NCBI GenBank assembly: GCA_949320185.1
Contig: CASGHK010000013.1
Location: forward strand, 1 to 64,000
Direction: 5' to 3'
From: an uncultured Methanomicrobiales archaeon
GTDB lineage: Archaea; Halobacteriota; Methanomicrobia; Methanomicrobiales; Methanospirillaceae
DNA: 64,000 bases
This document shows, one piece after another, positions 1 to 64,000 of the stretch. The notes beneath the pieces were generated by a model, which ran no database searches, was not told where the DNA came from, and worked only from the letters and a program-made list of their open reading frames with translations. Positions within the stretch are counted from its first letter, which is position 1. Each line of letters starts with the position of its first letter. The translations under genes were made by a program, and so were the position numbers.

Positions 1-627
1 GTCACCATCGCCTCCGGTGCCATCGCCGGGGTGATCGAGCGCGAGACCGGCGCCCGGCTCGTCGCGCTCTCGGGCAACCTCTGCACCGACAAGAAACCGG
101 CCGCGGTGAACGCGGTCGAGGGGCGGGGCCGGACCGTCGCCGCCGGCGTCTTCCTCCCCGACGACCTGGTCCGTGACGTCCTCAAGGCCGACGCCGCCGC
201 CCTTGCCGAGGTGAACACCCGCAAGAACCTGGTCGGCTCGGCCCGTGCCGGAGGGCTCGGCTTCAACGCGCAGGCCGCGAACATCATCGCCGCTCTCTTC
301 ATCGCCTGCGGCCAGGACCCCGCGCACGTCGTCGAGGGGTCGCTCGCTGTCACCACGGTCGACCCCGTACCCGGTGGCGTCTACGTGGCGGTCACCCTCC
401 CCGCCCTGCCGCTCGGTACCGTCGGCGGCGGGACCTCGATCGAGACCCAATCCGAGTGCCTCTCACTCATCGGCGTCGCCGGCGGCGGCGACCCCCCTGG
501 CGCGCACGCCAAGGCCTTCGCCGAGATCGTCGGCGCCGCGGTGCTCGCCGGGGAGCTCTCCCTGCTCGGGGCCCTCGCTGCCAACCACCTCGCCCGGGCA
601 CATGCGACCCTCGGACGGGGTCAGTAA
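1..627 (+). CDS. hmgA: 3-hydroxy-3-methylglutaryl-CoA reductase (3' part, cut by window edge)
   Basis: This enzyme makes mevalonate from HMG-CoA with NADPH, the committed step to archaeal isoprenoid lipids. The frame is open from base 1, so only the C-terminal half or so (about 208 residues) is present. The visible part has the lysine-containing segment NLCTDKKPAAVNAVEGRG, then FNAQAANIIAALFIACGQD and the PLGTVGGGT stretch, all typical of class I reductases. The other mevalonate genes lie about 27 kb away, so the pathway is split. Its last 7 bases overlap the end of convergent rimI. Confidence 0.95.
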   Translation, partial: VTIASGAIAGVIERETGARLVALSGNLCTDKKPAAVNAVEGRGRTVAAGVFLPDDLVRDVLKADAAALAEVNTRKNLVGSARAGGLGFNAQAANIIAALFIACGQDPAHVVEGSLAVTTVDPVPGGVYVAVTLPALPLGTVGGGTSIETQSECLSLIGVAGGGDPPGAHAKAFAEIVGAAVLAGELSLLGALAANHLARAHATLGRGQ

Positions 628-1082
628 AGCCAGCGCATCATCAGCCGGGCGTCCTCGCCGTTCGCGTAGTACGCGGGTATGGTGAAGACCACCTGGTACC
701 CGCACCGGGAGTAAAAGGCCTGGGCGGCGAGGTTCGACTCCCGCACCTCGAGCTGCACGGCTGACGCACCGGCAACCAGGAACTGCTGTTCGGCCCGGGC
801 CACGAGCCGCCTGCCGATGCCGCGCGCGCGGAACCCCGGTGCGACCGCGAAGTTGCAGATGTGGCCGTAGACCTCCATGCCGGTGTCCTCGAGGGCCCCG
901 GCGAGAAACCCGGCAACGGTGCCGCTGGCGATCGCCACGAAGAAGGAGTCCCTGCAGTACTCCAGGACCCATTCGAGGGTCGACTCGTCCCACGGGTCCA
1001 GGAACGACACCCGTTCGATAGCGGCGACGGCCGGCAGGTCGCCGGTCCTCGCCCGTCGTATCAGCAGGGTTTCGTCCGTCAT
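621..1082 (-). CDS. rimI: GNAT N-acetyltransferase, RimI-type
   Basis: A 153-residue single-domain GNAT protein, predicted to acetylate the N-terminal amino group of ribosomal or other proteins using acetyl-CoA. The acetyl-CoA pyrophosphate loop is seen as FRARGIGRRLV (about residues 89-99). It is followed by the typical strand ending LEVRESNLAAQAFYSRCGY. The length matches archaeal RimI/Ard1-like enzymes. It stands alone and converges on hmgA with a 7-bp overlap. The exact substrate cannot be read from sequence. Confidence 0.85.
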   Translation of the reverse strand: MTDETLLIRRARTGDLPAVAAIERVSFLDPWDESTLEWVLEYCRDSFFVAIASGTVAGFLAGALEDTGMEVYGHICNFAVAPGFRARGIGRRLVARAEQQFLVAGASAVQLEVRESNLAAQAFYSRCGYQVVFTIPAYYANGEDARLMMRWLY

Positions 1083-1173
1083 TCCTCGATCAGGTAGGCA
1101 GATCCACCATAAGATGGTTCGGTTCGTACGGGAACGGGATTAAGAGAGTTCAGGTTGTAGAGTACCCGAAGTC

Positions 1174-2433
1174 ATGGTGCAGCTCCATCCCTTCGCCGCC
1201 GTCCGGGCCGCGCCGGCCCACGCGCAGGCGATTCCGTCGGTCCCGTACGACGTGGTCTCCGCCGCCGAAGCCCGTGCCGTCGTTGAACAGAACCCCCTCT
1301 CGTTCCTCTCGGTGATCCGCTCCGACGCCGACCTCCCCGACCTCCCGGCCGACGATGCCCAGGTCTACGCCCTCGCCGCTTCGCGATTTTCACGCCTTCT
1401 CGACGACGGGTTGATGGTGCAGGACCCGGCCCCCGGGTACTACGTCTACGAGGTCGTCTCCGGGGACCGGGTCTATACCGGCATCGTCGCCTGCGTCGGC
1501 GTCGACGACTACGAGTCCGGCGTGGTCCGCCGTCATGAGCTGACCCGGTACGACAAGGAGCGGGACCGCACCCGTCACATCCAGGCCGTGAACGCGAACA
1601 CCGGTCTCGTCTTCCTCCTCTACCGCGACCCGGGCGGGGTGCATGCCACCATCGAGTCTCTCGTCGAGAGCGCCTCGCCTGACATGGACGTCGTCAACGA
1701 TCGGGGCGAGCACCACCGGCTCTATCGGTGCGACAACCCGGATACGATCGCCGCGCTCGACCTCGCCTTCGCCGAGGTCGACGCCCTCTACATCGCCGAT
1801 GGCCACCACCGTGCGAAGTCCGCCGTGAACGCCGCCCTGGAGCGGCGCGCGAACGGCACGGTCTCTGCCGAGTCCGAGCGTTTCATGGCTGTCCTCTTCG
1901 CCCACGACCGCGTCCGACTCCACGGCTACTCGAGGCTCGTCACCGACCTCAAGACCCTCTCCCCCGAATCGTTCCTCCGGGCCCTTCGGGCGCTCGGCAC
2001 GGTCGAGCCGATCGACGGCGTCGACGTCCGCGGCTTCCACGTGGTCCCCCGCATGCAGCCGTCGGGTCAGCAGCGGGTCCTCCACCTCTACCTCGGGGGA
2101 CAGTGGTACGAGTTCATCTGCCAACGAAGACCCGGCGAGGGGCTGATCCACGGCCTCGACGTCCAGTTCCTCCAGGACCGGATCCTCGGCCCGGTCCTCG
2201 GGATCACCGACCCCCGGGGCGACTCGCGCCTTCACTACCTGGGTGGCGCCAGCCCCCTCTCCCGCCTCGTCGCGGGCGTTGACTCGGGCGAGTTCGCGGT
2301 CGCGTTCGCCATCCAGCCCCTGCAGATCGAGACGGTCCTCGACTGCGCAGACGCCGGGCTCGTGATGCCGCCCAAGTCTACCTGGTTCGAGCCGAAGCTC
2401 CTTTCCGGCTTCACGGTCCACCTGCTCGACTGA
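1174..2433 (+). CDS. DUF1015 family protein
   Basis: A 419-residue soluble protein of the DUF1015 family, which is widespread in bacteria and archaea. Family features seen are the N-terminal SVPYDVVS segment, the RHELTRYDKERDRTRH stretch, and the strongly conserved ADGHHR motif near residue 211. No signal peptide or membrane segment is visible. The family is distantly related to ParB-like/SerK-type folds, but its reaction is not established and I do not assign one. It stands just upstream of hisG on the same strand with its own spacing of about 36 bp. Confidence 0.85.
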   Translation: MVQLHPFAAVRAAPAHAQAIPSVPYDVVSAAEARAVVEQNPLSFLSVIRSDADLPDLPADDAQVYALAASRFSRLLDDGLMVQDPAPGYYVYEVVSGDRVYTGIVACVGVDDYESGVVRRHELTRYDKERDRTRHIQAVNANTGLVFLLYRDPGGVHATIESLVESASPDMDVVNDRGEHHRLYRCDNPDTIAALDLAFAEVDALYIADGHHRAKSAVNAALERRANGTVSAESERFMAVLFAHDRVRLHGYSRLVTDLKTLSPESFLRALRALGTVEPIDGVDVRGFHVVPRMQPSGQQRVLHLYLGGQWYEFICQRRPGEGLIHGLDVQFLQDRILGPVLGITDPRGDSRLHYLGGASPLSRLVAGVDSGEFAVAFAIQPLQIETVLDCADAGLVMPPKSTWFEPKLLSGFTVHLLD

Positions 2434-2437
2434 TCCA

Positions 2438-2447
2438 CTTTTTTATT
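2438..2447 (+). promoter_or_regulatory. TATA box for hisG
   Basis: A T/A-rich run (cttttttatt) centred about 26 bp before the hisG ATG, in otherwise GC-rich DNA. This spacing matches an archaeal box A driving a leaderless transcript. Confidence 0.5.
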
Positions 2448-2469
2448 CCTGCCTGCCGACCTCTCCCCC

Positions 2470-3342
2470 ATGATCTCACTCGCCCTCCCCAAGGGCTCGC
2501 TCGAGGACCAGACGCTCGCCCTCTTCCGCGAGGCCGACCTGGAGGTCCGCCGGACCGACCGCGATTACAGCCCCGTGATCCGGGACGAGCGGATCTCCCG
2601 GGTCAAGATCCTCCGACCCCAGGAGATCCCCCGGTACGTGGCGGAGGGCTACTTCGATCTCGGGATCTCAGGCCTCGACTGGGTCCGCGAGACCGACGCC
2701 GATGTCGTCGAGGTCGCAAAGCTCAACTACTCCAAGACCGGGGAGGGGACCGTCCGGATCGTCGTGGCGGTCCACGGGTCGGACCCGATCGAACGCCCCG
2801 CGCAGATCCGTCCCGGCGCCCGGGTCACGACCGAGTATCCCCGGCTCACCGCGCAGTACTTCGAGGAGCTCGGGGTCGAGGCCCGGCTCTTCACCTCCTA
2901 TGGCGCCTCGGAGGCGAAAGTTCCCGACCTCATGGACGTCGTCGTCGACCTCACCGAGACCGGCACCACGCTCCGAAGGAACGGGCTCAAGATCATCGGC
3001 GAGATCATGGAGTCGTACACCGCGATCGTCGCCAATCGTGAAGCCTGGGCCGACCCGGTACGCCGACGCGATATCGACGAGATCGTAACCCTCCTCCTCG
3101 GCGTTCTCGACGCGCGGAGCCGGACCCTCATCTCGATGAACGTCCCGAAGGGCTCCGTCGAGGAGGTGATCGCCGCGCTTCCGGCCCTCAAGCGCCCGAC
3201 GGTTGCCGCACTGTACGGCATCGACTACTTCTCGGTCGAGACCGTGGTGAAGAAGTCGGAGGTGAACCGGCTGATCCCGCTCCTCAAGGCGGCTGGTGCC
3301 GAGGACATCCTGGAGCTCCCCATCGCGAAGATCATCCGCTAG
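2470..3342 (+). CDS. hisG: ATP phosphoribosyltransferase, long form
   Basis: Catalyses the first step of histidine synthesis, joining ATP and PRPP to phosphoribosyl-ATP. At 290 residues it is the long form with a C-terminal ACT-like regulatory domain, so it should be histidine-inhibited and independent of HisZ. The N-terminus LALPKGSLEDQT, the DLGISGLDW segment and the PRPP-site stretch DLTETGTTLRRNGLK are family hallmarks. The C-terminal domain starts near residue 218 (SMNVPKGSVEEV). A TATA box about 26 bp upstream of the ATG supports a leaderless start. Confidence 0.96.
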   Translation: MISLALPKGSLEDQTLALFREADLEVRRTDRDYSPVIRDERISRVKILRPQEIPRYVAEGYFDLGISGLDWVRETDADVVEVAKLNYSKTGEGTVRIVVAVHGSDPIERPAQIRPGARVTTEYPRLTAQYFEELGVEARLFTSYGASEAKVPDLMDVVVDLTETGTTLRRNGLKIIGEIMESYTAIVANREAWADPVRRRDIDEIVTLLLGVLDARSRTLISMNVPKGSVEEVIAALPALKRPTVAALYGIDYFSVETVVKKSEVNRLIPLLKAAGAEDILELPIAKIIR

Positions 3343-3381
3343 GACGAAGCGATCTCCTTTAATGCGCTCTCTCTCTGATAT

Positions 3382-4374
3382 ATGCGCATGGAGATCGCCA
3401 TCATCGGGGCCTCGGGATACGCGGGCGGCGAACTGATCCGCCTGCTCGCGTCCCACTCCTCTGCCGAGGTGACCGCCGTGACCTCGCGGCGGCACAGCGG
3501 CACCCCGCTCACGTCCGTCCATCCCCACCTCGCCGGCTTCTCGGACCTGGTCTTTTCGAACCCGGCAGCCGACGAGATCGATGCGGACTTCGCCTTTTTG
3601 GCCGTCCCACACACCGCGGCGATGCAGCACGTCCGCCCGCTCCTCGACCGCGGAGTCCGGGTCGTCGACCTCTCCGCCGACTACCGCCTCCCTCGCGATG
3701 TCTTTGAGGAGGTGTACGCGGTCGAGCACTCAGACTGGTTCGAAGCGCCGTACGGGATCCCCGAGCTCCACCGTGAAGCGATCGTGGACAAACGGTTTGT
3801 CTCGAACCCAGGGTGCTTCCCCACGGGTGCAACCCTCGCCGCCGCCCCTCTCGCGGGGCTCGCCACGACGGTGATATACGATTCGAAGACGGGGGTCTCC
3901 GGCGCCGGCGACAACCCGTCGGCGACGACCCATTACCCGAACGTGGGCGACACCTGCACCGCCTACAAGTGGACGACGCATCGGCACCTCGCCGAGATGC
4001 GCCAGGAGCTCGTTGCGCTCGGCTCGACGGCGCGCTGCTACTTCACCCCGCACCTGCTGCCGGTCAACCGGGGGATCCTGACGACCGCGCACATCCTCCT
4101 CGAGGAGCCCCTCTCGCAGGAGGAGGTCGAAGGTCGGTACCGGGAGTTCTACCGGAAAGAGCCGTTCGTCCGCTACCAGCGGCCGAGCCTCTCTTCGGTC
4201 CGCGGCTCCAACTTCTGCGACCTCGCGGTCGAGGTCGGCGAGGACCGCGTGGTCGTCGTCTCGGCGATCGACAACCTGGTCAAGGGCGCGGCGGGCCAGG
4301 CGATCCAGAACATGAACCTGATGTGCGGCTACAACGAGGACGATGGGCTCCGGCACCCCGGCGTCGCTCCCTGA
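3382..4374 (+). CDS. argC: N-acetyl-gamma-glutamyl-phosphate reductase
   Basis: Reduces N-acetylglutamyl phosphate to the semialdehyde with NADPH in arginine synthesis. The 330 residues begin with the nucleotide loop [14 protein letters not shown]. They contain the catalytic cysteine in [13 protein letters not shown] (near residue 143) and the GVSGAG segment. Two in-frame ATGs lie at 3382 and 3388, and either could be used. First gene of an argC-CBS-argJ-argB run in which the junctions are 9 bp, then 4-bp overlaps. Confidence 0.96.
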
Positions 4375-4383
4375 GGTGTCGGG

Positions 4384-4863
4384 ATGAAAGTCAACGAGAT
4401 CATGACCCCTGACCCCCGCACGGTCGACGCGAAGGCGACGGTCCGGGAAGCGGCCCACATCATGCGAGAGTACCGGGTGGGCGGCCTCCCCGTCCTGGAC
4501 GGCGGGCGGCTGGTCGGGATGGTGACGGACTCCGACCTGCTCGCCCTTCTCTCGACGCGCCCGCCGTCCGAGGACCTCTGGCTCCCCTCGCCCCTCGAGA
4601 TCATCGAGGTCCCGATACGGGAGTTCATCAACTGGGAGAAGACCAAGGCAGCCCTCTCTGACATCGGGACGACGACGGTTGACCGCGTGATGAGCGAGCC
4701 CCCGATCACGATCTCGGGCGAAGCCGAGATCGAGGAGGCGGCCGCGTTGATGCTCCGCGAGGGTATCGTCCGGCTGCCGGTGATGCGGGGCGAGGCCGTG
4801 GTCGGGATTGTGACCCGTTCGGACATCGTCCAGGGGCTCGCCGCGGGCCGGGAGTCGACATGA
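4384..4863 (+). CDS. CBS-pair protein inside the arginine operon
   Basis: A 159-residue protein made of one Bateman module (two CBS domains, about residues 1-60 and 98-157) with no attached effector domain. CBS pairs bind adenosyl nucleotides such as AMP, ATP or SAM. Typical segments are VNEIMTPDPRTV with LVGMVTDSDLL, and VDRVMSEPPITI with VVGIVTRSDIV. It lies between argC (9-bp gap) and argJ (ATGA overlap), so it is co-transcribed with arginine genes and may report energy state to them. That link is inferred from position only. Confidence 0.9.
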   Translation: MKVNEIMTPDPRTVDAKATVREAAHIMREYRVGGLPVLDGGRLVGMVTDSDLLALLSTRPPSEDLWLPSPLEIIEVPIREFINWEKTKAALSDIGTTTVDRVMSEPPITISGEAEIEEAAALMLREGIVRLPVMRGEAVVGIVTRSDIVQGLAAGREST

Positions 4864-6011
4864 AGTCGATCTGCTCGATCGAGGGGGTCGAGGCGGCAGG
4901 CATCAAGGAGGGCAAGTTCGGGCTTGGCCTAATCCGGGCCGAAGGGACCGCCGCAGGCGTCTTCACCTCGAACCTCGTTCGGGCCGCTCCAATCGAGCTG
5001 ATGATGGACCGGATCCGTTCGGGACGGCTCTCGGGCGTCATCGTCAACTCTGGCTGCGCGAACGCCCACACGGGTCGGCGGGGCCTGGAGGACGCCGCCG
5101 CGATGGCGGCGATCGGTGCCTCCGCCCTCGGTATCGACGAGCGCGAGGTCGGCGTCGCCTCCACCGGGGTGATCGGCCGGTACCTCGATCTCCCCCTGAT
5201 CGAACGGCAGTCAGGTATCGCCGCCAGCTCGCTCGCCCGTTCGGCGGAGGCAGAGACCGCCGTCGCGAGGGCGATCATGACCACCGACCGTGTGGAGAAG
5301 CACGCCCTGGTCCGGGGTGACGGCTTCTCGATCGGCGGCATCTGCAAGGGCTCGGGCATGATCGCCCCGAACATGGGCACGATGCTCGCGTTCCTCTACA
5401 CCGACGCCGAGATCGAGCAGCCCCTCCTCTCCGCCGCGCTCCGGCTCGCCACGGACCGGTCCTTCAACCGGGTGGTGGTCGACGGTGACACCTCGACCAA
5501 CGATGTCGCACTCCTGACCGCGACCGGGGCCGCCGGCCGGGTGGACGCGAACGAGTTCGAGCGCGTACTGGAGGCCTGCTGCCGTGCGCTCGCGGTTCAG
5601 ATCGCGGCCGACGGTGAGGGAGCCACCCGCCTGGTCGAGGTGACCGTTACCGGAGCCCCCGAGGAGGAGGACGCCGCTGCGGTGGCCCGGACGATTGTCG
5701 GCTCTCCCCTCGTCAAGACGGCGGTCTACGGCGAGGACCCGAACTGGGGCCGGGTAATCGCGGCTGCCGGCCGTGCCGGGGTCGAGTTCGACCCCTACGC
5801 AGCCTCGCTCACGATCGGCGAGGGTGAGTCCGCCGTCCCGCTCGTGACGAACGGCGAGATCGTCGTCGACCTCGTCCGGGCGAAGGCGGCGATGGCCGGC
5901 AAGCGCGTGGTCTTCACCCTCGACCTCGGTGCCGGCGAGGGCGAGGCGACCGCCTGGGGATGCGACCTCACCGAGGGCTACGTCGAGATCAACGGGAAGT
6001 ACACGACATGA
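4860..6011 (+). CDS. argJ: Glutamate N-acetyltransferase / ornithine acetyltransferase
   Basis: Transfers the acetyl group from N-acetylornithine to glutamate, closing the arginine acetyl cycle. If bifunctional, it also makes N-acetylglutamate from acetyl-CoA. The precursor self-cleaves at a threonine: here the ARAIMTTD motif near residue 140 supplies the nucleophile. Other hallmarks are [11 protein letters not shown] near residue 62, [14 protein letters not shown], and [17 protein letters not shown]. Length of 383 is normal. Whether it is mono- or bifunctional cannot be told here because argA is not in the window. Confidence 0.95.
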
Positions 6012-6886
6012 AGCGGGTCGAAGTCCTGACAGAGGCCCTGCCGTACATCCAGCAGTTCCACGGCAGGGTGATGGTGATCAAGCTCGGGGGCCATGCCATG
6101 GTCGACCCCGTCATCCTGGAAGCGGCGATCCGCGACGTGGTGCTCCTGCGCTACATCGGAATCCGGGTGGTGCTCGTTCACGGTGGGGGCCCGGAGATCA
6201 CGGCGAAGATGGAGGCGCTCGGCAAGGAGCCGAAGTTCGTCGGCGGCCTCCGGATCACCGACGAGGAGACCCTCGAGGTCGCGCAGATGGTCCTCGTCGG
6301 CAAGATCTCCTCCAACATCGTCTCGCTTCTCGAGAAAGCCGGCGCCCACGGGGTCGGCATCTCGGGCAACGACGGCAACCTCCTGGTCGGCAGACGCCTC
6401 ACACCGCAGACGGTCCGTATAGGCGACCACGACGAGCAGGTCGACCTGGGGCACGTCGGCGAGGTGGAGGTCGTGAACCCCGGCCTCCTCAACACCCTCC
6501 TCGACGACGGGTACATCCCGGTGATCGCGCCGATCGCGATCGGCCGGGACGGCAACTCGCTCAATATCAACGCCGATACCGCCGCTGCGATGATCGCGGT
6601 CGCGGTCGGGGCGTACAAGCTGATCAACATGACCGACGTCGACGGCGTGATGGACGCCGACCGGACCGCGGTCTACCGCCGGCTCTCCGTGAACGACGCC
6701 CGCGGCATGATCGCGTCGGGTGCGGTGGCAGGTGGGATGATCCCCAAGGTCGAGGGGATGTGCCAGGCGATCACGCAGGGCGTCCAGTTCGCCCACATCA
6801 TCAACGGGAACGCCGAGCACAACCTTCTCCTCGAACTCTTCACCCGCGACGGTGTCGGGACGATGATCTACGGCGAGGACCGGTAG
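6008..6886 (+). CDS. argB: Acetylglutamate kinase
   Basis: Phosphorylates N-acetylglutamate with ATP, the second arginine step. The chosen ATG at 6008 overlaps the argJ stop by ATGA and gives a 292-residue protein starting [20 protein letters not shown], which matches the family. The amino-acid-kinase hallmarks are [18 protein letters not shown] and [14 protein letters not shown], and the C-terminus has [10 protein letters not shown] longer reading back to 5960 would run inside argJ and is unlikely. Last gene of the arginine operon. Confidence 0.95.
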
Positions 6887-6918
6887 GCAACCGATCGCCC
6901 CCTCCCCGCTCTTTCCCT

Positions 6919-8208
6919 GTGTATCTCGGGTACGTTCAGGAAACCTTATCCGATCCTGAGGGGATAAACGGGGATTATCATGGGGCAATAAGCGCACCGC
7001 AGGTCATACTGAAATCCCCCGGATGGCTGGGAAGCGGTACTCCTGTTGCCGTATTTTTTCTCACACTTCTCTTGATCGTCATCCCGGTTCTCACGGATCC
7101 CTTCGCTCTCACCCTCGTCGCCGAGCCTGATCGGGGCCCTGCGCCTCTCGTGGTCCAGTTCCACGACACCTCGGTCCATTCGACGAACAGCTCGTGGGAT
7201 TCTGGTGATGGTTCTACGGCCATTGTGAGGGACCCGGTCCACACCTTTCTCCGGCCCGGCACCTTCACCGTGCGTCTTTCCGTGACGGTTCCCGGTGACC
7301 CGATCGAGAGGGTTCCCGACACGGTCGACTCGGAGGAGCGGTCCGTCATGGTCCGTATCCCTCTGAAACCCTCGTTCGTGTACCGGCTCGAACCAGGATA
7401 CCGGGTGCGCTTTACGGACACCTCGTCCGGAGGGCCGACCTGGTGGCACTGGGAGTTCGGCGATGGCGCCACCTCGTTCGAGCAGCACCCGGTCCATGTC
7501 TATCCCGGGCCCGGGACCTACCCCGTCAGCCTCCTGGTCTCGGGCGGTGGACCCGAGCTCCGGGTGGAGCGGACCGTCGTCGTGCCGCCGGCACCAACGT
7601 CGGTCTCTCCTCCTCCCCTTGCCGCCGGGTTCACCGCCGGGCCGACTGCGGGAGTGGCACCGCTTCAGGTCCGGTTCACGGATACCTCGACAGGGGGTGC
7701 GACGGAATGGCACTGGGAGTTCGGCGACGGAGCGAACTCCACCGAGCAGCACCCGGTCCATGTATACCGGGAGGCGGGCACCTACACCATCGATCTCGCG
7801 GTGCAGGATGCTGCCGGATCCCGTGCCCGAACGACGAGGCTCAGCCTCGTCCGCGTCGAACCGCCGCCCGATCCCGGGACAGAGACGCCGTCGACGAATC
7901 CGACCACCCCCGTGCCGGGAACGCCGGACATGGATGGAAATTTTGGATTCTTCTCTCTCCCGGATCTGGCCGGTCCACTCGTCCTCTCCGTTCTTGCCGC
8001 CGCCGTCCTCGCCTTTCTCCTGGTGAAGGGCGGCAGGGGGGATCCCGGTGGGGAGATCCATCTCACCCGCGACCCCTCCTTCCCGCGCCGCCCGCCCGCC
8101 CAGGTGAGCATCGAGACGCGGAGCGGTCTCTCCCGCCCATCGCCGGGGGCGTCCGCTCCGGAGGTCACCATCACGATACGCACGGGGATGATCCATGACA
8201 CCACCTGA
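6919..8208 (+). CDS. Membrane-anchored PKD-repeat surface protein
   Basis: About 429 residues from the best available start, a GTG at 6919. The start is uncertain because no in-frame ATG lies before the first membrane helix. A hydrophobic segment (about 41-59) is followed by three PKD domains (about 62-126, 151-215, 233-297). The last two carry the WEFGDG core and HPVHVY...GTYT strands. A Thr/Pro linker and a second membrane helix (about 351-369) follow, then a basic tail of about 60 residues. PKD domains are common in methanogen cell-envelope proteins. It overlaps the next gene by 14 bp. A role in the cell envelope is inferred. Confidence 0.75.
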   Translation: MYLGYVQETLSDPEGINGDYHGAISAPQVILKSPGWLGSGTPVAVFFLTLLLIVIPVLTDPFALTLVAEPDRGPAPLVVQFHDTSVHSTNSSWDSGDGSTAIVRDPVHTFLRPGTFTVRLSVTVPGDPIERVPDTVDSEERSVMVRIPLKPSFVYRLEPGYRVRFTDTSSGGPTWWHWEFGDGATSFEQHPVHVYPGPGTYPVSLLVSGGGPELRVERTVVVPPAPTSVSPPPLAAGFTAGPTAGVAPLQVRFTDTSTGGATEWHWEFGDGANSTEQHPVHVYREAGTYTIDLAVQDAAGSRARTTRLSLVRVEPPPDPGTETPSTNPTTPVPGTPDMDGNFGFFSLPDLAGPLVLSVLAAAVLAFLLVKGGRGDPGGEIHLTRDPSFPRRPPAQVSIETRSGLSRPSPGASAPEVTITIRTGMIHDTT

Positions 8209-8878
8209 ACCTGGAGACCAGCTTGCCACGAAGGACCTCCGGGACAAGGTCGAAGCGGCCGTCCGGACCGCCTGCACCGAGCGGATCGATGCCGAGCCGG
8301 ATTGGCTCGACCGCGTCCGGATGACCGCCGAGAAGGGGCTCGAGTTCATCGTCCGGCTGACCGTCGACTCCATGGTACGGTGCCTCACGAACGGGCTCGT
8401 CTCGGCGACGGTCGAGGAGCTGGACGGGGGAGCCCTCGGGCGCGGGTCCACCCAGGTCAGGATCACCCCGGCGGCCCCGGTCAAGATCTTCGACGCCTCG
8501 AAGCAGCCATGGACCTACTATATCGAGTATGTGGCCCGTACAGCCGGATTCGAGATCGCCACGCTCCGGCTCACGTTCCAGCTCGCTCCCCGGTTCACGC
8601 TCGTGGACGCCGCCTTCACGCGGTACCCCGACGGAGCGATCGAGCTGAACCTGGGGAGCGCCCGCCTCGAGTGCGATATCAAATACCAGCCGGGGCGTGT
8701 GGAGTCCGGCGGAAAAGGAGGGTCGGCGCCGGTCCTGCTCGGCACGGTCCGACAGACGTTCGAATTCAAGGAGCCGTTCATCATCGACGGTCGGCCGAAC
8801 GACGCGGCAGCACCCGACTCCGACCGTCCCGCCTGTCCGTACGGCCTGGACGATTCGTGCCCGGGCATCCCCCGATGA
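8195..8878 (+). CDS. Hypothetical protein, translationally coupled to the PKD protein
   Basis: A 227-residue protein that I do not recognise. It has no signal peptide or membrane helix. The N-terminal half is charged and alpha-helical in look (LATKDLRDKVEAAVRTAC). The middle is beta-rich (TYYIEYVARTAGFEIATLRLTFQL), and the C-terminus has a proline/aspartate-rich tail with CPYGLDDSCPG. Its ATG lies within the 3' end of the PKD gene (14-bp overlap), so the two are likely made together. Because the PKD protein ends in a basic, probably cytoplasmic tail, a soluble partner is conceivable. Confidence 0.7.
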   Translation: MTPPEPGDQLATKDLRDKVEAAVRTACTERIDAEPDWLDRVRMTAEKGLEFIVRLTVDSMVRCLTNGLVSATVEELDGGALGRGSTQVRITPAAPVKIFDASKQPWTYYIEYVARTAGFEIATLRLTFQLAPRFTLVDAAFTRYPDGAIELNLGSARLECDIKYQPGRVESGGKGGSAPVLLGTVRQTFEFKEPFIIDGRPNDAAAPDSDRPACPYGLDDSCPGIPR

Positions 8879-9056
8879 TTGTCCGCTCCCTACGAACGGA
8901 CCGAGGCCGGATGGTCGTTGTGTGGCCTCTTCGACCGGTCCGGCCCCCGAATACTCTCCGGTCGGTGGTCCCCATCAAGCGCCGCCCGCCGGAGGATCCG
9001 GTGGACGTTGAGCACCGCGACGCGGAGTTCGTCCGATCTCTCGTCTCTCTGGACCA

Positions 9057-9629
9057 TCATCCCCTCACCCGGGCCGCCAGGTCACGGGCGATCGGCCCCG
9101 CCTGGTCGAGTGCCTCTCTGATGTCCGCCTCGTCGATCCGGATGCCGTTCGCGCCGAGAACCTCCTGGAGCGTCACCGTCCGGTCCTGTTCGAACGGGAC
9201 GTCCACGGTCGTCACCCCGTAGAGGTCCCCGGTCACCGTTCCGGTGACCCTGAACGTCACCCGGTCCAGCCCAGCCTGGATTGCCGCCAGCGCCGCGTCC
9301 AGCAGGGCGCGGTTGTCCAGCCTCACCGGTACGCTCTGGCGTATGGCCTGGCCGGCCGGAAGGACGAATGCCCCCACGTGCCCGGTACCGAGCGGGCGCA
9401 CGGTTGTCCCCTCGACCGCACCGACCGTGAACTGCGCCTTTTTCACCGGGATATCGAAGGGATTCGGGTTCGTGATGCCGACGTCCACCACCAGGTCGGT
9501 GCTCGTCGGGGAGACCGAACCGGGACGGACCTCCTCGATCGTGACCGTCGGCTGCGAGACGCAGCCGGCCACACCGATAACGGCGAGGAGGACGGCCAGG
9601 AGCAGGACGGGAACGAGGTACCTCGGCAT
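9057..9629 (-). CDS. LEA14-like (water stress/hypersensitive-response domain) lipoprotein
   Basis: A 190-residue protein with a signal peptide (PRYLVPVLLLAVLLAVIGVAGC). Its VAGC resembles a lipobox with Cys about 23 as the anchor. The rest is one LEA type-2/WHy domain of the kind that starts VTIEEVRPGSVSPTSTDLVVDVGITNPNPFDIPV. The NPNPF motif is typical of the family. LEA14-like domains are linked to desiccation or stress tolerance, and in archaea they are usually surface-anchored. The ATG at 9629 was chosen because it sits immediately before the signal peptide; readings further upstream add non-family sequence. Confidence 0.8.
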   Translation of the reverse strand: MPRYLVPVLLLAVLLAVIGVAGCVSQPTVTIEEVRPGSVSPTSTDLVVDVGITNPNPFDIPVKKAQFTVGAVEGTTVRPLGTGHVGAFVLPAGQAIRQSVPVRLDNRALLDAALAAIQAGLDRVTFRVTGTVTGDLYGVTTVDVPFEQDRTVTLQEVLGANGIRIDEADIREALDQAGPIARDLAARVRG

Positions 9630-9751
9630 GAAAAGGACTCCCGCACCGGGGGCGCGTGCGGAAGGAATTGGGTGAGCGGGATACTTATGTGTATGTCTTG
9701 CGGCACTGATGTACCTGTGTATGTCCTTATGGGTGTCATTGATCTTCCTGG

Positions 9752-10591
9752 TCAGCGCTGGACCAGACAGACCCACCGGTCGTACACCGGGTCCCGGTCG
9801 TTCTCCAGGACCTCCACCCCCCGTCCGGCCTCGATCGCCCAGCTCGCGACAAGCGTGGCCTCAGCCTCAGTGCCGAGTGTGATCAGGGTTTTGTGCGAGA
9901 GCTCGAGCAGCTGCTCCACGAGCCCGTGCCAGAGCTCCTCGTTGATCCAGGGATAGATCTGGCCCATCATCAGCCCGAGGCCGAGCGGGGCCGGGCTGCA
10001 GTACTCGGTTGCCACGGTTCCGTCGATGCAGCAGACCGTCTCGGGGTCGAGTCGTCCCTCCTGGAGCCCCAGCGCGATCAGGGCCTCATCGTTGTCGTAG
10101 GAGAGGGGCTCCATCCCGAGGGAGCGGAGCACAGTCGCCCCGATCCCCGAACCGCAGCAGGCGTCGATGACCCGGGTGCCCGGCTGTGTACCCCACGTGT
10201 CGGCGACGAGCGCTGTCGCCTTCTCCAGCCGGTCCGGGGGAAGGTCGTTGATCGCCGCCGGGACGTTGTGGCGGATCTGTTCGGCGTAGTGGCGCCGCAC
10301 CGCACGCGCCCAGGTCTCGCGCGGCTCCTGGTAGAGCTCTCCCCCGACCTCCTCGAACCGCTCGAGTCCGAGCACCGAGGGCGTCCGGTAGAGAAAGGTC
10401 GCCACGTGCCAGGCATCATCGTCCCGGAGGGCGAGTGCGATCGGGTCGTCGTGCTCGTCCACAAGGAGTCGTCCATCGGTCGCCTCGAGGTCGAGGAGCA
10501 CCGTGGAGTAGAGTTCGTCGGTCAGTTCGGCAAAGCTCGGTTCGACGAACCTGAGCTCGGGCACCTCCAGCAGTTCGGCAGCCGTCACCAT
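9752..10591 (-). CDS. SAM-dependent methyltransferase-like protein
   Basis: 279 residues with a class I methyltransferase core in the second half. The SAM loop reads VIDACCGSGIGATVL (about residue 140 on), followed by the acidic end of strand 2 in LSYDNDEAL. The N-terminal 110 residues are an extra domain I do not recognise. The substrate is unknown. It is third in the operon apgM, bactofilin-like, methyltransferase, with 7 bp between it and the bactofilin-like gene. This suggests that the two work together on a surface or cytoskeletal target. Confidence 0.75.
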   Translation of the reverse strand: MVTAAELLEVPELRFVEPSFAELTDELYSTVLLDLEATDGRLLVDEHDDPIALALRDDDAWHVATFLYRTPSVLGLERFEEVGGELYQEPRETWARAVRRHYAEQIRHNVPAAINDLPPDRLEKATALVADTWGTQPGTRVIDACCGSGIGATVLRSLGMEPLSYDNDEALIALGLQEGRLDPETVCCIDGTVATEYCSPAPLGLGLMMGQIYPWINEELWHGLVEQLLELSHKTLITLGTEAEATLVASWAIEAGRGVEVLENDRDPVYDRWVCLVQR

Positions 10592-10598
10592 CGCAGTA

Positions 10599-11456
10599 TC
10601 ACGCGTCTCGTATGATCCGCAGGCCCCCCGGGGCCCGCATCGTCCCGTCCACGATCGCTCGCTCGTGGACCTCGATCGTCCTCCCGTCCAGGTCCCCCAG
10701 GATGTGGGCCCCCGGAGCGAGGGCAATCACCCCCCCGGAGAAGACCGTCCCGTGGACCACAGTACCAGGACCGATCACGACCCGCTCCGTGGCCCGCACC
10801 GAGCCGAAGAGCGTCGTTGCCGTCCCGATCTCGACCGTTCGAGCCCGGACGTTGCCGTGGAGCCGGCAGTACGAGCCGATCGACATCTCTCCCGGAACCT
10901 CCAGCCGCTCCATGTCGAAGACCGCGCCCGTCGGGATGACCAGGGGCTGCTCAATCGTCTCATCATCCTCACCGAGGACTTCAGCCATGAACCGCTCCAC
11001 CTCGTCCTCCCGTTCGAACCGGAGCATCGCCATCAGATAGAGCATGATGTAGATGATCACCGGGAGCGGGTTCCGGATCTGGATCCAGCCGTGGGCCTCG
11101 AATCCCTGTTCGATCTGGACGTTGTCGCCGATATCGAGGTCCCCGGTCACCGAGAGCCGGCCGGCGATCCGGACTCCCTCGCCCAGATACGCGTCTGCGG
11201 CCGTCGTGACGTTCCCGACAACCTCGGTCCAGTTGTCGATCCTGATGTCGCCTGCCGCCGTCACCGCCCCGTTGATCCGGCAGAACTCGGCGACTACCAC
11301 CTCGGCACCCGAGATGCCGTAATCGATCCGGGAGCGGTCTCCGACCAGGACCATCCGGTCGGTGACCAGCGTGCGCTCCTGGAGCTCGGTCCTGTCGGGG
11401 AGCAGGCACCGGTCCAGGTGGAAGTCGGGTGCGGTGTGCGCGGGGGCCTCGTCCAT
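10599..11456 (-). CDS. Bactofilin-like polymer-forming beta-helix protein
   Basis: A 285-residue protein with two runs of short hexapeptide-like beta-helix turns (about residues 30-125 and 170-280; for example VRIAGRLSVTGDLDIGDNVQIEQG and GSVRATERVVIGPGTVVHGTV). They are separated by a hydrophobic helix (PLPVIIYIMLYLMAML, about 129-145) and an acidic linker. This resembles the polymer-forming, bactofilin-like group rather than an acyltransferase, since no catalytic His signature stands out. The internal membrane-like segment could anchor a filament at the membrane. It lies between apgM and a methyltransferase in one operon. Confidence 0.7.
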   Translation of the reverse strand: MDEAPAHTAPDFHLDRCLLPDRTELQERTLVTDRMVLVGDRSRIDYGISGAEVVVAEFCRINGAVTAAGDIRIDNWTEVVGNVTTAADAYLGEGVRIAGRLSVTGDLDIGDNVQIEQGFEAHGWIQIRNPLPVIIYIMLYLMAMLRFEREDEVERFMAEVLGEDDETIEQPLVIPTGAVFDMERLEVPGEMSIGSYCRLHGNVRARTVEIGTATTLFGSVRATERVVIGPGTVVHGTVFSGGVIALAPGAHILGDLDGRTIEVHERAIVDGTMRAPGGLRIIRDA

Positions 11457-11477
11457 TCTCGCCTGTCCTACACTCTG

Positions 11478-12713
11478 TCAGGCACCGTATTTATGGGCCT
11501 TGTCGATCAGGTCGAGCAGGATCGGGAGGATGTCGCACCCGGTGATGCGGCAGAGGCCGCCCTCGGCGCAGGCGAACTCGTCGTACCGGTCCACCCGGTC
11601 CGGGCGGACCCCTTCGCCGTGGACAAGAACCGGAACTGGATCGGCCGAATGGTCCTTGACTGTGCACGGGGTGGAGTGGTCGCCCATGACCGCTATCACC
11701 GTCTCCGTGACGTCCAGGAACGGTGCGAGCGCGGCATCGACACGCACGATGAAGTCCCGCTTCTGTTCCGCCTTCCCGTCGTGGCCCGCCTCGTCGGCCC
11801 CCTTGATGTTTAACAGGACGAAGGAGTGCGTCTCGAGTGCCTCGATTGCGGCCGCGACCTTCCCCTCGATGTTGGAGTCGATCGACCCGGTGGCGCCCTC
11901 GACGTGGATAGGGTCGAGTCCGACGACCTTGCCGATCCCGGTAATCAGGGTCGCGGCCGAGACGACTGCCCCGGCGAGCCCGTACCGCTCCCGGAACGGT
12001 TGGAACTCACCCATTCTACCGGCCCCGCGGATCAGTACCTCGTTTGCCGGCAACAGCCCCTCTCCTGCGCGCCGGCGGTTGACCGGGTGGTCCGCGAGGA
12101 CCTGCCGCGCCTGGTGGACGAACTCGTTCAGCACGGCGGCGGTCTTCGCGTCCGCTTCTGTCCCGGTCAACGGCTCGAACTCGTGCGGGAATGCACCCTC
12201 CTTCTTCGGGTCGTTGGAGCCGACCCCGTCTCCCAGCCCCTCACCCTCGAGGGCGAGCGCTGCCCGGTGCCCGGCACCCGAGACGAACTGGAACCGGACC
12301 CCGAACCGGGAGAGGTCCACCGCCTCCTCGATTGCCTTCGAGAGCGGCTCGGTGCCGTGGATCCTTCCCGCACGCCGGTCGACCACGCGGCCGTCCGCAT
12401 CGAGGGTCGCGTAGTTGGCGCGGAACCCCACCATCCCCGGCCGCATCCGGATCCCGGAGCCCTCCGCCTCGAGCGGTCCACGCCCGGTGTAGCACTCGCG
12501 GGGAGGATACCCGAGCAGGGCCAGGTGCGAGGTGTCCGATCCCGGCCGGATCCCAGGACCGATCGTGTCCATGATCCCGGTGATCCCCTCGCGTGCGAGC
12601 CGGTCGAGGACGGGCGTCCTCGCTGCCGAGAGGGGGGTAGCCCCACGGAGGGCCGGGTGTGGCCGATCACCAATACCATCGAGCACGATGAGCACGATCC
12701 TGCTGGCGGTCAT
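11478..12713 (-). CDS. apgM: 2,3-bisphosphoglycerate-independent phosphoglycerate mutase, archaeal type
   Basis: Interconverts 3- and 2-phosphoglycerate in glycolysis/gluconeogenesis. This is the archaeal aPGAM of the alkaline-phosphatase superfamily, 411 residues. The metal-binding N-terminus reads IVLIVLDGIGDRP. The phosphoserine site is in RPGSDTSHLALLGY, and the second metal set is seen in LLNIKGADEAGHDG and VMGDHSTPC. The ATG at 12713 gives the family N-terminus; the frame stays open upstream but that part is antisense to the phosphoesterase gene. First gene of the operon with the bactofilin-like and methyltransferase genes. Confidence 0.95.
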   Translation of the reverse strand: MTASRIVLIVLDGIGDRPHPALRGATPLSAARTPVLDRLAREGITGIMDTIGPGIRPGSDTSHLALLGYPPRECYTGRGPLEAEGSGIRMRPGMVGFRANYATLDADGRVVDRRAGRIHGTEPLSKAIEEAVDLSRFGVRFQFVSGAGHRAALALEGEGLGDGVGSNDPKKEGAFPHEFEPLTGTEADAKTAAVLNEFVHQARQVLADHPVNRRRAGEGLLPANEVLIRGAGRMGEFQPFRERYGLAGAVVSAATLITGIGKVVGLDPIHVEGATGSIDSNIEGKVAAAIEALETHSFVLLNIKGADEAGHDGKAEQKRDFIVRVDAALAPFLDVTETVIAVMGDHSTPCTVKDHSADPVPVLVHGEGVRPDRVDRYDEFACAEGGLCRITGCDILPILLDLIDKAHKYGA

Positions 12714-12760
12714 CGGGTAGACGTTCGCGCTCGAGCGCCATAGAGATACCGGCCCGCCAG

Positions 12761-12768
12761 GTTTATCC
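12761..12768 (+). promoter_or_regulatory. TATA box for the metallophosphoesterase
   Basis: The element gtttatcc lies about 27 bp before the GTG at 12792, within the 78-bp space divergent from apgM. The spacing fits a leaderless archaeal promoter. Confidence 0.4.
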
Positions 12769-12791
12769 CGGGTCCGTGCCCATCCGATCTC

Positions 12792-13556
12792 GTGATCCTC
12801 GTCGTCTCGGACCTCCATGCGGGTCACCCCGACGCAGCCGTCCCCGAGTTCCTCCGGTTTCTCGACGGCTGCGAGTCGCAGGGCGTGGAGACGCTCGTCC
12901 TCCTCGGCGATATCTTCGACCTCTGGAGACGGAAGAACGGCCCGCTGATGGTCGAGCACTCCGACCTCCTCGATCGCCTGCTGCACCTTGAGGCTGTCGA
13001 CCTCCATTACGTGGTCGGCAACCACGACTACGCCCTCCTCGAGATCGCGGAACGTGCCGGGGGGAGGGGCCCGTTCCCAATCCAGAAACGGCTGCTGCTC
13101 GAGGAGGGGGGGCGTACGACCCTCTTTATCCATGGCTACGATCTCGAGGTCCTGGGTGCGCTCGAGCCCTTCTCGGTCGAGGCCTACGAGGCCCTCTCCT
13201 CGCGGATGTGCGCGGTCGGGGACTTCGGGGGGGCTGCCGCCGGCCGTCTGGTCGAGCTCTACTCCCGTGGGCTCGACCTCGTCGCCCGGCGAGAAACCCT
13301 CTCTCGCCCCGCCCACGAGCGCCCGTCCCTCGACGGGGCGGAGGCGCTCGCTCACTCGCCCGCCCGTCACCTCCTGCTCGGCATGGAAGTTGGGGACCGG
13401 CTCGTCTACGGTCACACGCACCGCCCCGCGGTCAGTCCGGACGGGCTCGTCGCGAACCCCGGCTCCTGGGTGGACGATGGCGAGGCGATGACCTATCTGA
13501 GGATAGAGGACGACGAGGTGGGGCTGCGCCGCTTCGGGCGTGACTCGTTTCCCTGA
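12792..13556 (+). CDS. Calcineurin-like metallophosphoesterase (LpxH-like fold)
   Basis: 254 residues with the full set of metallophosphoesterase motifs in order: SDLHAGH, GDIFDLW, GNHDYA, an HGYD segment and GHTH. The overall layout resembles UDP-2,3-diacylglucosamine pyrophosphatase. Archaea do not make lipid A, so the substrate is another phosphodiester or pyrophosphate and is unknown. Start is a GTG. It is divergent from apgM and converges on the eS1 gene with a 16-bp gap. Confidence 0.85.
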   Translation: MILVVSDLHAGHPDAAVPEFLRFLDGCESQGVETLVLLGDIFDLWRRKNGPLMVEHSDLLDRLLHLEAVDLHYVVGNHDYALLEIAERAGGRGPFPIQKRLLLEEGGRTTLFIHGYDLEVLGALEPFSVEAYEALSSRMCAVGDFGGAAAGRLVELYSRGLDLVARRETLSRPAHERPSLDGAEALAHSPARHLLLGMEVGDRLVYGHTHRPAVSPDGLVANPGSWVDDGEAMTYLRIEDDEVGLRRFGRDSFP

Positions 13557-13572
13557 CCGGAAAAAAGGTGTC

Positions 13573-14169
13573 TCAGGCCACCTGGACACGGCCCAGGAGC
13601 TTGGACTTGATCACTTCGATCCGCCGGACCGGGAAGACGACCCGGGTGTCGGTCATCATCTCTTTTGCGAGCGCTCCGGTGACCATCGCCTCGGTGACGG
13701 TCTGCCAGTCGTTCCCGGCGACGAAGGCCGAGACGCGCTCGGTGATCCTTTTACGGATCTCGTGGATGTGAGACGAGTCGGCTGCCATCAGCGTGTAACA
13801 GGTCACCGTCAGGTGGACGCGGAAGCCGTCCTTGGTCACGCCGATCACGTGCGAGTCGATCCGGCTCGAGCGCCGCTTCACGAGCGAGCGGAGGTAGTCC
13901 TTGGTCAGCTCGTGCCCGATGAACTCCGTGTACGCGGTGTCGCCGGCGACCCGGTTGATTCGGAACTTCATCTTGACGTGCTGTTTGCCGTAGTCGTTGT
14001 TGAGTTCACCGAGCGTCGCGTTCATGATGCGCCCGGTCATGTTCTCGGTGTCAGCCGAGATCGTGTCGCCGATGTAGGCGGAGTTGAAGGCCTCGGGGGC
14101 GTTGACCTTGTACCAGGTCTTCGCCTTCCACCCCTCAACGCGCCGTCCGGCCTGCTTCTTTCGTGCCAT
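13573..14169 (-). CDS. rps3ae: Ribosomal protein eS1 (S3Ae)
   Basis: Small-subunit ribosomal protein, 198 residues, starting MARKKQAGRRVEGWKAKTWY. The conserved segments IGDTISADTENMTGR and RRSSRIDSH are seen. It is the last gene of the minus-strand run uS15, DHH nuclease, Pcc1 paralogue, serS, eS1, an arrangement close to that of other euryarchaea but with serS inserted next to eS1. Confidence 0.96.
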   Translation of the reverse strand: MARKKQAGRRVEGWKAKTWYKVNAPEAFNSAYIGDTISADTENMTGRIMNATLGELNNDYGKQHVKMKFRINRVAGDTAYTEFIGHELTKDYLRSLVKRRSSRIDSHVIGVTKDGFRVHLTVTCYTLMAADSSHIHEIRKRITERVSAFVAGNDWQTVTEAMVTGALAKEMMTDTRVVFPVRRIEVIKSKLLGRVQVA

Positions 14170-14183
14170 TCAGTCACCTTGGG

Positions 14184-15701
14184 TTATACAAATCTGAAGA
14201 TCTCATGTGCGTCGCCAAACCGCCGGCGAACCGGGGCTGGCCAGTCGTCGAGCTCGAAGCCCTTCTGTGCGAGGAACGCGGCCGTCCACCGTTCGAGGCC
14301 GATCCCGGAGCAGCCGGACCAGAGGTCCTTTCCGGACTGGACCTTGACGTTGAACCCGCGCGGGTACTTGTCGCCGTTCACCGAGACGTTCTGGAACTCG
14401 AGCCACGAGTCAGCATAGGGCAGCACGGCCTCGTAATCGGTCGTCCCGATCCGCTCCGTTCCTTCGGCCCCTATCATGCCCTCCTGGGCCATGAACCAGG
14501 GGGTCACCCGGGCCGATCGCCACTCGAGCTCGAGGACGTCGTCGAAGAGCCGTCGGTACCGCTCGTGGAGCAGGTCGGCCGTCTCGACCGTCTGCTCGGG
14601 GGAGCCGATCCAGAGGAGCTCGATCCGGTGGAACTCGTCCACCCGCTCGATCCCGTGGATGCCCCCGGACTCGTACCGATGCGACGTGCCCGAGCGGTCG
14701 AAGATCCGGGCGGGGAGGCAGTCGTTTGCCAGGGTCGTCCCGCCGATGAACGGCCAGAACGAGGGGCACTGCGCGTAGCAGAGCCCGCCGATCGGCCCGT
14801 CGATCTTCTCCCGGATCAGGTCGACCGGGACCTCGCCGGTCACCTTGAAGTGGTCCGCGACCTCCTCCCAGTAGTCGGGGTCCCGGGTCTTCGGGGCCGA
14901 GACATAGTAGATCTCGGGGTAGACCCCCTTTGCGTGCCCAGACTTAATCCAGACCTCCCAGGGGACGAGCTTCGGAAAGACCATCTCAACGAAGCCCAGG
15001 GGGCGGACAATCTCCTCGAGGACGATCTCCTCAAAGACCCGGAAGAGCCGGGTCGACTGCGAGCCGTGGATCCACTGGCCGCGCGAGAGCGCGTGCTTGA
15101 TCCAGCCGCGCCGGATCATCTCCTGGGTGGGGTCCTCGCGGAACCGGTGCTCCCGCTTCGGGGACTCGTAGACGAGGTCCCAGTGCTCGGTCTTGCCGCC
15201 GTACGCGGCGGCCTCTGCCTTCTCCTCGATCAGGCGGATCAATCGGTCGGGGACCTTGTTCTCCAGGTCCGCGGCCGTGACCGCGAGTTCGAGCTCGATC
15301 CGGTCGGATCCGCGTTGGGCCGTCCGAATGAAGGAGAGCGCGGGGAGCCGGAGCCCCTCGGGGACCTCGCCGATGAGGCTGACCCGGTAGTCGGAGACCA
15401 CCAGGTCGCGCAGGCCGACCCGGTACCGTCCGAGCAGGCCCGCGAGCTGTTTTCTGAACCGAAAGAGGGCGTCGTGGACCCGTGTGTAGCCCCCGCTCTC
15501 GAGCGAGAGCGTAAGGGTCGCACCGCTTATCGTGTGCCCCGTGATCCGGCCGATCTCGTCCTCGGGAGCGTCCTTCGGGACCCCCTTTCGGAAGAGGACC
15601 GTGTTCGCCTCTTCGACCGCCCGCGCGATCGCGGGCTGGGCCTCGTCCGGGATCTCTTTCGAGAATACGAGGTCCGCTGTCAGGCTGAATCGTGGCTGCA
15701 T
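14184..15701 (-). CDS. serS: Seryl-tRNA synthetase, rare methanogenic type (SerRS2)
   Basis: Charges tRNA-Ser with serine. The 505 residues match the methanogenic-type enzyme, which differs from the common SerRS in its N-terminal tRNA-binding domain and uses an active-site zinc. Class II motifs are visible: motif 2 around RYESGGIHGIERVDEFHRIE, and motif 3 in SGCSGIGLERW. Cysteines in LCYAQCPSFWPF and WSGCSG are candidate zinc ligands. The ATG at 15701 lies inside the upstream Pcc1-like gene (22-bp overlap), so the two are translationally coupled. Confidence 0.94.
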   Translation of the reverse strand: MQPRFSLTADLVFSKEIPDEAQPAIARAVEEANTVLFRKGVPKDAPEDEIGRITGHTISGATLTLSLESGGYTRVHDALFRFRKQLAGLLGRYRVGLRDLVVSDYRVSLIGEVPEGLRLPALSFIRTAQRGSDRIELELAVTAADLENKVPDRLIRLIEEKAEAAAYGGKTEHWDLVYESPKREHRFREDPTQEMIRRGWIKHALSRGQWIHGSQSTRLFRVFEEIVLEEIVRPLGFVEMVFPKLVPWEVWIKSGHAKGVYPEIYYVSAPKTRDPDYWEEVADHFKVTGEVPVDLIREKIDGPIGGLCYAQCPSFWPFIGGTTLANDCLPARIFDRSGTSHRYESGGIHGIERVDEFHRIELLWIGSPEQTVETADLLHERYRRLFDDVLELEWRSARVTPWFMAQEGMIGAEGTERIGTTDYEAVLPYADSWLEFQNVSVNGDKYPRGFNVKVQSGKDLWSGCSGIGLERWTAAFLAQKGFELDDWPAPVRRRFGDAHEIFRFV

Positions 15702-15901
15702 TGCTCCTCCGCAATCTGGCAGTTCATCAGGTAATCGTCCATCGTCGCGATGATCGAACCGCACTCGCGGGCCGCGAGTCGGGCGACGACCGTCCCGTTC
15801 TCGACCGTGGTCGAGCAGAGGAGATGGTCGTCCGGTCCGAGCGCGGCGGCGACGCAGGCGGGGCGCTGGTGCCGGGTCCTGATGACCCCCTCGCACCTCA
15901 T
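15680..15901 (-). CDS. KEOPS Pcc1 paralogue (Pcc2-like)
   Basis: A 73-residue protein with the Pcc1 fold pattern: an N-terminal strand, a helix, the strands LLCSTTVENGTVVARLAA, and the long C-terminal helix GSIIATMDDYLMNCQIAE. Pcc1 is the dimerising subunit of KEOPS, which helps make t6A37 on ANN-decoding tRNAs. A canonical Pcc1 is also present in this window (45032-45316). This smaller copy, placed between uS15/DHH and serS/eS1, fits the archaeal paralogue described as a fifth KEOPS subunit (Pcc2). It starts by ATGA overlap with the DHH gene. Confidence 0.7.
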   Translation of the reverse strand: MRCEGVIRTRHQRPACVAAALGPDDHLLCSTTVENGTVVARLAARECGSIIATMDDYLMNCQIAEEQCSHDSA

Positions 15902-17100
15902 GCACCCACCGCCTCGGCGAACGCCGCTGCGAACTCGATAAAGCCGCTCACCGGGACGAACCCCCCGGCCCGGCGGGTATGCCCCCCGCCGGAGCCCCCG
16001 GCCTCGGCAGCCAGCTGGCGGACCAGGGGCCCGAGTGGGACCTGGCCGTCGGCCCGGGCCGAGATCCGGACCAGGTCGCCGTGCTGTGCCGCGACCAGCA
16101 CCGGCCCGCCGATGGGGCCGGCAAGCGCGGTCGCGACATCGCTCGCGAGCGCCGGCTCATCGACCAGGAAGGCGAACGGTGTCCCTTCGACCGGGCGGGC
16201 CCCGGCGATCGCCTGGATCACCCGGCGCCGGTACGCGGTCGCGACCTTTCTCGCCTCTTCGACGGCCCCGAGGGACCGGAGGCAGACCGATGCGGCGAGA
16301 CCGCCGCGCCCGGACTTGCCACAGCCCTCGACCACGGCCCCGAGAGTCCTCGCGTCGGCCAGGACCTCGCGCAGGCAGATGACCCGGTCGCCCCAGAGCC
16401 CCTCAATCGACCCGGGCGCCGCGTGCTCGGCCGATTCGAGGACGACCAGGGAGATGAGGTGGTCGAGGGACGGGCCGCCTTCCCCCGGCGATGACCGGAT
16501 GAGCTCGCGCACTCTCTCACCGTCCCCGGAGATCCCGGGGAGGTACGGATCGATTGCGAGTTCCAGCTGCTCGGCGATGGAACTGCCCGGGAGCCGAATC
16601 CCCCGCTCCATCTCGAGGACCCCGTTCGCCAGGCCCTCGTTCAGGATCTCCGCGTTCTCGTCCTCGAACCCCTGACCATCACCGAGTATCCCTGCGGCGG
16701 CGAGCCCCGAGAGGTCGCGGCAGTCCGCGAGTCGGTTCGCCGTGATAAAGGCGAGGGCGGCGGCACAGAGCACCCGCTCCCCGTCGATCCCGGCGGTGTG
16801 CGGATTCAGCACCACTCCATCTCCATGTGCCGCCGGCGCGTGGTGGTCGAGGACCGCCACGTCGGCGGGCAGGTCTTCGAGACCGGCCCCGAGGTCGCAG
16901 AGGAGGGTGGGTCTGCCGCTGTCGAGGTCCGGGACCCGGTCAACCACCCGGAGGCGGAAGCCGATCTCCCGCCTCCTGAGCGCGTGGCAGACGATCGACG
17001 CCGCCGTAACCCCGTCCGCATCGTGGTGGCCGTAGACCTCCACGTATCGCTGCTCCTCGAGAAAGCGTGCGAGGCGTTCGGCTGCGGTGTCGATCGGCAT
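15898..17100 (-). CDS. DHH-family RecJ-like phosphoesterase
   Basis: A 400-residue DHH/DHHA1 protein related to bacterial RecJ and the archaeal GINS-associated nuclease. Metal-binding motifs are GHHDADG (about 24-30), CDLGAGL (about 68-74) and LDHHAPA (about 84-90). The substrate-binding DHHA1 end carries GGSGGGHTRRAGG. It could be a single-strand exonuclease or a nanoRNase. It is the second gene after uS15 (6-bp gap) in the translation cluster, and a different DHH protein occurs at 51358-52734. Confidence 0.85.
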   Translation of the reverse strand: MPIDTAAERLARFLEEQRYVEVYGHHDADGVTAASIVCHALRRREIGFRLRVVDRVPDLDSGRPTLLCDLGAGLEDLPADVAVLDHHAPAAHGDGVVLNPHTAGIDGERVLCAAALAFITANRLADCRDLSGLAAAGILGDGQGFEDENAEILNEGLANGVLEMERGIRLPGSSIAEQLELAIDPYLPGISGDGERVRELIRSSPGEGGPSLDHLISLVVLESAEHAAPGSIEGLWGDRVICLREVLADARTLGAVVEGCGKSGRGGLAASVCLRSLGAVEEARKVATAYRRRVIQAIAGARPVEGTPFAFLVDEPALASDVATALAGPIGGPVLVAAQHGDLVRISARADGQVPLGPLVRQLAAEAGGSGGGHTRRAGGFVPVSGFIEFAAAFAEAVGA

Positions 17101-17106
17101 GGTGGT

Positions 17107-17565
17107 CTATCGTGAGAGCAGGATCTCCGCCGTCTCAGGCTTGTAGACCCAGCCCTTGGGCAGGCGCTTCGAGCCGACGTAGTACTTCACCAGACGGCGG
17201 ACCTTCGACTCGGTCAGCTGGAGCTGACGCTTGTTGTGGACATCGTTCCGGTTCTCCGCGAGGTGCTTGCGCATCCCCAGGGCCTTCACGATCAGGTTCC
17301 GGAGGTCCTCCGGGATCTCGGGCGAAAGCCCGTTCGCTTCGAGGATCTCGCCGACCCGCTTACCGGTGGCGAGCTTCACATCAGGGACGGCGTACTGGTC
17401 TCGCAGGATCGTGCCGATCTCTGCGGTCGACCGTTCCTTGCGGTGGAGATCGATGACGAGCTTCTCGATCTCGGCCACGTCGGTCGTCGACCACGCGGGC
17501 GGGTCTGCCCGGTGCGGCCGAACGGATCCCGACTTGCCTCTCCGTCGCGCATGCATTCGTGCCAT
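17107..17565 (-). CDS. rps15: Ribosomal protein uS15
   Basis: 152 residues of the archaeal/eukaryotic long S15. The N-terminal extension starts [14 protein letters not shown]. The RNA-binding helices carry [24 protein letters not shown]. It heads the five-gene minus-strand translation cluster that ends with eS1. A TATA-like element lies about 140 bp upstream, so its mRNA may have a long leader. Confidence 0.96.
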
Positions 17566-17703
17566 AGTTCTACTCCGATTCCGATAGTCCCGAGAAGAGC
17601 AGCGAAGAGACGCACGCTCTGTAATCCCAAGCCCCGTGAGGCCGCACTGTGAGGCGCGTCGGACTTACCGGTGTGTCGTGCACACGTCAGCGACGGTGCC
17701 GGG

Positions 17704-17712
17704 TTATATATT
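17704..17712 (-). promoter_or_regulatory. Probable TATA box of the uS15 operon
   Basis: The near-palindromic ttatatatt is the strongest A/T element between uS15 and the divergent lipoprotein gene. Read on the minus strand it predicts transcription starting near 17682, giving a leader of about 115 nt before uS15. Because the box is nearly symmetric, it could also work in the other direction. Confidence 0.4.
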
Positions 17713-17781
17713 ACCACGGTGGCGTCATAAGGCTGCCGACCATTCCAAAAGAATTATACTTCGTCGCGGCATCCCTCCGAT

Positions 17782-19221
17782 GTGTCAACTGATCGCATGG
17801 TCATGCCGATTGCCCTCCTCCTCTGCGGGGCCCTCATCGGTGCCGGGTGCACCGCGCCGGCGGGCCAGGGCAGCAGTGCTCTGTCCGGCTCTGCAGGCCT
17901 CTCGCTCTACTCCGACCCTGCCCACCTCTTCTCGCTCGAGAAACCACCCACCTGGACCGTCACGGTGGGCGACGAGATCGAGGTCCGAGACCCGGCGTCG
18001 AACGGGCCCCGCGTCGTCCTCCGTCCACTCTTCCTGAGCGGCACCTACAGGACTGCGAACGCGGGGACGGTCGCGAACTACCTGGTGGGCCAGGTGGCGA
18101 AGCGGACGGCAGGCTTCACAGTCAGCTCAGCTCGCACGACCAGTGACGGATCGATGCTCGAACTCGTCGCCTCTTTCGACCGGTCGGGCGTACCGATGGC
18201 CGGGGTCTACACGGTCTTTATCAGATCTCCCTATGGCATGTACTCCGCCTACGAGGCTCCACAGGCTACCTTCTCACGGGACGAGCCGCTCATGCGGGCG
18301 GTTGCCGCTTCCTTTTCCCAGCTCTCGGCCCGGGGGACGGGGGATACCACGCCCACACCGGGCCAGAGCAGCATCGGACCGCTGCGCCAGACACAGCAGT
18401 CGGGCGGAGTCTCGATGAAGGTCCCCGACGGGTGGAACGTCCAGGTGATGCCGTACTGTGCGGGCCTTGTGGCAACGGACCCGCAGAACCGGCGGGGTGT
18501 CGTCTTCCTGAACAGCCTGCACAAGGAGCCTGGGACCACGCTCCCTCCCGGAGTGAGCCCCGAACAGTATCTGACCGATTACCTCTCCCGGGACTTCTCG
18601 ACCGTCTCCGATGTCCGCATCCTGTCGTACGAGGAGGGTGACCTCTCAGCCATCTCGAGCGGCTCGGGGAGCGTCAAGGCGATGCGCATCGCATTCCTGA
18701 ACAGCGGGACACCGACGACCGGTTCGTTCACGGTCGGGACATCACAGGTTGGCGGCGGGTACTTCACGGCGGTCGAATACCTCTGGGGGATCTACGCCCC
18801 CACGACCGACTGGGAACGGGACGCGCCTGTCCTCCTCGAGTCTTTCTTCTCCATCGACTACAGCCAGGCGACCCTCGAGGGGTGCAGGAAGCTCCTCGCC
18901 GCCTCCTGGGGGGCCGGTTCCCGGTCGAGCGGCCAGGGGGGGTCCAGCGGGAGCGACTCGCGCGAGCAGCAGCTGAAGGACTGGTATGCGCGTCAGGAGA
19001 ATGAAGACATCTTTATGGAGAAGTTCGACGACTACATCTTCAACCGGGACCGGGTCTACAATCCTGAGACCAACGAGGTCTACCACGTCGACCAGAACTT
19101 CTACCAGTACTACGACACCCACCGGGACCAGTACCGGCAGCAGGACCTGCAACCCCTCGCGGACAGCCAGTTCAGGAGCCTGGTCCCGCTCGACGGGAGC
19201 CTGCACATCCAACCGAATTAA
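17782..19221 (+). CDS. Predicted lipoprotein with two PsbP/MOG1-like halves
   Basis: About 479 residues from a GTG at 17782; an ATG five codons later (17797) is also possible. The N-terminus is a signal peptide ending in IGAGC, a likely lipobox. Two related halves follow, each starting with a phrase of the type YSDPAHLFSLEKPPTWTVTV (about residue 43) and GGVSMKVPDGWNVQVMP (about 210). They resemble surface-exposed PsbP/MOG1-like domains. The C-terminal 100 residues are Tyr/Asp/Gln-rich with YNPETNEVYHVDQNFYQYYD. The function is unknown. Confidence 0.75.
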   Translation: MSTDRMVMPIALLLCGALIGAGCTAPAGQGSSALSGSAGLSLYSDPAHLFSLEKPPTWTVTVGDEIEVRDPASNGPRVVLRPLFLSGTYRTANAGTVANYLVGQVAKRTAGFTVSSARTTSDGSMLELVASFDRSGVPMAGVYTVFIRSPYGMYSAYEAPQATFSRDEPLMRAVAASFSQLSARGTGDTTPTPGQSSIGPLRQTQQSGGVSMKVPDGWNVQVMPYCAGLVATDPQNRRGVVFLNSLHKEPGTTLPPGVSPEQYLTDYLSRDFSTVSDVRILSYEEGDLSAISSGSGSVKAMRIAFLNSGTPTTGSFTVGTSQVGGGYFTAVEYLWGIYAPTTDWERDAPVLLESFFSIDYSQATLEGCRKLLAASWGAGSRSSGQGGSSGSDSREQQLKDWYARQENEDIFMEKFDDYIFNRDRVYNPETNEVYHVDQNFYQYYDTHRDQYRQQDLQPLADSQFRSLVPLDGSLHIQPN

Positions 19222-19227
19222 AAGAAG

Positions 19228-19245
19228 GGGGCCGGTTTTGGCCCC
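19228..19245. terminator. Hairpin between convergent genes
   Basis: A GC-rich stem (ggggcc / ggcccc) with the loop ggtttt lies in the 38-bp gap between the lipoprotein gene and the convergent OapC gene. It can serve both strands. Confidence 0.5.
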
Positions 19246-19259
19246 TCTGCTCTTCTCGC

Positions 19260-19670
19260 TCAGAGATCGCCGCTGGGGGGACGGCGGCGCCGGCCCTTGC
19301 GCTTACCCATTGAGAGGATGTCGACTCCGTACTGGCCCGCCTTTCCGAGTCCAATCACCATCTCGTCCGACTTTGCCAGGCGCTCGATGTTGATCTCGTA
19401 GGAGCCCGGGCCCCGGATGCGGATCGTCTCGATCGACTCGTGCAGGGGCCGATCGGGGACCTCGTCGACCTCGACCGGGATCTCGTGCACGTCCTCATCC
19501 GGAGCCTCCTCGACGAGGGTCTCCAGGGGTGTCTCTTCGAGCACGTCGCGGTGCCGTTCCTCGGCACGAACATACAGGAAGCGTTTTCCTCCGCAGCTCG
19601 GGCATCCGCGGAGGACGTCCTGCGAACCGTCCTCGAACTCCCGTCCGCAGGTCGTGCACTTGTGGGGCAT
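19260..19670 (-). CDS. OapC/ArvC family zinc-ribbon protein
   Basis: 136 residues. An N-terminal zinc ribbon (CTTCGREF...CPSCGGKRF) is followed by an acidic linker. A conserved C-terminal segment (IETIRIRGPGSYEINIERLAKSDEMVIGLG) ends in a strongly basic tail. The family always occurs with an Era-like GTPase and a DUF2073 protein, as it does here. The trio is known as Oap (from genes next to a haloarchaeal replication origin) or Arv. Its biochemical role is not settled. Confidence 0.8.
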   Translation of the reverse strand: MPHKCTTCGREFEDGSQDVLRGCPSCGGKRFLYVRAEERHRDVLEETPLETLVEEAPDEDVHEIPVEVDEVPDRPLHESIETIRIRGPGSYEINIERLAKSDEMVIGLGKAGQYGVDILSMGKRKGRRRRPPSGDL

Positions 19671-19673
19671 GGA

Positions 19674-20042
19674 CTACCGTGACGAGACCCAGGCGCTGAT
19701 CAGGTCCCGCTCCTTCCGGAGCATCTTGAGCTGGTTCGCTGGCCCGATCACGGTCAGCCGGGACGGGGACTCCCTGCCGCCGCCGAAGAGGCGCGCGAGG
19801 AGGCCGCCTCCCTGCGCCCGCGCGGGGTACGTCTCCATCTCGATCCCGGAGAAGCCGTCCGGCGAGATCTCCATCATGGTCATCTCGATCAGCCGGCTCG
19901 ACTCCTCGGGAGAGAGCCCCTTCTCGAGCACCACGATATTGCCGGCCATGACCTCATCGAGAATCAGCCGGATCTTCTCCATCGAAGTGAGCCGCGCGAG
20001 CCGCTCCTCCGAGATCAGGTCCAGTTGTACGCCCTGAATCAT
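19674..20042 (-). CDS. OapB/ArvB family protein (DUF2073)
   Basis: 122 residues. An N-terminal helical part (ISEERLARLTSMEKIRLILDEVMAGNIVVLEKGLSPEE) is followed by a beta-rich half ending LTVIGPANQLKMLRKERDLISAWV. It sits between the GTPase gene (7-bp gap) and the zinc-ribbon gene (3-bp gap), the standard order of this operon. It is probably an accessory or adaptor of the GTPase. No catalytic motif is seen. Confidence 0.8.
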   Translation of the reverse strand: MIQGVQLDLISEERLARLTSMEKIRLILDEVMAGNIVVLEKGLSPEESSRLIEMTMMEISPDGFSGIEMETYPARAQGGGLLARLFGGGRESPSRLTVIGPANQLKMLRKERDLISAWVSSR

Positions 20043-20049
20043 GCCGCGA

Positions 20050-20691
20050 TCACCCGAAGAACTCGATCATCTTGTCGTAGAGCTCGTCCACGTTCGTCCC
20101 TTCGAGACCCGAGATGGAGATGACGGGGTGCTGTGGGAAGGCGGACTTGATCCGTGCCGGCGAGGCGTCCGGAAGGTCGATCTTGTTGGCGACGATCACC
20201 ACGGGAAGAGTGCGGGACTCGATGATCCCGACCATCATGATATTGACCTGCTGGAACGGGTCGAGGGTCGCATCGAGCATGTAGATGACGCCGTCGATGT
20301 CCTCGCGGAGCCAGTGCATCGCCTCGGCAACCCCCTCGGTCGCCTCGCGGGCCCTCTTCACCGCCTCCTCCTTCTCGATCCCGTACTCGGTGAACTCGTG
20401 GTAGTCGATCTTGGTCGTCACCCCGGGGGTGTCGACGATGTCGATCACGATCGAGTCCCCGTTTCCGTTCGAAATGGTCACGTCTTCGCGGCGCCGGGCG
20501 CGCCGGGTCTCGTGAGGGATCTCCGAGACGGGGCCGAGCGCATCGCCGGTCCAGTCCCGTACGATCCGGTTGGCGAGCGTGGTCTTTCCCGCATTCGGCG
20601 GGCCGTAGATCCCGATCCGCGCTCGCTTCTTCTTGAAAAAAACCCGCAAAAACCGTGAGAGCCGTTTCTTTGCCTTCGTCAGAATATCCAT
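20050..20691 (-). CDS. Era-like GTPase (OapA/ArvA)
   Basis: 213 residues of a TRAFAC-class small GTPase. After a basic, amphipathic N-terminus (about 1-24, possibly membrane-contacting) come the P-loop GPPNAGKTT (about 30-38), the G3 motif DTPG and the G4 motif NKID. A final SISGLEGTNVDEL matches G5. There is no KH domain, so it is not a bacterial-type Era. It is the first gene of the OapABC operon and divergent from the CBS operon. A palindrome at 20821-20837 lies between the two promoters. Confidence 0.85.
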   Translation of the reverse strand: MDILTKAKKRLSRFLRVFFKKKRARIGIYGPPNAGKTTLANRIVRDWTGDALGPVSEIPHETRRARRREDVTISNGNGDSIVIDIVDTPGVTTKIDYHEFTEYGIEKEEAVKRAREATEGVAEAMHWLREDIDGVIYMLDATLDPFQQVNIMMVGIIESRTLPVVIVANKIDLPDASPARIKSAFPQHPVISISGLEGTNVDELYDKMIEFFG

Positions 20692-20785
20692 GCAGCACCC
20701 CGGCCGATGATGGTAGAAGTGTTATGGCTCATGCGTAATGAGCCCTTTGGACGGTCGGTCTCGAACGGCCGCTCTTCCGAGGTAA

Positions 20786-20796
20786 CCCTTTTATCC
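20786..20796 (-). promoter_or_regulatory. Probable TATA box of the OapABC operon
   Basis: The element ccttttatcc reads ggataaaagg on the minus strand, a good archaeal box A, about 100 bp upstream of the GTPase ATG. Confidence 0.4.
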
Positions 20797-20820
20797 GAGA
20801 CAGGCATATCTCCTCTCGTC

Positions 20821-20837
20821 GGGCCAATTATTGGCCC
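20821..20837. promoter_or_regulatory. Perfect 17-bp palindrome between divergent operons
   Basis: gggccaat and its exact complement attggccc flank a single central t. The site lies about 30 bp behind the predicted TATA box of the OapABC operon and about 50 bp behind that of the CBS operon. This is a position suited to a dimeric regulator acting on both. No regulator has been matched to it. Confidence 0.5.
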
Positions 20838-20927
20838 GAAATTCCGAAAAAACCCGGGATTGTCCGATCCGGAAAACCTTAATGAACTATAATGATAATT
20901 ATGGTTCATCTCAGGGGGGACACCTGA

Positions 20928-21488
20928 ATGAAGTCGTCCGACACCATGCACCTGGAGACCAGGGTACCGCTCAAGGAGATGATGAGCAGCAACCCGACCA
21001 CGCTGGACTACAACGCCACGGTCGCGGAAGCGGCCCGCACTATGTGCCGGGACGATGTGGGAAGTTGCATCATCCTCGAGAATGGGCTCCCAATCGGCAT
21101 CGCGACCGAGCAGGACATCAACTGCAAGGTGGTCGCATTCGACCGTCGTCCGAGCGAGGTCCAGGTCAGCGAGATCATGTCCACCCCCCTGATCACTATC
21201 GGCTCCGAGCGTACCGTCTCGGAGGCGGCACAGATGATGGTGAGGCACAGGGTCCGCCGCCTGCCGGTGGTGGATGAGAACTACCGTGTGATCGGGATCG
21301 TTACCGTCCGGGACCTCCTCACCGTCGCCAACGAGATCAACGAGATCATGACCGATCTCGTCCTTATCAACCGGGTGGACGGGTATGAGGGCGGGATCTG
21401 CGAACGGTGCGGGATCATGGCCTCAGACCTCGTCAGGTCGGATGGCCAGCTCCTCTGCACCCATTGCCGCGTCGAGGAGCATCTCTGA
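20928..21488 (+). CDS. CBS-pair protein with C-terminal zinc ribbon (CBS operon gene 1)
   Basis: 186 residues: two CBS domains (about 15-75 and 80-140) and a C-terminal zinc ribbon with ICERCG and LCTHCR (about 157-181). CBS pairs sense adenosyl ligands. A zinc ribbon on such a module suggests contact with nucleic acid or protein. This is the only gene of the five-gene operon with a non-CBS domain. A G-rich stretch about 10 nt before the ATG can act as the ribosome site. The A/T-rich upstream DNA around 20873-20900 is the likely promoter. Confidence 0.9.
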   Translation: MKSSDTMHLETRVPLKEMMSSNPTTLDYNATVAEAARTMCRDDVGSCIILENGLPIGIATEQDINCKVVAFDRRPSEVQVSEIMSTPLITIGSERTVSEAAQMMVRHRVRRLPVVDENYRVIGIVTVRDLLTVANEINEIMTDLVLINRVDGYEGGICERCGIMASDLVRSDGQLLCTHCRVEEHL

Positions 21489-22243
21489 TGAAATCGGCGG
21501 CAGACCTCCTCTGCGAGGTCCCGCTGCTCCACTCCGACGACCGGGTCACCCGTGCCCGGTCCGTCCTTCGCGAAGACCAGTATCGCGAGGTCCTGGTAGT
21601 GGACAACCGCGGGGCGCTCGTCGGGTACGTCGATATCTCGGATGTCCTCCGGGTCGCCGCGACCCGGTCGAACGTGACACTCGATGGATTCGTACGTGAG
21701 GCTCCGTCGGCCCCGGTCGATGCGAGCCTTGAACGAGTCGGGATCCTCCTCCGCGAGGCGAGGACCGACACGGTGGCGGTGCTCGGTCCCGACAACCGGG
21801 TCCTTGGAGGGGTGCTCCTGGCGGGGGTATTCCCGATCCTGGTCTCACGCCATGACCCCCGGGGGTCGGTTGCCGACCTGATGTCGACCCGTGTCGTCTC
21901 GGTCGAGGCTGACGACCCGGTCTCGCGAGTTCTCTCTCTCGTGAACGTGACCGGTTTCTCCGCCTTTCCGGTCATGAAACGGCGGCAGCTGGTGGGCATG
22001 GTCTCACGAAGAGACCTGCTCAGCTCGGGCCGGTCCCGGCGCGGGACCGACGGCGGGCTCGTTGTGGAGGCTGTGATGAACACCCCCGCCATCACGCTCG
22101 CGCCCGGGGCGTCCGTTCGCGAGGCGGCGACGCTGCTCTGCCGGCACGACATCAGCCGTGCACCGGTCGTGGACGGGACCTTGGTCGTTGGCATCCTCGA
22201 CCGGCACGATGTACTGCGGGGGCTCGCTCTCGCCGAGAACTGA
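21488..22243 (+). CDS. Four-CBS-domain protein (CBS operon gene 2)
   Basis: 251 residues that consist almost wholly of four CBS repeats, i.e. two Bateman modules. The repeats start near LLCEVPLLH, LDGFVREAP, VADLMSTRVV and VVEAVMNTP. The first two are more diverged than the last two. There is no effector domain or membrane segment. The start at 21488 overlaps the previous stop by one base (TGATG). It probably acts as a ligand-binding regulatory subunit of a partner that is not visible here. Confidence 0.88.
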   Translation: MKSAADLLCEVPLLHSDDRVTRARSVLREDQYREVLVVDNRGALVGYVDISDVLRVAATRSNVTLDGFVREAPSAPVDASLERVGILLREARTDTVAVLGPDNRVLGGVLLAGVFPILVSRHDPRGSVADLMSTRVVSVEADDPVSRVLSLVNVTGFSAFPVMKRRQLVGMVSRRDLLSSGRSRRGTDGGLVVEAVMNTPAITLAPGASVREAATLLCRHDISRAPVVDGTLVVGILDRHDVLRGLALAEN

Positions 22244-22251
22244 GGTGACGC

Positions 22252-23199
22252 ATGCAGGGGAACGGATACAATCACAAGGCCTCGGACCGGCTCCTGAAGA
22301 TGCCGGGCAAGCTCGACCGCGGCCCGGTCGAGTTCCAATCGCGGGTGGCGCCCCACGAGGGCGAGATCATGGGGGTCGCGACGACCCGTGTCGTCTCGGT
22401 CCCGCCGACCATGTCGATCATCGGCGCCGCGCAGATGATGACCACCTGCGGTTTTCGTCGCCTCCCGGTGACGGACCCGGGGACACTGCGGATGCGCGGG
22501 ATCATCACGGCATCCGACATCATCAACCTGCTCGGCGGCGGGGACAAGCAGAACCTGGTCACGGTCAAGCACGGCGGTAACCTGCTCGCGGCCTTCAACG
22601 AGACGGTCCGCGAGATCATGAGCAGCCACTACCTCTCGATCCGGTCGTCCGGGACGATCGCAGACGCGGTCGAGGTCATCCTCGGGCGGAAGGTCGGGGG
22701 GATCCCGGTCATCGACGAGGACGAGACTCTCCTCGGAATCGTCACCGAGCGCGACGTGCTCCGCCTTCTCGAGACGCAACCGAGCCCGCTGACGGTCGAG
22801 GAGGTGATGTCGACCCAGCTTCGCGTGACCGCACCCGACGCGACGGTCGGGGCGGCGACCCGCGAGATGGGCCGCTGCCGGTTCCGCCGCCTACCGGTGG
22901 TCTCGGACGACGTCCTCTTCGGTATCATCACCTCGACCGACATCGTGCGGTACCTGGGGACCGGGGAGGTCTTCAACGGGCTCGTCCTCGGGGAGATGGG
23001 CGAGTTGATGGCGCTCCCGGTCCGGACCCTGATGAAGGGGGAGCTGATCACGACCTCTCCCGAGACCCCGATCGACACCGCCGCCCGCCTCATGCACGAG
23101 CGGCGTATCGGGGCTCTGCCGGTGATCGAGGACTCGCGCCTGATCGGGCTCGTCACCGAGTTCGACCTGGTCCGGGCGTATGCGGAGGGTAAGGACTGA
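22252..23199 (+). CDS. Four-CBS-domain protein (CBS operon gene 3)
   Basis: 315 residues: an N-terminal tail of about 35 residues with basic character, then four CBS repeats. Repeat starts are near EIMGVATTRVV, VREIMSSHYLS, VEEVMSTQLRV and VRTLMKGELIT. An insert after the first repeat (NLLGGGDKQNLVTVKHGGNLL) sets it apart from the others. It lies 8 bp downstream of gene 2 and overlaps gene 4 by one base, so it belongs to the same transcript. Confidence 0.88.
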   Translation: MQGNGYNHKASDRLLKMPGKLDRGPVEFQSRVAPHEGEIMGVATTRVVSVPPTMSIIGAAQMMTTCGFRRLPVTDPGTLRMRGIITASDIINLLGGGDKQNLVTVKHGGNLLAAFNETVREIMSSHYLSIRSSGTIADAVEVILGRKVGGIPVIDEDETLLGIVTERDVLRLLETQPSPLTVEEVMSTQLRVTAPDATVGAATREMGRCRFRRLPVVSDDVLFGIITSTDIVRYLGTGEVFNGLVLGEMGELMALPVRTLMKGELITTSPETPIDTAARLMHERRIGALPVIEDSRLIGLVTEFDLVRAYAEGKD

Positions 23200-24038
23200 T
23201 GCACGCAAGGGACGTGATGTCCTCGCCCGTCCAGGTGATCGGCCTGGACGACTCCGCCGCATACGCCCGGAACCAGATGCTCCGTAACCGGTGCTCGCGC
23301 CTTCTCGTGATGGACGGTGAACAGCTCGTCGGGATCATCACGAAGAAGGACCTTGGGTACCGACTCCGGCAGTCTGAACCCTCCTGGCGCCGCCGACCGA
23401 TCGACCGTGTCCCGATCAGCCTGTTGATGACTCCCGACCCAGTCAGTGTCGCCCCCGACGCCACGATAGGAACACTCGCTGGAGTGATGCTCGAGTTCGG
23501 AGTGAGCGGTCTTCCGGTCGTCGACGATTGCACCCTGGTCGGGATCGTCACAAAGACCGACATCCTCCGGTCCATCTCCGTCGAACAGCTCAGGATGACG
23601 GTCGGGGACCTGATGGGAGACGTGGTAACCGTCTCCCGGTATCACTCACTCGACCACGTGATCGGTCTGGCGAGCGAGCGGGACGACCGCGTTGTTGTGG
23701 TTAATAGCGACGGGACGCTCGCCGGGATCATCACGGAGTCGAACCTGGCGTTCTTCGAGTACCTGGGCCACGTGCCCGGCGAGCCCGATCGCGAGGTGAC
23801 CATGCTCCGGCGGGAGGCCCCCGGGGGGCCGAAGACGCGCCGGCATGTGCGCGATGTCTCCGCCGTGGCCGAGGACCTGATGTCCCGGCCTGTCGAGTCC
23901 GCCCCGCCAGACGCCCCGATCGCCGAGGCTGTCCGGCGGATGCGCGAAATGCGGATAAACAGCCTTGTTGTTGTCGATGGCGGCGACATCAAAGGCATTA
24001 TCACACGAGATGATGTAATTAAGGGGGTAGCCACATGA
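23199..24038 (+). CDS. Four-CBS-domain protein (CBS operon gene 4)
   Basis: 279 residues with four CBS repeats starting near ARDVMSSPVQV, ISLLMTPDPVSV, VGDLMGDVVTV and AEDLMSRPVES. A linker of about 30 charged residues (EPDREVTMLRREAPGG) lies between repeats 3 and 4. Repeat 3 lacks the usual D at the GI(V/I)T...D position, reading IITESNLAF instead. It overlaps gene 3 by one base and gene 5 by four bases. Confidence 0.88.
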   Translation: MHARDVMSSPVQVIGLDDSAAYARNQMLRNRCSRLLVMDGEQLVGIITKKDLGYRLRQSEPSWRRRPIDRVPISLLMTPDPVSVAPDATIGTLAGVMLEFGVSGLPVVDDCTLVGIVTKTDILRSISVEQLRMTVGDLMGDVVTVSRYHSLDHVIGLASERDDRVVVVNSDGTLAGIITESNLAFFEYLGHVPGEPDREVTMLRREAPGGPKTRRHVRDVSAVAEDLMSRPVESAPPDAPIAEAVRRMREMRINSLVVVDGGDIKGIITRDDVIKGVAT

Positions 24039-24811
24039 CCCAGACCTTATTTATTAAGGACATCATGTCCAGGCCTGTAACGATCGCGAAGTCGGCGGTC
24101 ATCACCGAGGCGCTCGATCGGATGCTCGACCAGGGGATAGACCCCCTGATCGTCACGAATAACGGCGCCGTGATCGGGACCGTCTCGCGCCGCTCCATCG
24201 CCGAAGTGATGGGCTCGAAGCGCAACGCCAACGTCTCGCCGAACCAGATCCACGTCGCGAACGTGGTCGAGGAGGAGTTCACCTCGGCATACGCGGACGA
24301 GGGGATCGACGTCGTGGTCCCGCTCCTGCAGGTCTACAAGCTCGTGGTCGTGCTGGACGGGGACCACCGGCCGATCGGCCAGGTCTCCCGCGGCGACCTT
24401 CTCAAGGTGCTCAGGCCCCAGGGGTCGGTCGACCAGGTGATGGAGAAGGTCACGGTGGTCTCGCCCGACGAGCGGGTGGTCCACCTCCGCCGGCGGATGC
24501 TCGACGACGGCGCGAACCGTTACGTGGTTGCGAACGGGGCGGAGTTCCTCGGCATGGTGACCGAGACCGATATCGCCCGCTCGATGGCCGAGTTCCGCGA
24601 GGACGTGGCCGACCGGTTCCAGGACCACCGGGTGCGCAACCTGATCGTCAGCGACATCATGTCGACCCCGCTGATCTCGGTTCCTCCCGAGACCCTGGCC
24701 GTCGACCTGGTCGAGACCATGCTCTCCCGCAGCATTAGTGCCGTGCCGGTCGTTGAGAACGGACGGGTGCTCGGCGCGGTCTCGCGGCAGAGCCTGGTCA
24801 AGGCCCTGTAA
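24035..24811 (+). CDS. Four-CBS-domain protein (CBS operon gene 5)
   Basis: 258 residues with four CBS repeats. The first (IKDIMSRPVTI), third (VDQVMEKVTVV) and fourth (VSDIMSTPLIS) are canonical. The second (NVVEEEFTSAYADEGIDVV) is diverged at its start but ends with a normal PIGQVSRGDLL. It starts by ATGA overlap and is the last gene of the operon. The A/T-rich 5' end of this gene (about 24001-24060) differs from the rest and reflects the junction sequence. Confidence 0.88.
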   Translation: MTQTLFIKDIMSRPVTIAKSAVITEALDRMLDQGIDPLIVTNNGAVIGTVSRRSIAEVMGSKRNANVSPNQIHVANVVEEEFTSAYADEGIDVVVPLLQVYKLVVVLDGDHRPIGQVSRGDLLKVLRPQGSVDQVMEKVTVVSPDERVVHLRRRMLDDGANRYVVANGAEFLGMVTETDIARSMAEFREDVADRFQDHRVRNLIVSDIMSTPLISVPPETLAVDLVETMLSRSISAVPVVENGRVLGAVSRQSLVKAL

Positions 24812-24816
24812 CTCCT

Positions 24817-24841
24817 TGAACCAATTTTTCTCTTCCCTTCA
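24817..24841 (+). terminator. Terminator of the CBS operon
   Basis: An inverted repeat (ccttgaa / ttcaagg) encloses a T-rich loop (aatttttctc). It lies directly after the last CBS gene and before about 220 bp with no recognisable gene. Confidence 0.5.
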
Positions 24842-25059
24842 AGGCCCTTTCGACGTTTGAGCCTCAGCCCGTCGCCGGGGGAGGACAGCTCAATCCCGGC
24901 GAACGGAAAGGGCAGGTCCCTGTCGGACCGGAGAGCTGCTCATCGGGCGACCACACTTGTGGGACAGCGACGCGACCTCGCCGAGGTGAACGATGTCGGA
25001 CCCTCTCCCGTGTGTCCGGCCTGCTCGAAGACGGGTCAGGCCTTTCGGAAACCGGCACC
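24842..25059. other. Non-coding gap between the CBS operon and larE
   Basis: About 218 bp between convergent genes. I see no recognisable protein, RNA gene or repeat in it. Short open frames here have no family resemblance. Confidence 0.4.
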
Positions 25060-25899
25060 TCACTCCAGTTTCAGGACCTCGTCCATCGCCCCCGTCCGGT
25101 ACCCCTCGAGGTCCAGGGTCACGTACACGAACCCGATGACTTTCAGTGCCGGGACAAGGCTCGCAGCATCGGCGACTGCACGGTCGAGCTCGTTCACCGG
25201 GATCTCAATTCGAGCAAGGGTTCCGTGAGCGCGGACCCTGGACTCGCGAAACCCGAGGGCGTTGAGCACCCGCTCGCTCTCCTCCACCATTGCCAGCAGG
25301 CCGGGCGTGAGGTCCTCGCCGTAGGGGACACGGGAGGCGAGGCAGGCCGACGCCGGCTTATCGGCGACCTCGATCTCGAGGTGCCGGGCGAGTGCGCGGA
25401 CCATCGGTTTCGAGATGCCGGCGCCGGCGAGGGGGTGTTGGACGTCCTCTTCGGCACAGGCAACGAGCCCTGGCCTGAACTGCTGGAGGTCGGAGGCGTT
25501 GACACCGTCGACGACGGCTCCGAGCCCCCGCTCCGCCGCCTCGCGCCACAGCAGCCTTGCGGAGGCCTTCTTGCAGTGATAGCAGCGGTCGGTCCCGTTT
25601 CGGACTATCTCGGGAACCCCAAGCGGGTCGAAGGGGATCACCGTGAGTGGGATGCCGTGGCGTGCAGCCAGATTCTCGACCGCGCGGGCGTCGGCGCGGG
25701 GAACGAGTGGGCTGTCCAGGAACGCACAGCTCATCCGGTCCCCGAGCAGATTGTGGGCGACCACGGCGAGGAGGGCCGAGTCGACACCACCGGAGCAGGC
25801 GACGAGGGATGGCCCGAGGCGTCTGAGTTCCCTCCTCAGCGCGGCGAGCCTCTCGAGAGGCGGTTCCGACCTCTCCATGGATTCAGATGGGGACGTCAT
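25060..25899 (-). CDS. larE: LarE-type ATP-dependent sulfur transferase, three-cysteine form
   Basis: 279 residues of the PP-loop family. The ATP loop is SGGVDS (about 36-41). LarE adds sulfur to the pyridinium dinucleotide precursor of the nickel-pincer cofactor. Three cysteines stand at C106 and C109 (RCYHCKK) and C186 (PASACLASR). In the family, this three-Cys set binds a [4Fe-4S] cluster used as sulfur carrier, in contrast to the sacrificial single Cys of Lactobacillus LarE. No larB, larC or larA is nearby. The start could also be the second Met at 25878. Confidence 0.85.
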   Translation of the reverse strand: MTSPSESMERSEPPLERLAALRRELRRLGPSLVACSGGVDSALLAVVAHNLLGDRMSCAFLDSPLVPRADARAVENLAARHGIPLTVIPFDPLGVPEIVRNGTDRCYHCKKASARLLWREAAERGLGAVVDGVNASDLQQFRPGLVACAEEDVQHPLAGAGISKPMVRALARHLEIEVADKPASACLASRVPYGEDLTPGLLAMVEESERVLNALGFRESRVRAHGTLARIEIPVNELDRAVADAASLVPALKVIGFVYVTLDLEGYRTGAMDEVLKLE

Positions 25900-26074
25900 G
25901 GCGGTTCCTGCGTGCGAGCGAGGTGGTCCGTTTCGCTTCCTGGGATGATCGGGTCGCCTGAGTATAAGAATGGCGCTCTACGAGCGGTCTCCACCCGATT
26001 TACCTGTGTGCTGCCTGCCCATGCTCGAATCTCCTGGCGGAACAATTCGAGGGTCCTGTCCAGGACGAATTCGG

Positions 26075-26703
26075 ATGCAACGACACACCTCGACTCTCAC
26101 CCTCTCTCCCTCCCCTTTCTGCTCCTCGTCCTCCCCGTGTCCGCAGGGGCGGCGACGACGATCACCGGGCCCACCGTGATCACGGAACCGGGCGCCACCA
26201 TCCTGGACCCGGCCCTCCTCACATCCGGCGCAGGCACCAGCCTGAAGATGTGGGCATGGATTGTCGTCATCGAGGGGCACGGTCACCGGTCCGGCGGAGT
26301 GTGGACGGGCCCCGCATGGTATTCGGGTATGGACTCCCGGGGGTGACACGGCGAGACCTCTCCCTGGGGCGCTGGGATTTGGGCCTCTTTGCAACAGATG
26401 CGCTGGGGGTCGTTGTCGAGCGGATCATCTCGCCTGACTGCACCGCTGCCGGTCTCTTGATCGCCGGTAGAGAACACTCCCCGCCCCAGCAACCTCGATG
26501 GTCTCTGGGAGCATATGAACGGAAACCAGCAACCGGACTTCCAGGACGTGGTCCTTCTATTCGGTAATCTGGGCGAGATTGGGGCGAACCCCGAACGAAA
26601 CGCCCACTTCGACGTCAACGGCGACGACCGGTTCGACTTTCGTGATGTGACCGGCCTCTTTGAACGCATCCGGGGGCCGGTCAGACCCTATAAAAACCCA
26701 TAA
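26075..26703 (+). pseudogene. Degraded NosD/beta-helix surface protein with dockerin-like C-terminus
   Basis: Pieces of one secreted protein lie in changing frames. An ATG at 26075 starts a signal peptide in one frame. It continues in another frame as LSLPFLLLVLPVSAGAATT followed by ITGPTVITEPGATILD and VVIEGHGHR, the usual opening of methanogen NosD-like surface proteins, up to a stop at 26344. The phrase GVTRRDLSLGRWDLGLFATDALGVVVER then continues in the third frame (about 26328-26460). From about 26480 the first frame resumes with a dockerin-like calcium motif pair (MNGNQQPDFQDVVLLF and DVNGDDRFDFRDVTGLF). At least three frameshifts and loss of most of the beta-helix make it a relic. Confidence 0.75.
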
Positions 26704-26826
26704 GCCCTAAATAGTAATTCGATCAAGGATTAATCGAAACGGTGTGAAAGGGCCGGGACCGGCGACACGAGTCGCGCTCAGGGTGTGATGAGTCAGTGTG
26801 AGTCCTGGTGCATACCGGTGAATCCA

Positions 26827-27153
26827 ATGAAGGAACGTGATCAGGGAATGGACCGGCGGGTCCGGGAGTTCGTCTCTCTCTCGCCGGACGGACGAATCTG
26901 GGGAGAGATCATCACCGAGCCGTTGCTCACCGTCGCACAGGTGGCGGCAACCCTGCAGATCCGGGAGAAGCTTGTCCGAAACCATATCAAAGAGAAGCGG
27001 CTTAAGGCCGTCAAGATCGGGAAGTACTGGCGTATCAAGCCCGAGGACCTTCACGCCTTTATCGAGGCGAACTCTTCCATTCGCTCCGAGGCCCACTCTC
27101 ATTTCGCCGATGTCACGGAGATCGACTCCGGGATTCCCGGCACCGACGCATAA
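26827..27153 (+). CDS. Excisionase-type helix-turn-helix DNA-binding protein
   Basis: 108 residues. A GGTGA ribosome site 7 nt before the ATG at 26827 decides this start over the upstream one. The centre is a MerR-like/excisionase (HTH_17) domain: LLTVAQVAATLQIREKLVRNHIKEKRLKAVKIGKYWRIKPEDLHAFIE (given here only to mark its ends, about residues 33-80). Short flanks without known domains surround it. Such proteins act in mobile elements or as small transcription factors. It follows a broken surface-protein gene and no integrase is visible, so a regulator role is equally likely. Confidence 0.8.
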   Translation: MKERDQGMDRRVREFVSLSPDGRIWGEIITEPLLTVAQVAATLQIREKLVRNHIKEKRLKAVKIGKYWRIKPEDLHAFIEANSSIRSEAHSHFADVTEIDSGIPGTDA

Positions 27154-27167
27154 TAACCCGAAAAAAA

Positions 27168-27199
27168 GGGGCCCGATGGGCCCATCAGAACCGTCTTTT
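27168..27199. terminator. Bidirectional terminator
   Basis: The self-complementary halves gggccc-gat-gggccc (27169-27183) form a strong hairpin. A seven-A run at 27161-27167 becomes a T-run directly after the hairpin for the minus-strand DUF35 gene. A five-T run at 27195-27199 serves the plus-strand HTH gene. Confidence 0.65.
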
Positions 27200-27221
27200 T
27201 GGAGCAGACGCTCCATTCGTG

Positions 27222-27632
27222 TCAGGTGTCGGGGTACGGGACGTCGGGGACGAATTTCGTCCCGTAGTAGATCACACCCGACTCGCCCTCTGCACCGATT
27301 CGACGGAAGACCGGGCGGACCCGCATCCCGATCCGGGCCTCGGCGACGTTCTCCAGGACCACCTGGCCGGTCACCCGTGGCCCCTCGTCAAGCCGGATGA
27401 TCGCGAGCACGAACGGTGTCTGCTGGGCGAAGGCGTCCGACGCCGACCGAATCACCGTGAAGGTGACGATCTCGCCCTTGCCCTGGAAACGGAACGGCAC
27501 GGTCTCGCCCGCCCGCCGGCAGTCCGGACAGAACGACCGGGGCGGGTAGAAGGTGCGATTACACGAGGTGCATTGAGTGCCCTCGAGGTTGTAGCGCTGC
27601 GGGATCTTCCGCCAGAAACGGGGTACCGACAT
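27222..27632 (-). CDS. DUF35 zinc-ribbon OB-fold protein (thiolase/HMG-CoA synthase bridge)
   Basis: 136 residues: an N-terminal zinc ribbon (GTQCTSCNRTFYPPRSFCPDC, with four cysteines) and an OB-fold (about 50-125). In methanogens a DUF35 protein holds acetoacetyl-CoA thiolase and HMG-CoA synthase together and lets acetoacetyl-CoA pass between them. It is encoded 2 bp after the thiolase gene in the operon HMG-CoA synthase, thiolase, DUF35, which fits that role. Confidence 0.9.
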   Translation of the reverse strand: MSVPRFWRKIPQRYNLEGTQCTSCNRTFYPPRSFCPDCRRAGETVPFRFQGKGEIVTFTVIRSASDAFAQQTPFVLAIIRLDEGPRVTGQVVLENVAEARIGMRVRPVFRRIGAEGESGVIYYGTKFVPDVPYPDT

Positions 27633-27634
27633 GA

Positions 27635-28801
27635 TCAGGCCCTCCCAAAGATGTGGACGGCGACCGAGGCGCCTGTGCCGCCGACGTTGTGTGTCATCCC
27701 GATCTCCGCGCCGTCGACCTGCCTCCTGCCCGCGTCGCCGCGGAGCTGCTGGACGACTTCGCAGACCTGCTTGATCCCGGTCGCTCCGACCGGGTGACCG
27801 CAGGCCTTCAGGCCCCCCGAGGTGTTGACCGGTATCCGACCGCCGAGCGCGGTCTCGCCCTCCTCAGTCAGCCGGCCGGCATCGCCCTTCTTACAGAACC
27901 CGAGGTCCTCGATCGCACATATCTCGGCGATCGTGAAACAGTCGTGCACCTCGACCAGATCGATGTCGGTCGGGGAGAGACGGGCCATCTCGAACGCTCG
28001 CTGTCCTGCCGCGACCGTCGCGTCCAGGGTCGAGATGTCGCGCCGGTCGTGCAGAGCGATCGTGTCGGAGGCCTGGGCGGTCGCCAGCACCCGCACGGGT
28101 GCGTCGGTGAACTCCCGCGCTCGCTCGAGGGGTGCGAGGATCACAGCAGCCGCCCCGTCTGTGATCGGGGAGCAGTCGAAGAGACGGAGCGGGTCGGCGA
28201 CGAGCGAGGAGCGGAGCACAGTATCGATCGTGATCTCGCTCTTGAACTGTGCGATCGGGTTACGGGCCCCGTTGTAGTGGTTCTTGACCGCGACCTGGGC
28301 GAGCTGCTCGCGGCTGAGGGGGTAGCGGTACATGTAGTCGTTCGCGATCATCGCGTAGAGCCCCGGGAAGGTCGCACCGACGAACCCCTCCCACTCGCGA
28401 TCGGCCGCTGCAGCGAGCGCGTCGACCGAGGTCGAGGTCTCGACATCCGTCATCTTCTCCACACCCGCCGCCACGACGACATCCTCGAGGCCGGAGGCGA
28501 CCGCGATCACCGCCTGCCTGAAGGCGAGCGAGCCTGAGCAGCAGGCGGACTCGACACGGGTCGAAGGGATGTGGCGCGAGGCCATCCCCGAGTAGTCGGC
28601 GATCAGCGCGCCGATGTGCTCCTGCTCGACGAACCGCCCGGCGGACATGTTGCCGACATACAGCGCGTCGATCTTCTCTCCCGAGAGGTGTGCGTCCTCG
28701 AGGGCGAGCGCTCCCGCCTCGAGGAAGAGGTCGCGGAACGAGGTCCCCCATTTCTCCCCGAAGGGCGTGCATCCAATTCCGATAACGGCGACGTCTCTCA
28801 T
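27635..28801 (-). CDS. Acetyl-CoA acetyltransferase (thiolase), archaeal type
   Basis: Condenses two acetyl-CoA to acetoacetyl-CoA, the first mevalonate step. The 388 residues carry the nucleophilic cysteine C87 in [13 protein letters not shown], a [11 protein letters not shown] segment and the CGHPVGATG motif with the catalytic Cys and His. The ATG at 28801 overlaps the stop of HMG-CoA synthase (ATGA), so the two enzymes are made in step. Together with the DUF35 protein they should form a channelled complex that drives an otherwise unfavourable thiolase reaction. Confidence 0.93.
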
Positions 28802-29850
28802 CACTGCATCACGATCTTTCCCTTGTGTCTGGCGTATACTGCATAGTCGACGTAGATCGGGTTCGCCAGGAGCTGGCGGACTGTCGGCGCTGCGCTCCTC
28901 CGGAACCACTCTGCCTCGATCGCGTCGGTCACCTCGATGTCAAAGGAGTCGGAGCCGGCCCCCGACCCGAACGAGGTGACGAAGACCCGGTCGCCCGGCT
29001 TTGCACTATCGAGCGTCGCGGCAAGGCCGACCATCGACGCCCCCGAGTAGGTGTTGCCGAGGGTCGGGACGACGAGCCCTGGCCGGATCTGCTCGGGTGT
29101 GAAGCCGAGCATCTGTGCGACCCGTTGCGGGAACTTCGCGTTCGGCTGATGGAAGACTGCGTAGTCGTAGTCCTTCGGGCTCTTGCCCGTCTGCTCGAAC
29201 ATCAGCTTCGCTGCCCCCTGGACGTGCTTGAAGTACCCGGGGTCGCCGGTGAACCGCCCCCCGTGGCGCGGGTAGTTCTGCCCCTCCCGCCGCCAGAAAT
29301 CGGGAGTGTCCGTCGTGAACGAGACCGTCCGGTGGATTGTCGCGATTGGGTCGTCCGCTCCAATCAGAAATGCTGCGCCGCCAGCGGCAGCAGTATATTC
29401 GAGCGCGTCCGAGGGCGCACCCTGAGCGACGTCAGCCCCGATGGCCAGGCCGTAGGGGACCATCCCCGCGCCGACGAGGCCCATGCAGGCCTGGATGCCG
29501 GCGGTGCCCGCCTTGCAGGCGAACTCGTAATCGGCGGCGGTCATGACCGGGGTTGCGCCGATCGCTTCACCGACCGTGCAGGCAGTCGGCTTGACCGCGT
29601 ACGGGTGCGACTCGGACCCGACGTAGACCGCCCCGATCTTCGATGGGTCGATCTCCCTTCGGGCGAGTGCGAAGCGAGCGGCCTCGACCGCGATCGTCGC
29701 CGTGTCCTCGTCGAGGTCCGGGAGCGACTTCTCGCGGACGCCGAGGCCACCGGTGATGTCCTGTGCGTTGTCGCCCCAGACGCGGGCGATCTCCTCGAGC
29801 TTGATCCGGTAACGGGGGATGTATGCCCCGTAGGTGATGATGCCTGTCAT
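28801..29850 (-). CDS. Hydroxymethylglutaryl-CoA synthase
   Basis: Makes HMG-CoA from acetoacetyl-CoA and acetyl-CoA. The 349 residues of the archaeal form start [16 protein letters not shown]. The active-site cysteine is C112 in YEFACKAGT, and the catalytic His lies in [14 protein letters not shown]. The C-terminus is YARHKGKI, a hallmark of the archaeal family. It is the first enzyme gene of the upper mevalonate operon. The XRE-family regulator 72 bp upstream on the same strand is its usual archaeal neighbour. Confidence 0.95.
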
Positions 29851-29922
29851 GCAGTCCTCTGGTGCCCGTACAGTGCCGGGGCTTCGTTTTCCTCTCTGAT
29901 GGAGCCGGATGCGTCCTGCGTC

Positions 29923-30633
29923 TCACCACTCGGTCGCGCGCAGGGTGGCGACGAGTGGATCGAGTGCGGTCTCTGTGGTCAGCAGGGTGATCCTGTCCCG
30001 CTCGGCGAGCCGGGTCACGATCGGGTGGACGTCGGCGGGCGAGATCCCCTGGAGGACCACGCACCGCGGCTTGAAGGGCGTCACCCGTATCGCGACCATG
30101 GGCGACTTGCCGTTCGAGACCCCGGCGAAGATCAGGGCACGCTCGGTCGACCAGCCATAGATCCGACTGAACTCGTCTGACGAGAGCTGCAGGATCGCGT
30201 TCAGGCTGTTTACCACCGTGTACCCGAAGAGCGACTGGTCCATCGAACCGGCCATAGGCTCAGCCTCGATCAACTCGGCGAACCGCCGGAGCGGGACCGG
30301 AGCCTCGAACTCGTGGATGTCGTGAATGACCTCGTCATCGAGTTCGGCGAAGAGCATCCGGCCGAAACGCTCGATTAACCGTCCTCCCTGGCGCTCATCC
30401 ATCGTGAGAATCGTGTCCACGATCTTGCCGACGACCGCGGTTCCAGGGGACTTGCGCCGCCCGCTCTCGTAGTCGGAGATGACCGAAGGGGAGACGTCGA
30501 GCGCCTCGGCGAGGTCGCTCTGCGGGATCTCGAAGCTGAGACGCCACTTCTTCAGTGCCTTACCGGGTGAATCCGACAGCGTGATCTCGCCGGCCATCTT
30601 CTCGGCCAACCGATGACGCAGTCCGGACTTCAT
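29923..30633 (-). CDS. XRE-type transcriptional regulator with C-terminal sensor domain
   Basis: 236 residues. An N-terminal helix-turn-helix (WRLSFEIPQSDLAEALDVSPSVISDYESGRRKSPG, about residues 30-64) is followed by an archaeal domain of about 150 residues. That domain has a predicted ligand-binding shape (VSNGKSPMVAIRVTPFKPRCVVLQG). This regulator type commonly precedes HMG-CoA synthase in euryarchaea, so it probably controls isoprenoid precursor synthesis. The A/T-rich box at 30656-30667, about 28 bp before its ATG, suggests a leaderless message. Confidence 0.85.
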   Translation of the reverse strand: MKSGLRHRLAEKMAGEITLSDSPGKALKKWRLSFEIPQSDLAEALDVSPSVISDYESGRRKSPGTAVVGKIVDTILTMDERQGGRLIERFGRMLFAELDDEVIHDIHEFEAPVPLRRFAELIEAEPMAGSMDQSLFGYTVVNSLNAILQLSSDEFSRIYGWSTERALIFAGVSNGKSPMVAIRVTPFKPRCVVLQGISPADVHPIVTRLAERDRITLLTTETALDPLVATLRATEW

Positions 30634-30655
30634 GCAGATACAATCGGCCCGTGGG

Positions 30656-30667
30656 ATTAAATAATTA
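30656..30667 (-). promoter_or_regulatory. TATA box of the XRE regulator/mevalonate operon
   Basis: attaaataatta is the most A/T-rich stretch in this region and lies about 28 bp before the regulator start codon on the minus strand. Confidence 0.5.
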
Positions 30668-30757
30668 ACGAAGGGATGTTCGACAGTTCACGAAGTCTTC
30701 CCCTGTATTTCCCCCACCGATCCTCTTCACCCAGGGCGTGCACCGCCCGTGGCATAA

Positions 30758-30767
30758 CTCATAAATA
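30758..30767 (+). promoter_or_regulatory. TATA box of ribK-ribB
   Basis: ctcataaata is centred about 23 bp before the ribK ATG at 30786, consistent with a leaderless transcript. Confidence 0.5.
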
Positions 30768-30785
30768 GCAAGCATCTCAAATTTG

Positions 30786-31481
30786 ATGTCTGTGACGATC
30801 GAGGCGGGGGACCTGGCGTGTTTGAAGGAGATCGCACTCCTCGGTGGATGTCGCGGCCCGGTCCACGTATCGAGTCAATCACTCGCAGCCGCCCTCGGCA
30901 CGAGCTCCCAGACCGCCGCCCGTCGACTCAAGTCGCTCGAATCAACCCTATTCGTGACCCGTTCCGTCCGCCCGGCCGGTCAGTACGTGGCGATCACCCG
31001 CGCCGGCGAGGAGGTCCTGCACCGGGAGTATTCCGACTACTGCCGCCTCTTCGGCCGGGCGTCCGCAGGGTTCGTACTGACCGGCCATGTCGTGAGCGGC
31101 GTGGGCGAGGGACGGTACTACATGGCGCTCCCCCCGTACCGGGAGCAGTTCGCCCGTGTGCTCGGCGATGAACCGTTCCCCGGGACGCTGAACATACGGC
31201 TCGACGGGGCCAGCCTGCCGGTGAGAAAACGGCTCGACGCCCTTGACTGGGTACCGATCCATGGCTTCGTGGCCGAGGACCGAACCTTCGGCGACGCACG
31301 GGCCCTCCCCTGCCAGCTAGGCGGGTACCGCTGTGCGATCGTCGTGCCCGGGCGGACCCACTACCCGGAGGATATCATCGAACTGATCGCGGGGGTTCCG
31401 CTCCGCGAGAGGCTCGCCCTCTCGGATATGGACCGCGTCGCCGTCGAGGTGCCGGAGAGAGATGAGGTGGATCATGATTGA
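30786..31481 (+). CDS. ribK: CTP-dependent riboflavin kinase with N-terminal winged-helix domain
   Basis: 231 residues. The N-terminal 90 residues form a winged helix (SSQSLAAALGTSSQTAARRLKSLES). The C-terminal domain is the archaeal CTP-dependent riboflavin kinase, with TGHVVSGVGEGRYYMALPPY, FPGTLNIRL and CAIVVPGRTHYPEDIIELIA. It makes FMN from riboflavin. This two-domain form is known from RbkR proteins that also repress riboflavin genes, so it may regulate its own operon. The ATG at 30786 was preferred to the TTG codon just before it. It overlaps ribB. Confidence 0.92.
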   Translation: MSVTIEAGDLACLKEIALLGGCRGPVHVSSQSLAAALGTSSQTAARRLKSLESTLFVTRSVRPAGQYVAITRAGEEVLHREYSDYCRLFGRASAGFVLTGHVVSGVGEGRYYMALPPYREQFARVLGDEPFPGTLNIRLDGASLPVRKRLDALDWVPIHGFVAEDRTFGDARALPCQLGGYRCAIVVPGRTHYPEDIIELIAGVPLRERLALSDMDRVAVEVPERDEVDHD

Positions 31482-32175
31482 CCAGGCGCTCAACGCGCTG
31501 CGGGATGGACGTTTCATCCTGCTCTACGACTTCGATAACCGTGAACGGGAGACCGACTTTGCGATCCGCGCCGACGCGGTGACGCCGGCGCACATCCGCC
31601 AGATGCGCCGGGACGGCGGGGGGCTGATCTGCTGCGCCGTCGCGCATGAGGCAGCCGAGCGGATCGGCCTGCCGTTCGCCCACGACGTCCTCGAGGCGGC
31701 CCGAATCGGCGTCAGGGACCACGTGATCCCCTACGATCGAAAGAACCGTTCCTCGTTCTCGCTCTGGGTCAACCACGCCTCGACCTTCACGGGGATCACG
31801 GACAACGACCGGGCGACCACGATCAACGCGGTCGCCGACCAGGTGCAGCGGGCGATCGCCGGCGAGGAGACCAGGTTCTTCGACGAGTTCCGAGTGCCCG
31901 GGCACGTTGCGCTCCTCCGAGGAGCCGAGGGGCTGCTCTCCCGGCGGTGTGGCCAGACCGAGCTATCGCTCGTTCTCGCCGCGATGGCCGGCATCACCCC
32001 TGCGATCGTGGTATGCGAGATGCTCGACAACGAGACGGGGCTCGCCCTCGAGAAGGCGGACGCCGAAGCCTACGGCGAGGCACATGGGATCCCGTTCCTC
32101 GAAGGGCGAGAGGTCGCTGCAGGGTGGCGAGACCCAACTGCCTGCTCGGGACTTGCCTCGCCGGCTGCGCGCTGA
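31474..32175 (+). CDS. ribB: 3,4-dihydroxy-2-butanone 4-phosphate synthase
   Basis: Makes the four-carbon unit of riboflavin from ribulose 5-phosphate. The 233 residues carry the acidic metal loop YDFDNRERETDFAI near residue 20. FTGITDNDRATTI, the RVPGHVALLRG segment and GQTELSLVLAAMAG are also present. The ATG at 31474 lies 8 bp inside ribK; another in-frame ATG at 31462 would add four residues. The coupling with ribK makes a small flavin operon. Confidence 0.95.
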   Translation: MIDQALNALRDGRFILLYDFDNRERETDFAIRADAVTPAHIRQMRRDGGGLICCAVAHEAAERIGLPFAHDVLEAARIGVRDHVIPYDRKNRSSFSLWVNHASTFTGITDNDRATTINAVADQVQRAIAGEETRFFDEFRVPGHVALLRGAEGLLSRRCGQTELSLVLAAMAGITPAIVVCEMLDNETGLALEKADAEAYGEAHGIPFLEGREVAAGWRDPTACSGLASPAAR

Positions 32176-32181
32176 CCGGCG

Positions 32182-32454
32182 GTGACGGACCCCTCCCGCA
32201 TGGTCGCCGACCCGGATCCATCACATCGCTGGCGTGCCGCGGAGGCCCTCGGACGTCGGAGGGACCCCGAATCGGTTGCAACCCTGCTCGTGCTGCTGGG
32301 CGACGACGACTGGCGCGTCCGCGCGAAGGCGATCTGGGCCCTCGGCGAGATCGGCGATCAGGCCGCCCTCCCGCACCTGCGCCGTCTCTACCCGGTGGAG
32401 TCGGAGAGTAACCAGGACCTGATACGCTCCGCGATCGCGCGTATCCGCGGGTGA
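32182..32454 (+). CDS. Small HEAT-repeat protein
   Basis: 90 residues from a GTG start. It holds about two PBS-lyase/HEAT helical repeats: HRWRAAEALGRRRDPESVATLLVLLGDDDW then RVRAKAIWALGEIGDQAALPHLRRL. Such repeats bind other proteins. It lies 6 bp after ribB and is probably co-transcribed. Its partner is unknown. Confidence 0.75.
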   Translation: MTDPSRMVADPDPSHRWRAAEALGRRRDPESVATLLVLLGDDDWRVRAKAIWALGEIGDQAALPHLRRLYPVESESNQDLIRSAIARIRG

Positions 32455-32542
32455 GATTGCCATGACCAATCCCTTCTTGGCCTCCGGTGACGACCGTTCA
32501 ATAATGACCTCTCCGGGTGTTCCTGGACGGTGAGTGTAGACG

Positions 32543-35223
<2,681 letters not shown>

Positions 35224-35227
<4 letters not shown>

Positions 35228-36657
35228 CCGGAAGAGGCATCGTCCTGATCGTCGATGATGAACGGATCGAGCGCCGGCTCCTGGGCGCGATCGTCGAACG
35301 CCTGGGCTACCAGGTCCGGTTCGCCGAGGACGGCGAGTCCGCACTCGCCACCCTGGACCAGGATCCCGAGGTTGACGTGGTGCTGCTGGACCTGATGCTG
35401 CCGGGAATCGACGGTTTCGAGGTCCTCGAGCGGATCAAAAAGACTCCCGGCCTCGAACTGGTCCCAGTGATCGTTGTCTCCGGGATCGATTCGATGGAGG
35501 GCATCATCCGCTCCATCGAGCAGGGGGCGACCGACTTCCTCGCCAAGCCGGTCAACCCGGTCCTCCTTCGGGCGCGCCTCACCTCCTCGATCGCGATGAA
35601 GAGGTACCACGACCAGCAGCGGCGGCACCTGGCGGAGGTGAGCGCCTTCTCGGGGCGGCTCCAGGCGGTGATCGAGGGCGGCCCCGTCGGCATCGCGCTT
35701 ATCGGACCGGAGGGCCGGCTGATCGAGACGAACTTTGCCTTCAACCGGATGTTCGGTGCCGAGGCGGACGAGATCGTCGGTCTCTCGATTGCAGAGGTAC
35801 TCGACCCGTCGAGCAGGGAGGAGGGGCTCGCCCTTCTCGAGGATGCGTTCCGGACGCACGACCGGCATGTCGGCTGCGAGCTCGCCCTGAGGCGCCGGGA
35901 CGGGTCTCTCCTCTGGGGCTCGGTCTCCGTCGCTGTCGTCCGCGACCCGGGGAAGGGGACGAATTTCGCGGTCGTGATGATCGAGGACGTGACCGAACGC
36001 CGACTCTACGCCGAAGCGCTGCGCCGGGCGAACCAGAAGCTAAACGTGCTGAACACGATCACCCGGCACGACATCTCGAACCAGCTCACCTCCGCGATCG
36101 GCAACCTCTCTCTCGCACAGGATCTCAACACTGATCCTGCGCTCGTTCCGGCGCTCGATCAGTTGGACCGGGCCCTCGCGGTGATCCGTCAGCAGCTCGG
36201 GTTCACCCGGGACTATCAGGAGATCGGTGTGAACTCACCGGTCTGGCAGCCCCTCGCCTGGACTGTGCGTCATGCCATCGAACCGCTCGACCCCCCGGGG
36301 CTCGTCGTCGATGTCGCCGACGTGGAAGTATTCGCGGACCCGATGCTTGAGCGGGTCTTCTACACGCTCGTGGAGAACACCCTCCGGCACGGGGGAGGGG
36401 TGACCGCCTGCCGGTTCTCGACTTATCAGGCGGGCGAAGGTCTCGCGATCGTCTATTCCGACGATGGGGTCGGGATCCCCATCGAAGAGAAAGAGCGTGT
36501 CTTCGAACGGGGCGTCGGAAAGAACACCGGTTTCGGCCTCTTCCTTGCCCGGGAGATCCTGTCGTTCACAGGGCTCGAGATCGTCGAGAACGGGGTGCCC
36601 GGGGAGGGAGTCCGGTTCGAGATCAGGGTGCCGCCGGGTTCGTTCCGCCCCTGCTGA
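35224..36657 (+). CDS. Receiver-PAS-histidine kinase protein
   Basis: 477 residues. A receiver domain comes first (phospho-Asp D56 in [11 protein letters not shown]), then a PAS domain (about 145-255). An archaeal-style kinase core follows, with H282 in [17 protein letters not shown], an N-box VENTLRHG, and G boxes SDDGVGIP and GFGLFLARE. It starts by ATGA overlap with the hybrid kinase gene, so its receiver is a likely target of the Hpt of that kinase. No DNA-binding output domain is present, so the final output is not visible here. Confidence 0.9.
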
Positions 36658-36699
36658 GACCCCATTCGCCTCTCGTCGGCAGCATCTTCTTCGGGAGCT

Positions 36700-37308
36700 T
36701 CAGGCCGCGCCGCCAAGGTATCCCAGCCCGAGCAGGACGAGGCCAATCCCGCAGGCCCCAAGGAGGAACCGGTATCCGCGGTCTGGGAGGAGAGTCCGGC
36801 CCCGCGCGACCCCGATACCAACGAGGAGGAGCCATCCGAGGTCCGCCGACCAGTGGCCGGCCAGGAACGAGAGCCCGTCTACTGGCCCGGACGCGATGGA
36901 CGAGGCGAGCAGGGCGCCACCGATGGTCGCCCACCAGAGCCAGAAGTAAGGGTTTGCGAGCGAGGTGAGCACCCCTGCGAGGAAGGGTCCTGCTCTCTCC
37001 GGACCCGTGGTGGGCGTGAGGGTGGCTGTCCGCGCACCCAGGAGGGTGAGGGCGCCGAACCCGACGAGGGCGAGCCCCCCGACGACCCCAATCATCGCCT
37101 GCTGCGAGAGGACGAGGGGGGCGATCCCGAGCACGAGGGCGGCAGCCAGGAACCCCTCGACCAGCATGTGGCCGGCGGCCACCCTGCCTCCGACGAGCGG
37201 GCCGTGCCGAACGGCCCCCGAGATCGTGGCGAGAAGCGTCGGCCCGGGGGCGAGCGCACCCGAGAGACCGACGCCGAACCCGAGCAGGAGCGACTCGAAG
37301 AGGGGCAT
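36700..37308 (-). CDS. LysE-family amino acid exporter
   Basis: 202 residues and about six hydrophobic helices. The N-terminus has the family phrase GLSGALAPGPTLLATISG, and helix 4 has ANPYFWLWW. Members export amino acids or related small molecules. The ATG at 37308 was chosen as the one that starts the first helix (MPLFESLLLGFGVGL). It is divergent from the ThDP enzyme gene with 45 bp between start codons. Confidence 0.85.
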   Translation of the reverse strand: MPLFESLLLGFGVGLSGALAPGPTLLATISGAVRHGPLVGGRVAAGHMLVEGFLAAALVLGIAPLVLSQQAMIGVVGGLALVGFGALTLLGARTATLTPTTGPERAGPFLAGVLTSLANPYFWLWWATIGGALLASSIASGPVDGLSFLAGHWSADLGWLLLVGIGVARGRTLLPDRGYRFLLGACGIGLVLLGLGYLGGAA

Positions 37309-37353
37309 GGGCACGTTTGATATGGGGCGGACCACAATGAAAATCTGGTGTCG

Positions 37354-38520
37354 ATGACGGTGGGCACGAACCTCGGTAAGGTGGTAGGAGGCACCCTTCA
37401 CGACCTCGGTTTCGGTATCGTGACGTGGGTGCCCGGCATCGGCGCCACGGCCTGTGCGCAGGCCTACGAGTGTGCCGCGGGCCGGATGGTGCCGCCGTCG
37501 TTTCACGAAGAGGTCGCAGTCGGGTGCGGGCACGGCGCTGCCCTCGCCGGAACCCGGTCAGCGGTCGCGATCAAGACTCACGGACTCCTCAAGGCCGCGA
37601 ACGCGGTCTCGGACGCCCTCTTCTGCGGCACGACAGCCGCCTTCATCCTGGTCATCGTCGACGATCTCTTGGGGATCCAGTCGGACAGTATCCTGGCTGC
37701 TGGACCCCTGCTCGATGCCCTCGAGGTGCCCTGGAGCGCCTCGTCGCCCGCGACAATCGGCAGCGACCTCGCTCTGGCCGCGGCCCGTTCCGAAGCCCTC
37801 GGACTCCCGTTCGCTCTCGTTCTGGACGCCGCCGAGGTCTCCTCGCCGGCCGTCGCCCTCCTCTTTCGCCCGCCGCTACTCCAGACCCCCCCGTTCCGGC
37901 GCGACCCGGTCCGGCACCTCCTCGTCCCACCCCTTATCCGCTACCAGCGCGCGGCTCTCTCGGCCCGCCTTGCCGGCACCGCCCCGCCACCACCTCCGAC
38001 CTTGCCGAGGGTCCCGGAACAGATGCCGACTGTGTGGCGGTCTGCCCTTGAGGGGTACCGACCGGTCTTCGATGCCTTCGTAGAGCGCCGACCCTCGTTC
38101 GTCGCCGGGGACGTGGGGCTCTCGAGCTGCTACGGGTTGCCGCCCTACGACGCGATCGACGCCGTGAGCTACATGGGAGGGGCCGTGCCGATCGCCCTCG
38201 GAGCGGCCCTATCCGGTCGAGACGACGCCTGGGCAGTGACCGGTGACTTCTCGTTCGTTGCGGCTGGTCACCTCGGTCTCATCGAGGCGGTCGCCCGCGA
38301 CGTACCCCTGCGGGTGCTCCTCCTTGCGAACGGAAAGGCCGAGACCACTGGTGGTCAGCCGGTCGCATGGGGGGCACTCGAACGGGTACTCGCCGGCTAC
38401 CCGGAGGCGCTCGTGCCGCTCGAGGAACCGTCCGAGCCCAGGGCCTGCCGCGAGGCACTGGACGAGGCCTGGAACCGCGACGGCCTTTCGATCGTTGTTG
38501 CGCGGTACGCCGCTCCATGA
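37354..38520 (+). CDS. Thiamine diphosphate enzyme resembling the core of indolepyruvate oxidoreductase IorA
   Basis: 388 residues from the ATG at 37354 (a GTG at 37348 is also possible). The N-terminal half looks like a pyrimidine-binding domain (PSFHEEVAVGCGHGAALAG, with the Glu that would activate the cofactor). The C-terminal half is a diphosphate-binding domain with AGDVGLSSCYGLPPYDAIDAVSYMGG and VTGDFSFVAAGHLGLIEA. The later NGKAETTGGQPV resembles the IorA phrase after the GD motif. There is no ferredoxin domain and no IorB nearby. It is probably a 2-oxoacid decarboxylase or synthase of unknown substrate. It overlaps the next gene by 4 bp. Confidence 0.75.
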   Translation: MTVGTNLGKVVGGTLHDLGFGIVTWVPGIGATACAQAYECAAGRMVPPSFHEEVAVGCGHGAALAGTRSAVAIKTHGLLKAANAVSDALFCGTTAAFILVIVDDLLGIQSDSILAAGPLLDALEVPWSASSPATIGSDLALAAARSEALGLPFALVLDAAEVSSPAVALLFRPPLLQTPPFRRDPVRHLLVPPLIRYQRAALSARLAGTAPPPPPTLPRVPEQMPTVWRSALEGYRPVFDAFVERRPSFVAGDVGLSSCYGLPPYDAIDAVSYMGGAVPIALGAALSGRDDAWAVTGDFSFVAAGHLGLIEAVARDVPLRVLLLANGKAETTGGQPVAWGALERVLAGYPEALVPLEEPSEPRACREALDEAWNRDGLSIVVARYAAP

Positions 38521-39755
38521 GCCGGACCCCGCTTCCCCCGGTCACCCTCGTCATCGACCCCGGCCCTGCGTCCTGGTCGATCCGCCAGCGTTCCCGCGAC
38601 CTCGCCGCGAGGTTCGAGCGCCCTCCGATCGATCCCGTCATCCCCCTCTGCGGCCCGTTCCTCCTCGACCCGGGGGCGGGTCTCGTCCAGGTCCGCGCCG
38701 TACTCGACGAGGCGGTGCCTCGGGTGCCCTTCCTCGAGTGCCACCTGGACGGGTACGCGGTGCGTGCGGATGGGAGGGGGGGCTCCATCGGCTTTTCAGT
38801 GCGCCCCTCCCCCGCGCTTCTGGACATCATTGCCTCTATCGACCGGACGATGGACCGGATCGCCTCCCTCAGGGACGCGCCGGCAAAGCATCTCTATGTC
38901 CCGGCGGCCCGGTTCGAAGGCCGGGCCGAACTATCGGGTGCAGCGCGTTCTCTCGGCCTCTCTCTGTCTCCCTGGGACCGATTAGTCCGTCTCTTTCGGA
39001 GGCAGTCGCGGTCTTTACCGGGTGGTGGACGCCCAATAGATGGAACGCGCCTCCTGGTCATGGTGGGGGACCGGCCTGTCACGGGGCTCGACCTGGGACT
39101 GAGGCGGTGGCTCCACGCGGCCGAGCTCCGGGACCGTTCGATACGGGCCGCGTCCCTCGGCGAGTACCGGCTTGCCCGGGGGTACGAACTCGCCTCCCCC
39201 TCACACCGGGCTCCGGGCGAGACCTGGCTCCTTGGAGATCTGCACCTGGGGCACCCGGAGATCTCCCTCTACTGCGCGCGCCCCTTCCTTTCAGGCGATT
39301 CCGGGGAGCACGACCGGGTCCTCGTACAGAACTGGCGGCACACGGTTCAGCCCGATGACCGTGCTGTCCTCCTCGGGGACGTCTGCGCCTACCCGGACCC
39401 CGGTTCCTACCGGGCTGCTGTCGCGGGTCTTCCGGGAAGGCTCGAGCTGGTCCGGGGCAACCATGATCCCGCCCTCCCTGGGCTCGTCTCCCAACTCCTG
39501 ATCGAGTCGGACGGGCTGCGGTTTCTCGCGGTTCACGACCCGGCCGATGCTCCACCCGGTTTCCACGGATGGGTGATTCACGGCCATCACCACGACGCCG
39601 ACCTCGAGCGGTATCCGTTCTTCGACCCCGTCTCCCGCCGGGTCAACGTCTCGGTCGAGACGGCCGGGTACGCTCCGGTCCCCCTCTCCCTCATCTGTCG
39701 CCTGGCGAGGGAACGGTCGGGCAGGCTCACCTTCAGGGAGACCGTACCGGCCTGA
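38517..39755 (+). CDS. Two-domain protein: 2H-phosphoesterase-like plus metallophosphoesterase
   Basis: 412 residues. The first about 230 residues resemble the 2'-5' RNA ligase/2H fold (PPVTLVIDPGPASWSIRQRSRDLAARF ... PVIPLCGPFLL ... HLYVPAARFEG). However, the two expected H-x-T motifs are degenerate (VIPL and HLYV), so that domain may only bind. From about residue 235 a complete calcineurin-like domain follows: LLGDLHLGH, LLGDVC, RGNHDP, HDPAD and HGHHHD. It is coupled by ATGA to the ThDP enzyme gene. Its last 23 bp overlap the convergent M20 remnant. Confidence 0.75.
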   Translation: MSRTPLPPVTLVIDPGPASWSIRQRSRDLAARFERPPIDPVIPLCGPFLLDPGAGLVQVRAVLDEAVPRVPFLECHLDGYAVRADGRGGSIGFSVRPSPALLDIIASIDRTMDRIASLRDAPAKHLYVPAARFEGRAELSGAARSLGLSLSPWDRLVRLFRRQSRSLPGGGRPIDGTRLLVMVGDRPVTGLDLGLRRWLHAAELRDRSIRAASLGEYRLARGYELASPSHRAPGETWLLGDLHLGHPEISLYCARPFLSGDSGEHDRVLVQNWRHTVQPDDRAVLLGDVCAYPDPGSYRAAVAGLPGRLELVRGNHDPALPGLVSQLLIESDGLRFLAVHDPADAPPGFHGWVIHGHHHDADLERYPFFDPVSRRVNVSVETAGYAPVPLSLICRLARERSGRLTFRETVPA

Positions 39756-40623
39756 CCACCCCGCCGGCTCCCTCTCCGGCAAGGGCCTGTATCGCACGGG
39801 CATAGCAACGGGCCTGGAAAGCACGGTCCGCGACCCCGATCGACTCGTCCGGCTCGTGCGAGGTGTCCGGGGGTCCGGGCATGAGTGGCCCGAACGCGAC
39901 CGTGTTCGGGAGGGACTTCGCGTATGTCGTGAACCCGACCGATCGAGGGACCACGTCCTTCATCCCGGACTCGGCCCGGAAGACCTCCAGCAGGGAACGG
40001 ACGAGTGGTCCATCCGGTTCGACCCGGAGCAGGGGCAACCGGTCGATCAGTCTCGCCTCCCATCCCCGGGCGACCGCCGACAGGTTCAGGGCCGACCAGA
40101 CCTCCTCGTCGGTCACCGGGCGCGGGAAGGGGACGTCCGGGACGAGCCTCGCCGTTCCGTTCTCCACCCGGCAGGAGCCGGGGCTCACGCTGACGCCGGG
40201 GGTCGGGAGCCCGACGATCTCCCCGTAGAGGGCCCGGTTGAAGGTCGCGTTGAGAGAGCGGACGACCTCTCCCCCGTCCCCGTCGATCCGGGCTCGGTCG
40301 AGGGCGGCGGCGACCTCTTCCGGCCACTCCGCCTCGAGCATGGCCTCTGCCCTGTCCGGCACCACATTCGGAGCAGATCCGCCCTCGAGAGAGAGGAGGC
40401 GCACCGGGCCCCCGGACGGATGCACGGTCATGGTCCAGTCGGCCCAGAGAAACCCCTTCTCGGCGTAGACGACTGGGAAGTCACCGTCCGGGCATAAACC
40501 GGCGATCTGGTCCTGCTCGCGCTCCGTCCGGATGTGCGTCAGGATGCGGATCGGCCCGGTTTCGTTGGTGACCGCGTGGCGTTCGGCTGCCAGTCGGCCG
40601 GTTCTGGTCCAGGGTGGCAACAA
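39733..40623 (-). pseudogene. N-terminally truncated M20-family (PepV-like) dipeptidase
   Basis: The frame gives 296 residues, but family members have about 460. From about position 40490 down, the sequence fits the dimerisation and C-terminal catalytic parts: PDGDFPVVYAEKG, ARGWEARLIDRLP, and FGPLMPGPPDTSHEPDESIG, whose His is a metal ligand. The N-terminal 130-150 residues with the H-x-D and first metal ligands are missing. The sequence upstream of 40620 belongs to the promoter of the next gene. It is probably an inactive remnant; a domain-only function cannot be excluded. Confidence 0.65.
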
Positions 40624-40631
40624 TGCCGAGG

Positions 40632-40642
40632 TTCTTATACCG
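40632..40642 (+). promoter_or_regulatory. Probable TATA box of the small zinc protein
   Basis: gttcttatacc lies about 50 bp before the ATG at 40689 and is the best A/T element in this gap, giving a leader of about 25 nt. Confidence 0.35.
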
Positions 40643-40688
40643 TGGCGTCCTTTACTAGCCAGCAGTTTTTCAGCTGTTGGAAAGCATC

Positions 40689-40853
40689 ATGTACAACTCG
40701 AATTTTGGCGGTCGTTCCGACCGTCCACGTGAGATGACGAAGGTCATCTGTTCAGACTGTGGAAAGGAGTGCGAGGTCCCGTTCAAGCCGACCGAGGGCC
40801 GCCCGGTCTACTGCCAGGAGTGCCTCCCCAAGCACCGGCGTCCCCGGTTCTGA
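40689..40853 (+). CDS. Small CxxC-x17-CxxC-type zinc-binding protein
   Basis: A 54-residue protein starting MYNSNFGGRSDRPREMTKVI. It has two CxxC pairs, CSDC and CQEC, spaced as in the short zinc-binding proteins common in methanogens, and a basic end (KHRRPRF). An arginine/glycine-rich start and basic tail suggest RNA or DNA contact, but the function is unknown. It is short and easily missed, yet has its own promoter-like element and a T-run (40881-40886) after the stop. Confidence 0.75.
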   Translation: MYNSNFGGRSDRPREMTKVICSDCGKECEVPFKPTEGRPVYCQECLPKHRRPRF

Positions 40854-40878
40854 TATCCTCCAACCTCCTTTCGCTCTT

Positions 40879-40888
40879 TTTTCCCGCC
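40879..40888 (+). terminator. T-run after the small zinc protein
   Basis: A cttttttccc stretch about 28 bp after the stop codon fits an archaeal oligo-T terminator. The remaining 125 bp up to 41015 hold only the promoter region of the PEGA gene. Confidence 0.35.
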
Positions 40889-41015
40889 TCCGTCACCCGG
40901 GAGTTCCGGACCAATCGTTCTGGACGAAATCTCTTGCAGAGTCCGCGTCTCCGGATCGATCCCGCCGGTATTATCTCTGCGTCCTGTAACCTACTAGACA
41001 GAGGAGGAGTCTCCT

Positions 41016-42239
41016 GTGCGAACACCATTGTATCTCCTGTGCATTGGCCTGATCCTGGCCTGTTGTGCATATCCCGCCCTCGCGACGACCCCGATCGGAG
41101 GGTCTGTCGGCGCGTTCAACGTGAAGTGCCCCGTCGACGGTGCCACCGTCTGGTTCGACGGTGAGGAGAAGGGAAAGATCTCGAACGGCATGCTGATGGT
41201 CCCGGTCTACGCGACCGGGACACCGTACCAGACCTACCGGGTCGAGGCGGACGGGTACGAACCGTACCTCTCCATGCTCCCTGCGTCGCCGAGTGGCGGG
41301 CAGATCGTCGATCTCGAGGTGAGCCTTGTCAAATCGCCGATCGGTGGACAGACCGGGACGTACCGGTTCACCTGCAACGTCCAGGGAGCCTACGTCTTCA
41401 TGGACGGCAGTTTCCAGGGCGTGATCGAGGACGGTGCCCTATCGGTCCCGGTCTACACGACCGGCACCCCGTTCAAGCGCTACTCGGTCCAGGCGTCCGG
41501 CTACCTCTCTGCGAACGGCGCGATCCCGCGCGCCCCGTCCCCTAACGAGATCGTTACCATCCCGGTGAACCTGGTCCCGCGCGAGACCCCGACCCCGATC
41601 GGTGGCGACCGCGGTGCCTTCCTGATCTACTGCCAGGTGGAGGGCGCGATGGTATCGCTCGACGGCGACAGTGTCGGGACGATCCAGAACGGTGAGGTCT
41701 TCGCCCCCGTCTACGTGACCGGCACGCCGTATCGGACCCTCAAGGTGACGGCGAGCGGGTACGAGCCCTACTCTGCCTCGATCACCCAGTACCCGGGCAA
41801 GGGAGAGATCGTGCACCTCTATGCCTTCCTCGAGTCCCTCCCGCCTGCCACGACGGCAGCACCGATTGGGGGCGACATGGGCGCCTATCTTGTCCACTCG
41901 AACGCAGAGGGCGCGAGCGTCTACTTCGACAGCGACCTTAAAGGACAGATCGCGAACGGCGTCCTGAACGTCCCGGTCTACGTGACCGGCACACCGTACC
42001 GGACCTGGTCGGTCGTGAAGAGCGGCTACGCGACCTTCAACGGGACGATCAGCACCTACCCGGCGAAGGGTGAGACGATCGACCTGCAGGCGACGCTGAC
42101 CCTGCTCCCGACGACGGCCTCGACGACGGCGACCACAACGGCGGCGACCACAACCGCAAAGTCCCCGCTCTCCGCGGTGGGGATCGCCGGCGCGCTCGCA
42201 GGTCTTGCCCTCTTCGGGATGGCGGCACGTCGCCGCTGA
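41016..42239 (+). CDS. Surface protein with four PEGA repeats
   Basis: 407 residues from a GTG, preceded by an AGGAGG ribosome site at about 41001-41006. A signal peptide (about 1-24) leads into four related repeats of about 82 residues (26-107, 108-191, 194-275, 283-364). Each begins PIGG..G and contains a GA.V..D..., a VPVY.TGTP and a GY segment, as in PEGA domains. A Thr/Ala linker (about 365-382) and a hydrophobic helix with a basic end (SPLSAVGIAGALAGLALFG then RRR) complete a C-terminal sorting/anchor tail. It is likely an S-layer-associated protein. Confidence 0.88.
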   Translation: MRTPLYLLCIGLILACCAYPALATTPIGGSVGAFNVKCPVDGATVWFDGEEKGKISNGMLMVPVYATGTPYQTYRVEADGYEPYLSMLPASPSGGQIVDLEVSLVKSPIGGQTGTYRFTCNVQGAYVFMDGSFQGVIEDGALSVPVYTTGTPFKRYSVQASGYLSANGAIPRAPSPNEIVTIPVNLVPRETPTPIGGDRGAFLIYCQVEGAMVSLDGDSVGTIQNGEVFAPVYVTGTPYRTLKVTASGYEPYSASITQYPGKGEIVHLYAFLESLPPATTAAPIGGDMGAYLVHSNAEGASVYFDSDLKGQIANGVLNVPVYVTGTPYRTWSVVKSGYATFNGTISTYPAKGETIDLQATLTLLPTTASTTATTTAATTTAKSPLSAVGIAGALAGLALFGMAARRR

Positions 42240-42246
42240 ACCGACA

Positions 42247-42265
42247 TATCTTTTTTTTTTTTCTT
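42247..42265 (+). terminator. Long T-run terminator of the PEGA gene
   Basis: A run of about 14 T directly after the PEGA stop codon is the longest homopolymer in the window and a strong archaeal terminator. Confidence 0.65.
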
Positions 42266-42281
42266 TCGGCACGCCGTTCCG

Positions 42282-43187
42282 TCACCGCTCCCTCTTCCGG
42301 ACGGCCAGATAGACACCGGTACAGACGAGAGCCGCGCCGGTAAGGTGGAACAATGTTACCCCCTCGCCAAGAAGCAGGCTCCCCAGGAGGATCCCGGAGA
42401 CCGGAACGAGGTTGTAGAAGACCGCAGTTCGGGAGGGACCGAGCACCGCAACCCCCCGGTTCCACCAGACGAAGCCCAGGACCGAGCAGAAGGTGGCGAG
42501 GAAGACGAGGGCTGCCCAGACACCGGGGGACGCGGGGAGGACGGGGCCGGCGCCCCCCGCGCTCACCTCTCCCATGGCGAGCGCGAGGACGAGCGCCGTG
42601 CTGATGAAGTACGCATGGGCGGTCACCGTCACGGCCGGATACCGGCGAAAGATGCGTCTCCCAGCGACCGAGTAGTTAGCCCAGCAGACTCCCGCGGCGA
42701 AGATGAGGAGGTCTCCCGGGTTTATTCGGCCAGCGAGGAGGGTTTCCAGAGACCCGTTCGAGACCACGAACAGGACGCCGACAAACGAGAGGACCACCCC
42801 GAGCCATTGGAGGGGTTCGAGCCGCTCGCGGAGCAGGAGGCCGGCGAGGAGGGCCGTCAGCATCGGATTCGTCGCTCCGATCAGGGTGCCGTTTACCGCA
42901 CCGGTCGTTTCGAGACCGAGAAAGAAGAGGATGTTGAAACCGAAGACGCCTGTGAGCCCTAAAAAGACCATCGCGGGTACATCGGCGCGGGCTACCGTCC
43001 TCGTCCCCCTGGGGGATGCGGCGAGGACGAGCCCGAGGCAGAGCGAGGCGAGAAGGGACCTCATCGCTACCGCGGAGAACGGGGTCATCTCGGCAGCGAC
43101 GAGTCGGCCCGCAACGTACGCGCCGCCCCACACAAGCCCGACAAAGACGAGCCGTGCGACCGCCCCTGCCTCGTCCTGTCCGCCCAT
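42282..43187 (-). CDS. DMT-superfamily (EamA) transporter
   Basis: 301 residues with about ten hydrophobic helices in two EamA halves (about 10-140 and 155-295). The phrases GLVWGGAYVAGRLVA and LGPSRTAVFYNLVPVSGILLGSLLLGEG are typical. Members export metabolites such as amino acids; the substrate is not predictable. It converges on the PEGA gene. Confidence 0.88.
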   Translation of the reverse strand: MGGQDEAGAVARLVFVGLVWGGAYVAGRLVAAEMTPFSAVAMRSLLASLCLGLVLAASPRGTRTVARADVPAMVFLGLTGVFGFNILFFLGLETTGAVNGTLIGATNPMLTALLAGLLLRERLEPLQWLGVVLSFVGVLFVVSNGSLETLLAGRINPGDLLIFAAGVCWANYSVAGRRIFRRYPAVTVTAHAYFISTALVLALAMGEVSAGGAGPVLPASPGVWAALVFLATFCSVLGFVWWNRGVAVLGPSRTAVFYNLVPVSGILLGSLLLGEGVTLFHLTGAALVCTGVYLAVRKRER

Positions 43188-43290
43188 ACGGGAGGTAAGG
43201 TCGACCTTGCTGGAGATACCGGTTCCGTCCCCAGGCCCGGGAGAGGGAAAAACCCTATGTTTATCACACTCGACGAACGACCTATACGAA

Positions 43291-44031
43291 ATGACAGATC
43301 AGCCCAGACCGAAGGCCGGGCGGAACCAGTCCACCAAGCGGAAGGGCCCGGCGAAACCGGCCGAAGTGCCGGGGACGGCCCTCTGGAAGAAGGTCCTCTT
43401 CGTCTCGGTCGGCGTCCTCTTCGTCGTCCTCATGGTCGTCTCCTCGATGGGGACGAGCTGGCTCAACATGTTCCAGACGGTGAAGACCGGGTCCGTTGTC
43501 CTGACCGACCTGACCATCCGCGACGACCGGAACCGGCCTATCCTGACCACCAGCCAGACCATCTATTCCAATGCGATCAAGGAGAACCGTTCGGTCTTCC
43601 TCGTCTCGCCGCTCGTGATCGACGCGGGCCTCCCGTTCAACGGTACCATGAAGGCCATTCCGATTATTGCGCCGAGCAGCGGGACCAACTACACGCTCTT
43701 CGGCCAGGAGTACGATGCGATCTCGATGGGAGTGGTCGGGATGCACCCGGGCGGGACCAAGTCTCTCCGGCTCGATGCCAATGTCACCGAGGAGCAGAAC
43801 TACACGGCAGAGCAGTTCGACCAGCTCGGCGGGGACTTTGCCAACGCCACGATCGGGGACGAGATGGTCCTCGCGTTCGCCGAGAACCCGGCGTCGCTCT
43901 ACGACAACACCACGACCCCGAGTTACGCGCTCAGGACGACTCACGTGGTGAACAAGTCCGAGGACTCACTGGTCCTCTCCTTCAGCCATGCGGTTGCGGA
44001 TCTGACCCTTTCACAGGTCCAGACGGCCTGA
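43291..44031 (+). CDS. Membrane-anchored protein with FKBP-like segment
   Basis: 246 residues from the ATG at 43291. A basic N-terminus (about 1-30) is followed by one membrane helix (KVLFVSVGVLFVVLMVVSS, about 34-52), then an exported domain with many N-x-S/T sites. The phrase GQEYDAISMGVVGMHPGGTKSLRL resembles the GM..G..K signature of archaeal FKBP prolyl isomerases. This would suggest an extracytoplasmic folding helper, but the match is partial. A TATA-like gtttatcac lies about 30 bp upstream. Confidence 0.6.
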   Translation: MTDQPRPKAGRNQSTKRKGPAKPAEVPGTALWKKVLFVSVGVLFVVLMVVSSMGTSWLNMFQTVKTGSVVLTDLTIRDDRNRPILTTSQTIYSNAIKENRSVFLVSPLVIDAGLPFNGTMKAIPIIAPSSGTNYTLFGQEYDAISMGVVGMHPGGTKSLRLDANVTEEQNYTAEQFDQLGGDFANATIGDEMVLAFAENPASLYDNTTTPSYALRTTHVVNKSEDSLVLSFSHAVADLTLSQVQTA

Positions 44032-44098
44032 ACCCTTTTTTCGTCCGTGCGCACGTCAGACCGAGAGCACGGTGCCATTTGCCGGTCCACCGCCCCGT

Positions 44099-44980
44099 TC
44101 AAACCTTCCCGGTGAGCAGGGCGGAGTGGAAGAACCCCATCACCCGCGCACGGTAGCCCTCGGGGTCGAGACGGAACGCCCCGGTATGAACTGCGCCGGG
44201 CACTGTCCAGAGCTCGGCCCTCGTCGGCCCCGCCGCCTCCACGAATGCGGTGCCGTACGCAGCCTCGTCGGGCTCCTCTCCGGCGGCGATCAGGATGAGG
44301 CGTGCATTCGGTGCTCCGGCGATCGATTCCACGATGGGGACGGGCGGCTCTTCGCCCGTGAAGACCCCGGTCGCGGCGTACATCAACCGGGTCACTCCGC
44401 TCCGCAGGATACCGTCCCGCCCGGGGACTGCCAGGAACTCGGCGGTGCACCGGTGCGTCGCCCCGTCGGCGGCGACTGCGGAGAGGGAGGGGGTCGAATT
44501 CAGCGCCCCGAGAAGGACCTCCCCGCCGAGCGAGAGGCCGAGCCCCCCGATCGAGCGCACCCCGTCCTGTGCATCGAGATAGGCGACAGCGGCTCGGACA
44601 TCCCGGGTGCCCTCCCACCCGAACGCGTTGCCTCGTCCCCCGCTCTCTCCGTGTCCGCGGAGATCGGGGGCGATCACCCCGAAGCCGGCGTCGCGGAGCA
44701 TCTCGGCGTGACCGCGGACGCCCTCGCGGGAGTCCGTTGCGCCATGAACGAGGACGATTGCAGCCCCGTTCTTCGAGGGGGCGTACCAGGCGACCAGCGG
44801 TACCCCGTCATCGGTCGTGAGCTCGACCTCTGTGAAGCCCTCGGGCGGAGGGCTCACATGGGCGGGATGGGCGAGAGAGGCGAACGCGGCGAAACCGATT
44901 GGGAGGGCGATATACAGGACAAGGGCCGTAATAACAAGGGCGGCCCCGGCGATCTTTACAGGCCGGTTGATGCGTGACAC
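44099..44980 (-). CDS. Membrane-anchored alpha/beta hydrolase
   Basis: 293 residues. An N-terminal membrane helix (about 9-35) precedes a serine hydrolase domain. The oxyanion strand is IVLVHGATDS, the nucleophile elbow is GLSLGGE (about 148-154), and a late VHTGAF supplies a His. DLRGHGESGG is a family phrase. The substrate is unknown. The tatttttaac element read on the minus strand about 25 bp before the ATG is a likely TATA box. Confidence 0.85.
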   Translation of the reverse strand: MSRINRPVKIAGAALVITALVLYIALPIGFAAFASLAHPAHVSPPPEGFTEVELTTDDGVPLVAWYAPSKNGAAIVLVHGATDSREGVRGHAEMLRDAGFGVIAPDLRGHGESGGRGNAFGWEGTRDVRAAVAYLDAQDGVRSIGGLGLSLGGEVLLGALNSTPSLSAVAADGATHRCTAEFLAVPGRDGILRSGVTRLMYAATGVFTGEEPPVPIVESIAGAPNARLILIAAGEEPDEAAYGTAFVEAAGPTRAELWTVPGAVHTGAFRLDPEGYRARVMGFFHSALLTGKV

Positions 44981-45031
44981 GCTGCCAGGTATAGTGCAGG
45001 TTAAAAATAGGCTCCCGGTTTTATCACGCGT

Positions 45032-45316
45032 CTACTCCACGGCGCGGGAGGCGCCGCCTCCACGCTCCCCGGCGAGGTCTGCCGTTTCGTCCGCAACTCG
45101 GACGAGCCGCAGCCACATGTTCAGGGCGGCGCGGAGCGAGGGGATGTCGGGCGCTGTCACCACGAGCTCGAGGGTGCCGGTATCGATGAGCCTGAGCGAG
45201 GCAGACGACCGCATCCCCTCTTCGTCGGCGAGCTCGGGCTCGAGTGCGGCGAGATGGGCGGCAGCCCTCGGCGTCGAGAAGCGAAAGACCGCCTCGTGGC
45301 GATCAGGCGTCGTCAC
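45032..45316 (-). CDS. pcc1: KEOPS complex subunit Pcc1
   Basis: 94 residues from a GTG at 45316 that lies 14 bp inside the Brix gene. The segment HEAVFRFSTPRAAAHLAALEPEL, the strands SASLRLIDTGTLELVVTA and the C-terminal helix IPSLRAALNMWLRLVRVADE match canonical archaeal Pcc1. It serves in t6A tRNA modification. It ends the superoperon in its usual place after eL43, rpoP and the Brix gene. A second, smaller paralogue is at 15680-15901. Confidence 0.88.
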   Translation of the reverse strand: MTTPDRHEAVFRFSTPRAAAHLAALEPELADEEGMRSSASLRLIDTGTLELVVTAPDIPSLRAALNMWLRLVRVADETADLAGERGGGASRAVE

Positions 45317-45722
45317 CGCCGGCTCCCTCCTCCGAGACGAGCTGCAGGCGGTACTGCAGGCGCTGGGGTCCGTCGTACCCAAGGTCCCATCCATCGTCGA
45401 GCTGGCCGGCATCGAGCCCGGGGGGGAGCTTCTCTCGAACCCAGCTCGCGGCCAGGAGCCGGCGGTCGAAGGAGCCGGTCCTCACCCGCTCCTCGTGGGT
45501 GGTGACACGGAAGCAGGGCCCGGGCTCACCGTCCTGAAAGATACGAAGTCGGAGACCGTCCGTCTCCAGAATAAAGAGTGAGAGAGTGCGGTCGAGGGTG
45601 ACGAGTTCGCGCAGGCCAGTCTTGCCACGCGCCATATATCGCCCCTCGAGCGCGAACGCGAGCCCGCGCGCGAGCGCCCGAATACCGGGCGCCGCCTTGC
45701 GCGAGGTCGAGACAAGGGTCAT
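45303..45722 (-). CDS. Brix-domain ribosome biogenesis protein (Imp4-like)
   Basis: 139 residues, the short archaeal Brix protein, which binds rRNA during ribosome assembly. It starts [22 protein letters not shown] and has the basic [14 protein letters not shown] stretch typical of the family. Its ATG overlaps the rpoP stop (ATGA) and its 3' end overlaps pcc1 by 14 bp. Confidence 0.88.
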
Positions 45723-45853
45723 CGAGCCTTCAGCTCTTTGATCCCGGCCCCGCGCTCCTTGAAGAGGATCCTGTGCCCGCAGTAGGGGCAGCGCACGTTG
45801 ACATCAATCTCAACCCTGTGCTTGCACCGCGCGCATTTGTAGCTGGCGGCCAT
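45719..45853 (-). CDS. rpoP: DNA-directed RNA polymerase subunit P (Rpb12-like)
   Basis: A 44-residue protein, [18 protein letters not shown] then a CPYCG pair and the tail [16 protein letters not shown]. The two CxxC pairs bind zinc. Size and sequence match archaeal RpoP, which links subunits D, L, N and B. It is placed between eL43 (7-bp gap) and the Brix gene (ATGA overlap), as in many archaea. It is too short to be found by length alone. Confidence 0.92.
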
Positions 45854-45860
45854 GGAGAGG

Positions 45861-46154
45861 TTATACCCCCTTGAGCATCCTCTCGATCGTCCGGACGGCG
45901 ACGGCCTGGACGGGCGTCTGCGGCACGTACGCGCCTCCCGCGAACGTATACCCGCACTTGCGGCATGTCCAGATGCCGGTCCCCTTTCGCTGGACTGCGA
46001 GGGTGTCGCAGCGCTCGCACCGGTGAAGCGCGTTCGTGATCTTCTCCATCTCGTTGACGCGCTTCCGAATGAACCGTCCGTACCGGGGCCCGAAACGACC
46101 GGCGCTCCCGGTAACTTTCCCCTTTGCCTTGTGTTTCCTCTGTGAACGTGCCAT
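45861..46154 (-). CDS. rpl37ae: Ribosomal protein eL43 (L37Ae)
   Basis: 97 residues with the zinc ribbon [23 protein letters not shown] and a basic N-terminus ([16 protein letters not shown]). It lies 46 bp after SBDS. In many archaea the exosome genes occupy this position, but here they are absent. Confidence 0.95.
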
Positions 46155-46200
46155 TGTCCTCTTCCCTCGATTTGCAGTCTTTATGTATCAGCTCTCTGGG

Positions 46201-46905
46201 CTAATATATCTGTTTGAGCTTCTTCACGTCGGCATCGCCCTTCGAGAGGCGGTTTACCAGGGCGTAGAAGTCGTCCTGGATGCCGGCGGGGATCCGAACG
46301 ACACAGATCCAGGACCCGTCCTTCTGCCACTCCTCCTGCTCGATCGTCGCGGCGGCGGCGATGTCCGCGTAGGCCCGCGCTGCGTTATCGGGCGGGATCC
46401 GGACAGCGAGGCGGAGCTCCTCGAACCGGATCGGGAGGATCGGCCTGAGGGCCTTCACCGTCTCTTTGACGAGCACGTCGAGGTGGCGCGTCGGGTCGAT
46501 CGCCACCCGCGCCTCCTCCATCGCCATCTCGATCCTCTTTGCCGGGTGCGGCAGGCCGGTCTGTGGGTTCACCGCATTCCTCGCGATGAACGTGACCACC
46601 TGCCTCCTCTTCTCGGCGATCATCTGGCGCCGCTGGTCGGCAGTCAGCTGGATCTCGCCCTTCCTGATGATCTGGGGAGCGACCTCCTCGAAGACAGTTG
46701 AATGGAAGACCTTCTTCAGCGCCTCTTCCGAGGCCCTTTCCGCCCGCGAGGCGTTCTCGAAGACGAAGAGGGAGGCGACTACGTCCTCGAGGTCGACCTC
46801 CTCCCCATGCCGGAACCGGCTCGCCTGGTCAGGATCGACCAGGAGCTCGAACCGCTCTCCGTGGCTCTCCAACCGTGCGACGACGGCCTGGTCCAGGGGG
46901 ATCAT
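46201..46905 (-). CDS. Ribosome maturation protein SBDS
   Basis: 234 residues, starting MIPLDQAVVARLESHGERFELLVDPD. It has the three-domain layout of archaeal Shwachman-Bodian-Diamond proteins: an N-terminal FYSH domain with IRKGEIQLTADQRRQ at its end, a helical middle, and a C-terminal ferredoxin-like domain. The archaeal protein is linked to the release of aIF6 from the large subunit. It follows psmA with an 8-bp gap. Confidence 0.93.
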   Translation of the reverse strand: MIPLDQAVVARLESHGERFELLVDPDQASRFRHGEEVDLEDVVASLFVFENASRAERASEEALKKVFHSTVFEEVAPQIIRKGEIQLTADQRRQMIAEKRRQVVTFIARNAVNPQTGLPHPAKRIEMAMEEARVAIDPTRHLDVLVKETVKALRPILPIRFEELRLAVRIPPDNAARAYADIAAAATIEQEEWQKDGSWICVVRIPAGIQDDFYALVNRLSKGDADVKKLKQIY

Positions 46906-46913
46906 CGTCGTCC

Positions 46914-47645
46914 CTACGCCGCGTCCTTCTCGATCAGGTCGACGTACCCTGCGACCTCCTCGCGGGACATCTTCCTGAAGGCCGGCACCTCGTCGGCGAC
47001 CACGCCGATCTCGACCATGTTGACGTCGAACTTCCCCTCGGTCGCCGCGTGGAGCGCTTTCAGCCCGAGCAGGATCGCGTCCTGGAGCGTGAGATCGGGC
47101 CGGTACTCCTCCTCGAAGACCTTCATCACCGCATTTCGGCCGATCCCGATCCCGGTCGCCTTGTACTCGAGGAGCGTTCCCGAGGGGTCCGTCTCGAAGA
47201 GCCGGAACTGCCCCTCCGAGCGACCGGCGATCAGGAGCGCCGTGCCGTACGGGCGGGCCCCGCCGAACTGGGTGTAGGTCTGCATGTGGTCGCAGAGCTT
47301 CTTCGCGAGCATCTCCACGTCCATCTCCTCGTCGTAGGAGACCCGGTTGATCTGGCTCTCGATCCGGGCGCGGTCGACAAGCGAACGGGCGTCGCCGACG
47401 AGCCCGGAGGAGGCCACCCCGATGTGGTCGTCGATCCTGAAGATCTTCTCGATCGAGCTCGGCTCCAGCAGGTTCGAGTTGACGCGCTTGTCGACGAGCA
47501 GGACGATGCCGTCCTTGCCCTTGATGCCGATCGCGGTTGTGCCTCGTTTTACTGCTTCCCGGGCATATTCGACCTGGTAGAGCCGGCCGTCGGGCGAGAA
47601 GACGGTGATCGCCCGGTCGTATCCCATCTGGTATTGTGGCTGCAT
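46914..47645 (-). CDS. psmA: Proteasome alpha subunit
   Basis: 243 residues. The N-terminal gate sequence [24 protein letters not shown] is the alpha-type signature. There is no propeptide and no catalytic threonine, as expected for the outer ring of the 20S particle. [20 protein letters not shown] and the later helices match. It sits between rnp2 (1-bp overlap) and SBDS in the conserved superoperon. Confidence 0.96.
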
Positions 47646-48124
47646 TATCTGTCCTCAGGATGAATGGTCTCGAAGCGTAATACGTTCTCCCCTTTATAAT
47701 CATGCACGATAGCATCGACCCGTTCCGCCCCGATCCGGAGGCGGCGCGGGCTCTCTTCGCTCCCGTCGCCCCCGAGGTAGACAGGCTCCGGGACTGGGAC
47801 GATCCGGTCGCGGAGGCTGCGGATCGTGCCCGAGGTCGCCCTGGGGTGAAGGGCAACCCGCTGGCCCTCGACCTCGGTGACCGTGGCAAGTGCCGCGATC
47901 AACCGCTCCTCCTCCCCGCGTCGGCAGCGGACCACCGCGTACCCGGAGATCACCATGACGACGGCCTGGTCGATCCGGGCCGCCCCCTGGTCCCCGAAGA
48001 GGGCGGTGACGGCCTCACCTATTGCGAGGTAGAGTGGCTTCCCCTCGAGCCGGACCAGCGACGGGGCGATCCTGACGAGCAGGTAGCGCCGGTCCTGCCG
48101 GAGCGTCGGGGGTCGGGGCTTCAT
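47645..48124 (-). CDS. rnp2: Ribonuclease P protein component 2 (Pop5-like)
   Basis: 159 residues. The Pop5 core is seen from [27 protein letters not shown] to [20 protein letters not shown]. It pairs with Rnp3 to activate the RNase P RNA for tRNA 5' processing. The ATG at 48124 overlaps the rnp3 stop. The C-terminal part after about residue 115 is longer than the minimal family core. Confidence 0.9.
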
Positions 48125-48750
48125 TCTATCACCCGTAGGGGGGCCTTCGGCCTCATCAGGCTCTCGACCCCGGAGAGCGCCGCGTCGACCCCGTCGTGGT
48201 CCAGCCCGAAGAGCCCACAGAGGGCGGCTACCGAGCGAGGTGAACGGAGATCGAGGCAGGAGCCGGCCCCCGAGCCGATCACGAGCGGAAAACCATACCG
48301 GTGCTGGAGTACGAGCACGTCGGCATAACGGCGGAGTACCGATTGACGAGCGCCCCCCCGTTCCCGGACAAGTGGGGCGAGCAGCAGTTCGACCGCGACG
48401 CCCCGTTCGGCCGCTGTCCGGGCCGCGACGTGGTCGAAGGCGTTCTTCCGGCAGAGGTGTACGCCGGAGAGGGCATGCACCCCCGGCAGCGAAGCTGCGG
48501 AGCGGTTGAACGCCCCCTCTCCCAGCTGGAGCGTCACGAAGGCGCCTGCTGGCGCCCTGCGGATGGCGGTCAATGCCCGGTTCGGGTTGGGCGCGCAGAT
48601 TGACACCCCCGGTATCACCTGCACCCCGCCAAACGACCCTGACACCCCTCCGATGGCGACGATCGCCTGATAGCCGAGCGCGGCCGCTTCGAGTGCCATC
48701 CGCTCGAGGGTCGTGTCTCCGTCGATGTGGATGCGGGCGTCGGTCCGCAT
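48121..48750 (-). CDS. rnp3: Ribonuclease P protein component 3 (Rpp30-like)
   Basis: 209 residues of the TIM-barrel Rpp30 family: RIHIDGDTTLERMALEAAALGYQAIVA at the start, LLLAPLVRERGGARQSVLRRYADVLVLQ in the middle and SGAGSCLDLRSPRSVAALCGLFGL near the end. It overlaps rnp2 by 4 bp and follows eL15 by 9 bp. Confidence 0.9.
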   Translation of the reverse strand: MRTDARIHIDGDTTLERMALEAAALGYQAIVAIGGVSGSFGGVQVIPGVSICAPNPNRALTAIRRAPAGAFVTLQLGEGAFNRSAASLPGVHALSGVHLCRKNAFDHVAARTAAERGVAVELLLAPLVRERGGARQSVLRRYADVLVLQHRYGFPLVIGSGAGSCLDLRSPRSVAALCGLFGLDHDGVDAALSGVESLMRPKAPLRVIE

Positions 48751-48759
48751 AAAAAAGGG

Positions 48760-49350
48760 TTACTTGCCCCGGTTCGCGTGCGAGCGGAGCGAGGGGCGGT
48801 TCTTCTCGGTGCCGCGGCCCTTGCGGCGCATCCCGCGCCCCTTCTGCCCGGCGCTGGTCTTGCCGCGCTCGGCCCTGCCGCGCTGAGTCGCCCGGCCCAT
48901 CCAGGCGAGCTGGGGGTCCGCGAGTACCGCAGGGTGGTGACCGTCGACAAGGATCACCTCGTACCACTTCTGCCGGCCGTCCTGGCCGACCCAGTAGGAG
49001 TTGAGGACCTCCATGTTCGGGTACCGGTTCGAGGCGCGCTCCTCGGCAATCCGCTGGAGCGACTTGCCCGGGGTCGCACGTCGAATACCCATGTTCGCCG
49101 TTCGGCGCCCGCGGACGTACCGCGACATCCGCCGCCCACCGCGCCGGACCTTCGCCCGGACCACGATGACCCCCTGCTTGGCCTTGTACCCGAGCGACCG
49201 GGCTCGGTCAAGCCTCGTCGGCCGCGCAACACGGACAACGCTTCCCTCGCGCCGCCAGAGCTGCATTCGCTCCCAGAGGAGTGCCGAGACGCCCGTCTCC
49301 TCGGGCTTCTTCCAGGCCTCCCTGATATAACTGTAGACTGATCTCGACAT
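48760..49350 (-). CDS. rpl15e: Ribosomal protein eL15
   Basis: 196 residues from the ATG that gives [18 protein letters not shown]. The SKSLQR-like segment ([26 protein letters not shown]) and the strongly basic end are family features. It heads the superoperon eL15, rnp3, rnp2, psmA, SBDS, eL43, rpoP, Brix, pcc1. A promoter with an inverted repeat lies about 45-75 bp upstream. Confidence 0.95.
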
Positions 49351-49392
49351 TGCGATCACCAGAGGTTCAGCGGATAGACCGCCACATTCCTT

Positions 49393-49423
49393 CTCGGGAC
49401 GGATCCCGAGTGCCTTTATATTT
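49393..49423 (-). promoter_or_regulatory. eL15 promoter with an inverted repeat between TATA box and start site
   Basis: On the minus strand an AAATATAAAGG box (49413-49423) is followed by a perfect 7-bp inverted repeat (ctcggga / tcccgag, 49393-49410, 4-base spacer). The repeat fills the space up to the predicted start near 49392, the usual place for an operator. Confidence 0.5.
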
Positions 49424-49438
49424 CTGTGCGAGGGGTCT

Positions 49439-49921
49439 TTAAGCCTTGGCCCGGGGGACCCCTTTCACCTTCTCCAGGACGCGGATCTGGTCAATCTTCG
49501 TGACCGGATACTGGCCCTGGTCGTCCTTCTCGGCCGACTTCACCATATCCCAGACCGTGAGGAGCGCGGTCGATACCCCGACGAGCGCCTCCATCTCGAC
49601 TCCTGTCCGCCCGGTGGTGGCAACCTCCACGAACGCCTCGATCCATTCCTTCTCCTGCACGAAATCGACTCGAATGGAGCCGATCGGGATCGGGTGGCAC
49701 ATCGGGATGGTCCTCGCGGTATCTTTCACGGCGAGCACGGCGGCGACACGGGCGGTGGCGAGGACGTTCCCCTTCACGACGGTCCCCTCGGCGATGGCCT
49801 TCAGGGTCTCGGGACGGAGGTGGATCCGTCCTGCTGCCGTGGCGCGTCGCGCGACCTCGTCCTTTCTCGTGATGTCGACCATCCGGGCGGCTCCCTCTTC
49901 GATATGCGTGAACTCAGGCAT
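49439..49921 (-). CDS. moaC: Cyclic pyranopterin monophosphate synthase
   Basis: Acts in molybdopterin synthesis, completing the cyclic pyranopterin from the MoaA product. Its 160 residues include [36 protein letters not shown] and [20 protein letters not shown], with the active-site CHP and the KDDQ-containing end. Methanogens need this cofactor for formylmethanofuran dehydrogenase and formate dehydrogenase. The ATG lies 8 bp inside the upstream nnr gene. Confidence 0.95.
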
Positions 49922-51314
49922 CCTGGCTCCCTCCATACAGTGCATCCGGCAGCCCTGTAAGCATGTCGGAGGCGACGAGGCCTGCGGTCCGGCCCTGGGC
50001 TGCCGCCTCCCCGGCAAGCCCCGTCGCGTACGCCCCGGCGACAGCTGCCTGAAACGGATCGAGGCGACAGAGGAGTGCGCCGACGACACCGGCGAGGACG
50101 TCACCAGTCCCCCCGACGGTCATTGCGGGGGTGCCGGTGCGGTTGAACCGGACCCGGTTACCGTCTGAGATGATATCGACCGGCCCCTTCAGGAGCACCA
50201 CCCCGTCTTGTGCCGCCCGCCGCACGGCCCGTGCACGCTCGGCGAGGCCCTCCCCCGGGAGCGGGCCGAAGGTCCGGGCGAACTCGCCTGCGTGGGGGGT
50301 GTAGACCGTCTCCGGGGCCGCCGGGAGAGGAAGGCGGAGCGCGTCCGCATCCACCACCGCGCGCCTGCAGGACGGGGCGAGCCCGGCGGCGATGCCGGCC
50401 GATCCGGATCCGAGACCGTTGCCCATCACAACGGTGTCGGCCCGCTCCACCTCGCCGATCAGCCGCTCGAGGGCCTCGTGCCAGCCGTCCTCACCCTGCA
50501 CCGGGATGGTGATCACGTCTGGGTACGGGAGTGGGGCCGGCGTAGCGACGATGACGATGTCGGCGCCGGCACGGAGCGCGGCGAGCCCGGCGAGGTACGG
50601 AGCCCCTTGGTACGGGCCGCCTCCGACCACCAGGACGCGCCCTCCGTCCCCCTTGTGAGCATCGCTACTACGCCGCGAGAGTTCGAGCAGGTCCCCCGGG
50701 CCGGTGCAGACCTCTGCCTCGAGCGGGATGCCGATCCGAACAGTCTCGGCTCCCGCTGTCTTCGGCCGGTGAAAGGCGAGTACCCGGTCGGCCCGGCACC
50801 CGGGGGTCGGTACATCGACCGCGAGAACCCTGGCAGAGGACGCGTTCGTCAACCCGACGAGTGTCGCCGCCGGCTCCCGGAGCGGTGGGGCTGCACCGAT
50901 CCCCAGGAGGGCGTCGACCACCAGGTCCGCCGTTGAGAACGTCGGCTCGAGTGCTGCTGCATCCGCCGCACACCCGACCTGGACAACCGGGACCCCTGTG
51001 CGGACGAGCAGTGCCGCCTGCTCCGTGTTCGCGGAGGTCCTGGTTCCGGCGACCGATACGACCGTGACCTCGACCTCTCCTGCGAGGTGGCGGGCCGCGA
51101 CCAGTCCGTCCCCGCCGTTGTTGCCAACCCCGGCGAGCACCAGCACATGGGTCGGCGCCTCTTCAAGTACGACACGTGCGATGGCGGCCCCGGCCGCCTC
51201 CATCATCTGGAGGGACGATAGCCCCAGGGCCACCGCGTTTCGGTCGACTGCTCGCATTCGCGCCGCTCCGATCAGTCCCCGTTCAGCAAACTCCCGGCAG
51301 TCCGTCAGCCTCAT
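49914..51314 (-). CDS. nnr: Bifunctional NAD(P)H-hydrate epimerase / ADP-dependent dehydratase
   Basis: 466 residues repairing hydrated NAD(P)H. The N-terminal epimerase (about 1-205) has VLVLAGVGNNGGDGLVAARHL. The C-terminal ribokinase-like dehydratase (about 215-460) has VLVVGGGPYQGAPYLAGLAALRAGAD, YTPHAGEFARTFG and the catalytic TVGGTGDVLAGVVGALL. The fusion is common in prokaryotes. It is divergent from the DHH gene (43 bp) and overlaps moaC by 8 bp. Confidence 0.93.
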   Translation of the reverse strand: MRLTDCREFAERGLIGAARMRAVDRNAVALGLSSLQMMEAAGAAIARVVLEEAPTHVLVLAGVGNNGGDGLVAARHLAGEVEVTVVSVAGTRTSANTEQAALLVRTGVPVVQVGCAADAAALEPTFSTADLVVDALLGIGAAPPLREPAATLVGLTNASSARVLAVDVPTPGCRADRVLAFHRPKTAGAETVRIGIPLEAEVCTGPGDLLELSRRSSDAHKGDGGRVLVVGGGPYQGAPYLAGLAALRAGADIVIVATPAPLPYPDVITIPVQGEDGWHEALERLIGEVERADTVVMGNGLGSGSAGIAAGLAPSCRRAVVDADALRLPLPAAPETVYTPHAGEFARTFGPLPGEGLAERARAVRRAAQDGVVLLKGPVDIISDGNRVRFNRTGTPAMTVGGTGDVLAGVVGALLCRLDPFQAAVAGAYATGLAGEAAAQGRTAGLVASDMLTGLPDALYGGSQDA

Positions 51315-51357
51315 GAGTCACCCTTATCCAGTTACAGGGCGTTACTCATACATCAGT

Positions 51358-52734
51358 ATGGGCTTTTCCGAGGAGGTGCGAGGCGCGGCCGAGACGATCC
51401 GTTGCGCGGAGTCGGTCTCGGTGATCTCTCACATCGACGCGGACGGGATCTCGAGCGAGGCGATCATCCGGACGGCGATCACTCGCGCGGGAGTGCCGGT
51501 TACATCCCACTTCGTACGCCAGCTCGAGCCCCTGACCATGAAGGCCGTCCCCGAGGACGACTCTCTCAAGGTCTTTGTCGACCTCGGCGCCGGCCAACAG
51601 AACCTGCTCGAAGAGCGCGGCCTCAAGCCAGAGGAGGTCCTGATCCTCGACCACCACGTCGCCCAGCCGTGCGACGTCCCGTACCAGCAGGTGAACGGGG
51701 TGCCGCACGGGTTCACCCGTCTCTCCGCCGCCGGGGTCGCCTACTTCGTTGCCCGAGAGCTCGACCCCGCCAATGTCGATCTTGCCAAGGTCGCGATCGT
51801 CGGCAACGTCGGTGACATGATGGCGCGCGAGACCCTTGGACTCGTCGGCCCCGCAGCGGAGATTGTGCAGGACGGGGTCGCCCACGGTTCGGTCCGGCTG
51901 GTGAAGAAGGACCTGAACTGCTACGGCACCTCGACCCGTCCAGTGCACGTCTGCCTCTCATACAACGACGATCCCCGGATACCGGGGATCACGAACGACG
52001 TCCGGGGTGCCGAGCGGTTTCTCCAGAGGGTGGGTGTGCCGCAGAAGACCCGTGATGGCCGGCACCGGGTCTGGGAGGAGCTCGAGCAGGACGAGAAGAA
52101 GGCGATCACCAGCGCGCTCGTACAGCAGCTCCTGGCGAACGGTGAGGGTGTGGACCGTCTTTTTGCTGAGACGTACCTCTTTGTCGATGAGTGCGAGCGC
52201 AGCCCGCTTCGGAACGCGTCCGAGTTCGCAACCCTCCTGAACGCCTGCGGGCGGTGGGCCAAGCCTCGAATAGGCTCATCGGTCTGCTGCGGCGACCGGG
52301 GCCGGGTCTACCGCGAAGCGGAGTACATGCTCAACAACCACCGGACCATCATCCGGGAACTGCTCCAGTTTATCCTGGAGACGGGGGTTACCGAGCTCTC
52401 GCACCTGCAGTACCTGCATGTCGGCGACCGCTATCCCGACACGATCATCGGGATCGGGGCCGGGATGGCGCTGGGGAAACTGAACTGGAGAAAGCCGATC
52501 CTGATCATGTGCACCCTCCCCGAGGACCCGTCCCTCACCAAGGTGAGCATGCGGACCAACGAATGGTCGGTCCGACGCGGTGTCGACCTCCAGGCGGTGC
52601 TGACGATCGCTTCGGGGGAGTATGGCGGTGGGGGCGGGGGCCACCCGATTGCGGCCGGTGCATTCATCCCCCGCGAGGTAGAGGAGGTGTTTGTGAGTCG
52701 TGTCAACGAACTGCTTCGAGACCAGCTCTCATGA
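51358..52734 (+). CDS. DHH-family RecJ-like exonuclease/phosphoesterase
   Basis: 458 residues with a DHH domain (SHIDADG about 25-31, VDLGAGQ, LDHHVAQ, GNVGDMMA) and a DHHA1 end (GGGGGGHPIAAGAF). A middle part of about 150 residues (RVYREAEYMLNNHRTIIRELL and others) is larger than in the 400-residue DHH protein at 15898-17100, and the two are only distantly alike. Archaeal relatives act as single-strand-specific nucleases, some with GINS in the replisome. It is the first gene of a six-gene run that ends with pyrI. Confidence 0.85.
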   Translation: MGFSEEVRGAAETIRCAESVSVISHIDADGISSEAIIRTAITRAGVPVTSHFVRQLEPLTMKAVPEDDSLKVFVDLGAGQQNLLEERGLKPEEVLILDHHVAQPCDVPYQQVNGVPHGFTRLSAAGVAYFVARELDPANVDLAKVAIVGNVGDMMARETLGLVGPAAEIVQDGVAHGSVRLVKKDLNCYGTSTRPVHVCLSYNDDPRIPGITNDVRGAERFLQRVGVPQKTRDGRHRVWEELEQDEKKAITSALVQQLLANGEGVDRLFAETYLFVDECERSPLRNASEFATLLNACGRWAKPRIGSSVCCGDRGRVYREAEYMLNNHRTIIRELLQFILETGVTELSHLQYLHVGDRYPDTIIGIGAGMALGKLNWRKPILIMCTLPEDPSLTKVSMRTNEWSVRRGVDLQAVLTIASGEYGGGGGGHPIAAGAFIPREVEEVFVSRVNELLRDQLS

Positions 52735-53176
52735 GCGGGTTAGGACGATTGCCGACCTCCAGTTCGGTCGTGGCGTGGGCGCTCTGCTCTTCCCGGACGA
52801 GGTCGGCTTCACCCGATCGACTACGGGCAGGGTCCGGAATATCATGCTCGGAAGGGACCGTCTTGCGACGATCCGCGCCCAAGACGGCCGGCTCACCCTC
52901 GGGATCGAGGGAGCACGCCGTCTCCATGCTATCCTCCCCGCTCCCTCGTACCGGGTGGTGATCCTCGACGAGGTCGAGGAGTTCGTCGCGGCCGGAAAGA
53001 ACGCGATGGCCCGGCACGTGGTCATGGCAGACCCAATGATCCGGGCTGGAGACGAGGTGCTCGTGGTCGCCTCCGGCGATCAGCTCGTCGCCACCGGTAC
53101 GGCGATGCTCTCGGGGGACGAGATGACGGCATGTATGTATGGGGTCGGGGTCAACGTTAGATCCGGGAGGGAGTAG
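52700..53176 (+). CDS. PUA-domain RNA-binding protein
   Basis: 158 residues from a GTG that lies 35 bp inside the DHH gene; no better in-frame start is seen. An N-terminal pre-PUA part (IADLQFGRGVGALLFPDEV) leads to a C-terminal PUA domain (about 85-155) with HVVMADPMIRAGDEVLVVASGDQLVATGTAMLSGDEM. PUA domains bind structured RNA such as tRNA. It lies just before NAC and trmI. Confidence 0.82.
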   Translation: MSTNCFETSSHERVRTIADLQFGRGVGALLFPDEVGFTRSTTGRVRNIMLGRDRLATIRAQDGRLTLGIEGARRLHAILPAPSYRVVILDEVEEFVAAGKNAMARHVVMADPMIRAGDEVLVVASGDQLVATGTAMLSGDEMTACMYGVGVNVRSGRE

Positions 53177-53177
53177 C

Positions 53178-53525
53178 GTGTTACCTGGTGGAATCAATCC
53201 CAAGCAGATGAAGGCGATGATGAAGAAGATGGGCATGGAGGTCGCTCCGATCGAGAATGTCACCTCGATCGTGATCACCACGCCCGAAGGGCGATATGTC
53301 TTCGGCGAGGCCGAGGTCGTGGCGATGACCATGCAGGGGGTCACGACCTACCAGGTCTCAGGCGGAGAACCCCGGTTCGAGCCGGTCGCCGCTGTCATCC
53401 CCGAGGAGGATATCGCCCTCGTGAGCGAGCAGGCCTCCGTCTCTCGAGACGAGGCCCGTTCCGCGCTCGAAGCCGCTAACGGCGACATCGCGGGGGCGAT
53501 TCTCGCCCTCGCCGAACGGGGGTGA
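53178..53525 (+). CDS. nac: Nascent polypeptide-associated complex protein (archaeal NAC)
   Basis: 115 residues from the GTG at 53178, giving LPGGINPKQMKAMMKKMGME after the initiator, the usual archaeal N-terminus. The NAC domain (about 25-75) is followed by a UBA domain (about 80-115, SRDEARSALEAANGDIAGAILAL). It binds nascent chains at the ribosome as a homodimer. It overlaps trmI by 4 bp. Confidence 0.93.
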   Translation: MLPGGINPKQMKAMMKKMGMEVAPIENVTSIVITTPEGRYVFGEAEVVAMTMQGVTTYQVSGGEPRFEPVAAVIPEEDIALVSEQASVSRDEARSALEAANGDIAGAILALAERG

Positions 53526-54256
53526 AGACCGTGTTCGCGGCGGGTGATCGCGTGCTCCTCGCCGGGAACGGGCGCGAGTTTTATGTCCGGGCGGGCGAGG
53601 GTGTCCTCTCAACCGACCTCGGGATGATCCAGCTCGGGGCCCTGGTCGACCTCCCCGAAGGGAGTCCTGTCCAGACCCACCTGGGCCGGGAGTTCATTGC
53701 CCGAAGGCCTCGTCCCACCGACTTCTTCACCCACGCCCGCCGCTCGGGGGCGCCGATGCACCCGAAGGAGATCGGGGCCGTGATCGCGAACACCGGCATG
53801 AACCGGCGCGATCGTGTCCTCGACGCTGGCACGGGATCGGGGATCGCCGCGATCTTCTTCGGCTCCGTCGCGGGCGAAGTGGAGACCCGCGAACGACGAC
53901 CGGAGTTCGCGGCGCTCGCCGAGAAGAACGTGCGCGACGCCGGTCTCGAGAATGTCACGGTGATCGCCGGCGACGTCCTTGAGGCGACGGGGAGGTTCGA
54001 CGTGGTCCACCTCGACATGGAGTGCCGGGCGGAGCACGTCGCCCATGCCCGCGGGCTCCTCGTCCCGGGGGGATACCTCGCCTGCTACACCCCGTTCATC
54101 GAGCAGTTCCAGGTGGTCTTCGACACAGCCTCCGCCCTCTTTGACGAGGTCCGCGCGATCGAGCTGATCGAGCGCGAGATGACACGCTCGGCACGGGGAA
54201 CACGCCCGTCGACGCGTGTCTGCCACACCGGATATCTCACCTTTGCGAGGCGATAG
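53522..54256 (+). CDS. trmI: tRNA (adenine-N1)-methyltransferase, TrmI type
   Basis: 244 residues. A small N-terminal beta domain precedes a Rossmann methyltransferase with VLDAGTGSGIAAIFFG as the SAM loop and VVHLDMECRAEHVAHA as motif IV. Family members make m1A58, and in some archaea also m1A57, in the T-loop of tRNA. The GTG start overlaps the NAC stop. The gene ends one base before the pyrB ATG. Confidence 0.9.
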   Translation: MKTVFAAGDRVLLAGNGREFYVRAGEGVLSTDLGMIQLGALVDLPEGSPVQTHLGREFIARRPRPTDFFTHARRSGAPMHPKEIGAVIANTGMNRRDRVLDAGTGSGIAAIFFGSVAGEVETRERRPEFAALAEKNVRDAGLENVTVIAGDVLEATGRFDVVHLDMECRAEHVAHARGLLVPGGYLACYTPFIEQFQVVFDTASALFDEVRAIELIEREMTRSARGTRPSTRVCHTGYLTFARR

Positions 54257-54257
54257 A

Positions 54258-55154
54258 ATGCGTCACATCATCTCGGTACGGGACCTCGAACGACGGGAGA
54301 TCGACGGTCTTTTGGACCGGGCGGGGGAGATCGAAGCCCGGCGTTTCGACCCGGATCTCCTCGCCGGCCGGATCCTCGGCCTCTTCTTCTTCGAGCCCTC
54401 GACCCGGACCCGTATGTCCTTCGAGTCGGCGATGGCCCGGCTCGGCGGGGTCTCGCTCAGTATGGGGTCGGTCGAGGCCTCGTCGGTGGCAAAGGGCGAG
54501 ACCCTTGCCGACACGATCAGGGTGGTCTCGGGGTACGTCGACGCTATCGTGCTCCGGCACCCGCGGGAGGGGGCGGCGCGCCTTGCCTCGGAGTTCGCAT
54601 CCGTTCCCGTGATCAACGCGGGCGACGGCGCCGGCCAGCACCCGTCACAGACCCTTCTTGACCTCTACACGATCCGGCAGTCTATGCCGCTCGACGGACT
54701 TCGGGTCGGGCTCCTGGGGGACCTCCGGTACGGCCGGACCACTCACTCGCTCGCGATCGCGCTCTCGCTCTACAAGGCCGAGATCGCGGCCATCGCACCG
54801 AAAGGGCTCGAGCTCCCGTCGGGGATCATTCACGAGCTGGCCGGGCGCGGAACCGTCGTATCGGAGTACACTGCAGTCGAGGAGGTGATCGACGACCTCG
54901 ACGTCCTCTACGTGACCCGGATCCAGCGCGAGCGGTTCCCCGACGTCGCCAGTTACCTGGACGTCGCCTCGTCGTACCGGATCACCCCGGATCTCGTCAG
55001 GTGCGCCCAGCCCCATATGATCGTGCTCCACCCGCTCCCGCGCATGGACGAGATCGACCCGGGGGTGGACGCGCTCCCGAACGCGAAGTACTTCGAGCAG
55101 GCCCACCATGGCGTCTCGGTCAGGATGGCGATGCTGAGTGAGGTGATGGGATGA
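54258..55154 (+). CDS. pyrB: Aspartate carbamoyltransferase catalytic chain
   Basis: Makes carbamoyl aspartate in pyrimidine synthesis. The 298 residues carry the carbamoyl-phosphate site FFEPSTRTRMSFE (about 49-61), the SVAKGET loop, INAGDGAGQHPSQTLLDLYTI and HPLPRMDEI. It overlaps pyrI by 4 bp, as needed for balanced assembly of the allosteric holoenzyme. Confidence 0.96.
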   Translation: MRHIISVRDLERREIDGLLDRAGEIEARRFDPDLLAGRILGLFFFEPSTRTRMSFESAMARLGGVSLSMGSVEASSVAKGETLADTIRVVSGYVDAIVLRHPREGAARLASEFASVPVINAGDGAGQHPSQTLLDLYTIRQSMPLDGLRVGLLGDLRYGRTTHSLAIALSLYKAEIAAIAPKGLELPSGIIHELAGRGTVVSEYTAVEEVIDDLDVLYVTRIQRERFPDVASYLDVASSYRITPDLVRCAQPHMIVLHPLPRMDEIDPGVDALPNAKYFEQAHHGVSVRMAMLSEVMG

Positions 55155-55615
55155 CCCGCCGAGGGCCGCAGGGCCTCCTGATCAGCCCGATTCGGCACGG
55201 TACCGTGATCGACCACATCACCGCCGGCCAGGCGCTCAACGTCCTTCGGATCCTCGGCATCACCGGGACGACCGCCGAGGAGGTCTCGGTGGCGACGAAC
55301 GTCGCATCGGGGCGTGTCGGCAGGAAGGACATCGTCAAGATCGAGAACCGCGAGCTCCGGAAAGAGGAGGTCGACCGGATCGCGCTCCTCGCCCCGAGCG
55401 CGACGATCAACATCATCCGAGAGTTCGAGGTGATCGAGAAGAAGGGCGTCGAGCACCCGCGCGAACTGCTCGGGGTGGTCCGGTGCCCGAACCCGGGCTG
55501 CATCACGAACACGGCAGAGCCGGCCCGCTCACGCTTCATCGTCGTCTCGAACGGGTTGCGGTGCCACTACTGCGACTGGCTGATCTCGAAGGAGATCGCC
55601 GAGCATATCCTCTGA
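55151..55615 (+). CDS. pyrI: Aspartate carbamoyltransferase regulatory chain
   Basis: 154 residues. The N-terminal nucleotide-binding domain (LLISPIRHGTVIDHITAGQALNVLRILG) senses ATP/CTP. The C-terminal zinc domain has the four-cysteine set CPNPGC and CHYC. It ends the operon DHH, PUA, NAC, trmI, pyrB, pyrI. Confidence 0.96.
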   Translation: MTRRGPQGLLISPIRHGTVIDHITAGQALNVLRILGITGTTAEEVSVATNVASGRVGRKDIVKIENRELRKEEVDRIALLAPSATINIIREFEVIEKKGVEHPRELLGVVRCPNPGCITNTAEPARSRFIVVSNGLRCHYCDWLISKEIAEHIL

Positions 55616-55724
55616 CCCACTCATCATTTCCGCCGGGACTCGGGGGCAGGCGCCTGGAGAGCCCGGTCCATTCGGCCGGTAACGGCCCCACCATATTTAG
55701 GCTCGGCCGTCGAGATCTGCTGAC

Positions 55725-56918
55725 ATGGAGTCGAAGGTCCCGGCGGAGGAGCTCGAGCACCGTCTGAGCCGCTTCCGGCGACTGATGGACGACGCCGACC
55801 CGGGGTGGGAACTCGCCGCCATCCTGAGCAAGGTCAACCTCTACTACTTCACCGGCACCATGCAGGACGGCATGCTGCTGGTCCCAAGGGACAAAGACCC
55901 CTGTCTCTGGGTCCGTCGCAGTTACGAGCGGGCAATGGACGAGTCGAACTTCTCCGAGATCCGCCCGATGCGGAGCTACCGTGATGCCGCGGCGGCAACC
56001 GGTCATGTCCCGGCAACGATCCACCTCGAGACCGAGCAGGTTCCGATCGCCGTCTGCTCCCGCCTCCGCCGGCATTTCTCGTTCGGCGACGTCCGGGCGC
56101 TCGACGGTGAGGTAGCCCGGGCCCGGGCGGTCAAGAGCCCGTTCGAGCTTGCCCGGATCGAGCAGTCCGGAGCAGTCCACCGCCGTGTCCTTGAGGACCG
56201 CGTCCCCGAGGTCCTCCGCCAGGGCATGACCGAAGCCGAGCTGACGACCGAGGTCTACTCCCTGATGATCGAGGAGGGGCACCACGGGATCGTCCGGTTC
56301 GGCATGTTCGAGTCCGAGATCCTGCTGGGCCTGATCGGCTTCGGCGAGAGTTCGATCTACCCGACGTATCTCGACAGCCCGGGCGGCAACGCGGGAATGT
56401 CGCCGGCCGTGCCGCTGTACGGGAGCAGGAGGCGGCGCCTCGGGGACGGTGACCTCGTCTTCGTCGACATCGGGTGTGGGGTTGCCGGGTACCACACGGA
56501 CAAGACCATGACCTACGTCTTCGGCCGAGAACTCCCGGAGGAGGCCGTCGCCGCCCACGAGCGGTGCGTCGCGATCCAGGACGCCCTCGCCCGCCTCCTC
56601 GTGCCCTCGGCGTGCCCTTCGGAGATCTACGAGACGGTCACGGCCGACCTCGATCCCGCGTTCCTCGAGAACTTCATGGGCTACGGCTCTCGGAGCGTGC
56701 AGTTCCTGGGGCACGGGATAGGGCTCGAGATCGCGGAGAGCCCGGTGATCGCCCGGGGTTTCTTCGACCCCCTCGAGGCCGGGATGACGATCGCGCTCGA
56801 ACCCAAGAAGGGGATCACCGGAGTCGGGATGGTCGGCATCGAGAACACCTTCGTGGTCGAGCCGGGCGGGGGCCGGAGCGTTACCGGCCGACACCCCGGG
56901 CTGATGCCGATCGGGTAG
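55725..56918 (+). CDS. M24-family Xaa-Pro aminopeptidase-like protein
   Basis: 397 residues: an N-terminal creatinase-like domain (about 1-140) and a C-terminal pita-bread domain. Metal ligands are seen in FVDIGCGVAGYHTDKTMTY (two Asp), LGHGIGLEIAE (His), a Glu in ALEPKKGI and a late Glu in GIENTFVV. The set is complete, so a metal-dependent peptidase is likely. The IGCGVAGYHTD phrase differs slightly from true Xaa-Pro dipeptidases, so the substrate is open. Confidence 0.87.
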   Translation: MESKVPAEELEHRLSRFRRLMDDADPGWELAAILSKVNLYYFTGTMQDGMLLVPRDKDPCLWVRRSYERAMDESNFSEIRPMRSYRDAAAATGHVPATIHLETEQVPIAVCSRLRRHFSFGDVRALDGEVARARAVKSPFELARIEQSGAVHRRVLEDRVPEVLRQGMTEAELTTEVYSLMIEEGHHGIVRFGMFESEILLGLIGFGESSIYPTYLDSPGGNAGMSPAVPLYGSRRRRLGDGDLVFVDIGCGVAGYHTDKTMTYVFGRELPEEAVAAHERCVAIQDALARLLVPSACPSEIYETVTADLDPAFLENFMGYGSRSVQFLGHGIGLEIAESPVIARGFFDPLEAGMTIALEPKKGITGVGMVGIENTFVVEPGGGRSVTGRHPGLMPIG

Positions 56919-56993
56919 CGCTCCTCGCCACGGGGTCTGCTATCTCCATTTTCCATCTCGGGCTCTGAGTTCTCGGCACTCGCTGTCCGGCCC

Positions 56994-57455
56994 CTATTCC
57001 CCGATCAGATGCCCATGCTCATCGATCTCGCCACGGTAGATCCGGGTCGAGGAGATCCACCGCCCATCCTCCGCCAGCACGCAGGTGATCTGGTGGATGT
57101 CGACCTTTCTCATCTGTCGCTCCCTGCGGAGGCGGTTGATCTCGATCGCCACCGGCAGGGTCTCCTCCGAGACCACAATCGCGTCGAAGTCCCGGTCGAG
57201 CGCGGAGCCGAACCGGTCGAAGAGGGGCACGATCTCGTAGGCGGTGGCATACCCCCCCTCGCGGACGAACCGTTCGATCCCGGCCTTGCGGCTGTCATAG
57301 GGCCTGACGGGGTGTGTCTTCGACCCGGCGAACTGGTCGGAGCTCAGCCCGATGATCACGCGTCCGCCCGGGCCAGCAAGCTCGAACGACCGGGCGAGGA
57401 GCCTCCGGTGCCCGTCGTGGAGCGGGTCGAAGGTGCCCCCCACCATAATCTTCAT
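56994..57455 (-). CDS. coaD: Phosphopantetheine adenylyltransferase, archaeal type
   Basis: Adds AMP to 4'-phosphopantetheine in CoA synthesis. The 153 residues start MKIMVGGTFDPLHDGHRRLL, with the nucleotidyltransferase T/HxGH signature near residue 15. They also carry VRPYDSRKAGIERFV and ISSTRIYRGEID, the archaeal form of the ISS(T/S)xIR motif. The start codon is only 5 bp from that of the divergent carbonic-anhydrase-like gene. Confidence 0.92.
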   Translation of the reverse strand: MKIMVGGTFDPLHDGHRRLLARSFELAGPGGRVIIGLSSDQFAGSKTHPVRPYDSRKAGIERFVREGGYATAYEIVPLFDRFGSALDRDFDAIVVSEETLPVAIEINRLRRERQMRKVDIHQITCVLAEDGRWISSTRIYRGEIDEHGHLIGE

Positions 57456-57460
57456 GCCCC

Positions 57461-57976
57461 ATGCGTATCCACCTCTCCGGTAATATGGATGCTGGTACGG
57501 TCGGCGCTGAAGTCTTCGTCGCCCCGAATGCAACGGTCCTCGGCGATGTGACGCTGGGGGACCGTGTCGGGATCTGGTTCGGGGCCGTCGTCAGGGCAGA
57601 CAAGGACCGGATCTCGATTGGTCCCGACTCGAATGTCCAGGACAACTGTGTCGTCCACACTTCGGACGGTCACCCCGTCCTTATCGGGCGGGAGGTGTCG
57701 GTCGGGCACGGTGCGGTCCTCCACGGGTGCACGATCGGCGACCGGGTGCTCGTCGGGATGGGGGCGATCGTGCTGAACGGTGCGGAGATAGGCGAGGACA
57801 CCCTGATCGGGGCCGGCGCGCTCGTCACCGAGGGGGCACGGATCCCACCTGGCTCGGTCGTCATCGGCGTCCCCGGGAAGGTCGTGAAGGCGACGACTCC
57901 AGAGCAGCGAGCACACATCCGGCAGAACGCGGCGGCGTACTTCGAACTCGCGGGGCGGTACCGGGATGGCACCTAG
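57461..57976 (+). CDS. Gamma-class carbonic anhydrase-like hexapeptide protein
   Basis: 171 residues of left-handed beta-helix repeats. The zinc histidines of gamma carbonic anhydrases are present in order: CVVHTSDG, then VSVGHGAVLHGC. The VRADKDRI segment also fits. It may hydrate CO2 or act in another hexapeptide role. The ATG at 57461 gives the family-length N-terminus; an ATG at 57485 would be shorter. It overlaps the HdrA-like gene by 11 bp, so it is part of a four-gene operon. Confidence 0.85.
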   Translation: MRIHLSGNMDAGTVGAEVFVAPNATVLGDVTLGDRVGIWFGAVVRADKDRISIGPDSNVQDNCVVHTSDGHPVLIGREVSVGHGAVLHGCTIGDRVLVGMGAIVLNGAEIGEDTLIGAGALVTEGARIPPGSVVIGVPGKVVKATTPEQRAHIRQNAAAYFELAGRYRDGT

Positions 57977-59246
57977 CGTCGTCGTCGTCGGCGCCGGGGT
58001 GGCGGGGTGTCAGACTGCCCTGGACATCGCCAACCATGGGCTGAACGTTCACCTGGTCGAGCGCGAGCCCTCGATCGGGGGCCGGATGGCCCAGCTCGAC
58101 AAGACCTTCCCGACCAACGACTGCTCGATGTGCATCCTCTCCCCCAAGATGGTCGAGGTCTCCCGCCACCCACGGATCCAGGTCCATACCCTCTCCGAGC
58201 TGACCCGGGTGGAGGGGGAACGCGGCAGATTCTCGGTGACCATCACCGAGCACCCCCGGTTCGTCGACGAGAGCCTCTGCAACGGGTGCGGCGACTGCAT
58301 CGCCGTCTGCCCGGTTGAGGTCTACAACCGGTTCGATGCCGGCGTTGGCGTTCGTAAGGCGATCTACACCCCTCATGCTCAGGCGGTACCGAACGTGGTC
58401 GTTCGGGACACGGTCCACTGCATCGAGTGCGGGCTCTGCTACGATGTCTGCGGTCTCGATGCGATCCGGCGGGAGGACCAGGACCGGGAGGTGACGCTCG
58501 ACGCCGCGGCGATCGTCCTCTCGACCGGGTACGACCCGATCGATCCCCGGTGCAAGCCCCAGTATCACTATGGGGAGGATCCGGACGTGATCACCAGCCT
58601 GGAACTCGAGCGGATGATCAACGCATCAGGCCCGACCGGTGGGAAGGTCCGCAGGCTCTCGAACGGAAAGACGCCCCGTTCGATCGCGTTCATCCAGTGC
58701 GTGGGCTCGCGTGACCAGCAGCAGGGCCGACCCTGGTGTTCGGCCGTCTGTTGCATGCAGGCGATCAAGAACGCCCAGCTGATCAAGGAGAAGTCGCCCG
58801 AGACCGAAGTCGCGATCTGTTATATGGACGTGCGGGCTCACGGAAAGGGGTATGAAGAGTATTACGAGCGCGCCCGCTCGCTTGGCGTCCGTTTCGTCCG
58901 TGGGATGCCCGGGGAGGTCCAGCGGTCCGCGACAGGCCCGCTCAGGCTCCCGGTCGAGGACACCTTCACCGGGGAGATGCTTGTGCTCGAACCCGAGCTC
59001 GTTGTCCTCTCGATCGGGCTTCAGCCCTCTGCCGGTGTGACCGAACTGGCGCAGGTGGTCGGGATCGACCTGGAGGAGACGGGCTTCTACCGGTCCGCCG
59101 ACGACCTGTTGAACGCTGTTGAGGCGGGCAGGGGCGGGGTCTATTTTGCGGGTGCCGGCCTCGGGCCCCGGGACATCCCGGACTCGGTCGCCCAGGGCGG
59201 CGCCGCGGCGGCTCGGGCCTGTATCGACGCCTTCAGGGTGGCCTAG
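57966..59246 (+). CDS. Short HdrA/QmoA-like iron-sulfur flavoprotein
   Basis: 426 residues. It resembles the FAD part of heterodisulfide reductase subunit A but is much shorter than HdrA (about 650), closer to QmoA. Seen in order: the FAD loop VVGAGVAGCQTALDIA, GGRMAQLDKTFPTNDCSMC, two ferredoxin motifs (CNGCGDCIAVCPVE about 107 and CIECGLCYDVCG about 155), and CVGSRD with CSAVCCMQAIKNA. It could bifurcate or relay electrons. It lies between a carbonic-anhydrase-like gene and mtnA and has no HdrB or HdrC next to it. Confidence 0.85.
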   Translation: MAPSVVVVGAGVAGCQTALDIANHGLNVHLVEREPSIGGRMAQLDKTFPTNDCSMCILSPKMVEVSRHPRIQVHTLSELTRVEGERGRFSVTITEHPRFVDESLCNGCGDCIAVCPVEVYNRFDAGVGVRKAIYTPHAQAVPNVVVRDTVHCIECGLCYDVCGLDAIRREDQDREVTLDAAAIVLSTGYDPIDPRCKPQYHYGEDPDVITSLELERMINASGPTGGKVRRLSNGKTPRSIAFIQCVGSRDQQQGRPWCSAVCCMQAIKNAQLIKEKSPETEVAICYMDVRAHGKGYEEYYERARSLGVRFVRGMPGEVQRSATGPLRLPVEDTFTGEMLVLEPELVVLSIGLQPSAGVTELAQVVGIDLEETGFYRSADDLLNAVEAGRGGVYFAGAGLGPRDIPDSVAQGGAAAARACIDAFRVA

Positions 59247-59248
59247 GC

Positions 59249-60262
59249 GTGGACCGGACCATCTGGTGGGACCACCAGGCTGATCGAATCGGCCTCGTCG
59301 ACCAGACCCTCCTCCCCGGGCGGTACGAGGCGACCGCCTGCGCCGCGATCGACGAACTGGTCGAGGCGATCCAGGTCCTCCGCGTCCGTGGGGCTCCCGC
59401 GCTCGGTGTTGCCGGTGCGTACGGCGTCGCGCTCGCCGCCCGGACCATCACGGCCGACGACCTTGAAGAGTACGTATCACGCGTCCGGGAGGCATCGAAC
59501 AGGGTGCGCTCGGCCCGGCCGACGGCCGTTAACCTCGCCTGGGGTGTCGACCGGGCACTCGAATCGATCGGGGATGCGGGGGACGCGGACGAGGTCCGGG
59601 CCCGTACACTCGCCGCCGCTGAACGGCTCGCGGAGGAAGACCTCGTGATGTGCCGCGCGCTCGGTGCCCACGGAGCGGCACTCATCCCCGACGGTGCCAC
59701 CGTGCTCACCCACTGCAACGCGGGCGCCCTCGCCTGCGTGGGGTGGGGCACAGCGCTCGGCGTGGTCCGTTCCGCGGTCGAGGCCGGCAAGCGCGTGAAT
59801 GTGATCGCCTGCGAGACGCGCCCGCTCCTCCAGGGTGCACGTCTGACCGCCTACGAGCTCCAGCGCGACGGTATTCCCGTCACCGTCTGTCCGGACTCTG
59901 CCGCCGCTCACCTGATGCACGAGGGAGGGATCGACGTCGTAATCGTCGGCGCCGACCGGATCTGCCGGGATGCAGTCTTCAACAAGGTCGGGACCTACAT
60001 GCACGCGATCACGGCCCACCACCACGGGATCCCGTTCTACGTCGCCGCTCCCTCATCCACGCTGGACCCGGACCTGCCGGGGGCGGGCATCGAGATCGAG
60101 GAGCGGGGAAGAGACGAGGTCGCCTGCTATGGCGGCACTTCGACCGTTCCCGCCGGCGTCCCGGTCAGGAACCCGGCCTTCGACCTGACGCCGCTCGACC
60201 TCGTGACCGCCGTGATCACCGAGAAGGGGGTCTTCTCTGACCCCACCGCCCTCTTTCCATGA
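59249..60262 (+). CDS. mtnA: S-methyl-5-thioribose-1-phosphate isomerase-like aldose-ketose isomerase
   Basis: 337 residues of the MtnA/eIF2B-like family. RVRGAPALGVAGAYG, LTHCNAGALACVGWGTALG (catalytic Cys), ETRPLLQGARLTAYEL and VIVGADRI (catalytic Asp) are all present. The family includes MTR-1-P isomerase and ribose-1,5-bisphosphate isomerase; the full length and motif wording favour MtnA. A GTG start follows the HdrA-like stop by 2 bp. Confidence 0.88.
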   Translation: MDRTIWWDHQADRIGLVDQTLLPGRYEATACAAIDELVEAIQVLRVRGAPALGVAGAYGVALAARTITADDLEEYVSRVREASNRVRSARPTAVNLAWGVDRALESIGDAGDADEVRARTLAAAERLAEEDLVMCRALGAHGAALIPDGATVLTHCNAGALACVGWGTALGVVRSAVEAGKRVNVIACETRPLLQGARLTAYELQRDGIPVTVCPDSAAAHLMHEGGIDVVIVGADRICRDAVFNKVGTYMHAITAHHHGIPFYVAAPSSTLDPDLPGAGIEIEERGRDEVACYGGTSTVPAGVPVRNPAFDLTPLDLVTAVITEKGVFSDPTALFP

Positions 60263-60954
60263 CCCTCGACTTCTCCGCGGTATTTCTGTTGATCGGCGAA
60301 CTGGCCGTACTGGCCGTGCTCGTCGTCCTGGTCGTCGCGCTCATCCTGCTCGCCCTCACCCTTTTATCGATCCGCTCCGGCCGTCTCTACTTTCCGAACC
60401 TCCTCCGGCCCGGGCTGACGGCCCTGGAAGGGGTGATGAGAGCGCTCTTCAAGGCGGTCGGGCTCGAGGACCAGGAGATGCTCGCGTTCTTTGTCACGCT
60501 GGGGAACACGATGAACGCGCAGGCCTTCGCGGAGGTACCGGTCGACGAACGGGCGATCTTCCTTCCTCAGTGTCTCAGGAACGCCCGGTGCCCGGCTGAC
60601 CTGACCCCGGAGGGGCTCCGGTGCAAGCGATGCGGCCGATGCACGGTGGGGGAGGCGATCAGGGTTCTCGAGACGCTCGGCTATCGGGTCTTCATTGTGC
60701 CGGGCTCGTCGTTCATAAAAAGGATGGTGAAGAAGTACCGTCCTCGCGCATTGATCGGGGTCGGGTGCCTCGCCGAGGTGAAGGAGGGACTCGAGATGGC
60801 CGAACGCCTCGGGCTGGTCGGCATGGGCGTGGTGAGCCTGAAAGATGGATGCGTCGAGACCCTGGTGGACTGGAACACGCTCTACGATGTCGCCCTCCTG
60901 GGGCTTCCTCCGTCATCCGTTCCCGAAGACCTTCACCTGCCGGCCGACGAGTAG
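60259..60954 (+). CDS. DUF116 membrane protein
   Basis: 231 residues: one or two hydrophobic helices at the start (about 8-38), then the DUF116 domain. A cysteine-rich block (LPQCLRNARCPADLTPEGLRCKRCGRC, about 94-121) probably binds a metal or iron-sulfur cluster. The later KDGCVETLVDW segment is also conserved. Function is unknown. It starts by ATGA overlap with mtnA, and its last 42 bp overlap the convergent bactofilin-like gene. Confidence 0.85.
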   Translation: MTLDFSAVFLLIGELAVLAVLVVLVVALILLALTLLSIRSGRLYFPNLLRPGLTALEGVMRALFKAVGLEDQEMLAFFVTLGNTMNAQAFAEVPVDERAIFLPQCLRNARCPADLTPEGLRCKRCGRCTVGEAIRVLETLGYRVFIVPGSSFIKRMVKKYRPRALIGVGCLAEVKEGLEMAERLGLVGMGVVSLKDGCVETLVDWNTLYDVALLGLPPSSVPEDLHLPADE

Positions 60955-61335
60955 GCCGCTCGTGATCCGACCGTGGATCAGGATCAACCCCTCGGTTCGG
61001 ACATCGCCGATGATCACCCCGGGCCGGAGGAGGACCGTCCCGGTGGTCTCGATCCCTTTGATATGCGCACCGTCGGCGACCGTTATGTCCCCGGTGCCGA
61101 TCAGCGGTCCGCGGACGACCGCGTGGTGGCCGATCATCGCCTCCCGGCAGTCGACCCGTCCCCCGACCGTGCTGAGGGGCCCGAGATCGAGCCGGCCGTT
61201 CACGAGGAGGTCGCCCCAGACGTGGCTGTCGGGGGGAAGGACGAGGTCACCAGGCACCCGGAGGTTCCCATCGAAGACCGCTCCCCTCTCGGCGAGAAAG
61301 ACGTCGCCTGACCGTTTCAGTCGTGCCGGACCCAT
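60913..61335 (-). CDS. Bactofilin-like polymer-forming protein (second copy)
   Basis: 140 residues of beta-helix turns (for example VFDGNLRVPGDLVLPPDSHVWGDLLVNGRLDLG and LRPGVIIGDVRTEGLILIHGRI). This is a minimal form of the protein at 10599-11456, lacking the internal hydrophobic segment. Polymer-forming proteins of this kind make filaments in bacteria; archaeal roles are unknown. Its 3' end overlaps DUF116 by 42 bp in antisense. Confidence 0.7.
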   Translation of the reverse strand: MGPARLKRSGDVFLAERGAVFDGNLRVPGDLVLPPDSHVWGDLLVNGRLDLGPLSTVGGRVDCREAMIGHHAVVRGPLIGTGDITVADGAHIKGIETTGTVLLRPGVIIGDVRTEGLILIHGRITSGLLVGRQVKVFGNG

Positions 61336-61364
61336 GCGTCCCGTATATTCGTGTTCAGAGGGTA

Positions 61365-62207
61365 TCAGGATTGTGCGAGCACCGCCGCGACCGCGAAGGC
61401 GGCAAGCGCGACGAACATGCCCGCCTTGAGGAGGGTCGTTGCCCTGCACTCCTGGACGCATGTTCCCGTCTGGCAGCGGACCGCGCGCAGCACCCCACCG
61501 AGGATCAGGAGGTCTGCCGGGGCGATTAGCACGAGGTACGGAAGGCCCCACAGAGGGTACGGCAGGAACGAGGCAGCGATCCCGGCGAGGGTGAAGACGA
61601 AGGCCAACCGTACGGTCGTCCGGATCCCGAACCGCACCGAGAAGGTCCGCGCTCCTCCATCGCGGTCGCCCTCGACATCTTCGGCCGCCTTGAGAAGCTC
61701 GCGGGCGACCGTCCCGAGAAAGGTGATCAGAGCGAGAGGCAGCAGGACTCCGAATCGGTCGAGACCGGCCGCAACCCCGCCGAAGAGAAATACCGAGGCA
61801 GAGAGGTAGCCGACCGCGAGGTGCCCGACGAGCGCGATCCGCTTGAGGTGCGCCGCGTAGAGCCAGAGGAGTCCGGCGTTCCCGGCCGCCACCAGGAGTG
61901 GCAGGGCTCCAGCCGGTGCCGCGGCGAGGCACCCGAGGATAGAGAGGAGGGCCGCGTACCGGAGCGCTCCGGCCTCGGAGACCCTCCCCGACGGGATTGG
62001 CCGGTCGGGCCGGTTCACCCGGTCGATCGCGGCGTCGAAGAGGTCGTTCGCTGCATTGCCGGCGCCCGTCACGAAGAAGACACAGAGAAAGAGCCAGGCG
62101 ATGATCGGCCCCGGCTCGCCACCTGCGACCAGGTAGGCGAACAGTCCGATCAGGCCCGAGACCACGGCGTTCGTGGGACGGAGGATAGAGAGGTATCCGG
62201 ACAACAC
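61365..62207 (-). CDS. UbiA-family prenyltransferase, likely digeranylgeranylglyceryl-phosphate synthase
   Basis: 280 residues from a GTG at 62207 (a TTG follows directly). About eight or nine membrane helices are seen. The first Asp motif is NAANDLFDAAIDRVNRPDRPIPSG; the second is EDVEGDRDGGARTF. The latter resembles the DGGGP synthase that adds the second geranylgeranyl chain in archaeal lipid synthesis. A cysteine-rich insert (RCQTGTCVQEC) near the end is unusual. It starts 9 bp after the tRNA-Arg gene and may be transcribed with it. Confidence 0.87.
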   Translation of the reverse strand: MLSGYLSILRPTNAVVSGLIGLFAYLVAGGEPGPIIAWLFLCVFFVTGAGNAANDLFDAAIDRVNRPDRPIPSGRVSEAGALRYAALLSILGCLAAAPAGALPLLVAAGNAGLLWLYAAHLKRIALVGHLAVGYLSASVFLFGGVAAGLDRFGVLLPLALITFLGTVARELLKAAEDVEGDRDGGARTFSVRFGIRTTVRLAFVFTLAGIAASFLPYPLWGLPYLVLIAPADLLILGGVLRAVRCQTGTCVQECRATTLLKAGMFVALAAFAVAAVLAQS

Positions 62208-62216
62208 GGTTGGAGC

Positions 62217-62290
62217 GGGCGTGGAGGGATTCGAACCCCCGACCATCAACTTAGGAGGCTGACGCCCTATCCGGACTAGGCCACACGCCC
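62217..62290 (-). tRNA. tRNA-Arg (anticodon CCU)
   Basis: A 74-nt cloverleaf on the minus strand. The acceptor arms GGGCGTG and CACGCCC pair perfectly. The anticodon stem TCAGC/GTTGA encloses the loop CTCCTAA, giving anticodon CCU (reads AGG). The T-arm holds the usual GGTTCGAATCCC. No intron is seen and CCA is not encoded. A TATA element lies about 30 bp upstream. Confidence 0.93.
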
Positions 62291-62315
62291 AATGCCTCAA
62301 TACGTCTCCCGTCAG

Positions 62316-62326
62316 AGGTATAATGC
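62316..62326. promoter_or_regulatory. TATA element shared by divergent tRNA-Arg and trm1
   Basis: aggtataatgc contains a near-symmetric TATA core. It lies about 31 bp from the 5' end of the tRNA on one side and about 33 bp from the trm1 ATG on the other, so it can serve either direction. Confidence 0.5.
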
Positions 62327-62353
62327 TTGCGCGATATTGATACCCCTGGCTCG

Positions 62354-63481
62354 ATGGACCTGGTCCCAGTGACGGAGGGGAGGACGACGGTGCTCGTTCC
62401 AGCCCCCGACCCCTCCGCCTCGTTCCCTCCAGGCTCCGCCCCGGTCTTCTATAATCCCCGGATGGCGCTCAACCGCGATGCCACCGTGCTCTTCCTGCGC
62501 GCCCTGCCGGTGGAGTCGCGACCGGCCGACTACCTCGATGCGATGGGGGCGACCGGCCTTCGGGGTCTTCGGGTCGCCGGCGAGGTGGGGGTTCCGGTTA
62601 CGATCAACGACCGGAATCCCCGGGCCCTCGGGCTCGCGGCCCTGAACGCCGAGCGGCTCGGGCTCGTGATTGAGACGGTGCGGTCGGACGCGAACGCGCT
62701 CATGTCGTCCCGCCGGTTCGGCGCGGTCGACCTGGACCCTTTCGGCTCACCCGCCCCGTTCACGGATGCCGCCTGTCGCTCGGCAGTCCGGTACCTCTTC
62801 GTGACGGCGACGGACACGGCGCCGCTCTGCGGCGCCCACCTCCGGGCCGGTATGCGCCGGTACTTCGCGCGGCCGATGAACACCGAGTACCACGCTGAGG
62901 TCGGCCTCCGCGTCCTGCTCGGGTTCGTCGCCAGGGAACTGGTGAAGTACGATCGGGGTCTCGCCCCACTCTGCTGCTTCGCCCGGGAGCATTTCGTCCG
63001 GCTGCAGCTCGGCGTCCGGCCGGGAGCGGCGGCGGCGGATACGACTCTCGGCAGGATCGGGTACATCCACCAGTGCCCCTCCTGCCCGGGCCGGGTCGAG
63101 CAGATCGGCCTCGTGGCCGAACCGGAGATGTGCCCGGCGTGCGGCGGCACGACGGTCCCGATCGGGCCGCTCTGGCTCGGGTGTGTGAACGATCCGTCGA
63201 CGCTTGAAGCGATGCTGGCCTCCCTGCCGTCCGCCGGGCTCGAACGGGGGACAGCTCTCGAGAGGCTGCTCGCCACCCTCGTTGGCGAGCTCTCGACCGC
63301 CACGCACTACGACTACCACGTGCTCGCAAAAAGGGTCGGGGCCTCTCCTCCTCCGATCGAGACGGTGCTCGAACGGTTGAGGGGCGGGGGGTTCGCGGCG
63401 AGCCGGGCCCACTACTCGGGGACGGCAATCAAGACCGATGCGCCGCTGACACGCGTCATCGACGCCCTCACCGCGCCGTAA
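62354..63481 (+). CDS. trm1: tRNA (guanine-26-N2)-dimethyltransferase
   Basis: 375 residues. Trm1 methylates G26 of tRNAs with SAM. APVFYNPRMALNRDATVLFLRAL is the conserved start; the SAM site is YLDAMGATGLRGLRVA, and AVDLDPFGSPAPFTDAA holds the catalytic DPFG motif. A zinc ribbon (CPSCPG...CPACGG) lies at about 235-265. The ATG at 62354 was chosen to fit this N-terminus. It is divergent from a tRNA gene. Its 3' end overlaps the GTPase gene by 14 bp. Confidence 0.94.
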   Translation: MDLVPVTEGRTTVLVPAPDPSASFPPGSAPVFYNPRMALNRDATVLFLRALPVESRPADYLDAMGATGLRGLRVAGEVGVPVTINDRNPRALGLAALNAERLGLVIETVRSDANALMSSRRFGAVDLDPFGSPAPFTDAACRSAVRYLFVTATDTAPLCGAHLRAGMRRYFARPMNTEYHAEVGLRVLLGFVARELVKYDRGLAPLCCFAREHFVRLQLGVRPGAAAADTTLGRIGYIHQCPSCPGRVEQIGLVAEPEMCPACGGTTVPIGPLWLGCVNDPSTLEAMLASLPSAGLERGTALERLLATLVGELSTATHYDYHVLAKRVGASPPPIETVLERLRGGGFAASRAHYSGTAIKTDAPLTRVIDALTAP

Positions 63482-64000
63482 TGATCGTCAGGAGATCGCC
63501 GTCGATCAGTTTGTGCGGCAGGCCCACCCTCTGCCCCGGGTGCTTGACCGATTCCCCCCAGACGCGCGCATATCGGAACTTATCGACGAAGTCGCGGTGG
63601 AGCTTCCGGCAGATGTCCTCAACCGTCGCGTTGGTCCGGACGATCAGAGGCTCGTCGAGGTCCGCCGGCCCGCCGGCGGGCTTGAGATAGACGCGCATGA
63701 ACCCGAGGCGGTCGTAGACCTCGTCCTTCAACTCCTCCATGTGGTAGCCCGAATGCGCGGAGATCATCAGGGGCCGGTCGCCAAACCTATCGACCAGATC
63801 CTGTTCGATCTCCCGTTTGGTCTCGTCGTCGACCAGGTCCACCTTGTTGACGGCGATGAAAGCGGGGACGTAGACCCGGTTGCCGATCATCGCGTCGATC
63901 AATTCGTCCTGGGTCGCGTTTCCGCGGATCAGGACGTCGGCGTTCATCATCTTGTTCTCGTTCAGGATCGACCGGATCTCCTCCAGGTCCAGGTCCAGGT
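63468..64000 (-). CDS. DRG-family GTPase with TGS domain (3' part, cut by window edge)
   Basis: The frame stays open to the window edge, leaving about 176 C-terminal residues. The end of the G domain has LIRGNATQDELIDAMIG, AVNKVDLVDD (the G4 motif NKVD) and ISAHSGYHMEELKDEVYDRL. A TGS domain follows (FMRVYLKPAGGPADLDEPLIVRTNATVEDIC ... RYARVWGESVKHPGQRVGLPHKLIDGDLLTI). DRG proteins act in translation. The P-loop lies outside the window. Confidence 0.92.
   Translation of the reverse strand, partial: LDLDLEEIRSILNENKMMNADVLIRGNATQDELIDAMIGNRVYVPAFIAVNKVDLVDDETKREIEQDLVDRFGDRPLMISAHSGYHMEELKDEVYDRLGFMRVYLKPAGGPADLDEPLIVRTNATVEDICRKLHRDFVDKFRYARVWGESVKHPGQRVGLPHKLIDGDLLTIITAR

Follow-up and report, generated by a model that had tools for sequence, protein, structure and literature searches.

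A ferredoxin-less IorA relative in a methanogen genome and the unnamed clade of thiamine enzymes to which it belongs

IorA, the indolepyruvate ferredoxin oxidoreductase alpha subunit (NCBIfam model TIGR03336) and the nearest named family to the enzyme described here, joins the PYR and PP halves of a thiamine diphosphate (ThDP) enzyme to a middle domain and a C-terminal ferredoxin domain (2x[4Fe-4S]); it also has a CxxC...C...C set of cysteines and an adjacent IorB gene. In the pyruvate:ferredoxin oxidoreductase family, cysteines of this kind bind a cluster close to ThDP. ComDE (sulfopyruvate decarboxylase) and the phosphonopyruvate decarboxylases of model TIGR03297 (PPDC) are two-domain PYR-PP enzymes, most of them ~370 to 390 amino acids long, with no Fe-S ligands. 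Another relative is the short IorA-like protein of the Aks (coenzyme B) cluster, for which we use the label KDC here.

P0001 is encoded in a 64,000-nucleotide stretch of DNA (the window; contig CASGHK010000013.1) from an uncultured member of the Methanomicrobiales, the genome of which carries mcrA and is thus that of a methanogen. Among named genomes, its close relatives are metagenome-assembled genomes of the Methanoregulaceae. P0001 resembles IorA in its PYR and PP halves, its catalytic residues, and lysine K74 but lacks the ferredoxin and middle domains, the CxxC...C...C cysteines, and an adjacent IorB. KDC, like P0001, has no ferredoxin domain, is of similar length, and falls on the IorA side of the tree, whereas it keeps four cysteines (16/16 sequences), forms a different clade, is located in the Aks cluster, and is 24% to 25% identical to P0001. 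ComDE and PPDC have a comparable size and layout but form separate clades with long branches and carry Gln in place of K74. P0001 is a member of a clade of IorA-related PYR-PP thiamine enzymes that has no name and a patchy distribution; we designate it clade T here.

Domains and residues of P0001

The P0001 gene (388 amino acids) occupies positions 37354 to 38520 of the forward strand, and its assignment as a clade T ThDP enzyme draws on its open reading frame (ORF), Pfam, NCBIfam, orthologues, and purifying selection. The ATG at 37354 is a possible start; an in-frame GTG at 37348 (MSM...) is an alternative that agrees with the GTG starts of both orthologues (MSMKG.. and MSTTR..). The protein is made up of PYR and PP domains only. 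The PYR domain (approximately residues 1 to 165; 37354 to 37848, forward strand) was delimited with the residue table and an AF2 model and includes E52 of the HEE motif, the codon of which (37507 to 37509, same strand) was located by alignment. The PP domain (approximately residues 226 to 388; 38029 to 38517, forward strand), placed by Pfam, the AF2 model, and alignment, contains the GDF...N Mg-ThDP motif (D298 and N326) and no CxxC...C...C.

Pfam recognized TPP_enzyme_C (E value, 5.2e-9), with TPP_enzyme_N below the cutoff (E value, 0.089), and detected no Fer4 domain. The top NCBIfam model was IOR_alpha (TIGR03336), at 56.4 bits versus a cutoff of 650.9, and it ranked first for all five clade T members scanned. 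Scores with the ComDE models TIGR03846 and TIGR03845 were 16.2 and 16.1 bits (cutoffs, 221.5 and 147.95), and TIGR03297 gave 18.5 bits (cutoff, 312.5). Together with its position on the IorA side of the tree, these results bear out the initial annotation, which had described an IorA-like ThDP enzyme without a ferredoxin domain. A PDB sequence search with P0001 gave no match at an E value of ≤0.1, and a PHROGs search gave none. Values of dN/dS across three genome pairs were 0.23 to 0.29 for P0001 and 0.28 to 0.48 for the downstream gene, P0002, indicating purifying selection, and both genes are therefore maintained.

The AF2 model of P0001, a monomer predicted from five sequences, is of moderate confidence (pLDDT, 74; pTM, 0.73). 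In a fold search, it matched ThDP decarboxylases, synthases, and lyases along the whole chain with tied Z scores of ~22 to 23; one match had a Z score of 23.5 (rmsd, 6.8; 329 aligned residues). Since the whole superfamily was returned, the predicted model confirms the ThDP fold and discriminates no subfamily. Among these matches, decarboxylases scored level with acetolactate synthases, benzaldehyde lyase, and 2-hydroxyacyl-CoA lyases, as would suit carboligases or 2-hydroxyacyl lyases rather than decarboxylases. However, such matches are common to the superfamily, and the nearest sequence relatives of clade T act on 2-oxo acids; we consider a carboligase or lyase function unlikely.

E52, D298, and N326 (P0001 numbering) are invariant in all five groups compared, E52 being present in 26/26 T, 16/16 KDC, 15/15 IorA, 12/12 ComDE, and 5/5 PPDC sequences. 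From what is known of ThDP enzymes, E52 presumably activates ThDP, and D298 and N326 presumably hold the Mg-diphosphate. Four cysteines outside the ferredoxin domain (those of CxxC and DxGC and another toward the end of the PP domain) are found in all 15 IorA and all 16 KDC sequences, and the residue table has none of them in the 26 T, 12 ComDE, or 5 PPDC sequences. Clade T members are 382 to 427 amino acids long (n = 26), with no space for an Fe-S or FAD middle domain. Their hallmarks are EE at the site of EK or ER in IorA and KDC, together with K-[TSA]-[HQ]-G, and P0001 carries the whole motif set of the clade (HEE / K-x-[HQ]-G / GDxxF / NxxAxTGGQ). K74 is common to T, IorA, and KDC.

Phylogeny and distribution of clade T

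In a 73-row tree (24 T, 16 KDC, 15 IorA, 12 ComDE, 5 PPDC, and 1 acetolactate synthase), clade T was recovered as one clade with support of 100/99. The tree separated T, IorA, and KDC from ComDE and PPDC, and the ComDE (99/99), PPDC (99/96), and KDC (100/100) clades contained no T member. Placement within a known sulfopyruvate decarboxylase clade had been named in advance as a check on the initial reading; the tree keeps T separate from both ComDE and PPDC. The IorA and ComDE sets (15 of 24 and 12 of 28 ORFs) had been thinned of near-copies, and the KDC set comprised 16 of 21 ORFs, the other 5 being the same genes again, with proteins of >430 amino acids trimmed to the last 423 residues. The T rows of the tree and residue table numbered 24 and later 26, excluding one split gene (L183 of genome G421). 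In a 36-row tree that included two further archaeal T sequences, support for T was 100/100; the five archaeal members grouped at only 88/86, a value that does not settle the direction of transfer. With rooting on ComDE, PPDC, and acetolactate synthase, T fell outside IorA plus KDC, branching before the IorA-KDC split, although the root position is weak. Describing T as having lost its Fe-S ligands may thus be wrong, and the ligands may never have been present. Both trees are subject to the tool's warnings about long branches and composition.

Orthologues of P0001 were identified in three of the seven genomes of the genus, including that of the window, with 68% to 71% identity over nearly the full length. 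Profile searches detected clade T in 3 of 232 genomes of the order, where the next best match scored 54 bits versus >780, and in 3 of 392 sampled genomes of the Halobacteriota, the phylum of the window, two of these in other families (G688 and G893). The three orthologues were also used for a pattern scan across 84,980 species genomes, which returned two true relatives outside the genus (L116 and L117), both full-length at 35% to 37% identity, and a third match (L118) that is an IorA; the scan requires near-exact peptides, and phyla beyond the two sampled may also hold T. In the phylum of L116, which holds the Ignavibacteria, a profile search found full-length members of at least 320 bits in 21 of 395 genomes, counting G421, where T is split in two frames and scores lower. 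At an E value of ≤1e-12, 102 of the 395 genomes matched, the remainder being IorA-type matches, mostly of 530 to 600 amino acids. A second, overlapping draw from this phylum had T in 16 of 296 genomes. These bacterial members rule out an archaeal-only clade. A scan of viral contigs returned no T, and a plasmid scan gave only partial matches in four records, the one inspected lying inside an IorA-IorB pair. No paper naming the clade was found in the open-licence PMC literature, and we know of no T member with a known activity.

L117 (JAGXRP010000010.1) is labelled as Desulfobulbaceae. It is 87% identical to the Ignavibacteriae contig L116 over 6.5 kb, and the phylum sample for its genome returned the same genomes as that for the Ignavibacteriae genome. 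L117 is probably from a mislabelled metagenome-assembled genome.

Genomic site and the neighboring phosphoesterase

P0001 is flanked upstream by a divergent gene for a LysE-type translocator (PF01810; 36700 to 37308, reverse strand; identified by Pfam and synteny) and downstream by P0002, and no IorB gene lies beside it, in agreement with the initial annotation. Elsewhere, the same genome encodes a true IorA that has Fer4 domains and lies next to an IorB gene (PF01558). The P0001 stop codon (TGA, 38518 to 38520) overlaps the P0002 ATG at 38517, forming ATGA.

P0002 (412 amino acids; 38517 to 39755, forward strand) joins a degenerate 2H domain to a calcineurin-like metallophosphoesterase, as Pfam, PHROG, and alignment indicate; the two-domain description given earlier for the ATGA-linked neighbor therefore stands. 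In the 2H (LigT/2'-5' RNA ligase-like) domain (38517 to 38966, forward strand), alignment with intact homologues shows both HxT motifs to be lost (PVIPLCGP and LYVPAARF). The homologue aligned with this half, L039, matches Pfam 2_5_RNA_ligase2 (E value, 9.7e-8) and keeps both motifs. The metallophosphoesterase domain (39216 to 39719, forward strand) retains all five motifs (GDLH, GD, GNHD, VHD, and GHHH). Pfam Metallophos scored 20.8 bits (cutoff, 21.5), a PHROG phosphoesterase matched at an E value of 3.3e-27, and the PDB sequence search returned 1xm7 at an E value of 0.02.

Homologues of P0002 are present in all seven genomes of the genus and in 36 of 61 genomes of the order, some of them matching the metallophosphoesterase half only. 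Of 20 aligned loci, including that of the window (L031), 13 have lost both HxT/S motifs of the 2H domain (all 7 genus rows and 6 of the 13 others), and the other 7 keep them; several of the rows from outside the genus are more distant and possibly paralogues. The family consists of order-wide 2H (2_5_RNA_ligase2)-metallophosphoesterase fusions, of which P0002 is the genus homologue, differing by its lost 2H histidines.

The site has a common order in the genus: riboflavin genes, LysE, P0001 where present, P0002, and a PEGA protein. In three genomes without P0001 (G001, G002, and G003), LysE adjoins P0002, the matched parts being 28 to 110 bases apart, and the G003 sequence immediately preceding P0002 is similar to the leader of P0001 in the window. 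In G006, both LysE and P0001 are missing at the site. P0001 is therefore an inserted or removable element ahead of the conserved gene P0002. Some of the genus genomes are incomplete (66% to 95%), and the site itself was read in all six relatives.

Two other features of this part of the window were noted. Of the six relatives, only G006 shares with the window, at this site, the region from 32543 to 36657, which encodes a hybrid histidine kinase along with a response-regulator/PAS/HATPase protein. Positions 39733 to 40623 (reverse strand) resemble the remnant of an M20 peptidase (Pfam E value, 0.015, below the cutoff), with the C-terminal part kept and the N-terminal part missing; this remnant was matched only in pieces in G004.

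The initial annotation had suggested that P0001 and P0002 form a functional pair that could process a phosphorylated 2-oxo acid or cofactor precursor. In each of the three genus genomes with P0001, P0002 follows it with an ATGA overlap. However, P0002 occupies the same syntenic site without P0001 in four of the seven genus genomes and is spread through the order. Moreover, no P0002 homologue occurs at any of the 22 bacterial T loci, and none was seen by eye at the two other archaeal T loci. The distribution of both genes largely refutes the partnership; we reject the pairing and regard a two-gene unit as very improbable, and since P0002 is distributed independently of T, the phosphorylated substrate is left unsupported. 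P0002 is a genus-conserved neighbor of P0001, sharing a transcript with it at most.

At the bacterial loci, an MscS-type channel gene lies directly upstream of T, with a divergent EamA gene, in the same 13 of 22 cases, and a cupin gene lies downstream in 9 of 22. These genomes share wider synteny, so the neighbors are not independent evidence, and no pathway is drawn from them. In G688, a periplasmic binding protein is encoded upstream of T. The transport genes near T (LysE, EamA, the MscS-type channel, and the periplasmic binding protein) weakly hint at amino-acid-derived 2-oxo acids, although LysE is not evidence in this genus because it is also found where P0001 is absent. For the P0001 substrate, an amino-acid-derived 2-oxo acid is a tentative guess.

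Proposed chemistry and the coenzyme B cluster gene

Since clade T has neither the ferredoxin domain nor the four further cysteines of IorA, and IorB is missing beside P0001, non-oxidative decarboxylation of a 2-oxo acid, as suggested in the initial annotation, appears to be the likeliest chemistry for P0001, and we favor it with somewhat better than even confidence. The known non-oxidative decarboxylases compared, ComDE and PPDC, likewise lack the four cysteines, which would favor a decarboxylase reading of T on sequence grounds. ThDP would bind at the interface of a putative dimer, with E52 activating it and D298 and N326 holding the Mg-diphosphate. The ylide would attack the 2-oxo acid, with loss of CO2, and protonation of the enamine would yield an aldehyde; alternatively, the enamine would be transferred to an aldehyde or ketone acceptor. 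With all Fe-S ligands and IorB missing, electrons would have no exit in P0001. As K74 is kept in T and is Gln in ComDE and PPDC, T does not copy the active site of those enzymes.

T may use an external acceptor or depend on an Fe-S subunit encoded at another locus, and its kinship with IorA and the K74 shared with IorA and KDC would fit an enzyme that is still an oxidoreductase using an unlinked acceptor subunit. Against this, all Fe-S ligands are missing, and clustering of the neighbors at the 22 bacterial loci revealed no conserved redox subunit next to T, making an oxidoreductase distinctly unlikely.

Like ComDE, P0001 has no Fe-S ligands, and six of the seven genus genomes have no ComDE-level match (G005 has fragments only), so that P0001 might seem to replace ComDE in coenzyme M synthesis. 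However, four of the six ComDE-less genomes also lack P0001, the T-bearing archaea G688 and G893 keep ComE matches of 212 and 232 bits, and T forms a separate clade. Most of the bacteria that carry T would not be expected to require coenzyme M. The genomes lacking both genes, and the co-occurrence of T and ComE in G688 and G893, argue against P0001 as a ComDE substitute, a role that we reject as highly improbable. A ComE match over the curated cutoff was found in only 25 of 61 genomes of the order (28 at ≥219 bits), and many nearly complete genomes are without one.

The short IorA-like makeup of P0001 is common to the Aks-cluster gene, which raised the idea that P0001 decarboxylates 2-oxosuberate in coenzyme B synthesis. 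The same genome, however, has a cluster-borne KDC (L104, 8160 to 9428; G000:C43), from which P0001 differs in clade and, at the low identity given above, in sequence, and T is also found in bacteria. Unless that KDC has another role, its presence rules out P0001 as the coenzyme B enzyme, and we give the idea next to no credence.

KDC itself, a ferredoxin-less IorA relative that keeps the four cysteines, lies directly beside AksA at all 14 loci read (L104 and 13 others, L088 to L091 and L105 to L113). The cluster in the genome of the window encodes AksA, AksD, AksE, and AksF together with an Mmp11-like protein, a radical SAM protein resembling LipS2, and a DUF7714/XcbA-like protein; the Aks and Mmp11 names are partly presumptive. 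A 2011 inventory (PMC3087415) lists the enzyme of 2-oxosuberate decarboxylation among unknown proteins. A search of the open-licence PMC literature, which does not cover subscription journals, found no paper assigning a 2-oxosuberate decarboxylase. From its sequence and position, KDC is a candidate for this step of coenzyme B synthesis; its four cysteines may also allow redox activity.

In the Aks cluster of L088, the DUF7714 protein (11691 to 12482) weakly resembles the XcbA family, which belongs to bacterial coenzyme M synthesis, and the radical SAM protein (6739 to 7734) has LipS2/lipoyl-synthase-like similarity; either could be a candidate for the step that forms the thiol of coenzyme B. 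G006 (C68 and C44) apparently has two coenzyme B clusters (L106 and L107), each with its own KDC, and one of the clusters may be a binning artifact.

The decarboxylase chemistry of P0001 is now plausible and better supported than before. The IorA lineage may thus include two ferredoxin-less clades, T as an Fe-S-free 2-oxoacid decarboxylase and the Aks-cluster KDC acting on 2-oxosuberate, a combined reading to which we give somewhat less than even weight. The unnamed ThDP clade is set apart from IorA, ComDE, and PPDC, and simple residue markers are available against its misannotation as IorA. For the archaeal order, a conserved gene of the coenzyme B cluster becomes a testable candidate for a step that has no enzyme in the 2011 paper. 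If the combined reading is true, T and KDC together would show interconversion between a ferredoxin oxidoreductase scaffold and a plain decarboxylase.
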